Virus record (IMG/VR): IMGVR_UViG_3300020723_000018
Coordinates: 1 to 29,262 of that record
Source of the DNA: a virus
DNA length: 29,262 nt
Direction: 5' to 3' (one strand)
The translations under genes were made by a program, and so were the position numbers. The notes under the pieces are model-generated. The model made no database searches. It worked only from the letters and a program-made list of their open reading frames with translations, and was not told where the DNA came from. This document shows positions 1 through 29,262 of the stretch, piece by piece (the stretch's first letter is position 1; each line of letters opens with the position of its first letter).

Positions 1-2
1 CA

Positions 3-1166
3 CTCAGCAATGCGCTGGTAGTTGGTGATTTGGTCACTATCAATTCCCAAAACACTTTTGCTATTGCTAATGCAATTCCTCTCTCAACTGTTACAGCTAA
101 GGGCGACACAATCGTTGCGACCGGATCTGGATCCGTTACCAACCTCGGCGTAGGCGCTGACGGCACAACACTCGTTGCAAACTCTTCTGCTGGTGGTGGG
201 GTGTCTTGGACTGGCAATCAGGCTGCTGGCAAAAACACTCTCATCAATGGCGTAATGGATATTTGGCAAAGAGGAACTTCTTTCAGCATCTCAGCAGGTG
301 TACCTCAATACACCGCAGACCGTTGGACTAACTACTTCAATGCGGCTGGAACAGTCACTCAAGATACATCATTGGTTCAGGCTGGTCAGAAGTACGGCTT
401 GCGCGTAACTGCTTCTGCCAACTCAGTTGGAAATACAATGTATCAAGTGGTTGAAACTTTCAACACATTACCGCTTGCGGGTCAGACTGTTACTTTGTCT
501 GCTTGGGTTGCTGGTACTTCAGGCAAATCCCCTACGATTGGTATTGACTATTCAACCAATACTGACGATATTTTTCTTGGAACTTATACAACCTTGACAG
601 GAACGGCAATCAAATCCGTAACTACATCAGGTTCTTTCCAGCAAATTGTTTATACTTTTTCAATCCCATCAACTGCCAAAACTTTGCGTATTGCTCTTTA
701 TGCAAACGGTATGAACAATGGCGATTACATCACTTGGTCAAGGGCGCAACTTGAACTAGGCGCAGCCGCTACAACCTTCTCCCGCGCTGGTGGCACACTT
801 CAGGGGGAGTTAGCCGCTTGCCAGAGGTATTACACCCGTTATACGGCTGCTGGTTCTTCTGGTTCTATTCTTGCATTTGCCCCCGCAGTTAGCACAACAA
901 ACTGGTTCTTTACTATCCCAACGCCAGTACCAATGAGGACTACTGCATTAGTTCTTGATGGCGGTAGTTCAGGCTTGCAAGTTCAAACTTATGGTGTAAA
1001 TTCTTATTCGTCTGGAACTTGGAGTGCTTCATATTATGGCAATTCAAATGCCGTAGGAGTTACATATGGAAAGGGCGGTTCAGATTCCGCTTGGAGCCAA
1101 GGTCAGATTGGCAACATAACAAATACAAGTTCTGGCGCTTACCTAGGATTTAGTGCGGAGTTATAG
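3..1166 (+). CDS. Receptor-binding / tail-fibre protein, copy 1 (5' truncated by the window edge)
   Basis: The reading frame is open from the first complete codon at position 3, so the gene starts upstream; a TTG at 30 is only an internal codon. The residues before the KGD motif align by eye with the region before the same motif in the fibre gene at 2522. Visible residues (387): a phage-fibre module IPLSTVTAKGD...GADGTTLVANSS at about 26-65, then a central module with GKN..INGVMDIWQRGTSF at about 75-92 and ADRW. Next come a beta-rich segment (LAGQTVTLSAWV), RAGGTLQGELAACQRYY with Cys273, and a variable distal domain ending in SAEL. The INGxxDIWQRG...CQRYY architecture is a frequent phage tail-fibre family. 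It should bind host surface structures, but the ligand is unknown. The small gene at 1166 overlaps its stop codon. Confidence 0.8.
   Translation, partial: LSNALVVGDLVTINSQNTFAIANAIPLSTVTAKGDTIVATGSGSVTNLGVGADGTTLVANSSAGGGVSWTGNQAAGKNTLINGVMDIWQRGTSFSISAGVPQYTADRWTNYFNAAGTVTQDTSLVQAGQKYGLRVTASANSVGNTMYQVVETFNTLPLAGQTVTLSAWVAGTSGKSPTIGIDYSTNTDDIFLGTYTTLTGTAIKSVTTSGSFQQIVYTFSIPSTAKTLRIALYANGMNNGDYITWSRAQLELGAAATTFSRAGGTLQGELAACQRYYTRYTAAGSSGSILAFAPAVSTTNWFFTIPTPVPMRTTALVLDGGSSGLQVQTYGVNSYSSGTWSASYYGNSNAVGVTYGKGGSDSAWSQGQIGNITNTSSGAYLGFSAEL
149..190 (+). repeat. 42-bp perfect direct repeat, copy in fibre 1
   Basis: The 42 bases from CGTAGGCGCTGACGG onward are identical to 5872-5913 in fibre copy 5. 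They encode the VGADGTTLVANSS part of the KGD module. The identity includes synonymous positions, which points to recent exchange or duplication rather than protein-level constraint alone. Confidence 0.9.
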
Positions 1167-1333
1167 TGGACACAATTACTTATCAAGATATTCCTCAACC
1201 AGACGGAACAACCGTTTCATACGCATTTATCAATCGGGCTGACGGCACATTTACTTCAATGCCAAAAAGCATTTACGATGCTATGCAAGCTGCAAGCACA
1301 CTCCAATCTTCTATCCCACAGGCAGGTGAATAA
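1166..1333 (+). CDS. Small fibre-accessory protein, type B (55 aa)
   Basis: A GTG start overlaps the TAG stop of the preceding fibre gene (TAGTG), and the TAA stop overlaps the next ATG (TAATG). This is strict translational coupling. The product begins VDTITYQDIPQPDGTTVSYA and continues FINRADGTFTSMPKSIYDAMQAA. It resembles the 53-aa product at 6888: both have T(I/V)T(Y/F)QDI near the N-terminus and a (D/N)GxxTSM motif before a short helix. Because it always follows a fibre gene, I infer a fibre-assembly chaperone or a small subunit of the fibre, but no known domain is recognised. No Shine-Dalgarno sequence is needed if ribosomes reinitiate. The reality of the gene is supported by the paralogue; its function is inference. 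Confidence 0.65.
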   Translation: MDTITYQDIPQPDGTTVSYAFINRADGTFTSMPKSIYDAMQAASTLQSSIPQAGE

Positions 1334-2295
1334 TGAGCAGAGCGCAATTAACCTCAACGGTTGAGCAGAACACAGGTGGGGCAGTAGCTCCGTTTGTGGC
1401 TGGCAAAAATTATGTGGCTAACGGTGGGTTTGACATTTGGCAGAGAGCCACAACAACATCAACTGTTCAAGCGACATATTCAACGGCTGATAGATGGTAT
1501 GCAAATCTTATTGGAACAACAACAATTTCTCAAGAAACTTCTGATTTGCCATCTGCGATTGGTGTGCAGTATGCGCTGAAATATGTGACAAGTGGCGCTT
1601 CTGCGTTTGCTCAGTATTATCAAGCATTAGAGCAAGCAGTTGTAAAGCCTATGCGTGGGCAAACATTTACTATATCTGCTTATGTAAAATTAACAGGTGG
1701 ATATGCTGGCATTCTTTATTCTTACATTGATTACTCAAACAGCACAGATGCTTTAGGCTCACAAACAACCAATGTGGCAATTAACGCTTTTGGCAATGCC
1801 TCAAACGCTTCTGGATGGACAAGATTTACAGGAACATTTACAGTTCCATCAGATGCAGTTGGATTGCGCGTAGGTTTTATTCCTGACACTGCTCAAGGCT
1901 CAGGCGTTACAGTCCGAATTACGGGAATACAACTAGAGCAGGGCAAGGTAGCCACCCCATTCAGCCGAGCAGGTGGCACACTCCAAGGAGAGTTAGCCTT
2001 GTGCCAGCGGTATTACTGGTTCAGCGGAGCAAATGGATATTCTGCTTATGACAATATCTTTTTCTCGGGAAATGTTACTTCAGGTGTAACTTATTATGCT
2101 TGGTGCAGATTGCCAGTAACAATGAGAGGCACTCCAGCAGTTACTTTTACAAGCACTAATAACAATGGTTTTCCTGCATCCTCTGGTACTGCTTCAGATT
2201 TAACACCAACTGGATTTTATGAAGCGCGAACTGCTAATAGCAGCACTAATGGCGCTTACTTTGGAAGCAATGTAACGGCTAGTGCGGAGTTATAA
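1333..2295 (+). CDS. Receptor-binding / tail-fibre protein, copy 2
   Basis: A 320-aa fibre paralogue with a short N-terminal segment (MSRAQLTSTVEQNTGG) instead of the KGD-type anchor of copies 1, 3 and 5. The central module starts at about residue 23 (AGKNYVANGGFDIWQRA), followed by ADRW, then FSRAGGTLQGELALCQRYYW with Cys224. The distal tip of about 95 residues ends in SAEL. The short N-terminus suggests it attaches to the virion differently from copy 3, or sits on another fibre. Positions 1948-1998 are identical to 3926-3976 in copy 3. The ATG overlaps the preceding stop (TAATG), so expression is coupled to the upstream accessory gene. The family assignment is firm; receptor specificity cannot be read from sequence. 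Confidence 0.82.
   Translation: MSRAQLTSTVEQNTGGAVAPFVAGKNYVANGGFDIWQRATTTSTVQATYSTADRWYANLIGTTTISQETSDLPSAIGVQYALKYVTSGASAFAQYYQALEQAVVKPMRGQTFTISAYVKLTGGYAGILYSYIDYSNSTDALGSQTTNVAINAFGNASNASGWTRFTGTFTVPSDAVGLRVGFIPDTAQGSGVTVRITGIQLEQGKVATPFSRAGGTLQGELALCQRYYWFSGANGYSAYDNIFFSGNVTSGVTYYAWCRLPVTMRGTPAVTFTSTNNNGFPASSGTASDLTPTGFYEARTANSSTNGAYFGSNVTASAEL
1948..1998 (+). repeat. 51-bp perfect direct repeat, copy in fibre 2
   Basis: Identical to 3926-3976. It encodes VATPFSRAGGTLQGELA just before the CQRYY motif, at the border between the central module and the variable tip. A 21-base core of it also occurs in fibre copy 4 at 5146-5166. Confidence 0.9.
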
Positions 2296-2465
2296 TGAAC
2301 GAATATACCTACACAATCCCAACTAACCCAATGACAGGTCAGCCTTCAACCACAGTAATCCAGCGCTCAGATGGCTGGTTCATTCCTTCCGACCCTGCCA
2401 ACTCAGACTACCAAGCCTATCTAGCCACACTTGCAGCCAACTCAGCCCCACAGCCACAAGCTTAA
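2295..2465 (+). CDS. Small fibre-accessory protein, type A (56 aa)
   Basis: The ATG overlaps the preceding fibre stop (TAATG). The product starts MNEYTYTIPTNPMTGQPSTT and contains RSDGWFIPSDPANSDYQAYL. Closely related products lie at 4249 and 5508. The motif IPxDPxNxDYQxYL is common in small genes beside phage tail fibres and is seen in XkdW-like and tail-assembly-related proteins, so a role in fibre folding or attachment is plausible. It is the last gene before a 56-bp gap holding the ribosome-binding site of the next fibre. Its 3' end shares 26 identical bases with the paralogue at 5508 (2418-2443 and 5631-5656). The gene call is supported by three conserved copies; the function is inferred. 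Confidence 0.7.
   Translation: MNEYTYTIPTNPMTGQPSTTVIQRSDGWFIPSDPANSDYQAYLATLAANSAPQPQA
2418..2443 (+). repeat. 26-bp repeat in type A accessory gene (first copy)
   Basis: TATCTAGCCACACTTGCAGC plus the next six bases recur exactly at 5631-5656. It encodes YLATLAAN at the end of two type A accessory genes. Confidence 0.85.
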
Positions 2466-2509
2466 GACCTGTAATACACCTACTTTCTGATATTATTAGG
2501 CAGTTCCCG

Positions 2510-2515
2510 AAGGAG
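2510..2515 (+). promoter_or_regulatory. Ribosome-binding site fixing a GTG start
   Basis: AAGGAG lies six bases before the GTG at 2522. This strong Shine-Dalgarno match supports GTG as the start of the third fibre gene, where no ATG is available. The 56-bp gap 2466-2521 also has an AT-rich TATTAT at 2491-2496 that could be a -10 element, but no convincing -35 is visible. Confidence 0.6.
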
Positions 2516-2521
2516 TAAACC

Positions 2522-4249
2522 GTGGCCATTTCGTTCCCCTCGTCCCCAGTAGCTGGCACGTCCATCTACCAGGGCGGTAGGCAATGGACCTATGACGGTA
2601 CTACTTGGAACTTAGTATTGGGCGGAGCCTATGAACTCTACTGGACCCACACAGGGACAGGTGGGGAGACTACCCTCTCTGGAGCTTCCGATAATGGAAC
2701 TACCCTTACCTATCCACTAGGCGGGGAGAATGTCTACCTCAATGGTGTTCTACTAGTACGTGGATCTGACTATACAGCCACTACCGGCTCTACCATTGTT
2801 TTAGCTAACCCACTTGCCGTTTCAGATATCCTCACAGTGGTCTCTTATCCAGCTGTTCAGATGTCTAGCAATAACATTGCTCAGACTACAGAACCAACAA
2901 CCTATACCCCTGGTATGGTCTGGGTTAATACGGCGGGAAACACTCAAGGTCTACAGCTAGTACGCTGGAAGAAAACTCCTACAGGAGGAACTACCGTTCT
3001 CTCAGGCCTAGCAGATGATGGCACAACTACTCTTGCCTATACAGCGGGTTATGAAGAAGTCTATGTCAATGGTATCTTGATTGTTAAGGGTGTTGACTAC
3101 ACCGCCACTAACGGTACCTCAATCACATTAACTCAAGCCACAGTAACTGGAGATACCGTAGAAGTATTTAACACCATCACTATGGGCGTTACTAATACAT
3201 ATACCCAATCCCAATCTGATGCTAGATATATCCCGCTTTCTCAGTTCACAGCCAAGGGCGACATCCTGGTTGGAACCGGATCCGGAAGTGAAACAGCACT
3301 CAATGTCGGAGCTGACGGTTCAACACTCGTGGCAAACTCTTCTGCCAGCACAGGTTTATCTTGGGCAGGGCCTTCAGTAGCGGCTGGAAAGAACTTTGTC
3401 ATCAACGGTGGTATGGATATTTGGCAGCGTGGAACTACCTACACAGGAACTTATGGTGCGGTAGCAGATAGATTCTTCAACGGTACTGATTCAACAATGA
3501 CGATAAGCCAGCAAGCATTTACTCCTGGCAATCCGATTTCTGGATATGAACCTGCTTACTATTTGCAGATTGCCAAAAGCTCAGGCGGTTCATATACCGA
3601 TATGGCACACTCCATAGAAGATGTGCGTACACTCGCTGGACAAACTTTTACTTTCTCATTCTGGGGAAGAGTAACTTCTGGAACTATTGGTTACGGCTTT
3701 GGTTTCAATCAAAACTTTGGAACAGGTGGCTCAACTCAAGTTGCTGGCCCACAACCAGCATTTAACTTGACTACCACTTGGCAGCGTTTTACCTACACAG
3801 GAGCGATGCCATCTATTTCAGGTAAGACACTCGGCCCTAGCAGCAAAGTTCAAATTTATGGATACTGCGGAACATCGGCTGCGGTAACAATTCAACTTTG
3901 GGGATTGCAACTTGAGGCTGGCTCAGTAGCCACCCCATTCAGCCGAGCAGGTGGCACACTCCAAGGAGAGTTAGCCGCTTGTCAGAGGTATTGCTATGTA
4001 GCAACAAACCAGATGGCAGGAAACACAATCACTGCTGGTATTACTGGCGGAGCGTTTTATTTTCCTGTAACAATGCGAACTGCGCCAACATTTACTAACG
4101 GTTCATTTACTGCATCGTCAGGAAGCAATGGAACCTTTGGTGCTTCTATCATTAGTACGGGAAGTTATAATTTTTACAATGCTTCTGGCAACTGGTCTAC
4201 CCCAGGATATAACATTCAAGCATCCTTTGTTGCAAGTGCGGAGTTGTAA
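2522..4249 (+). CDS. Receptor-binding / tail-fibre protein, copy 3 (long N-terminus)
   Basis: At 575 aa this is the longest member, and it probably shows the complete architecture that copy 1 lacks because of the window edge. The N-terminus (MAISFPSSPVAG...Y..GRQWTYDGTTW) is a common phage-fibre start. Two tandem beta repeats follow at about 42-112 and 148-215. Each has TLSG/VLSG, a D.GTT.L.Y segment, (V/Y)YxNGxL(L/I)V(R/K)GxDYTAT and a closing hydrophobic strand. Then come an IPLSQFTAKGD module at about 238, the central INGGMDIWQRG module at about 290, CQRYC around Cys487, and a distal tip ending in SAEL. The start is GTG with AAGGAG six bases upstream. This is the only fibre of the first five copies with a free-standing ribosome-binding site, so it may begin a new translational unit. 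Confidence 0.85.
   Translation: MAISFPSSPVAGTSIYQGGRQWTYDGTTWNLVLGGAYELYWTHTGTGGETTLSGASDNGTTLTYPLGGENVYLNGVLLVRGSDYTATTGSTIVLANPLAVSDILTVVSYPAVQMSSNNIAQTTEPTTYTPGMVWVNTAGNTQGLQLVRWKKTPTGGTTVLSGLADDGTTTLAYTAGYEEVYVNGILIVKGVDYTATNGTSITLTQATVTGDTVEVFNTITMGVTNTYTQSQSDARYIPLSQFTAKGDILVGTGSGSETALNVGADGSTLVANSSASTGLSWAGPSVAAGKNFVINGGMDIWQRGTTYTGTYGAVADRFFNGTDSTMTISQQAFTPGNPISGYEPAYYLQIAKSSGGSYTDMAHSIEDVRTLAGQTFTFSFWGRVTSGTIGYGFGFNQNFGTGGSTQVAGPQPAFNLTTTWQRFTYTGAMPSISGKTLGPSSKVQIYGYCGTSAAVTIQLWGLQLEAGSVATPFSRAGGTLQGELAACQRYCYVATNQMAGNTITAGITGGAFYFPVTMRTAPTFTNGSFTASSGSNGTFGASIISTGSYNFYNASGNWSTPGYNIQASFVASAEL
3926..3976 (+). repeat. 51-bp perfect direct repeat, copy in fibre 3
   Basis: Partner of 1948-1998, about 2 kb downstream in the same orientation and frame. 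Exchange here would swap the tip domain and the following accessory gene between fibre copies 2 and 3. Confidence 0.9.
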
Positions 4250-4428
4250 TGGAAACTTACACATACACAATCCCAACTGACCCTTTTACTGGTCAGCCTT
4301 CTACGGAAGTTATTGTTCGCTCAGATGGTGCTTGGATACCAACCGACCCATCAAATGCCGATTATCAGGCATACCTCAATAAAGACACACTCGTATCCAA
4401 CTCTTCTACACCACAGGCAGGTGCATAA
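4249..4428 (+). CDS. Small fibre-accessory protein, type A (59 aa)
   Basis: TAATG overlap with the preceding fibre stop. The product METYTYTIPTDPFTGQPSTE is followed by IVRSDGAWIPTDPSNADYQAYL, a clear paralogue of the products at 2295 and 5508. It differs near the C-terminus, where NKDTLVSNSSTPQAGA replaces the ATLAANS tail. The next fibre ATG follows the stop directly. The conserved IPTDPSN.DYQAYL core and the fixed position behind a fibre gene suggest a cognate chaperone or cap for fibre copy 3. No membrane segment, signal peptide or catalytic motif is visible. Confidence 0.7.
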   Translation: METYTYTIPTDPFTGQPSTEVIVRSDGAWIPTDPSNADYQAYLNKDTLVSNSSTPQAGA

Positions 4429-5508
4429 ATGACTAGAGCTAGAGACAACTCAAATATCTTAGGTACTTCAGGTACTAATGGTCAAGTACTTACTGTTGAT
4501 ACCAACCAAAGTAACGGTTATGCTTTTGAGAACCCCGCTCAGTATGCTGCTGGCAAGAATAAGATCATCAATGGCGATTTTGCTTTGGCGCAACGTGGGG
4601 GAACAGTCAATCCAAGTGGAACGGGCTTGAATTACACATTAGACCGCTGGCGTGTGTATAACTATGGTTCAGCATCAACGACTGTTACACAAATTGCCTT
4701 TGATTACTCATCATCCCCCTCTGCCGCTCAAGCACCAATCACAGGATACTCCGCTCCATATTTTGCAAGAGTAAATGCCACAACATCTGCTACATATTTT
4801 GAACAACCAGTTGAGGATGTGCGCACATTTTCGGGGCAAACGGTTACTTATTCATTTTGGGCTAAAGCCGCAAGTGCAGTTTCAGGAGCGCAAGCACAGA
4901 TTTACCAATACTTTGGTTCAGGCGGGTCCGCAAATGTCTTGGCAACAAATATAAATTACAACCTGACAACTTCTTGGCAAAGAATTACTTATACAACAAC
5001 TTTGCCATCTGTAGTTGGAAAAACTATTGGCGCAGGAAGTTCAATAGGTTTACTCTTGTACACGCCTACAACTGGCGTAAATGTAGATTTTTGGGGCGTG
5101 CAGTTAGAAGCAGGTTCGGTAGCCACACCTTTCACCACAGCATCAGGCACACTCCAAGGAGAGTTAAGCCTCTGCCAGAGGTACTATCAACGCTTTACCG
5201 CTGGAAGTGCGGCTGCATACTGGCGTATTGCTATTGGGCAAAATTTGAATACAACTCAAAGTCAATTTGTGTTTCCCTTGAGAACAACGATGAGAGGCGT
5301 ACCTGCTTACAACGCTTCTGGTTCATTTACAGTTCGCCAAGGAGATTCTGCAATCGGTACTTCTGCTCCAATTTTACAAGGTGATGGAACAACTGCTGAT
5401 TCAGCAGGTTTAATTGCGGGAGTATCGGGAGCAACAGTTGCTTATGGTTGCTATCTGCGAACCGAAAACTCAACATCAGCATACTTAGAGTTTAGTGCGG
5501 AGTTATAA
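4429..5508 (+). CDS. Receptor-binding / tail-fibre protein, copy 4
   Basis: A 359-aa fibre paralogue with a third kind of N-terminus (MTRARDNSNILGTSGTNGQV...) of about 40 residues. The central module begins AAGKNKIINGDFALAQRGG, where the usual DIWQRG is changed to ALAQRG. It continues with DRWRVYNYGS, an EDVRTFSGQTVTYSFWAKAA strand block, and GTLQGELSLCQRYYQRF with Cys249. The segment normally reading FSRAGGT is FTTASGT here. The tip ends EFSAEL. The central block is closest to copy 3 by eye (YxxPYxxxxxAxxS..Y...xEDVRT), and the nucleotide junction at its end matches that of copy 2. Expression is coupled to its neighbours; the ligand is unknown. Confidence 0.82.
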   Translation: MTRARDNSNILGTSGTNGQVLTVDTNQSNGYAFENPAQYAAGKNKIINGDFALAQRGGTVNPSGTGLNYTLDRWRVYNYGSASTTVTQIAFDYSSSPSAAQAPITGYSAPYFARVNATTSATYFEQPVEDVRTFSGQTVTYSFWAKAASAVSGAQAQIYQYFGSGGSANVLATNINYNLTTSWQRITYTTTLPSVVGKTIGAGSSIGLLLYTPTTGVNVDFWGVQLEAGSVATPFTTASGTLQGELSLCQRYYQRFTAGSAAAYWRIAIGQNLNTTQSQFVFPLRTTMRGVPAYNASGSFTVRQGDSAIGTSAPILQGDGTTADSAGLIAGVSGATVAYGCYLRTENSTSAYLEFSAEL

Positions 5509-5681
5509 TGAACGAATACACATACACAATCCCAACTGACCCAATGACAGGTCAGCCATCAACATCGTTAATCATTCGCTCAGATGGTTGGCAAATTCCC
5601 ACCGACCCTTCTAATTCTATGTATCAAGCTTATCTAGCCACACTTGCAGCCAACTCTTCTACACCACAGGCAGGTGAATAA
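5508..5681 (+). CDS. Small fibre-accessory protein, type A (57 aa)
   Basis: TAATG overlaps at both ends couple it to fibre copies 4 and 5. The product MNEYTYTIPTDPMTGQPSTS continues LIIRSDGWQIPTDPSNSMYQAYL. It is nearly the same as the product at 2295 over the first 20 residues, and the DNA around both starts is also nearly identical. This suggests that the end of a fibre gene plus its accessory gene has been copied as one unit. The otherwise conserved D before YQAYL is M here. A fibre-assembly role is inferred. Confidence 0.7.
   Translation: MNEYTYTIPTDPMTGQPSTSLIIRSDGWQIPTDPSNSMYQAYLATLAANSSTPQAGE
5631..5656 (+). repeat. 26-bp repeat in type A accessory gene (second copy)
   Basis: Exact partner of 2418-2443. 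The shorter CTTGCAGCCAACTCAGCCCC also links the ends of the genes at 2295 and 6888, so the 3' ends of accessory genes are themselves mosaic. Confidence 0.85.
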
Positions 5682-6886
5682 TGGCAAATTTTAGTAATAC
5701 CAGTCGTCCCGCTTACGTTTGGGATGGGGTCAATAACCAATGGGTACCTGTTGGCGTAGGCCCACATACCCACTCAGTAGCCGATGTAGCTAACGCTGCA
5801 ACAGTAACTACCTATACCGCCAAAGGCGATCTAGCTCTAGGCACTGGTGCTAGCACCGTAGGCACTTTAAACGTAGGCGCTGACGGCACAACACTCGTTG
5901 CAAACTCTTCTGCCAGCACAGGCGTTGCTTGGGCAGGGCCTTCTTTGGCTGGTGGCAAGAACTGGCTCATCAACGGAAACTTTGACATTTGGCAACGAGG
6001 AACTTCTACCTCAAGCCTTGGAGTTTATTTGGCTGACCGATGGGTTGTAGCCACATTTTCTGGCGGCGGCACATTTTCTCAAAATACTTCCCTTGTTCCT
6101 AGCAACGCGCAAAACTCAATAACTTATACTTGCGCAACAAGCGGAAACCCAATCATCTTACAAGCAATTGAAACGCTCAACTCAATTTACTTGGCTGGTC
6201 AAACAGTTACAGTTTCCGCATATTTGGCTACATCGGCTGCTCAAAGCGTAGATATTCACATTGAATATTCAACAACAGTTGATGCTGCTTGGAATGCTGG
6301 AACTTATAGTGGGCTTACACAAACAGTATCAACAACATCCTCGCTTGTGAAAAAAACCGCGACAACAACTATTCCTTCAAATGCCAAAACAGTTCGTGTT
6401 TATTTCACAACAACGGCTGCAATGTCGGCTAGTGCAACATTGACGGTTGCTCAGGTTCAGTTGGAATTAGGCTCAGTAGCAACTGCCTTCTCCCGCGCTG
6501 GCGGAACACTTCAGGGGGAGTTAAATGCCTGTCAGAGGTACTACTACAAGCGCAATGGAACTTCTTTGAATGGCCTATACCCACCTTTGGCTCAAGGAAG
6601 TGCTTATTCAACAACTCAGGCAGAAGTAACTATATTCTTCCCAGTTCCAATGCGTGTAGGCCCAACAGCGGTTGAATCACCAACAACAGTTTCATATCTT
6701 GCTTTATGGGATGGTGTAACGCTTACTGCACTCAACGCTGCTCCGACCATTCCTGGCGGTGGAAGCGGTATAGACGGTGCAAGATTATACGCACCAGTTG
6801 CCAGCGGTTTGACCCAGTATCGCCCTTATACATTGCTAAATAACAATGTTGCTGGCGGATACCTAGCATTTAGTGCGGAGTTGTAA
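5681..6886 (+). CDS. Receptor-binding / tail-fibre protein, copy 5
   Basis: A 401-aa fibre paralogue. The N-terminus MANFSNTSRPAYVWDGVNNQW leads to VGVGPHTHSVADV, a GPHTHS-type segment common in phage fibre anchors. A TAKGDLALGTGAS...GADGTTLVANSS module follows at about 46-78. The central module starts at Lys93 (GKNWLINGNFDIWQRGTS), with ADRW and FSRAGGTLQGELNACQRYYY around Cys284. The variable tip ends AFSAEL. Its KGD module shares a perfect 42-bp stretch (5872-5913) with copy 1 (149-190), and its CQRY-region DNA is of the copy 1 subtype rather than the subtype of copies 2-4. Copies 1 and 5 therefore look like one lineage and 2-4 another. Confidence 0.84.
   Translation: MANFSNTSRPAYVWDGVNNQWVPVGVGPHTHSVADVANAATVTTYTAKGDLALGTGASTVGTLNVGADGTTLVANSSASTGVAWAGPSLAGGKNWLINGNFDIWQRGTSTSSLGVYLADRWVVATFSGGGTFSQNTSLVPSNAQNSITYTCATSGNPIILQAIETLNSIYLAGQTVTVSAYLATSAAQSVDIHIEYSTTVDAAWNAGTYSGLTQTVSTTSSLVKKTATTTIPSNAKTVRVYFTTTAAMSASATLTVAQVQLELGSVATAFSRAGGTLQGELNACQRYYYKRNGTSLNGLYPPLAQGSAYSTTQAEVTIFFPVPMRVGPTAVESPTTVSYLALWDGVTLTALNAAPTIPGGGSGIDGARLYAPVASGLTQYRPYTLLNNNVAGGYLAFSAEL
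5872..5913 (+). repeat. 42-bp perfect direct repeat, copy in fibre 5
   Basis: Partner of 149-190, 5.7 kb downstream in the same orientation. Recombination between the two copies would delete or duplicate the whole intervening set of fibre cassettes while leaving a fused fibre in frame. Confidence 0.9.
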
Positions 6887-6887
6887 T

Positions 6888-7049
6888 ATGGACAATGTAA
6901 CCTTTCAAGATATAACCGACCCTTTGACTAATGTAGCAATAACTTACGCGATTATTGACCGAGGCAACGGGGAATATACCTCCATGCTCAAGGCTGATTA
7001 CGAAGCCTTACTTGCAGCCAACTCAGCCCCACAAACCCCCACAGCTTAG
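6888..7049 (+). CDS. Small fibre-accessory protein, type B (53 aa)
   Basis: The ATG begins one base after the stop of fibre copy 5. The product MDNVTFQDITDPLTNVAITY continues AIIDRGNGEYTSMLKADYEALLAANS. It pairs with the type B product at 1166, which also follows a fibre of the copy 1/5 lineage, so accessory type tracks fibre lineage. The C-terminal LLAANSAP resembles the end of the type A gene at 2295. The stop is followed by about 30 bp containing a TATAGT hexamer (7052-7057) and AAGGAG (7071-7076) before the next gene. The function is inferred to be fibre assembly; no known domain is recognised. Confidence 0.65.
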   Translation: MDNVTFQDITDPLTNVAITYAIIDRGNGEYTSMLKADYEALLAANSAPQTPTA

Positions 7050-7080
7050 GCTATAGTTAGGGCCATAACGAAGGAGTCCC

Positions 7081-8013
7081 ATGGCAACAGCTTCATATCC
7101 AAATCAGGTTAAAACCTACCAACCAGAGGTTGACCTTGTCAGCACCGTTTTGGCTGATAACGTAAACTCACTACAGGTTGAGATTACTGCTATTGAGACA
7201 ACCCTTGGTTCTGCCCTGACCAATCAAAGCCCCCTGATTTCTACCTACTCAGGAACTTTTGCTAAGACTACCGGTTGGTCTACCTTGGGCGATCGCCTCA
7301 ATAACATTGAGTATGGCTTGGTAAATGGTGTGGCTAATAGTCCATATGTCAGCATTACCGGTGGAAGCACTATTACCACTAGCTCTACAAAAGGCCTTGT
7401 ATTAAAGGTAGGCTCAGGAACAGCTAACCTTATTGAGACCTACACCTCTGGCTCTGTATTGGGATTCAATGTTAACTCCTCTGGTATTCCAGCTGTGGGT
7501 TCTAGTAACGTTCTCTATGTTAATAGCACTGACTACAATACCCTTACGGCTGCTACGACTGCCGCCAATAATAACGCCAATACCAAGATCCCTCTTTCAA
7601 CTGTAACAGCTGCGGGAGATCTTCTTATTGGTTCAGGTAATGCCACCGTAACTAACCTTGCTAAAGGGGCTGCCGGTCAGTCTCTTATTATGAACGGCAC
7701 CTCAGTTGCTTGGGGTACCCCAACAGATACTACAAAGATTCCACTAAGCACAGTTAGTGCTGCTGGTGATCTTGTGGTGGGAACGGGCGCCTCAGCTGTA
7801 GGTCGCTTGGGTATTGGTGGAGCTGGTACAGTTCTTAGCAGCAATGGTTCTGCCCTTTCATGGCAGACCCCAACAGTTTATCTTGCAACAGCAAATGCTT
7901 CAGTAACAGCCGCCTCAACTTCTCTAGGCGTTGTCCGCAATACATGGGTCTCTACAACAGCACCAACAACAGGCCAGGGCAACGATGGAGACATCTGGAT
8001 TGTGTATCAGTAA
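7081..8013 (+). CDS. Tail-fibre / minor tail protein with KGD-type repeats
   Basis: A 310-aa protein with AAGGAG four bases before the ATG. The N-terminal QPEVDLVSTVLADNVNSLQ plus VEITAIETTLGS is a short helical or coiled-coil segment of a type common at the start of phage fibre proteins. A beta-rich middle follows. Two repeats then occur at about 170 and 220, each reading IPLSTV(T/S)A(A)GDL..G(S/T)G.A.V..L and ending in a xSLxW/ALSW strand. They are diverged relatives of the KGD modules in the fibre array. The C-terminus TTGQGNDGDIWIVYQ is typical of phage fibre ends. The INGxxDIWQRG receptor module is absent. TAATG overlap with the next gene suggests the two products act together, for example as shaft and tip. 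Confidence 0.72.
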   Translation: MATASYPNQVKTYQPEVDLVSTVLADNVNSLQVEITAIETTLGSALTNQSPLISTYSGTFAKTTGWSTLGDRLNNIEYGLVNGVANSPYVSITGGSTITTSSTKGLVLKVGSGTANLIETYTSGSVLGFNVNSSGIPAVGSSNVLYVNSTDYNTLTAATTAANNNANTKIPLSTVTAAGDLLIGSGNATVTNLAKGAAGQSLIMNGTSVAWGTPTDTTKIPLSTVSAAGDLVVGTGASAVGRLGIGGAGTVLSSNGSALSWQTPTVYLATANASVTAASTSLGVVRNTWVSTTAPTTGQGNDGDIWIVYQ

Positions 8014-9032
8014 TGCCAGGTAAAGTTAATGTAAATGGCGGACAGGGTACAAGCATTGGTATCCTTGTAAAGGTAAGCGGAGCATGGCATGGGGCTACTT
8101 CAGCCTTTATTAAAGTTGGCGGTCAATGGAAGCAATGGTTTAAGGCCTCTGTCATTGACTCCTTTAACCGTACAACCTCAGGCAATCTAGGCACAGCCGA
8201 TAGCGGGCAAGCTTGGAGTGCTACCCGAGGTACTTGGTTTGCCAATGGATCCCAGGCTCAATCCAATGACTCTGCCTCTAACTACTCTATTGCCGCTATT
8301 GATACTGGTAGCGCTAGCAATATCCAGACTGTTGGTGCCACAACTAACGGCACTGGAGCTGCTCAGTGGATTACCGATAGCGGTAACTGGTTTGGCGTAG
8401 CAGCTGGCCAAGAGGTAGTTAACACGGTCTACTACTACACCTGTGGATGTCAAACATGTAGCGCCTGTGCTTCATCTCAGACAGTTGGACCTGTAGGTGC
8501 TGGCTGTGGATGTACGGGTGGAGGAACCTCATATTACGTATGTATTACAGGTACCATATGTAACTATTACGCTACATACGGCGGAGGTTCTTACCTATAC
8601 TACGTCGCATATTGCTACAACCATTATGGGGTATGCTCTACCTACACCCCATGCTCTTATTCCTGTGCGTACTATTACTATTACACGCAGTGTACTTCCT
8701 CATATACCCATACCTGTGGCTGTTCAACATGCCAGGGAGGTAGCGTCAGCTACCCAGCCTTTGTCTATGTTTATCAGTCTGTAGCAAATGCCGTAACAAC
8801 GGTACTACGTACCGCCATATCAGCCGTTGCTGCCAGCTTAAAGGTCGTTACATCGGGCGGGAATACAATTACGGTCACCCCGTACTCTGACTCCCTTACA
8901 ACCCCTATAGGAAGCCCAATTACCTATACAGCCTCCAGTACCCAGACTGCCACACAGTTTGGTATACTTCTTTCACCTTCTCAGTACAACCAAGGTAGTA
9001 CTCTAGATAACTACCAGTCCCAGAACAACTAG
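8013..9032 (+). CDS. Minor tail protein with a Cys/Tyr-rich insert
   Basis: A 339-aa product, starting at the ATG that overlaps the upstream stop. Codons before 8013 in this frame are open but lie inside the previous gene. Residues about 1-48 contain a VxxGxW..ATSAFIKVGGQWKQW segment typical of phage minor tail proteins. About 50-135 is a beta-sandwich-like module with DSFNRTTSGNLG, GTWFANGSQAQ and WITDSGNWFGV, the pattern of LamG-like modules I associate with actinophage tails. Residues 140-240 hold 16 Cys and 22 Tyr, including a run of five Tyr, bounded by CGCQTC (144-149) and CGCSTC (235-240). The last about 95 residues return to ordinary beta-rich sequence. The insert could be disulfide- or metal-stabilised and surface-exposed. 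Receptor binding is inference. Confidence 0.75.
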   Translation: MPGKVNVNGGQGTSIGILVKVSGAWHGATSAFIKVGGQWKQWFKASVIDSFNRTTSGNLGTADSGQAWSATRGTWFANGSQAQSNDSASNYSIAAIDTGSASNIQTVGATTNGTGAAQWITDSGNWFGVAAGQEVVNTVYYYTCGCQTCSACASSQTVGPVGAGCGCTGGGTSYYVCITGTICNYYATYGGGSYLYYVAYCYNHYGVCSTYTPCSYSCAYYYYYTQCTSSYTHTCGCSTCQGGSVSYPAFVYVYQSVANAVTTVLRTAISAVAASLKVVTSGGNTITVTPYSDSLTTPIGSPITYTASSTQTATQFGILLSPSQYNQGSTLDNYQSQNN

Positions 9033-9046
9033 CCCTAAGGAACCTC

Positions 9047-9280
9047 ATGAGCTCACTACCTTCAGTACCGCCTCTACAACCTATCTCTGGCGTAAACCCT
9101 GTACAGCCTTATTTCATTGCTATTGTCATTGACGATGTAGCACAGCAAGTCATGAATATTGATGGCCAGACTGCCGCAATGTTCTTGTCTAATCCTAAGT
9201 TTATCCAATGCGACGGAACAGTATCTGCAGGCATGGTCTATAACCAAAATGCCGGCACATGGAGTCTTCCAACTAAATAA
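9047..9280 (+). CDS. Small protein related to the product at 9998 (77 aa)
   Basis: The ATG is preceded by AAGGAA. Core: YFIAIVIDDVAQQVMNIDGQ, then AAMFLSNPKFIQCDG and GMVYNQNAGTWSLP. This aligns by eye with the C-terminal half of the 9998 product (YIAMIIGNEVKEVVNVGG, ILLEQPKMVLIN, GWTYVDEKFIAP). Both therefore have a short beta-hairpin plus helix plus Trp/Tyr-containing strand layout. No function is recognised. The position just after the fibre genes suggests a tail-fibre-related or assembly role, but this is weak. Confidence 0.65.
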   Translation: MSSLPSVPPLQPISGVNPVQPYFIAIVIDDVAQQVMNIDGQTAAMFLSNPKFIQCDGTVSAGMVYNQNAGTWSLPTK

Positions 9281-9315
9281 GCTTTACCTTTCCGACTACT
9301 AACTAGGACTACTAA

Positions 9316-10005
9316 ATGAAGACCATACAATTTGTTCCTGATTCTCCTGAGGAGTATGCCCTAGGGCACCCACAGCCTGCAAAGACTGCTGTACCTGAAT
9401 GGTACAAAAAGGGTGAGGCATACTTTAAAGATGCTAACGGCGTTCAACACGCTGCAATGAAAGCATGCATCCCATTCTTAGATGTAATGATTTCAGGCTA
9501 CATGCTAGTTACACCGGTAGATATTACGGTAACTTTAGAGGGAGATAAGCAGCACGTAACCTGGGCTACAGAGAACGAGCACTATAAAGATTTAATCGGG
9601 GAACGCCCTAAGGCTCTAGGTGAAACTATTCCTAGGCCTGCAGGGCATTCACCAAATGGATTAGTCTGGTCTTCTAAGTGGGGTTGGAAAACCCCTCGTG
9701 GATGGAGCTCAATAGTCACCCACCCATATAACAGGCATGATCTCCCATTCACTACGCTCTCCGCATTTGTAGAGAGTGATAAGTACTTTTCTAACGGGAA
9801 CATCCCTTTCTTTCTTAGAGAAGGATTTGAGGGCGTTATCCCTGCGGGCACTCCTTTCGCCCAAGTAATTCCTATTAAGCGGGCATCATGGACCCACAAC
9901 TTTGCCTACAGTCTTACTAAGCTTGGCTTATACATGGGCGCAAAAGTCAGAGCAAATGACCACGGATATAAAAAGAAGTATTGGGTGAGGAAGATCTATG
10001 AGTAA
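9316..10005 (+). CDS. Conserved phage protein of unknown function (229 aa)
   Basis: A soluble, mixed-composition protein starting MKTIQFVPDSPEEYALGHPQ, followed by PAKTAVPEWYKKGEAY. Landmarks: CIPFLDVMISGYML at about 55, two GW-rich stretches (WSSKWGWKTPRGWSS) at about 117-131, then VTHPYNRHDLPF, and EGVIPAGTPFAQVIPIKR near 175-192. The pattern of paired beta strands and the late GTPFAQ(V/I)IP motif resembles the DUF6065-type proteins I recall in phage genomes. I cannot confirm that match, and no catalytic set is evident. The composition is unlike the Ser/Thr-rich fibres upstream, so it may be an enzyme or assembly factor rather than a fibre. An ACTAGGAC element precedes the ATG, and its 3' end overlaps the next start by eight bases. 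Confidence 0.7.
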   Translation: MKTIQFVPDSPEEYALGHPQPAKTAVPEWYKKGEAYFKDANGVQHAAMKACIPFLDVMISGYMLVTPVDITVTLEGDKQHVTWATENEHYKDLIGERPKALGETIPRPAGHSPNGLVWSSKWGWKTPRGWSSIVTHPYNRHDLPFTTLSAFVESDKYFSNGNIPFFLREGFEGVIPAGTPFAQVIPIKRASWTHNFAYSLTKLGLYMGAKVRANDHGYKKKYWVRKIYE

Positions 10006-10339
10006 GAAAAAGAAGAAAGAAAAGCTTAACTCTCCTAAGACACCTGGTCTACTAGAGTTTATTGGTCATAAGCTAGTTACCTTTGGCAATAAAGATAAGC
10101 CTGGCGTTAACGGCCATAACCATGATCACGAGCATGACCATGAGCATAACCATTCCTACATTGCTATGATCATAGGTAATGAGGTAAAAGAAGTAGTAAA
10201 TGTCGGCGGCATTCTAAAAGACATCCTATTAGAACAGCCTAAGATGGTTCTCATTAATGAGAGCGAATACCCTACCCGCCCAACTATTGGTTGGACATAT
10301 GTTGATGAAAAGTTTATCGCTCCTGAGGAGTCTAAATGA
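9998..10339 (+). CDS. Small protein with an alternating-histidine tract (113 aa)
   Basis: Residues 1-10 are strongly basic (MSKKKKKEKL). Residues 40-52 alternate His with Asn/Asp/Glu, giving seven His at 40, 42, 44, 46, 48, 50 and 52, a likely divalent-metal-binding tract. The C-terminal about 60 residues (YIAMIIGNEVKEVVNVGG...GWTYVDEKFIAP) are homologous by eye to the 77-aa product at 9047. The start overlaps the upstream gene by eight bases and the end overlaps the next ATG (ATGA), so 9316-10590 is one translational unit. The His tract followed by a zinc-ribbon gene suggests a metal-related theme, which is inference only. Confidence 0.68.
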   Translation: MSKKKKKEKLNSPKTPGLLEFIGHKLVTFGNKDKPGVNGHNHDHEHDHEHNHSYIAMIIGNEVKEVVNVGGILKDILLEQPKMVLINESEYPTRPTIGWTYVDEKFIAPEESK

Positions 10340-10590
10340 CAGATCCATTTGATCGCCCAGCTAGGCCTTGGGATCTATTCAATAAGAACCTTGAGAAGGT
10401 TGCAGGCCTTCAGTATGAAGAGCGTATGAAGATTTGCAAGGCTTGTCCAGAGCTTATTAAGATAACCCAACAGTGTAAAAAGTGCGGGTGCTTTATGGCT
10501 GCTAAGACAAAGCTACCTAATGCTGAATGTCCTTTGGGTAAGTGGGGGCAGATTGACACCTCAAAGGTAAGCTTTACAGAAGAACAATAA
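10336..10590 (+). CDS. Cys-rich zinc-ribbon-like phage protein (84 aa)
   Basis: Cysteines lie at 34, 37, 47, 50, 52 and 65 in the pattern ICKACPEL...QQCKKCGCFMAAKTKL..AECPLGKW. This CxxC...CxxCGCFM.xK..L..A.CPLGKW signature is widespread in small proteins of T4-like cyanophages and other aquatic phages (DUF6171-type, by recollection). Four to six Cys could coordinate one zinc. The N-terminal about 30 residues are helical and charged (EERMKICKAC). The ATGA overlap couples it to the His-rich gene. The molecular role is unknown in these families; nucleic-acid or protein binding is possible. Confidence 0.75.
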   Translation: MTDPFDRPARPWDLFNKNLEKVAGLQYEERMKICKACPELIKITQQCKKCGCFMAAKTKLPNAECPLGKWGQIDTSKVSFTEEQ

Positions 10591-10615
10591 GACCTAGTTA
10601 GGATACACTTGCCCC

Positions 10616-11194
10616 ATGCGTGGAGAAAATAGACAAGGCCGGTTTGACATACAGTTCGAACGTTCCTCTTTTGTATCTGGAACTACGACTGAGCTTGTTA
10701 ACACTGTGGGTACAACTGTGGCTTGGTGGCTCTTTGACCAAGTCAATACTGTCGTAGACCCTATCTACGATACAGGCGCCAGCACTGGCACAGGTCGTAT
10801 GTGGAAGACTCCCCTTATTATTCCTGTGGTCAATGCCCACGTAGAACGTGGTGTTACTACCCAATCTGACCGTGGTTTCTACAACACCAACCAGCTCACA
10901 ATCACCCTTAATGTGGACATTGTGGAGGACAACCTCAATTTCTATGGGGCTAATGCCAACAATGTTCCAGAGCTTTCCCTTGTAGAAAAGAACCCTATTG
11001 AGTACATGCGTGACCGCATCGTATTTCGGGATGAAGTTTTTACCCCTATCCGAGTCTCCCCTCAAGGTATTATTGGGGACAAGTACACATTGCTTCAGGT
11101 TACCTGCAACCAGGTAAACGCAGAAGAAATGGTGAATGACTCACAGTTCCAGCACTACGCAAACTACTCTGCGTTTGACCCTACGACCTACTAA
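10616..11194 (+). CDS. Putative head-tail connector / neck protein (192 aa)
   Basis: A beta-rich, unrecognised protein: MRGENRQGRFDIQFERSSFV, VAWWLFDQVNTVVDPIYDTG, TPLIIPVVNAHVERGV, then LTITLNVDIVEDNLNF and DRIVFRDEVFTPIRV..QG. It ends with a short aromatic tail. Proteins of this size with a WWLF.....DPIYD segment followed by paired long strands occur among the connector or head-completion genes of contractile phages, and the gene opens the block leading to the neck and tail genes. I rely on context more than on a clear family match. A TTTACA at 10573 and TAGGAT at 10599 might form a weak promoter with a long spacer. Confidence 0.55.
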   Translation: MRGENRQGRFDIQFERSSFVSGTTTELVNTVGTTVAWWLFDQVNTVVDPIYDTGASTGTGRMWKTPLIIPVVNAHVERGVTTQSDRGFYNTNQLTITLNVDIVEDNLNFYGANANNVPELSLVEKNPIEYMRDRIVFRDEVFTPIRVSPQGIIGDKYTLLQVTCNQVNAEEMVNDSQFQHYANYSAFDPTTY

Positions 11195-11203
11195 GGAAAC
11201 ATA

Positions 11204-11515
11204 ATGGCACTATCTCACGCAATCGTTGCTCTTAACAGCTCAACAGCTGTTGCGCTAAATACAGACGCAAGTATCACAAACTCTGTTACAGGCGAGACAT
11301 ACCCTACCTACACATTTACTACGCTTTCTATCCAAAACATTGATGGCTCTGCTACCGTCTATGTCGGCGGATCAACCGTAACCTCTTCTTCTTATGGGAT
11401 CTCTTTGGCACCTGGTGCCTCGGCAACAATTGACGGGCTTACCAATGAAGAGAACGTTTACGCAATCTCTACAGGTAGCACCAACATTGCAATCCTCAAG
11501 GTCACTTCAGCATGA
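11204..11515 (+). CDS. Small beta-rich putative virion protein (103 aa)
   Basis: AAGGAA precedes the ATG. The protein is Ser/Thr/Ala-rich with alternating hydrophobic residues: HAIVALNSSTAVALN, FTTLSIQNIDGSATVYVGGS, GISLAPGASATIDGL, NVYAISTGSTNIAILKV. The SIQN.DGSATVYVGGSTVTSSSYG....PG motif is common in small phage structural proteins with a compact beta-sandwich, often assigned as head-fibre or decoration proteins. No Cys, membrane segment or catalytic motif is present. It overlaps the next tiny gene by ATGA. A decoration role is inferred from motif and context. Confidence 0.6.
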   Translation: MALSHAIVALNSSTAVALNTDASITNSVTGETYPTYTFTTLSIQNIDGSATVYVGGSTVTSSSYGISLAPGASATIDGLTNEENVYAISTGSTNIAILKVTSA

Positions 11516-11607
11516 CCATCCGCATTCGTAAGAACGGTCAGAACATTACCATCTCTAGTTCAGCGTCTTCTTCAAAGAAAGCCTCTACTATTGTAGTTAA
11601 GAAGTAA
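11512..11607 (+). CDS. Tiny basic protein (31 aa)
   Basis: ATGA overlap with the upstream stop. The product begins MTIRIRKNGQNITISSSASS and ends in a Lys-rich tail VVKK. It is the first of six consecutive tiny genes up to 12339, all Lys-rich at the C-terminus. The tight coupling and the shared basic tails support translation, but 31 codons alone are weak evidence. The function is unknown. Confidence 0.45.
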   Translation: MTIRIRKNGQNITISSSASSSKKASTIVVKK

Positions 11608-11609
11608 TA

Positions 11610-11750
11610 ATGCCTTTTGAATCTCAGCGTCAACGGGAATTCTTGTACGCTACCCATCCCGATATAGCTAAAAGGTGGGAAGAAGAGACACCAAAAGATA
11701 AGAAACTACCAGAAAAGGTAACACAACATGGCAGCAAAAAAGGCAAGTAA
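11610..11750 (+). CDS. Tiny basic protein with SxxQRxFLYATHP motif (46 aa)
   Basis: Starts MPFESQRQREFLYATHPDIA, continues KRWEEETPKDKKLPEKV and ends GSKKGK. The pattern SxxQRxFLYAxxPxIAKxWxxETP...LPexV recurs in many phage and plasmid small genes, which supports a real gene; its function is not known to me. The 3' end overlaps the next gene by 23 bases in another frame. That is a long overlap for this window and implies coupled translation. Confidence 0.6.
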   Translation: MPFESQRQREFLYATHPDIAKRWEEETPKDKKLPEKVTQHGSKKGK

Positions 11751-11904
11751 GAAACACCCAGGCTTTGACAAAGCCTCATCTAAGATTGCTAAGAAGGAAG
11801 GCGTCTCTCAGGAGGCAGCTGACCGTATCCTAGCCGCATCTTCTCGTGGGGCATCTAAAGGCGCTAAGAAGGCTAACCCTAAACTTAAGAAAGTTAAGGG
11901 CTAA
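11728..11904 (+). CDS. Small basic protein with HPGF...ILAASSRGAS motif (58 aa)
   Basis: The product MAAKKASKKHPGFDKASSKI continues AKKEGVSQEAADRILAASSR and ends KANPKLKKVKG. The HPGFxxxxxxIAxKEGVSxxxAxxILAAxxRxAS...NPxLKxVKG layout is a recurrent phage small-protein pattern. It has an amphipathic helix-turn-helix-like centre flanked by basic tails, which would suit nucleic-acid or acidic-protein binding. Its start lies inside the preceding gene and its stop overlaps the next ATG. The pattern is recognised; no experimental function is known to me. Confidence 0.62.
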   Translation: MAAKKASKKHPGFDKASSKIAKKEGVSQEAADRILAASSRGASKGAKKANPKLKKVKG

Positions 11905-12095
11905 TGGCTAAGGTAAAGATTGACGGTAAAGTCCACAAGTTTGTTAAGAACAAAAAGGGCGATGTTATCGTGAGTCACCCCAATGGAGGAGGTCCGACAA
12001 TGGACCTGACCAAAAAAGATGCTAAGATTAAGACCGTGGCAGACGGAATAGCTGCTGGCCAACAATGGCATAAGACTCATAAGAAGGGAAAGTAA
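11904..12095 (+). CDS. Small basic protein (63 aa)
   Basis: Starts MAKVKIDGKVHKFVKNKKGD, continues VIVSHPNGG and MDLTKKDAKIKTVADGIAAG, and ends KTHKKGK. The first 30 residues look like a small beta hairpin pair, then a helix. The TAATG overlap couples it to the gene at 11728. Its KKGK C-terminus is shared with the products at 11610 and 12097. The function is unknown; the strong positive charge suggests binding to DNA or to acidic virion surfaces. Confidence 0.6.
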   Translation: MAKVKIDGKVHKFVKNKKGDVIVSHPNGGGPTMDLTKKDAKIKTVADGIAAGQQWHKTHKKGK

Positions 12096-12096
12096 T

Positions 12097-12192
12097 ATGT
12101 GCAAAGCATGTGGATGTGGCTGCTCTAAGCCAAACTGCAAAGGCGCCTGCAAGAAAAAGGCTAGCAAACCAACAACAAAGAAGGGCAAGTAA
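12097..12192 (+). CDS. Tiny Cys/Lys-rich protein (31 aa)
   Basis: The product MCKACGCGCSKPNCKGACKK ends in KASKPTTKKGK. Six Cys lie within the first 18 residues, in a metallothionein- or zinc-knuckle-like density, followed by a basic tail. It starts one base after the previous stop, and its TAA is followed directly by the next ATG. Such a composition could bind a metal or form a small disulfide knot. It is short, but its precise packing between two other basic genes supports it. Confidence 0.5.
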   Translation: MCKACGCGCSKPNCKGACKKKASKPTTKKGK

Positions 12193-12339
12193 ATGGCTCA
12201 TAAGGACAGTAAGTTTGAGAAGGGTATGACCCCAGCTCAAAAGAAAAAGTTTGAGGCTCAGGATGAAAAGAATGATGCCAAGCTAGCCAAGGATGTTAAG
12301 AAAAAGACAGCCAAGAAGAAGGCAGCTAAAAAGAAGTAA
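12193..12339 (+). CDS. Small Lys-rich protein (48 aa)
   Basis: The product MAHKDSKFEKGMTPAQKKKF continues EAQDEKNDAKLAKDV and ends in an all-basic KKKTAKKKAAKKK tail. It is predicted to be a charged helix with a histone-H1-like tail. The MTPAQ(K/R)KxFExxD pattern recurs in small phage genes. It is the last gene before the rho-independent terminator at 12347, so it closes the transcription unit of tiny basic proteins. Confidence 0.55.
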   Translation: MAHKDSKFEKGMTPAQKKKFEAQDEKNDAKLAKDVKKKTAKKKAAKKK

Positions 12340-12346
12340 TGACTTA

Positions 12347-12370
12347 GACCCCCTTTCGAGGGGGTTTTCA
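12347..12370 (+). terminator. Rho-independent terminator
   Basis: The sequence ACCCCCT (12348-12354), loop TTCG (12355-12358) and AGGGGGT (12359-12365) forms a seven-base-pair stem with a UUCG tetraloop. It is followed by T-rich sequence TTTCATTT. It starts eight bases after the stop of the last tiny basic gene. It is the only clear terminator seen in the window, so it probably separates the upstream transcription unit from the neck/tail unit. Confidence 0.85.
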
Positions 12371-12445
12371 TTTATGATTACCCTGACGCCAGAGAAATCT
12401 GGAACCCTGCTGCTTTACCCCCTGCGCCTTCCTATGGAGGATACT

Positions 12446-12610
12446 ATGATAAACCTTGCCCAACGATTGGCAAATCAGGAGACTGATGCCGATCGTATTG
12501 AGTTCATTCGTGGAGCAGCAAACCTTAATGCTAAATCCGCCGATAAGAAAATTGTCTTCGGTGCGATCACAGGTCTTCTGCTAGCGAAAGTTCTCAAGAA
12601 GAATGGCTAG
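12446..12610 (+). CDS. Small protein with C-terminal hydrophobic helix (54 aa)
   Basis: GGAGG at 12436-12440 lies five bases before this ATG, which is why I prefer it to upstream in-frame codons that run through the terminator and the preceding gene. Product: MINLAQRLANQETDADRIEF, then IRGAANLNAKSADKKI and VFGAITGLLLAKVL. The last segment could be a short membrane or packing helix. It overlaps the next gene by eight bases. No family is recognised. It opens the neck/tail block after the terminator; the interval 12371-12445 shows no convincing promoter. Confidence 0.6.
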   Translation: MINLAQRLANQETDADRIEFIRGAANLNAKSADKKIVFGAITGLLLAKVLKKNG

Positions 12611-12872
12611 TATCTCATCAGTATTTAACCTAGCAATCAAGCGTGCGGAGAAGGCAGCCACAGTTGGCTACACCTCTAAGCTTCGTGAACATGCCGCAAC
12701 TTATGGCTGGCCTGAGCACATTGTCTCTAAACTTTCTATGGGACATGATGGTGATAACCACCACATCACATACCCTGAGCATCTTGAAGATCAGATCATG
12801 ACTCTTGAGTATGGCACCCAAGAAACCCCTGCTTCTCCTGCCCTTCGCACATTTATGATCGGGGGAATGTAA
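12603..12872 (+). CDS. Putative neck / tail-completion protein (89 aa)
   Basis: A helical N-terminus (VFNLAIKRAEKAATVGYTSK) is followed by YGWPEHIVSKLSMGHDGDNH and HITYPEHLEDQIMTLEYGTQ. It ends ETPASPALRTFM. The LEYGTQxxPxxPxLRxF signature is the C-terminal hallmark of HK97 gp10-like and other tail-completion/neck proteins. The next gene has tail-terminator features and the sheath follows, which is the usual neck-to-tail order. The TAATG overlap couples it to 12872. The exact position in the neck is inference. Confidence 0.65.
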   Translation: MASISSVFNLAIKRAEKAATVGYTSKLREHAATYGWPEHIVSKLSMGHDGDNHHITYPEHLEDQIMTLEYGTQETPASPALRTFMIGGM

Positions 12873-13477
12873 TGCCTTTCATTCTTAATGAAGAAGCTGC
12901 CCTAAAGACCCTGCTCTCTGGCATGACAGTATCGGATGGTGGAAACTCTGCTCGCCCTGTAGGTGTATTCTATGGACAGCCTGATAAGGAAATCCGTCAG
13001 CAGTCTTATCCCTACATCACTATTGATCTTGTAGGAATCTCTGAAGAGGTTGACCGTGCACACCGTGGCGCTGTAGTTATCCCAACAGATACTATGTATA
13101 CCCCAGAAGGTGTTACCAGCTCTAATACCGTGGTTAACTACCCTATCCCTGTTCAGCTTCTTTATCAAGTAACTACGTGGTCTCGTCAGCCTCGCCATGA
13201 TCGCCAGATCATCGCACAGCTGCTTTCTTCTGGTAGACTACCATTTAGATTTGGGTATCTCAACATACCTCAAGACGGAACAAGACGCCGTTTGGATATG
13301 TTGGGATTCTCAAAAAGAGATACTACTGAGGGCGAAAAGCGTCTATTCAGTAACGTCTATAACATCCGGATAAGTGCAGAAATCTTTGAAGATGTACTTG
13401 TTCAGTTGTACGAAGTAACACAAAATCCTACAATCACGTTCACAAACCAAACGGTATCCTTTACCGCCCCGCTATAA
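12872..13477 (+). CDS. Putative tail-terminator / neck protein (201 aa)
   Basis: An N-terminal helix (NEEAALKTLLSGM) is followed by a strand-rich body: RPVGVFYGQPDKEIRQQSYP, YITIDLVGISEEVDRAH, YPIPVQLLYQVTTWSRQPRH and DRQIIAQLLSSGRLPFRFGY. It ends with a long pair of strands. The helix-strand layout with VxLxYQVTxWSRxxRHDRxIxxxL is typical of proteins encoded just before the sheath in contractile phages (tail terminator/completion, compare T4 gp15 or lambda gpU functionally). It would cap the tube and join the tail to the neck. The family is inferred from pattern and gene order. Confidence 0.6.
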   Translation: MPFILNEEAALKTLLSGMTVSDGGNSARPVGVFYGQPDKEIRQQSYPYITIDLVGISEEVDRAHRGAVVIPTDTMYTPEGVTSSNTVVNYPIPVQLLYQVTTWSRQPRHDRQIIAQLLSSGRLPFRFGYLNIPQDGTRRRLDMLGFSKRDTTEGEKRLFSNVYNIRISAEIFEDVLVQLYEVTQNPTITFTNQTVSFTAPL

Positions 13478-13487
13478 ATCGTATATT
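13460..13487 (+). promoter_or_regulatory. Possible promoter upstream of the tail sheath gene
   Basis: TTTACC (13460-13465), a 16-base spacer and TATATT (13482-13487) resemble a sigma70-type -35/-10 pair (4/6 and 5/6 matches). The spacer also contains TATAAATC, close to the T4 late-promoter core TATAAATA. The 44-bp gap before the sheath is among the largest intergenic gaps in the window and has AAGGAG at 13508-13513. Which sigma factor would use it is unknown. Confidence 0.35.
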
Positions 13488-13521
13488 TAAGATAACAACC
13501 TAACCCTAAGGAGTAACCGGA

Positions 13522-15288
13522 ATGGCAACATTTGCCCGCCCCGGAGTCTATATCCAAGAAGTGGCTCTACCTCAGGCGATTACACCTGCAAATACTTCAA
13601 CAGCAGTTGCTGCATTTGTTGGTGCTCTTGCTCAAGGTCCAACAGCCGCTCCAGCATACGTAAGTACCTGGAACGACTTCAAGAACACATTCGGTGGACT
13701 ATCAGACTCTTACCCAACCACTTGGGCTGCCTATAACTATTTTTCTAATGGCGGTCGTGGTTTGTATGTAAAGCGTGTAGTAGGATCAGGATCAACCTCA
13801 GCGTCAACAGCTATTACTGATGGCTTGTCAGGAACACTTACAGCTACAGTAACAGCAGCTAGCGCCGCAACAGGTACTGTCACATATACAGCTAACAATA
13901 CATTCTCAGCAGGTCAGACAGTAACAATTACTGGCCTCTCTACCTCAGCTTTTAACTTGAGCGGTGTAACAATCGCATCAGCTACAAGCTCACAGTTCAC
14001 TGTAACAAATGCAGCTACAGGCACAGCAGTAACAGGTGCTTCAGCTACAGCTACAGTAACTTTGACACCATCAAACGTCTTTACTTTGACTGCTCTTAAC
14101 CCAGGTTCATGGGGAAATAACTATGCAGTACAGGTAACTTCAGCAGGTGTTTCTAACCGCTTTGGTCTAAACATCTACGCATCTTCAATCGTAAACGGAA
14201 TCACATCATCTACTTTGGTTGAATCCTACTCAGATTTGAGCATGTCCTCAACAGACTCTAACTACATTGGCGCAGTTATTGCTGCTCAATCTAACCTAGT
14301 AAGCGTTGGAACAATCAACTCTGCTAAGTTCCCAGGAGTTACTAGCTCAAACGTTAGCCTAACTTCAGGTGTTGACGGAGCCGCCCCAGCACGTACAGAT
14401 TATGCAGCTGGATGGACAACATACGATGCAGTTGCTACAAGCTTGGTTATCTATGCAGCTGATGCTCCATATGCTTCTACAGCTACATTGACCGCACAGA
14501 TCCATGGAGACGCAGTAGCTTATGCAGCTACTCGTACAGACTGCTTTGCAGTTATTGATACTCCATCAGGACTAGCAAATGCCGCTGCTGCACAACAGCA
14601 GGTCACAGCAACATCTGCAATCTTTGCCGCAGCAACTTCAGGCGGAATTGCAGCTGCTTACTGGCCTTGGGTTAACATCCCAGATCCAACAAAGATCCCA
14701 GGAGCAGTTCGTCTACAGGCTCCAGGTGCTGCAGTAGTTGGACAGTACACATTTACAGATGCAAACCGTGGTCCAGCAAAAGCTCCAGCAGGTCTTCAGA
14801 ACCGTATTGCTCTTGCAGTATCTACTGAACACAACTTCACAAATGCTGAGCTTGATACACTCAACACATCATCAGACCCAATCAACACTATCCGTCAGGT
14901 ACCTGGCGCAGGTATTGTAGTTATGGGTGCTCGTACTCTTGATAACACTCCTAACAACCGTTATATCAATATCCGCCGTTCTTTGATTTACATCGAAAAG
15001 CGCCTTACTGATCTAACATCGTTCGCTCTATTTGAGAACAATGACGAGCGTCTATGGAATCAAATCAATACAGCAGTAAGCAGCTTCCTATTCTCATATT
15101 GGAATACTGGAAACTTGCGTGGAAATACTTCCGCTCAGGCTTACTACGTAATCTGTGACGGACGTAACAACTCATTTACTGATATCCAAAACGGTAAGGT
15201 AAATATCACAGTTGGCGTCGCACTAGAATATCCAGCAGAGTTCGTTGTCATTCAGATCGGACAACTAACAGGAAACGCTACGGCGTAA
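13522..15288 (+). CDS. Tail sheath protein with inserted beta domain
   Basis: The N-terminus MATFARPGVYIQEVALPQAI is the classic phage sheath start (Phage_sheath_1 family), followed by STAVAAFVGALAQGP, a WNDFKNTFGG segment and FFxNGGRGLYVKRVVG. The C-terminal domain has NTIRQVPGAGIVVMGARTLD, YINIRRSLIYIEKRL, FALFENNDERLWNQINTAVSSF and a final NITVGVALEYPAEFVVIQI strand set, as expected for a contracting sheath subunit. Residues about 104-182 are a Thr/Ala-rich beta insert between the usual N-terminal strands and FTLTALNPGSWGNN. It contains FSAGQTVTITGLSTSAFNLS and FTVTNAATG. At 588 aa the protein is in the normal sheath size range. AAGGAG lies eight bases upstream. It polymerises around the tube from the next gene. 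Confidence 0.95.
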   Translation: MATFARPGVYIQEVALPQAITPANTSTAVAAFVGALAQGPTAAPAYVSTWNDFKNTFGGLSDSYPTTWAAYNYFSNGGRGLYVKRVVGSGSTSASTAITDGLSGTLTATVTAASAATGTVTYTANNTFSAGQTVTITGLSTSAFNLSGVTIASATSSQFTVTNAATGTAVTGASATATVTLTPSNVFTLTALNPGSWGNNYAVQVTSAGVSNRFGLNIYASSIVNGITSSTLVESYSDLSMSSTDSNYIGAVIAAQSNLVSVGTINSAKFPGVTSSNVSLTSGVDGAAPARTDYAAGWTTYDAVATSLVIYAADAPYASTATLTAQIHGDAVAYAATRTDCFAVIDTPSGLANAAAAQQQVTATSAIFAAATSGGIAAAYWPWVNIPDPTKIPGAVRLQAPGAAVVGQYTFTDANRGPAKAPAGLQNRIALAVSTEHNFTNAELDTLNTSSDPINTIRQVPGAGIVVMGARTLDNTPNNRYINIRRSLIYIEKRLTDLTSFALFENNDERLWNQINTAVSSFLFSYWNTGNLRGNTSAQAYYVICDGRNNSFTDIQNGKVNITVGVALEYPAEFVVIQIGQLTGNATA

Positions 15289-15302
15289 GGAGATAATGAC
15301 AA

Positions 15303-15965
15303 ATGGCAACTAACCTAAATGTTCTAAGTACCTTACTTACGGATCCAGTCCGTAATTTTAAGTTCCTTGTGCAATTTACACCTGTAGCTCCAGATGGTGC
15401 TACACCTGACACATACTGGGGAACCAGTGCTGCTCAAGGTGGATCAAATGCATTTGGTACTATGGGCTTCGTATCTCTTTCAGGTCTAAGCGTAGCGACA
15501 GAGTCAATTGCTTACCGTGAAGGCGGATACAACACCAACGTCCACCAGATTCCTGGACAATCTTCGTTCACACCTATCACTCTTTCTAAGGGTGTTATGT
15601 TGGGACAGATGGGAAATGCTGATTGGATGAAGCGCTTGTTTACAGTTGTTACACCAGGTGTGACAACCGCAGCAGGTTCTCAATTCCGTGTTAACTTGGA
15701 TATCCAGGTTCTTACACATCCTAACCCAACAGGTTCAGCAGGAAGCGACGATACAGTCGCAGCTTCAACACCTTATGGACAACATACCTCAATGCGTTTC
15801 AAGGTCTACAATGCCTGGATTACTTCCTTGTCATATAGCAACTTGGATGCAGGAGCTAATACCCTCATGGTTGAAGAGATTCAGCTTGTACATGAAGGCT
15901 TTGACGTAACATACGCAACAGGATACACAAAGGCAGGAACTGCACCAGCTGTTACCGGCCAGTAA
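15303..15965 (+). CDS. Tail tube protein (T4 gp19-like)
   Basis: The order matches the T4 gp19 tail-tube family. It begins DPVRNFKFLVQFTP at about 14-27, then GFVSLSGLSVATESIAYREG and GYNTNVHQIPGQSSFTPITL, then LSKGVML...DWMKRLFTVV. It ends with strands (RFKVYNAWITSLSYSNLDAG, MVEEIQLVHEGFDV). The SGLsxxxExixYREGGxNxxxxxxPGxxxfxxitLxkG signature is strong. The 220-aa length is somewhat longer than T4 gp19. The gene lies directly after the sheath, the standard order. The product stacks as hexameric rings forming the inner tube through which DNA passes. Confidence 0.93.
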   Translation: MATNLNVLSTLLTDPVRNFKFLVQFTPVAPDGATPDTYWGTSAAQGGSNAFGTMGFVSLSGLSVATESIAYREGGYNTNVHQIPGQSSFTPITLSKGVMLGQMGNADWMKRLFTVVTPGVTTAAGSQFRVNLDIQVLTHPNPTGSAGSDDTVAASTPYGQHTSMRFKVYNAWITSLSYSNLDAGANTLMVEEIQLVHEGFDVTYATGYTKAGTAPAVTGQ

Positions 15966-15989
15966 TCAAACTAACTAAAGGTATATAAA

Positions 15990-16805
15990 ATGACTACTAA
16001 TAAGACTATTAATGCGGCACAAGATCCACAAGTAGCAAATAAACTTGCTGCAGATGCAATGTCTGCTCAGGAGGCAACCGTAAAGGCACTAAAGCCTGAA
16101 ACCAAGTTGCCTCCTGCAACAGATGTTACATTGCCTGCTGGACTACTTGATCCGTTTACCGGATTGATTACCGCAGCAGAAGTAAGGGAGCTTACCGGTA
16201 TTGATGAAGAGGCAATCTCTAAAATCACAGACACAGGTAAGGCTCTTCTTACTATTTTAAGCCGGGGAACTGTAAAGATCGGTGAAGAAGCATCTACTGA
16301 AGGTCTTCTTGACTCCCTATATGCAGGAGACCGTGAGGCTATTCTCCTAGCTATTAGGAAGGTAACCTTTGGGTCAGATGTAAAGCTTGGCCCTGCTAAC
16401 TGCCCACACTGTGGTGAAGAGCAGGTCTTTGATATTGATCTAGACAAAGATGTTCCAGTAAAGACCCTAGAAGGTCCTGGAGAATTTGTACTAGATTGTA
16501 AGGTAGGAAAGGTTGTAGTTACACTGCCAAAGGGCTCAGCTCAGAAAGCAATCGTAGCTTCAAACAACAAAACTACTGCAGAATTAGATACAATTATCTT
16601 AAGTCACTGTGTAGTATCTATCAATGATGCTCCTGTGATTGATCCTAGCGTGGTTAGAAACCTAAGCATTAAGGATCGCAGAGATATTTTAGAAGAGATT
16701 ACAAACCGCAACCCTGGCCCACAACTCAGTGAAATTAAAGTACCTTGCAGTGCCTGCGGCACGGAGGTACCGCTTCCGCTAACCTTGGCGGAGTTGTTTC
16801 GCTAA
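15990..16805 (+). CDS. Putative tail-assembly chaperone / T4 gp26-like protein (271 aa)
   Basis: It lies between tube and tape measure, the usual place for a tail-assembly chaperone. A hydrophilic N-terminus (to about 45) is followed by TLPAGLLDPFTGLITAAEVR, a helical region including LLDSLYAGDREAILLAIRKV, and CPHCGEEQVFDID with Cys138/Cys141. Further on are IILSHCVVSI, a helical IKDRRDILEEITNRN, and VPCSACGTEVPLPLTLAELF with Cys253/Cys256. The two CxxC pairs could form one zinc site. The LYxGDRxxxLLxIRxxTFG...CPxCG pattern is what I associate with T4-type baseplate hub assembly (gp26/gp51-like) and related chaperones. The stop at 16803 is followed in the +1 frame by a continuous 144-nt coding tail, suggesting frameshift extension. 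Confidence 0.65.
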   Translation: MTTNKTINAAQDPQVANKLAADAMSAQEATVKALKPETKLPPATDVTLPAGLLDPFTGLITAAEVRELTGIDEEAISKITDTGKALLTILSRGTVKIGEEASTEGLLDSLYAGDREAILLAIRKVTFGSDVKLGPANCPHCGEEQVFDIDLDKDVPVKTLEGPGEFVLDCKVGKVVVTLPKGSAQKAIVASNNKTTAELDTIILSHCVVSINDAPVIDPSVVRNLSIKDRRDILEEITNRNPGPQLSEIKVPCSACGTEVPLPLTLAELFR

Positions 16806-16947
16806 CGAAATAAACTATGAGACTCTCATAGAGATGTATGACTTAATAAGTCAATACTATCCTGGATGGTCTCTTACGGAACTACGTTCTCTAAGTTTAA
16901 GGGAACGTCTTAACTGGTTGAATAGAGCTACAGGAAGAAGGCGGTGA
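16804..16947 (+). CDS. Probable +1 frameshift extension of the 15990 gene
   Basis: In the frame one base ahead of the upstream gene, an open stretch runs from 16783 to the TGA at 16945-16947. After the stop of the 0 frame it reads NEINYETLIEMYDLISQYYP, then GWSLTELRSLSLRERLNWL and NRATGRRR. This is protein-like: amphipathic helices with a Y.GW(S/T)xxE(L/I)RxLxxRERxxW pattern, typical of the small downstream part of tail-assembly chaperones. At 16797-16802, TTT CGC is followed by TAA. A Phe tRNA on TTT could slip to TTC, giving LAELF-ANEINYE. An independent start at ATG 16834 is possible but has only GAG before it. It fills the gap before the tape-measure gene. Confidence 0.55.
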   Translation, partial: NEINYETLIEMYDLISQYYPGWSLTELRSLSLRERLNWLNRATGRRR

Positions 16948-16952
16948 TTTAA

Positions 16953-19625
16953 ATGGCAGATGCTTTTGGCAATATGGTCGGAGCCTCAGATACACCTGAG
17001 GGTCTAGGTACTGTTGGCAGTACATCTTTTGACGACATGCCTAAAGAACTTCTTAAGCTCTTTACAGAAGTAGAAAAAGTTGTCAAGCGAATCAGTGACG
17101 ACTGGAAGAGCACATCTGCCGATATTAAAAAGACTTCCGGTCTTGTTGGCTCACAGAATGTGGGTTCAGGAAGACTAGGGCTAGGTTCATTTAGCCCAGC
17201 TCAAGCTGCAACCGGTCTAGGACTAGGCGTTGTAGCTGTAGGTGCCACAGCTATGTCAATGGCACCAAGCACCATGGCTGCAGTAACTCAAGCTATGGGT
17301 GCATCAACTTATGCCGGTTTTGCTGGCATGTCAAATATGCAGGCAACCCGAATGGCCAACTCTCAAGTTGGTATGGGTGCCACAAGCGCTATGGGTCCAA
17401 CCATGGCTGCTATGACTTTATCTAACATGGGTTACACAGCTAACTCAATGAGCTCTCAGAATGTCATGACTCAGATTGCAGGCTTGAGTGCCATGACTGG
17501 CATGAGCAACGAACAAGTTGCCGGTGCTATGGGTGGCGTTAATGGAATGAACTTTCTGCGTCTTGGTATCCGTGTTCGTGATAGTCAAGGTAACTTGCTC
17601 CCACCTAATCAGATTGTTAACTCTGTCTACAACGCCCTCTTCCGTGGACAAAAGATTTCTGCACAGCAGGCTTCAACAGCAGTTCTTAATCCTGGCGGTA
17701 AAGGTTATCAAGTACTTCAGCAAGTAGCTGGCGGCAACCAGGCCTTGATGCAGACTCTTCAGTCGGGCATCATGGCCCGTGCTCAAATTGGAAGCGACAT
17801 TACTTCCTCTCAAATGGGCAATGCTAAGACCATGCTTGGAGCTATGAATGTTGATAAGTCAAGCCCTATGTACTCCAACTTCACAAACAACACTGCTCAA
17901 GCTGGAGCCCTTGCCGCAACAGAGCAGGGATTAGTTGGCGGATACAACACTGCCTTAAATACCAATGCCGCTTTAACCAATGATTTTACTAGCGTAGCTA
18001 ATGCTGCTAAAGGCGTCACTAGTGCTTTAATGGGCCTCAAAGGAATCTTAGACACGTTCCCAGGAGCAGGTAACGTTGGAGGTACTCTTTCAGGTATTGG
18101 AAGCGCAGCGGCCTCTGCAGGCATTAATGCATATGCTACTAAGCGTGCGTTAAAAGGTGTGCTTGGTAAACCAGCAGAAAAAGCAATTGGCCCAGTAATG
18201 TCAAACGGAAAGTTTGTAAAAAAGGGTGAGTCTTTCTTAGGAAAAGCATTTAACTTTGTTAAAGGCCAGTTCCATAACCCATTTAAGGGTAGCAGTATTT
18301 TAGAAGATCTTGCTTTGGGTGCAGAAGACGCTTTAGCTGTTGGTGAAACAGCTGCAGTAGCTGCTGCTGCAGGAGGAGCTTATGACCACGGTAACATGGG
18401 TCATACAGGTATTGGTGGGCCAATAAGCGGAGGACACCAAAATGTCACCCCTGTTCCTAGAGGAACACCTGTAACATCTCCTTACGGACAACGTGGTGGT
18501 GGAGCAAAGACTAAAGGATTCCACGCAGGTCTTGACTTTGGCGCTAAGTTGGGTACTAAGGTTTACGCTCACGATGATGGTGTTGTAACCATTGTTGGTA
18601 ACGGCGGAGGTTACGGTAACTATATTGAAATTGACCATGGCTCATACAGAACCCGCTATGCACACTTAAAGCAGATCTCAGTATCAAGAGGTCAAAAAGT
18701 TTCTGGTGGAACAGTTATTGGTCTATCCGGTAACACAGGTAACTCAACTGGCCCACACCTTCACTTTGAAGTTCTTGTTAATGGCAAGAAGGTTAACCCA
18801 GCCCCATATCTACAGGGGGCTACATCGGGCACACCTGGTTCAAAGACAACAACTCCTACAGGATCTGGTTTATCTAGCCAAGATATAAACTCTCTCATTA
18901 GCAGCCTTGCCTCTACACCAGGAAGCACAGCTTTGGATAATATGTTTGGACAGAATGCCGGACACAACTTGGGTGATGGAAGGTCACTATCCTTTATTAA
19001 GGGAAAGACTTCTGTTACTGCGGGAACTATTTTGGGAACAGGTAGCCAACAAGATTGGGCTAAGACTCTTCTCACAAAGCTAGGAAAGCCTGTAACAAAA
19101 GATAATATTACAGCCCTTACAACTTGGTCTGCTTGGGAAGGTGGCCAGTGGCATAACTCTGCACACTACAACCCACTTAATACTACCCAGGGTGAAAAGG
19201 GCGCAACTAACATGAACTCCGAAGGTGTTAAGTCCTACACCAGCTGGGATCAAGGCTACCAAGCAACTATCCAGACTTTAAATAATGGGCTCTATAAGAG
19301 CATTCTTTCTGCGCTTACTGCAGGTAACAATACGGCAGCAGTTCTTACTGCGGTAGACCAATCGCCTTGGGGAACACACATCCCAGGTTACGGTGGACCT
19401 ACTGGAGATCTAGGAACAGCCTCTATTGCTTCTAGACTGCCTACTGGTGTAGGTGGTCCTTCTGTGGTAACCTCTTCTGCTCATGGTGGGGCAGTAGTTG
19501 TAAACCTAAATATGAAGGTACAGATTGCTCAATCAAGCGTAGCTGAAGCTAAGCGGCTAGTAAGTATGGTGGGTCAAGAATTGAAGAACAGCGCAGTGCT
19601 TAAGAGCCTTGGAGGAGCTATCTAA
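16953..19625 (+). CDS. Tape-measure protein with M23 peptidase and a second hydrolase-like domain
   Basis: An 890-aa protein after tube and chaperone genes, the tape-measure position. Residues about 20-60 are helical and charged. About 86-117 is a Gly/Ala/Met-rich hydrophobic stretch, and the Met/Ala/Gln-rich body extends to about 440. At about 505-625 there is a complete M23 (LytM-type) zinc endopeptidase: SPYGQRGG, HAGLDFGA (His524, Asp528), YAHL (His571) and GPHLHFEV (His602, His604). At about 697-815 a second domain (WAKTLLTKLGKPVT, WSAWEGGQWHNSAHYNPLNT, SWDQGYQATIQTL) resembles a module of actinophage lysins and tape measures. It probably has wall-degrading activity. Tail length would be set by the helical part. 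The cell-wall domains presumably act during injection. Confidence 0.85.
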   Translation: MADAFGNMVGASDTPEGLGTVGSTSFDDMPKELLKLFTEVEKVVKRISDDWKSTSADIKKTSGLVGSQNVGSGRLGLGSFSPAQAATGLGLGVVAVGATAMSMAPSTMAAVTQAMGASTYAGFAGMSNMQATRMANSQVGMGATSAMGPTMAAMTLSNMGYTANSMSSQNVMTQIAGLSAMTGMSNEQVAGAMGGVNGMNFLRLGIRVRDSQGNLLPPNQIVNSVYNALFRGQKISAQQASTAVLNPGGKGYQVLQQVAGGNQALMQTLQSGIMARAQIGSDITSSQMGNAKTMLGAMNVDKSSPMYSNFTNNTAQAGALAATEQGLVGGYNTALNTNAALTNDFTSVANAAKGVTSALMGLKGILDTFPGAGNVGGTLSGIGSAAASAGINAYATKRALKGVLGKPAEKAIGPVMSNGKFVKKGESFLGKAFNFVKGQFHNPFKGSSILEDLALGAEDALAVGETAAVAAAAGGAYDHGNMGHTGIGGPISGGHQNVTPVPRGTPVTSPYGQRGGGAKTKGFHAGLDFGAKLGTKVYAHDDGVVTIVGNGGGYGNYIEIDHGSYRTRYAHLKQISVSRGQKVSGGTVIGLSGNTGNSTGPHLHFEVLVNGKKVNPAPYLQGATSGTPGSKTTTPTGSGLSSQDINSLISSLASTPGSTALDNMFGQNAGHNLGDGRSLSFIKGKTSVTAGTILGTGSQQDWAKTLLTKLGKPVTKDNITALTTWSAWEGGQWHNSAHYNPLNTTQGEKGATNMNSEGVKSYTSWDQGYQATIQTLNNGLYKSILSALTAGNNTAAVLTAVDQSPWGTHIPGYGGPTGDLGTASIASRLPTGVGGPSVVTSSAHGGAVVVNLNMKVQIAQSSVAEAKRLVSMVGQELKNSAVLKSLGGAI

Positions 19626-21523
19626 TGGCAACCACATATTCTTATGGGTATACAGTACAGACCTATGTTGATTGGAAGCAATCTGCTACCACTGAACCTT
19701 TGGCTGTAAGTCTAGGTGGTGCTACTTTTGATCCATCAATTTATCCTAACCTTATTCAGATTCAAGCTGAGCCAACAGTTTCTCAGCTAGCTACCCCTAC
19801 TGTAACAAAGTTTGAGGTTCAGGTAGGGTTTACTGTTCATTATTTAGTTCGTGTATATCAAATTAAAAATGTAAGCGGCGTCAAAACCTACTACTGGTTA
19901 ACAGGAAATGATGTCGGTACCGGTTTGCATATGGATTTTGGTTCCGATAGTAAGTATTTTGATACGGGTGGAAGCGGAACATACATTGGTGCTCACACAA
20001 ATAGTGGGTCAAGCAATATTGTAAGTAGCCCATCTAGTGGGGCAGTCTACTGGTTTAGCACCCGCCTTCTTCAACCTAATACGGCTATTACTAACTATGT
20101 AAACTTATACTGTAGCTTCAGTCCAAACAACTTTCAAGGAACTTACGGTGGGGACACCAGCGTAGGAAACATTACTTCTCTTACTGCTCTTAATCAAATA
20201 CCTACTGTAACCGTAGGCACTGCCGTACCTATTCCTACCTACCCTAATGGTTTTACTACCTTTATTGAAAGCAAGAAAGAATGGACTACTGCTGGAAATG
20301 GTGGGGGCGGTGGATCTCTAAGCGTAGTATTTGACAAGTGTCAAAAACAATGGTTTGCTTTGTTTATTGGATCAACTACCTATGATCAAAAGACTGGCGC
20401 AGGAACATATAACTGGGCTACGTATACTGCAGGCGTGAGCGGCGACTCCTCAACATATAGGTACTTCAGTGGCCCATATCTTAATGTCAAGCAGACAGAC
20501 ACTAAAGGCATTACGGATGCTAAGACAAAGATACACGACATTATTCTTGCAGACTGTCAAGGCCAAACTACGGGTAGAGTCCCCGCACCTACAAAGCCAT
20601 CAAATGCAAACATACCTACAAACACTAATACTTCCAATCTTCCTTCTGCTAGGTTTAATCCATATCCTCACATTTTTAGTAGAAATCAACCTTATATTTC
20701 TAACCTAATTACAGGCTATGCATATAATGGTTCGCAGCTTGATGCAGTTACTGCTAGAGATGTAGTTTCTAAATATACTGCAGGGAATCAGGGAAAGATA
20801 TTTCAAGATCCTAAGGGTGCCGCTGCTTTGAATACCAACCCAGATAATATTAAAAACCTGGCTGTTGGAAAAGGTGAGACCGCTCCTCAATGGGGATTTA
20901 GATTTATGTATAACCCCACTACCTTTTCTTATAGCACTGCTGCAAGCAATAACGTAGATTGGACCCTTGGTTCTTCTGATCCGTCTGTTCTTCTACAGGG
21001 CAATCAGTCAGTAACCTTTGAGCTTTATTTAAACCGCATTATTGATATGTCCTACTTAAGAGACTATCCACAAGGCGGAAGTGATCTTGCTGGAGCATAT
21101 CCAAATACCGGGGGACTTTCAGAAGAGCATGTTCAAGGTATTTTAAACCGTGGTACTGAATATGACGTTGAGTTTTTGTACCGGGTATTAAATGGCGACC
21201 CACGTAAGAATGCCCTACTGCTTGACGAAAGCTATCGTGGTTCTGGAGTTACAGCAGATTTTGGATATACTACTGGTATGCCTTGCTGGCTTCAGCTTAA
21301 CGATAACCTAAGGTACTTTGGATCTGTAGCTAACCTTACAGTAAACCATATGATCTTTGATCTACGTATGGTTCCTGTATTGAGCGTAGTAAACATTACC
21401 TTTAGTAGGTACCCTGCTATTTGGAATAGCACTAATACTACTGGAAGTGTTAAGACTGTATCTGAAACAGCGTTTATCAATGCTGTTACAAGCGCAACTT
21501 CTTCGACAGGAACAAAGCCATGA
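19625..21523 (+). CDS. Baseplate / tail-tube-initiator-like structural protein (632 aa)
   Basis: TAATG overlap with the tape-measure stop. The N-terminal half (to about 315) is a beta-rich region unlike anything I recognise, with TYYWLTGNDVG, VYWFSTRLLQ and a GGGGGS turn at about 226. A Pro/Asn/Thr linker follows at about 319-345. The C-terminal part, from about 424, reads WGFRFMYNPTTFSYSTA, QSVTFELYLNRIIDM, GTEYDVEFLYRVLNG, LNDNLRYFGSVANLTVNH and VPVLSVVNITFSRYP. The F(R/Q)F(M/N)YNP(T/S) opening, long strand pairs and LxVxFxRYP end resemble the protein that, with a LysM partner, starts the tail tube on the baseplate of contractile systems. The next gene is LysM-like, which fits. Confidence 0.6.
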   Translation: MATTYSYGYTVQTYVDWKQSATTEPLAVSLGGATFDPSIYPNLIQIQAEPTVSQLATPTVTKFEVQVGFTVHYLVRVYQIKNVSGVKTYYWLTGNDVGTGLHMDFGSDSKYFDTGGSGTYIGAHTNSGSSNIVSSPSSGAVYWFSTRLLQPNTAITNYVNLYCSFSPNNFQGTYGGDTSVGNITSLTALNQIPTVTVGTAVPIPTYPNGFTTFIESKKEWTTAGNGGGGGSLSVVFDKCQKQWFALFIGSTTYDQKTGAGTYNWATYTAGVSGDSSTYRYFSGPYLNVKQTDTKGITDAKTKIHDIILADCQGQTTGRVPAPTKPSNANIPTNTNTSNLPSARFNPYPHIFSRNQPYISNLITGYAYNGSQLDAVTARDVVSKYTAGNQGKIFQDPKGAAALNTNPDNIKNLAVGKGETAPQWGFRFMYNPTTFSYSTAASNNVDWTLGSSDPSVLLQGNQSVTFELYLNRIIDMSYLRDYPQGGSDLAGAYPNTGGLSEEHVQGILNRGTEYDVEFLYRVLNGDPRKNALLLDESYRGSGVTADFGYTTGMPCWLQLNDNLRYFGSVANLTVNHMIFDLRMVPVLSVVNITFSRYPAIWNSTNTTGSVKTVSETAFINAVTSATSSTGTKP

Positions 21524-21801
21524 TTGAGCGTGTATCTAGATACTATGATGGTCCTCTTGGACAAACCCCTAATAAGTACACAGGGGTTTATGAGATCTCT
21601 GTATACAGGGCTTTTCCAAGTTCTAAAGCAGTTAACTATCTTACATACTCCTGGAAAGATGGGGATAGTCTTGCAAACTTAGCGGCTGTCTATTGTGGTG
21701 GATCTAAATACTGGTGGGAGATTATGGACATCAATCCGGAGATCTCTGATCCATTCTCTATATTGCCGGGAACAGTTATAAGGGTTCCATATGGCAACTA
21801 A
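21520..21801 (+). CDS. LysM / gp53-like baseplate protein (93 aa)
   Basis: ATGA overlap with the preceding stop. The N-terminal half contains YEISVYRAFPSSKAVNYLTY, and the C-terminal half has the LysM-like pattern SWKDGDSLANLAAVYCGGSK, YWWEIMDINPEISDP and ILPGTVIRVP. Small LysM-type baseplate proteins (T4 gp53-like, gpX-like) bridge the tube-initiating complex and the hub or wedge. The sequence D.....IA..Y.G...YWW.I...N.I.DP..I.PGT.I.VP fits that class well. It overlaps the hub gene by 11 bases, so 19625-24037 is a coupled baseplate operon. Confidence 0.8.
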   Translation: MIERVSRYYDGPLGQTPNKYTGVYEISVYRAFPSSKAVNYLTYSWKDGDSLANLAAVYCGGSKYWWEIMDINPEISDPFSILPGTVIRVPYGN

Positions 21802-22654
21802 TAATTTTACTCAAGACACTTCTGCACAGCAAAACTTTGTTTGGCATTCTAATGCTGCCGATAGTTCATTCTTTGTTAACTTTCCTAAAGCACCTGATAT
21901 GGATCTTTTACTTATTGGTGCAGAATTACATCAAGATATTGAACAACATGATCGTCTTGTCCTGCACTTTAAGGGTAAGCCTTTGCTTAAAAGAGGGGCG
22001 ATTGTTTCTAACGACCCTGTTATTTTTTCTTTTAGTTCAGGTAAGTTAACATCTACTTGGCATGGGTATGTAAATCACGTAAGCCAGGATAATACACACC
22101 AGGGTGGTAATACAGACATTGTGTGCGTTGGGGCATCGGCTATTCTTAAAGACACTGATCAAAAGATCTATAAGAACATGACCTTTGACCAGGCAGTTAC
22201 TGCAGCAGGAAAGTCAAAAGGCTTTGAGGTAATTACTCAAAAGCATGGCCGTGTAAAAGACAGCATTGCCCATACCGGTGAGAGCTACTGGCAATGGTTT
22301 ATTCGTTTAGCTAAGGTCAGTGGGTTTGCTTTCTTAGTTGAAAATACCACAATCTTTTTTGTATCTAAAGATAAAATCTTTCAGAATAAAAAGAACAGCG
22401 CACCTTACTTTAAATATGTTGATAGTGAGACTACTGGTGTAACCCCAAGAGAACTTCGTATGACTGGAACAGTCCTAGCATTCCAGCCTATAATTTCTGA
22501 TCAATCCCCTGAGATGGGAATACGTGTTGATAGAGTTATTGCGGGAACAGATAAGCAAAGTGGTAAGCTTATTAAGTCTAAGCATCCTCATAAAGGACCT
22601 CTTCCTACTAACCCAGGCATTGTTATTCCTAATGAAAGTTACTTTAAAAAATGA
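21791..22654 (+). CDS. Baseplate hub protein, N-terminal gpD-like part (287 aa)
   Basis: This matches the N-terminal and middle regions of the gpD/gp27/VgrG hub family. It has a strand-rich start (DLLLIGAELHQDIEQHDRLV, HFKGKPLLKRGAIVSNDPV), then STWHGYVNHVSQDN and TDIVCVGASAILKDT. Next come a helix-strand module, MTFDQAVTAAGKSKGFEVI, and the diagnostic GESYWQWFIRLAKVSGFAFL followed by VENTTIFFVSKD. In gpD proteins this E(S/T)xWxFLxRLAxxxGxxfxv segment is strongly conserved. It ends soon after, without the usual C-terminal tube domain, which lies in the next gene. The two products would assemble a hub that sits on the spike and receives the tube. Confidence 0.82.
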   Translation: MATNNFTQDTSAQQNFVWHSNAADSSFFVNFPKAPDMDLLLIGAELHQDIEQHDRLVLHFKGKPLLKRGAIVSNDPVIFSFSSGKLTSTWHGYVNHVSQDNTHQGGNTDIVCVGASAILKDTDQKIYKNMTFDQAVTAAGKSKGFEVITQKHGRVKDSIAHTGESYWQWFIRLAKVSGFAFLVENTTIFFVSKDKIFQNKKNSAPYFKYVDSETTGVTPRELRMTGTVLAFQPIISDQSPEMGIRVDRVIAGTDKQSGKLIKSKHPHKGPLPTNPGIVIPNESYFKK

Positions 22655-23259
22655 GCAACTTTTCAAACAACACTCCTAATTCAACCCCAAAAGCTAGCTA
22701 TCAAAAGCACCATGTTTATGAGGTATCTACTAGCCTTACTGAGTCTAAGTTAATTGCTGAGAATTATTCTGAGGCTCATCGTTACCAGCATAGGGCGGAA
22801 GTAATCCTTGTAGGTAACGCAGACCTTCGCCCATATGACCCTATCTATTTAGATGGTCTACCAAATGGTATGTCAGGTTATTGGACTGTTCTATCTGTTC
22901 GACATATTTTTGGTGGTGCCCCAGCCAAGTACACCATGAAGGTTGAAGTAGGCACAGATGTTATAGGAGATACTAACCCGAATGCAGCAAAGAATTCTCA
23001 GGTTCGGGATATTCAAAGCGACCTAGCTGGACAGTCCTTAACCTCTTCCGGTGCTCAGCTTTCTCAGTACTCTTTGTCTCCCAATGCTAATAGCTTAGAT
23101 CCAGTAAGCAGTGCTAGTGAGCCTACTGCTATAGTCTCAACTTCTCCGGTTGCCGTGCCTGCTGTCTCAGGAACTAGCAAAGGTAAGGCACCTAATCTAA
23201 AGAACGTGAAAAGAACTGTACAATGGGTCTCTAAGAGCAATGGAAAGGTTCTGCGATGA
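22651..23259 (+). CDS. Baseplate hub protein, C-terminal gpD-like part (202 aa)
   Basis: The ATGA overlap places it directly behind the first hub gene. Residues about 18-105 have the late gpD features: SLTESKLIAENYSEAHRYQH, RAEVILVGNADLRPYDPIYL, then DGLPNGMSGYWTVLSVRHIF and YTMKVEVGTD. These correspond to the region giving the hub an entry ring (G...L.P...V.L.G....G.W.V..V.H). Residues about 115-175 are a Ser/Ala/Pro-rich low-complexity linker, and the last about 25 are basic (NLKNVKRTVQWVSKSNGKVL). The two genes together approximate one gpD-like protein. Whether the split is ancestral or recent is not shown by the sequence. Confidence 0.7.
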   Translation: MSNFSNNTPNSTPKASYQKHHVYEVSTSLTESKLIAENYSEAHRYQHRAEVILVGNADLRPYDPIYLDGLPNGMSGYWTVLSVRHIFGGAPAKYTMKVEVGTDVIGDTNPNAAKNSQVRDIQSDLAGQSLTSSGAQLSQYSLSPNANSLDPVSSASEPTAIVSTSPVAVPAVSGTSKGKAPNLKNVKRTVQWVSKSNGKVLR

Positions 23260-23651
23260 CTTTGCCAAAAGATACAGAGTACGGTCTTGATGCTCAGGGC
23301 CGCCACCGATTCTACGGAATATACTCAGCTGTTGTAACTAGCATTTCAGACCCTATTAATAAATATAGGATTCAGGTCCAGATCCCACAGATTCATGGCA
23401 CACAGATTACAAACTGGATTCCGGCCTGTATACCAATGACACATCTAGCTTCGCAAGTAGCTGCTTCCCTAACAACTACAGCCACTACTGCAGCAGATCC
23501 ACAAGGCGGTTCAGTATCTATTCCTGCCCTAACTATTGTTCCTAAGAGCACGCCGGTTCTTCCAGTACTACCTAAAGTTGGACAAAACGTTTGGGTAATG
23601 TTTCAAGCTGGGGATCCTGAATACCCTGTATGGATCGGAGTACAACCATGA
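23256..23651 (+). CDS. Baseplate spike protein, gpV/gp5 OB-fold type (131 aa)
   Basis: HRFYGIYSAVVTSISDPINK, YRIQVQIPQIHGTQITNWIP and PKVGQNVWVMFQAGDPEYPV followed by WIGVQP form the OB-fold found at the start of phage spike proteins (Phage_base_V family). A Thr/Ala/Ser/Pro-rich loop of about 40 residues (70-110) is inserted between the strands. Unlike T4 gp5 there is no lysozyme domain, and unlike P2 gpV there is no beta-helical needle. Only the OB domain is present, so the tip must be another protein or absent. It overlaps neighbours by ATGA on both sides. Confidence 0.78.
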   Translation: MTLPKDTEYGLDAQGRHRFYGIYSAVVTSISDPINKYRIQVQIPQIHGTQITNWIPACIPMTHLASQVAASLTTTATTAADPQGGSVSIPALTIVPKSTPVLPVLPKVGQNVWVMFQAGDPEYPVWIGVQP

Positions 23652-24037
23652 GTGTTAGTATTAACTACCCATATACCCTAGACACCTCTGGGGTTGTAGG
23701 GTCTACAAGTAATGCGCCTAAGATATACTTGGATAGAGTTTTGACCCTTCTATCAACTAGTGTTGGACAGCGCCCTATGCTTCCTACCTATGGCGTAGAC
23801 TGGAGTACATCACTCTTTGAAAATGACAATCAGGCACAGCCAGCAATCTCTGCAGCTATCCGGTCAGCAATCGCTACCTGGATTCCAGAGGTCAAGGTTA
23901 ACAATGTTCTGTTTGGCATAGGTTCTGGACAAGGTATTGAATACGTAACTTTAGAACTTACTTTGCCAGACGATACCACTACCAATGTTACTGTTAACAG
24001 TAATCTACTTAACTACAACGGAACGATTGCGGGATAA
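23648..24037 (+). CDS. Baseplate wedge protein gp25-like (129 aa)
   Basis: The start chosen is the ATG overlapping the preceding TGA (ATGA); an in-frame extension to 23630 would lie inside the spike gene. The product matches the GPW_gp25 family. It has RVLTLLSTSVGQRPMLPTYG, then VDWSTSLFENDNQAQPAISA, AIRSAIATWIPEVKVNNVLF and a last strand EYVTLELTLPDDTTTN. The RPMLPxYGxxxxxxLFE...AIxxAIxxWxPxxxV signature is clear. In contractile systems gp25 joins the wedge to the hub and is the first sheath-interacting baseplate ring. It sits between spike and gpJ as in P2-like and T4-like clusters. Confidence 0.88.
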   Translation: MSVSINYPYTLDTSGVVGSTSNAPKIYLDRVLTLLSTSVGQRPMLPTYGVDWSTSLFENDNQAQPAISAAIRSAIATWIPEVKVNNVLFGIGSGQGIEYVTLELTLPDDTTTNVTVNSNLLNYNGTIAG

Positions 24038-24039
24038 CG

Positions 24040-25794
24040 ATGCAAATTGACTATACCTCTAGGGACTTTGCTTCTCTAAAGAATGACCTAATTACTTTGA
24101 TTGGTCAGAGGACTAACACCTCTTGGGATCCTACAGATTATTCAGACCTAGGCAACGTGCTTATTGAAGCTTTTGCGTATATGGGCGATGTCATGTCTCA
24201 CTATCTAGACCGCATTGCTAATGAGGCAAGCATTGATACCGCAGTCCAGTCCTCTACCCTTCTTAGCCTAGCTGGCCTATATGACTACCACGTCTCTGGA
24301 CCAACGCCTGCAGTAGTTAACGTAACCTTTACTAACAACACCTCTAATGCCATAGATATTCCCGTAGGCACGCAGGTTATGGCTCCCCTATCATTTGGGC
24401 CATACTCACAGGTTTACTTTGAAGTAACTACTGGAGCAACTGCAGTTTCTGGCGGAGCCAGTATTACTCTTCCAGCTCAAGAAGGAAAGACGGTTAATAC
24501 AGATCGTCCTGACCTTATTGATCCAACATACAACAAGCCTCTGCCTGCAAATCTAGGAACCTCGTCTGGTTTAGAGAACCAACTGTTTTCTATTATTGAT
24601 CTGGGAGTAGTTGACTCCTCTATTAACGTATACGTTGGACAAGGTGTTGCGTTTACCACGTGGACATATGTAGATAACCTTCTTGAGTGGGGCCCAACAG
24701 ACACAGTATTTACTACAGCAAGAAATGCAGATGGGTCTGTAGACATTGTCTTTGGAGATAACGTTAATGGTTATATTCCTCCTGCCGGACAGATTGTAAG
24801 CTGCCTCTACAAGTCAAGCGTAGGAGCTGCAGGAAATATTAACTCCGGCGCAATCAATGCATTAACCTTTGTACCTGGAAACTTGGACCCACAAGTTACA
24901 ACATACTTCACAGTAATCAATTCTGGTCCAGCAACTGGCGGAACTGATGGTGATGATTCTACTCAGATTAAGAAAAAGATTAAAGCAGCACTAGCGGCTC
25001 AAGGAAGAGCCGTTACACTGGCTGACTATGCAAACCTTGCATTGACTGTCCCTGGTGTAGGAAAAGCTAGCGCTATGGCAAGCGTCTATTCTTCTGTTCG
25101 TCTTTACATTCAACCTATGAATGATAATAGCGCTGCCCCTGGATTCCCACAAGCCACTATTGTCTCAGTTGCTACTACTGGTTCTGCGGTAACTTACTAC
25201 ACCTTGTACGCACATCAGTTCTCAACTGGAGATACTGTAGTTATTACGGGCATGAATCCTTCTGGATATAACACCACAGGCTCAGTAATTACTGGGGTAA
25301 CTACTACAGCACCATTTAGCTTTACCATTGCTAACACCACTACAGCATCTCTTATTGCTGGAGGATACGCCATTGACCAAACAGTTACCCCTGCTTGGAC
25401 AACGCTACAGACAAATGTTGCAAATGCTTTAGCTAACAATACTTTAGTAGGATCAACAACTACTATCTTGCCTCCACAGTATGTCCCTGTGTATATCTCA
25501 GCAACCCTAAACGTATCATCTGCCTATAAGAATTCAGATGTAAAGCTAGCAGCCTATGAGGCTATGCTAGGTACGGGCGGCATGTTTAGCTATGACAACA
25601 ATACTTTTGGTGAGACTATTGCTTTGTCTGCAGTAACCTCAGCACTGCAGGGAATTAACGGAGTTATCTCAGCTAACGTAACCGTGCTTAACACTACAGG
25701 TGCAGCAAGTGCTGCAACTATCTTACTAAGTGCAAATCAAATTGCATACTTAACAGCGGCTAACCTAAACGTAACAGTATCAGGCGGAATGTAA
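24040..25794 (+). CDS. Baseplate wedge protein gpJ/gp6-like with inserted beta domain (584 aa)
   Basis: Baseplate_J family. The N-terminus is IDYTSRDFASLKNDLITLIG, then SDLGNVLIEAFAYMGDVMSH and YLDRIANEASIDTAVQSS. A core of strands with FTNNTSNAIDIPVGTQVMAP follows. Then come DGSVDIVFGDNVNGYIPPAG, the helical block QIKKKIKAALAAQGRAVTLA with DYANLALTVPGVGKASA, and a C-terminal gpJ end (QYVPVYISATLNV, LSAVTSALQGINGVISANVT). Between VYSSVRLYIQPMND and the final helix, about 374-449, is a Thr/Val-rich beta domain (TTGSAVTYYTLYAHQFSTGD, VVITGMNPSGYNTTG, FSFTIANTTTA). A related domain is present in the sheath and in the next gene. The protein forms the baseplate wedge ring that links hub to periphery. 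Confidence 0.88.
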   Translation: MQIDYTSRDFASLKNDLITLIGQRTNTSWDPTDYSDLGNVLIEAFAYMGDVMSHYLDRIANEASIDTAVQSSTLLSLAGLYDYHVSGPTPAVVNVTFTNNTSNAIDIPVGTQVMAPLSFGPYSQVYFEVTTGATAVSGGASITLPAQEGKTVNTDRPDLIDPTYNKPLPANLGTSSGLENQLFSIIDLGVVDSSINVYVGQGVAFTTWTYVDNLLEWGPTDTVFTTARNADGSVDIVFGDNVNGYIPPAGQIVSCLYKSSVGAAGNINSGAINALTFVPGNLDPQVTTYFTVINSGPATGGTDGDDSTQIKKKIKAALAAQGRAVTLADYANLALTVPGVGKASAMASVYSSVRLYIQPMNDNSAAPGFPQATIVSVATTGSAVTYYTLYAHQFSTGDTVVITGMNPSGYNTTGSVITGVTTTAPFSFTIANTTTASLIAGGYAIDQTVTPAWTTLQTNVANALANNTLVGSTTTILPPQYVPVYISATLNVSSAYKNSDVKLAAYEAMLGTGGMFSYDNNTFGETIALSAVTSALQGINGVISANVTVLNTTGAASAATILLSANQIAYLTAANLNVTVSGGM

Positions 25795-25804
25795 GGGATA
25801 ATAA

Positions 25805-28800
25805 ATGGCAACATATGGCCAAAGTTTATATGACAATGGATTTAAATATGGTGAGGCTTCACCTAACGCTGTCTATTACAATGCCCAATTAAAGGCTCAG
25901 TCTTCTGCTTACGGAACTGTTCAGTTAACTTGGGGACAGATTACCCCTACCCCTACGGACCCATTGCCTATTGCTTGGATGCTTGTAAAAAGCTACAAGG
26001 GTGTTGTAGATAATCCTTACGACGGTATTATTCTAGCTGGGCAAAAATATAGCGTTGGATTTACTACCGCCTATACGGATATTAATCTAGGTACTTCTGA
26101 TGTAGAAGCTGCCTACTCTATCTGGCTTTATAATGGAAGTAACTGGATCTTTTGTGGCTCTGACTATGCAATGATTGTTGGAGATAAAGATACCCTTACT
26201 ACAGTAAGTCGTTGGATTCCTAGGGCATGGACTAATCCACAAAATGGTGTAGGCGATGCTACTGGTGAAGTAGACACCAATGACTTTGTTAATATGTTGT
26301 CAGCATTATCATTTCAGTACGACTTGTTTAGAAGCGAGACGCAGCTTCTTGGAAACGTATTTAATCACTCCTTAACCCCTAACCAAATTACAAAGGCTAG
26401 GATGGGAGACTATAGCTTTGACTATGAGCCTGCTCTAGGCGACACATACCATCGCTCCCTTTCAGCCGCAGGATTTTTAGTTCAAAAGTATAAAGGTACT
26501 CCATCAGGCCTTACAATCTATACGGGTGCCCTAACTCACCTCACAAGCAAAGTTGTTATTGGAACTAACCTTATGCTTGATTATAACGACTCTTCATTTG
26601 AAGAAGGTATTGGTCGTTGGACTTCACAAAATGGTGGGGCATCTAGCATAACTCAGCATCTTTATGCTAATGCTGTAACTGAATTTGGTTTTAGTATTAC
26701 ACCACCAACTCCTTGGATTACAGACCCATTATTTAAACCTCGTTCATTAGGGTTTGGTTATCACGTGTTTACTGGTGGCGCTGACACAATATTTTTACCT
26801 AAAGCTTTAAGCTCTCCTACAGGATATTCTGATCCTACAGATGTAATTAAATATGGAATACCTATTAAACCTAATACTAGATATCTTTTTTCTGCTTGGG
26901 TACGGGGTTTAAATGGGTTTGTTTCTCCATCAGCAGTATCAATAAATATTATTTGGTATGATCAAAACGGTAAATTTATTTCATACGGTACTACAAGCGG
27001 AACCACATATGTTTATGCAAATAGTACTTCTTGGTTAGAAACAACTAGTCAATCTGATTCAGGAAGAAATGGAAGACTATCCCCATCTAATGCTGCCTAT
27101 GCAGGAATTGCTATAAGTGGTTCTTATATAGGTTCATATACAGGACAGACATGCGGCTACGCTATTGATATGTGTCAGCTTGCTGAGTATCAAAACAGTC
27201 TTGAATTTGAAGACGCACGTCGTATTCGCCTTTATCTAAAGGGACAGCGTGAAAATCTTCTTCCTAACCCAAGCTTTGAAAATGGTGTAGGTGGATGGAT
27301 TGCCTCTCCTAATGCATCTTTTGCCCAAGACCCTACTGTATACAACTCCGGTCTTTGGGACGGAAATTCTTTGGGTGAATTGACTGTTCAGTCTGGTACT
27401 GGGGTATGGGTATCTTCTACATGGTTTGCAGTAACACCTGGACAAAACTATACCTTTAGTGCATATGTAAGCTCTGAGTATCCTAATGCTGGCCGTGCTT
27501 ATCTTCAGATTGAGTATTCAAATCGTGAGACAGATGCCCTTCAGACAAAGATCCTTTCAGATTCAAACGGACAGTATTACGATCCAACAATCTATAGCGT
27601 TCAGTCTGCTACTACAACTCTTGTAGCTACTGACCGACTAGATACAAGCGGCAATCCTATTGTGGATACCGCCGTACCACAGTACTCTCAAGGTACTGGT
27701 CCTGGAACATATAATGGCTACCCAATCCAGTATGTTCCTACTCTTTCTCGTCTATCTGTTTCAGCTATTGCTCCAGACCAACAAAAAGATTCTGGGCAAC
27801 CTCTAGCTAAAGTTTCTATTGTATTTCCAGACCTTACAGGAAATGGAACTACTGTTTGGATGGATGGTTTGATGTTTGAAAGCTCTCCATTTCTCAATAC
27901 ATACTTCTCTGGTTCTGGTGCTCCTGCTCCTGCTGATCCAATTAATAACTATTTTATTAGCAGCCAAGATACGACTTGGGAATATAAAGACCTAGTTAAT
28001 TATATTCAAAACCCATCATTTGAGTCGGGAACTTCTACTTGGACACCGGCTACAGGAACAACTATTACTCAAGATGCTGGTCCAGAACCAGCAGCTATTC
28101 GTCTTACTAATCCTGATGGAACTTATCAAAACCCTCCAACAGGAATTGTTCCTACAACATATGGCCCAGCCTATGGAACATATATGGGTAAGGTCTCATA
28201 TCCTGCCGTAACTATTACGGCAATTAGCTCTACTGGATCAGCTGTAACCTACCGTTATTCTGGAACCTTGCAAGTATTTGCTGTAGGTCAGTCAGTTGCT
28301 ATTTGGGGCAACATGGTTGGATCTACTCCTACCTTTAATACAACTACTCCTACTGGTTGGACCGGAGCAACAATTACTTCTGTTGCTACAGTTACCTCTG
28401 GATCTGTCTACTCATTTACTATTGCAAGTACTGCTACAGGTACAGCCACAACATTTGGTCAAGCACAGATTAACGGGGCGTCCATAAGCACCACCGTATA
28501 CCTTTCAGCTCCGGCTGTTGGTGGTGAGGATTTTGTAGTATCTGCAGATGTTCGTGCAGCTGAAGGAACATATACTATTGGTACTTCCGGTAATGGATTA
28601 ACTACAAGTAATAATATGGAAGTTTACCAACACGATCAGTATCAGTGGATTCGTATCTGGAACTTGCGTCAACTGCAACCTGGTGAAACATCCTTTACAG
28701 TTACGATCTCTATTGCGCTTCCTCCACAGCTCTACCCAACTGGGGGTCCTGGTTATACAATTGCCACAACTCAGTTCTTTAACATTGACGGTATTCAAGC

Positions 28801-29262
28801 AGAGTATGGAAATACTCCTAGTGGGTTCTTAGATGCAAACAACTCTAACTATGTTGTAACTTCAATGCCTAATCCAGGAAACAATGCGACCAATATGTGG
28901 GTAGGACAAGTCCCCTCTATCTATGGTGGTAAGAGCAGCTGGTTTAATAACCTATTTGTAAAGCAGTCTCGTCTTACAAATACTTTGGGAACCTATATGC
29001 CTCAAGGAAGTACATGGGCTATTAAGCTTGGTTACCCAACAGACCCTATTCCAGAGCTAACAACCTCATTGTTGCCAGCAGCATCCTTTGAAGTTAACTT
29101 AGGAACATGGTCGGGAACATCTGCAACACTTGCCCGTAAAGTTTCTCGTGGAGCGTTGTTCGGTGATAACGTAAGTCACGGGTCAGCATATTGTGCGGTT
29201 ACTTCTACTGCTTCAGGAACATACGGAATCACATCAGCTAATGTGCCTGTAGTTCCAGGTCA
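25805..29262 (+). CDS. Large modular tail protein with carbohydrate-binding-like repeats (3' truncated by window edge)
   Basis: ATG at 25805 after AAGGGAT. The frame is open for 1152 codons to the window end, so the gene is incomplete. Residues 1-235 are an attachment-type region (MATYGQSLYDNGFKYGEASP; DTNDFVNMLSALSFQYDLFR followed by SETQLLGNVFNHSLTP; AKARMGD-like KARMGDYSFDYEPALGDTYH) plausibly equivalent to gpI-type proteins that follow gpJ. At least four jelly-roll-like modules follow, each opened by an NxSFExGxxxW motif: SSFEEGIGRW at about 263, NPSFENGVGGW at about 488, NPSFESGTSTW at about 736, AASFEVNLGTW at about 1091. These resemble CBM_4_9-like domains. Residues about 802-889 hold an inserted Thr/Ser-rich beta domain within the third module. 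A glycan-binding adhesion role is inferred. Confidence 0.8.
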   Translation, partial: MATYGQSLYDNGFKYGEASPNAVYYNAQLKAQSSAYGTVQLTWGQITPTPTDPLPIAWMLVKSYKGVVDNPYDGIILAGQKYSVGFTTAYTDINLGTSDVEAAYSIWLYNGSNWIFCGSDYAMIVGDKDTLTTVSRWIPRAWTNPQNGVGDATGEVDTNDFVNMLSALSFQYDLFRSETQLLGNVFNHSLTPNQITKARMGDYSFDYEPALGDTYHRSLSAAGFLVQKYKGTPSGLTIYTGALTHLTSKVVIGTNLMLDYNDSSFEEGIGRWTSQNGGASSITQHLYANAVTEFGFSITPPTPWITDPLFKPRSLGFGYHVFTGGADTIFLPKALSSPTGYSDPTDVIKYGIPIKPNTRYLFSAWVRGLNGFVSPSAVSINIIWYDQNGKFISYGTTSGTTYVYANSTSWLETTSQSDSGRNGRLSPSNAAYAGIAISGSYIGSYTGQTCGYAIDMCQLAEYQNSLEFEDARRIRLYLKGQRENLLPNPSFENGVGGWIASPNASFAQDPTVYNSGLWDGNSLGELTVQSGTGVWVSSTWFAVTPGQNYTFSAYVSSEYPNAGRAYLQIEYSNRETDALQTKILSDSNGQYYDPTIYSVQSATTTLVATDRLDTSGNPIVDTAVPQYSQGTGPGTYNGYPIQYVPTLSRLSVSAIAPDQQKDSGQPLAKVSIVFPDLTGNGTTVWMDGLMFESSPFLNTYFSGSGAPAPADPINNYFISSQDTTWEYKDLVNYIQNPSFESGTSTWTPATGTTITQDAGPEPAAIRLTNPDGTYQNPPTGIVPTTYGPAYGTYMGKVSYPAVTITAISSTGSAVTYRYSGTLQVFAVGQSVAIWGNMVGSTPTFNTTTPTGWTGATITSVATVTSGSVYSFTIASTATGTATTFGQAQINGASISTTVYLSAPAVGGEDFVVSADVRAAEGTYTIGTSGNGLTTSNNMEVYQHDQYQWIRIWNLRQLQPGETSFTVTISIALPPQLYPTGGPGYTIATTQFFNIDGIQAEYGNTPSGFLDANNSNYVVTSMPNPGNNATNMWVGQVPSIYGGKSSWFNNLFVKQSRLTNTLGTYMPQGSTWAIKLGYPTDPIPELTTSLLPAASFEVNLGTWSGTSATLARKVSRGALFGDNVSHGSAYCAVTSTASGTYGITSANVPVVPG

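Follow-up and report, generated by a model that had tools for sequence, protein, structure and literature searches.

A tandem array of five fibre genes, each followed by a micro-gene, forms a modular island in an uncultured phage

Branched multi-fibre devices are known from the tailspikes TSP1-4 of Ackermannviridae (PMC11414711) and from phages G7C and K1-5 and the Klebsiella KP32-type receptor-binding proteins (RBPs) (PMC6872550). In all of them the RBP genes are adjacent and the specificity part is C-terminal and variable; a long-anchored first protein is accompanied by followers with short conserved N-terminal peptides, and specificity parts are exchanged between phages. Hypervariable islands that lie in the structural region, encode tail fibres, and are exchanged between relatives have been described as the host recognition cluster of pelagimyophages and cyanomyophages (PMC7029224) and as the host-recognition island of freshwater actinophages (PMC10202952). 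Two other phages carry a single fibre and small-gene pair, the small gene being annotated as “hypothetical protein”: Puniceispirillum phage HMO-2011, with a homologous fibre C-terminus and a small gene directly 3′ of the fibre gene, and Prochlorococcus phage P-TIM68, with a homologous micro-gene in the same place. The tail-fibre chaperones T4 gp38 and Tfa are encoded directly downstream of the fibre; they are small, matched to its distal part, and exchanged together with it.

Within a window of 29,262 nt (positions 1 to 29,262 of IMG/VR record IMGVR_UViG_3300020723_000018), five fibre genes alternate with five micro-genes of 53–59 aa, from position −204 to 7049 (Table 1), where HMO-2011 and P-TIM68 have one pair. 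The fibres differ from those of the known branched systems in having CBM-like bodies rather than β-helical tailspikes, and in that each has its own micro-gene, usually tip-matched, with relay coupling of translation. What sets the array apart from the islands of pelagimyophages, cyanomyophages, and freshwater actinophages is that single cassettes can be told apart in it, that its anchors follow an order rule, and that a relative with an empty site is available. No matching array of fibres and relay-coupled micro-genes was described in the literature searched, which consisted mostly of titles and abstracts, with subscription journals thinly covered.

Table 1. Coordinates of the fibre island and its flank; ribosome sites, joint, and seam are predictions.
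Feature	Position	Strand	Description
Fibre 1	3-1166 (ORF in window, cut by its edge); full -204..1166	+	456 aa in full (sister record G002); GETTLSG-repeat “first-position” anchor, CBM-like module, tip group 1/4/5
Module-tip joint, fibre 1	744-833	+	..GGTLQGELAACQRYY; equivalents end at 2016, 3994, 5187, 6544; proposed crossover site
GGAG in terminal SAEL codons (AGT GCG GAG TTA)	1157-1160	+	putative ribosome site of micro-gene 1
GGAG equivalents	2286-2289, 4240-4243, 5499-5502, 6877-6880	+	putative micro-gene ribosome sites
Micro-gene 1	1166-1333	+	55 aa; GTG start; class II, FTSM type; C-terminus PQAGE
AGGTG in PQAGE codons, micro-gene 1	1324-1328	+	putative ribosome site of fibre 2
AGGTG equivalents	4419-4423 (fibre 4), 5672-5676 (fibre 5)	+	
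Fibre 2	1333-2295	+	320 aa; short 22-aa MSRAQL “follower” anchor, CBM4/16/22-like module, tip group 2/3
Micro-gene 2	2295-2465	+	56 aa; class I, IPxDPxNxDYQAYL type; C-terminus PQPQA; uncoupled to next gene
Intergenic gap	2466-2521	+	only true gap in array; putative AAGGAG ribosome site of fibre 3 at 2510-2515; proposed two-array seam
Fibre 3	2522-4249	+	575 aa; FPSSP + double GETTLSG-repeat “first-position” anchor, CBM-like module, tip group 2/3
Micro-gene 3	4249-4428	+	59 aa; class I; C-terminus PQAGA
Fibre 4	4429-5508	+	359 aa; short MTRARD “follower” anchor, tip group 1/4/5
Micro-gene 4	5508-5681	+	57 aa; class I; C-terminus PQAGE
Fibre 5	5681-6886	+	401 aa; RPAYVWDG/GPHTHS anchor + KGD segment, CBM-like module, tip group 1/4/5
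Micro-gene 5	6888-7049	+	53 aa; class II; uncoupled downstream
Island right boundary	7050-7080	+	identity to L311 (94%) starts at 7072
Flanking gene	7081-8013	+	310 aa; kept in relatives with and without the island

At E values of 8.7e-34 to 2.8e-49, all five fibres matched PHROG 4492, “tail fiber protein”. Head genes lie on one side of the array and sheath/baseplate genes on the other, which places it in the tail structural region. A preliminary description of the locus had noted a shared central module and a terminal SAEL, and the motifs QGEL..CQRY and SAEL are indeed invariant in all five proteins; it had also correctly seen that each fibre gene is followed by a gene for 53–59 aa, mostly through an overlap (four of the five junctions). 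The N-terminal anchors belong to differing classes, as stated there, but the real anchor of fibre 1, whose gene starts beyond the window, is a 143-aa anchor of the GGETTLSG type; the anchor of fibre 3 is 287 aa long and contains the repeat twice. The five tips, described there as different, are not unrelated to one another: they are homologues of ~100 aa forming at least two groups (1/4/5 and 2/3) linked through relatives, and tips 4 and 5 match each other directly (E 8e-5).

Fibre 1 scored above the cut-off for Pfam family CBM_4_9 (PF02018; 33.2 vs 25.9), fibres 2 and 5 just under it, and fibre 4 far below, while fibre 3 gave no match. In an AlphaFold2 model, made for fibre 2, the module is a CBM4/16/22 β-sandwich (Foldseek E 3e-7 to CBM22 and 6e-7 to CBM4) that also resembles phage tailspikes (best E overall 3e-7); outside the module the model is of moderate confidence only (mean pLDDT 67.6). 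The five fibres may be of a sugar-binding type. The micro-proteins have a predicted β-β-α fold (pLDDT 85). Pfam searches with 59 of them returned scattered weak matches only and no known small tail family; PHROG matches were to families of unknown function, with no known chaperone family (gp38/Tfa) among them; PDB matches by sequence were at chance level, and the fold search found nothing significant in the PDB (best E 0.86). The micro-proteins differ from gp38 and Tfa in their size of 53–59 aa, in having no meaningful Pfam match, and in forming many paralogues in two sequence classes.

Comparison of related loci indicated that tip and micro-gene recombine together at the conserved QGELAxCQRYY joint, whose DNA is 62–83% identical among the five fibres vs 28% for random in-frame windows. 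For one pair of loci (L128/L158), similarity is 0.13 in the anchor, 0.25 in the module, 0.97 in the tip, and 0.98 in the micro-gene, and a block of 92% DNA identity begins 6 nt before CQRY; a second pair (L178/L133) shows a similar pattern. Micro-gene class was concordant in 637 of 651 tip-similar pairs. The window holds an exception, fibre 4, whose tip belongs to group 1/4/5 and whose micro-gene is of class I; micro-genes 2 and 4 are ~82% identical despite differing tips. Short micro-gene matches with an upstream gene sit after a CBM-type fibre in 153 of 156 cases, a count that is inflated, since most loci were retrieved by fibre or micro-gene similarity. In their behaviour the micro-genes resemble chaperone genes: they lie directly 3′ of a fibre gene and are inherited with its distal part.

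A micro-gene that was just a translational spacer or a hitch-hiker would also stay near its tip by physical linkage during recombination; the two adjoin and are swapped as one DNA block, the micro-gene holds the putative ribosome site for the next gene, and with the next anchor, too, micro-gene similarity shows a correlation (rho 0.24). Simple linkage is, however, disfavoured by a comparison with the equally adjacent next anchor: micro-gene class agreed in all 60 pairs closest in tip, but in 37 of 60 for the next anchor and in about half for own anchor or CBM. The matching also persists between tips of low similarity, the predicted fold is kept, and a micro-gene is present even after the last fibre. 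We therefore regard the spacer or hitch-hiker explanation as unlikely. A broader reading, put forward tentatively because it falls a little short of probable, is that uncultured aquatic phages have in the micro-genes a large, so far unrecognised family of fibre partners, chaperones or caps, each cognate to a tip. The cassettes, with ribosome relay sites built in, would then be interchangeable parts that are placed by their anchors, and arrays could be lengthened end to end into multi-receptor devices.

The genes of the array are closely packed. Fibre and micro-gene overlap through TAGTG or TAATG at four junctions, with a 1-nt gap after fibre 5, and the micro-gene to fibre junctions are, in order, TAATG, a 56-nt gap before fibre 3, an abutting TAAATG, and TAATG. 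GGAG was found in the AEL codons of 108 of 129 coupled vs seven of 54 uncoupled genes (p 8e-20; background 4%), and QAG at the micro-gene end in 17 of 38 vs one of 104 in the coupling test. The “AEL” codons thus seem to double as the Shine-Dalgarno site of the micro-gene, and the coding stretch GCGGAGTT is proposed to serve this translational relay. The last codons of a fibre would provide the ribosome site of its micro-gene, and the last codons of the micro-gene usually that of the next fibre, a coupling by which fibre and partner would be made together. Internal promoters and terminators were not in excess over chance in the array (11 promoter-like sites vs 11.1 expected), and an Rfam search of the window returned nothing.

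Anchor class is tied to array position across phages. Repeat (GETTLSG) anchors occupied the first position 17 times and a later one once (0 of 10,000 within-array shuffles), and short anchors were first in eight cases and later in 40 (three of 10,000), although the sequences are related and the pairs non-independent, so the shuffle counts are not strict probabilities. The commonest pattern across arrays is RS; that of the window is R-S-R-S-V, and the sole repeat anchor in a later position is that of fibre 3. Since fibre 3 is the only exception to the repeat-first order, the five genes seem to represent a junction, end to end, of an ordinary array of two (fibres 1-2) with one of three (fibres 3-4-5). 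A recent tandem duplication of one fibre gene, i.e., ordinary gene amplification, would account for the homology of the five fibres in the module and, directly or via relatives, in the tip, but not for anchor classes that differ and are each common to other phages at the same array positions; with whole-protein identity to fibre 1 of only 35–46%, the array looks assembled from older lineages, and recent duplication is highly improbable.

As in a branched multi-RBP complex, several RBPs here are adjacent, differ in N-terminal class, and tend to follow a set order. With the repeat anchor in the lead and short anchors behind it, the first fibre may be the one attached to the virion, and the short-anchored followers may be attached to that fibre or to sites next to it. 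Fibres 1 and 3 had no T4 gp10-like docking (XD) domain, a feature of the anchored protein in the known systems, among their matches in a Pfam search, and branching is thus argued from anchor order and from precedent.

The array is a discrete island of 7.25 kb. Upstream of it, beyond the window, lie five tandem paralogues of another short protein. One relative (G004) has an empty site, in which five short paralogues, a 77-aa gene, and a 309-aa orthologue of gene 7081 follow in the same order as here without a fibre between them; another (L311) is 94% identical in DNA to the window from position 7072 onward and has unrelated genes before it. Of 23 sheath-sharing records, just two contained a full fibre match, with one gene in each. 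At this site, then, relatives either have no array or have other genes in its stead, as in a hypervariable island, and related genomes do not always keep the same five genes and tips. Similar arrays of two to nine genes are common in aquatic metagenomic phages (runs of two to five, plus one of nine module matches), so five in a row is not the exceptional number the preliminary description took it for. A DNA search of named phages gave no match. The earlier view of the locus as a repertoire was partly borne out, by fibres that are modular, each with a dedicated micro-gene, in an island that close relatives lack or replace.

The array is not an assembly artefact: three sister records (G001, G002, and G003) match the window at 99.97–100% and show zero differences inside the array over the portions they cover. 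The six differences between G002 and the window (at 12204 and 14304-14475) all fall outside it, which speaks against gradual variation of the array within the population. This identity, the fixed anchor positions, and the translational relay of most genes would also be expected of a static device, in which each fibre has a fixed structural role, contacting differing sites on one host surface, and the micro-proteins are ordinary subunits, with no part in host range. Such a device is, however, hard to reconcile with tips exchanged between unlike fibres and with relatives that have nearly the same capsid or tail proteins and carry one fibre, other cargo, or no array, which makes the array dispensable to the virion plan; we consider it improbable.

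The other part of the earlier proposal, switching, fared worse; it would mean that recombination or regulation selects a single fibre, or a few of the five, for expression or incorporation at any one time. The five homologous cassettes could recombine through their joints, and between cassettes the DNA of the micro-genes reaches 84% identity. Yet the genes form a one-way, largely translationally relayed operon, promoter-like sites are at the chance level, no array variant was seen in the sister records, and a search of the 61 kb available from this incomplete genome (relatives, ~100 kb) revealed no invertase, resolvase, integrase, recombinase, or reverse transcriptase. A phase-variable or DGR-diversified locus was rejected on the same grounds of missing enzymes, and switching as a whole is very unlikely.

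This lake phage probably infects an actinobacterium, as judged from a WhiB gene (PF02467; E 2e-17) in G003, an actinophage indicator (PMC10202952), and from its nearest named sheaths, which belong to Streptomyces phages. The nearest of these, Streptomyces phage BRock (Borockvirus), has the same order of portal, capsid, sheath, and baseplate genes, but its capsid-sheath interval is only ~5.5 kb vs ~23 kb here.

On balance, the host-recognition island of this contractile-tailed phage is likely to encode a multi-fibre device whose fibres are co-expressed, which is probably branched, and which becomes diverse on an evolutionary time scale. Each fibre would consist of a place-fixing N-terminal anchor, a CBM-like β-sandwich, and an exchangeable tip of ~100 aa, and the tip would have the micro-protein as its partner, which would most likely help assembly as a chaperone or form a small cap or co-subunit, and would move with the tip in swaps at the CQRYY joint. 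All five fibres would be displayed at once, and variety would arise between lineages by exchange of tips or of the whole island. The link between anchor type and position fits this picture, since it looks like a device fixed within a genome whose tips are exchanged between lineages.

Gain and loss of host range in uncultured aquatic phages are hard to see in nature. Here, sequence suffices to read an exchangeable unit of tip and micro-gene with its joint, as well as a seam, the rule that orders the anchors, and the boundary of the island. Receptor-binding parts, together with their partners, could be predicted from metagenomes in this manner, and a family of micro-proteins that is widespread but lacks annotation is named and given a concrete, testable role. 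Conservation of the “AEL” codons, which may also serve as a ribosome site, cautions against reading conservation in terms of protein function only. If the proposed scheme is true, these phages would build from standard interchangeable cassettes that carry their own ribosome relay sites, with arrays lengthened end to end into multi-receptor devices.

Three further IMG/VR records (G001, G002, and G003; 99.97–100% identity) were found to represent the same phage, and together they extend its map to 61.3 kb. The fibre array was invariant among these records; five of the six positions at which G002 differs from the window lie together in a 172-base stretch of the gene for the tail sheath, a cluster that may stem from a variant of the sheath or from mixing in the assembly. 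All five fibres matched PHROG 4492 (tail fiber protein), and their common middle part, the module, was identified as a CBM4/16/22-like beta-sandwich by three routes: Pfam (fibre 1), profile comparison with the PDB, and AlphaFold2 with Foldseek (fibre 2). The neighbours of the array include an 890-aa gene, as well as portal, sheath, tube, hub, and baseplate wedge genes, which mark this as a contractile-tailed phage. Two findings make an actinobacterial host probable: record G003 contains a WhiB gene (PF02467, E 2e-17), which is described as a key indicator of actinophages (PMC10202952), and the best sheath matches among named phages were to Streptomyces phages, of which BRock shares the order portal, capsid, sheath, baseplate.

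Features of the array and its surroundings (window coordinates unless a locus is named; negative values lie upstream of the window)
Feature	Position	Description
161-aa protein	L167:12504-12989 (window -4427..-3942)	Major tropism determinant N-terminal domain (PF18454, E 4e-16)
Short paralogues	-3972..-506 (G002, L167:12959-16425)	five in tandem, FSSIPQTYTDLxIxxxGR type, 165-431 aa
Fibre array	-204 to 7049	fibre 1, micro 1, fibre 2, micro 2, 56-nt gap, fibre 3, micro 3, fibre 4, micro 4, fibre 5, micro 5
Fibre 1		456 aa; initial 68 or 69 residues outside the window
Flanking gene 7081	7081..8013	310 aa
ORF with insert	7860-9032	Cys/Tyr-rich insert (CGCQTCSACASSQ...TCGCSTCQGG) within an otherwise conserved protein
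G002 differences	12204; 14304-14475	six in total
890-aa protein	16953-19625	tape-measure position; middle matches metallo-endopeptidase and endolysin PHROGs
Longest array seen	L047:4905-13421	nine ORFs with the module, some of which are split (frameshifts may be the cause)

Searches seeded with fibres and micros yielded about 180 loci with 307 module-bearing ORFs, the sequences in these sets being related to each other and partly selected by similarity. The tips, domains of ~100 aa, form at least two groups when linked via relatives. In the 155 cassettes that include a micro, the similarity of tips was unrelated to that of anchors (rho 0.03), while the strongest correlation, 0.33, was between micro and tip (0/200 permutations). 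A nearly identical tip and micro occurs in some otherwise unlike fibres: between loci L128 and L158, similarity was 0.13 for the anchor, 0.25 for the module, 0.97 for the tip, and 0.98 for the micro, and a DNA block of 92% identity begins 6 nt before the CQRY codons. A like block shared by L178 and L133 begins 27 nt before these codons and ends within the micro. In the window's five fibres, the 90 nt leading up to CQRYY are 62–83% identical, compared with 28% for random in-frame windows and 21–35% for the tips that follow, a profile that points to the joint as a natural crossover point.

Micros fall into two classes, I (IPxDPxNxDYQAYL) and II (IIDRGNGEFTSM), which agreed in 637 of 651 tip-similar pairs; fibre 4 of the window departs from the usual pairing. 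Physical linkage alone could keep tip and micro together. Among 42 cassettes that have another fibre after them, the micro class agreed in all of the 60 pairs whose tips were closest, as against 37/60 for the anchor of the next gene, which is equally close on the other side, and about half for the fibre's own anchor or CBM. Since linkage does not predict this asymmetry, a working partnership between micro and tip is favoured. The micro fold was predicted to be beta-beta-alpha (pLDDT 85); a fold search revealed no structural relative, and only PHROGs of unknown function were matched.

Most fibres end in AEL. The preliminary description had listed a terminal SAEL; the ending is indeed present, but it is partly a nucleotide signal, because its codons read G-GAG (e.g., GCGGAGTTATAATG) in 108 of 129 fibres with a micro starting within a few bases, and in 7/54 otherwise, with a background of 4% among glutamate codons (p 8e-20, optimistic because the sequences are related). 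At the next junction, QAG plus at most one residue (encoded by CAGGCAGGTGAATAATG or similar) ends 17/38 micros directly preceding a fibre vs. 1/104 others; in the window, micros 1, 3, and 4 have such an ending, and micros 2 and 5 do not. Relayed translation of this kind argues that the cassettes would be made together.

Tandem runs contained 2 (47 runs), 3 (20), 4 (3), 5 (2), or 9 (1) module hits, these lengths being lower bounds owing to contig ends. In the run of nine, micro-genes between ORFs are almost absent and one terminal 146-aa gene has an IPxxPxN-type start, apparently a different micro arrangement. N-terminal anchors sort into classes tied to array position. After de-duplication, 36 arrays had a complete first gene; in these, GETTLSG-repeat anchors came first 17 times and later once (0/10,000 within-array shuffles), and short anchors (<45 aa) came first 8 times and later 40 times (3/10,000); repeat-short was the commonest pattern (11/36). 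The window reads R-S-R-S-V, and its fibre 3 is the sole later-position repeat anchor. This fibre also comes after the one real gap of the array, has an AAGGAG site of its own, and is preceded by the one internal micro without a coupling tail. The simplest reading is that two ordinary arrays, 1-2 and 3-4-5, were joined end to end.

Relatives were picked by sheath, an anchor gene independent of the fibres. A full fibre-profile match was found in only 2 of 23 sheath-sharing records, one gene apiece. In G004 (sheath 68–69% identical), local gene order is kept exactly (five short paralogues, a 77-aa orthologue of the 80-aa gene preceding fibre 1, and a 309-aa orthologue of gene 7081) but there is no fibre in between, which makes this an empty site. 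Records G018 and G019 encode a predicted capsid protein 98–99% identical and have different genes at the array site. The DNA of locus L311 is 94% identical from window position 7072 onward (9 nt ahead of gene 7081) and unrelated upstream. G014/G015 have a single fibre with a class II micro, and L312 has a single fibre. In G005 (L288) and G009 (L299/L300), the same variable region holds a syntenic block of ~10 genes of roughly 220–260 aa, which by eye look like oxygenases/dehydrogenases; this like cargo suggests a second common island type.

The paralogues directly upstream of the array, whose order is conserved in G004, gave no Pfam matches above cut-off and no PHROG match (four scanned), and may be another group of surface or fibre-tip proteins. 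A tropism determinant domain is encoded nearby, yet searches of the 61 kb recovered from this incomplete genome found neither a reverse transcriptase nor a recombinase. The ORF with the Cys/Tyr-rich insert is called with a start that overlaps gene 7081, and so translation probably begins further downstream, at an ATG close to where gene 7081 ends.

There are precedents for branched complexes of multiple receptor-binding proteins in which the first protein has a long anchor and the followers have short peptides (PMC11414711; PMC6872550), and also for clusters of host-recognition genes in phages of aquatic habitats (PMC7029224; PMC10202952). The cultured phages HMO-2011 and P-TIM68 likewise have fibre and micro pairs, there unannotated. 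Three aspects appear to be new, namely the logic of the cassettes, the rule of their order, and a family of micros matched to tips, no description of them having been found in the literature searched, which left most subscription journals outside its scope. The favoured explanation, which we consider fairly likely, is that the array encodes an attachment device of several co-expressed fibres, probably branched, whose tip-micro units can be exchanged and which is carried in a replaceable island; its fibres would dock, and its micros may be chaperones.
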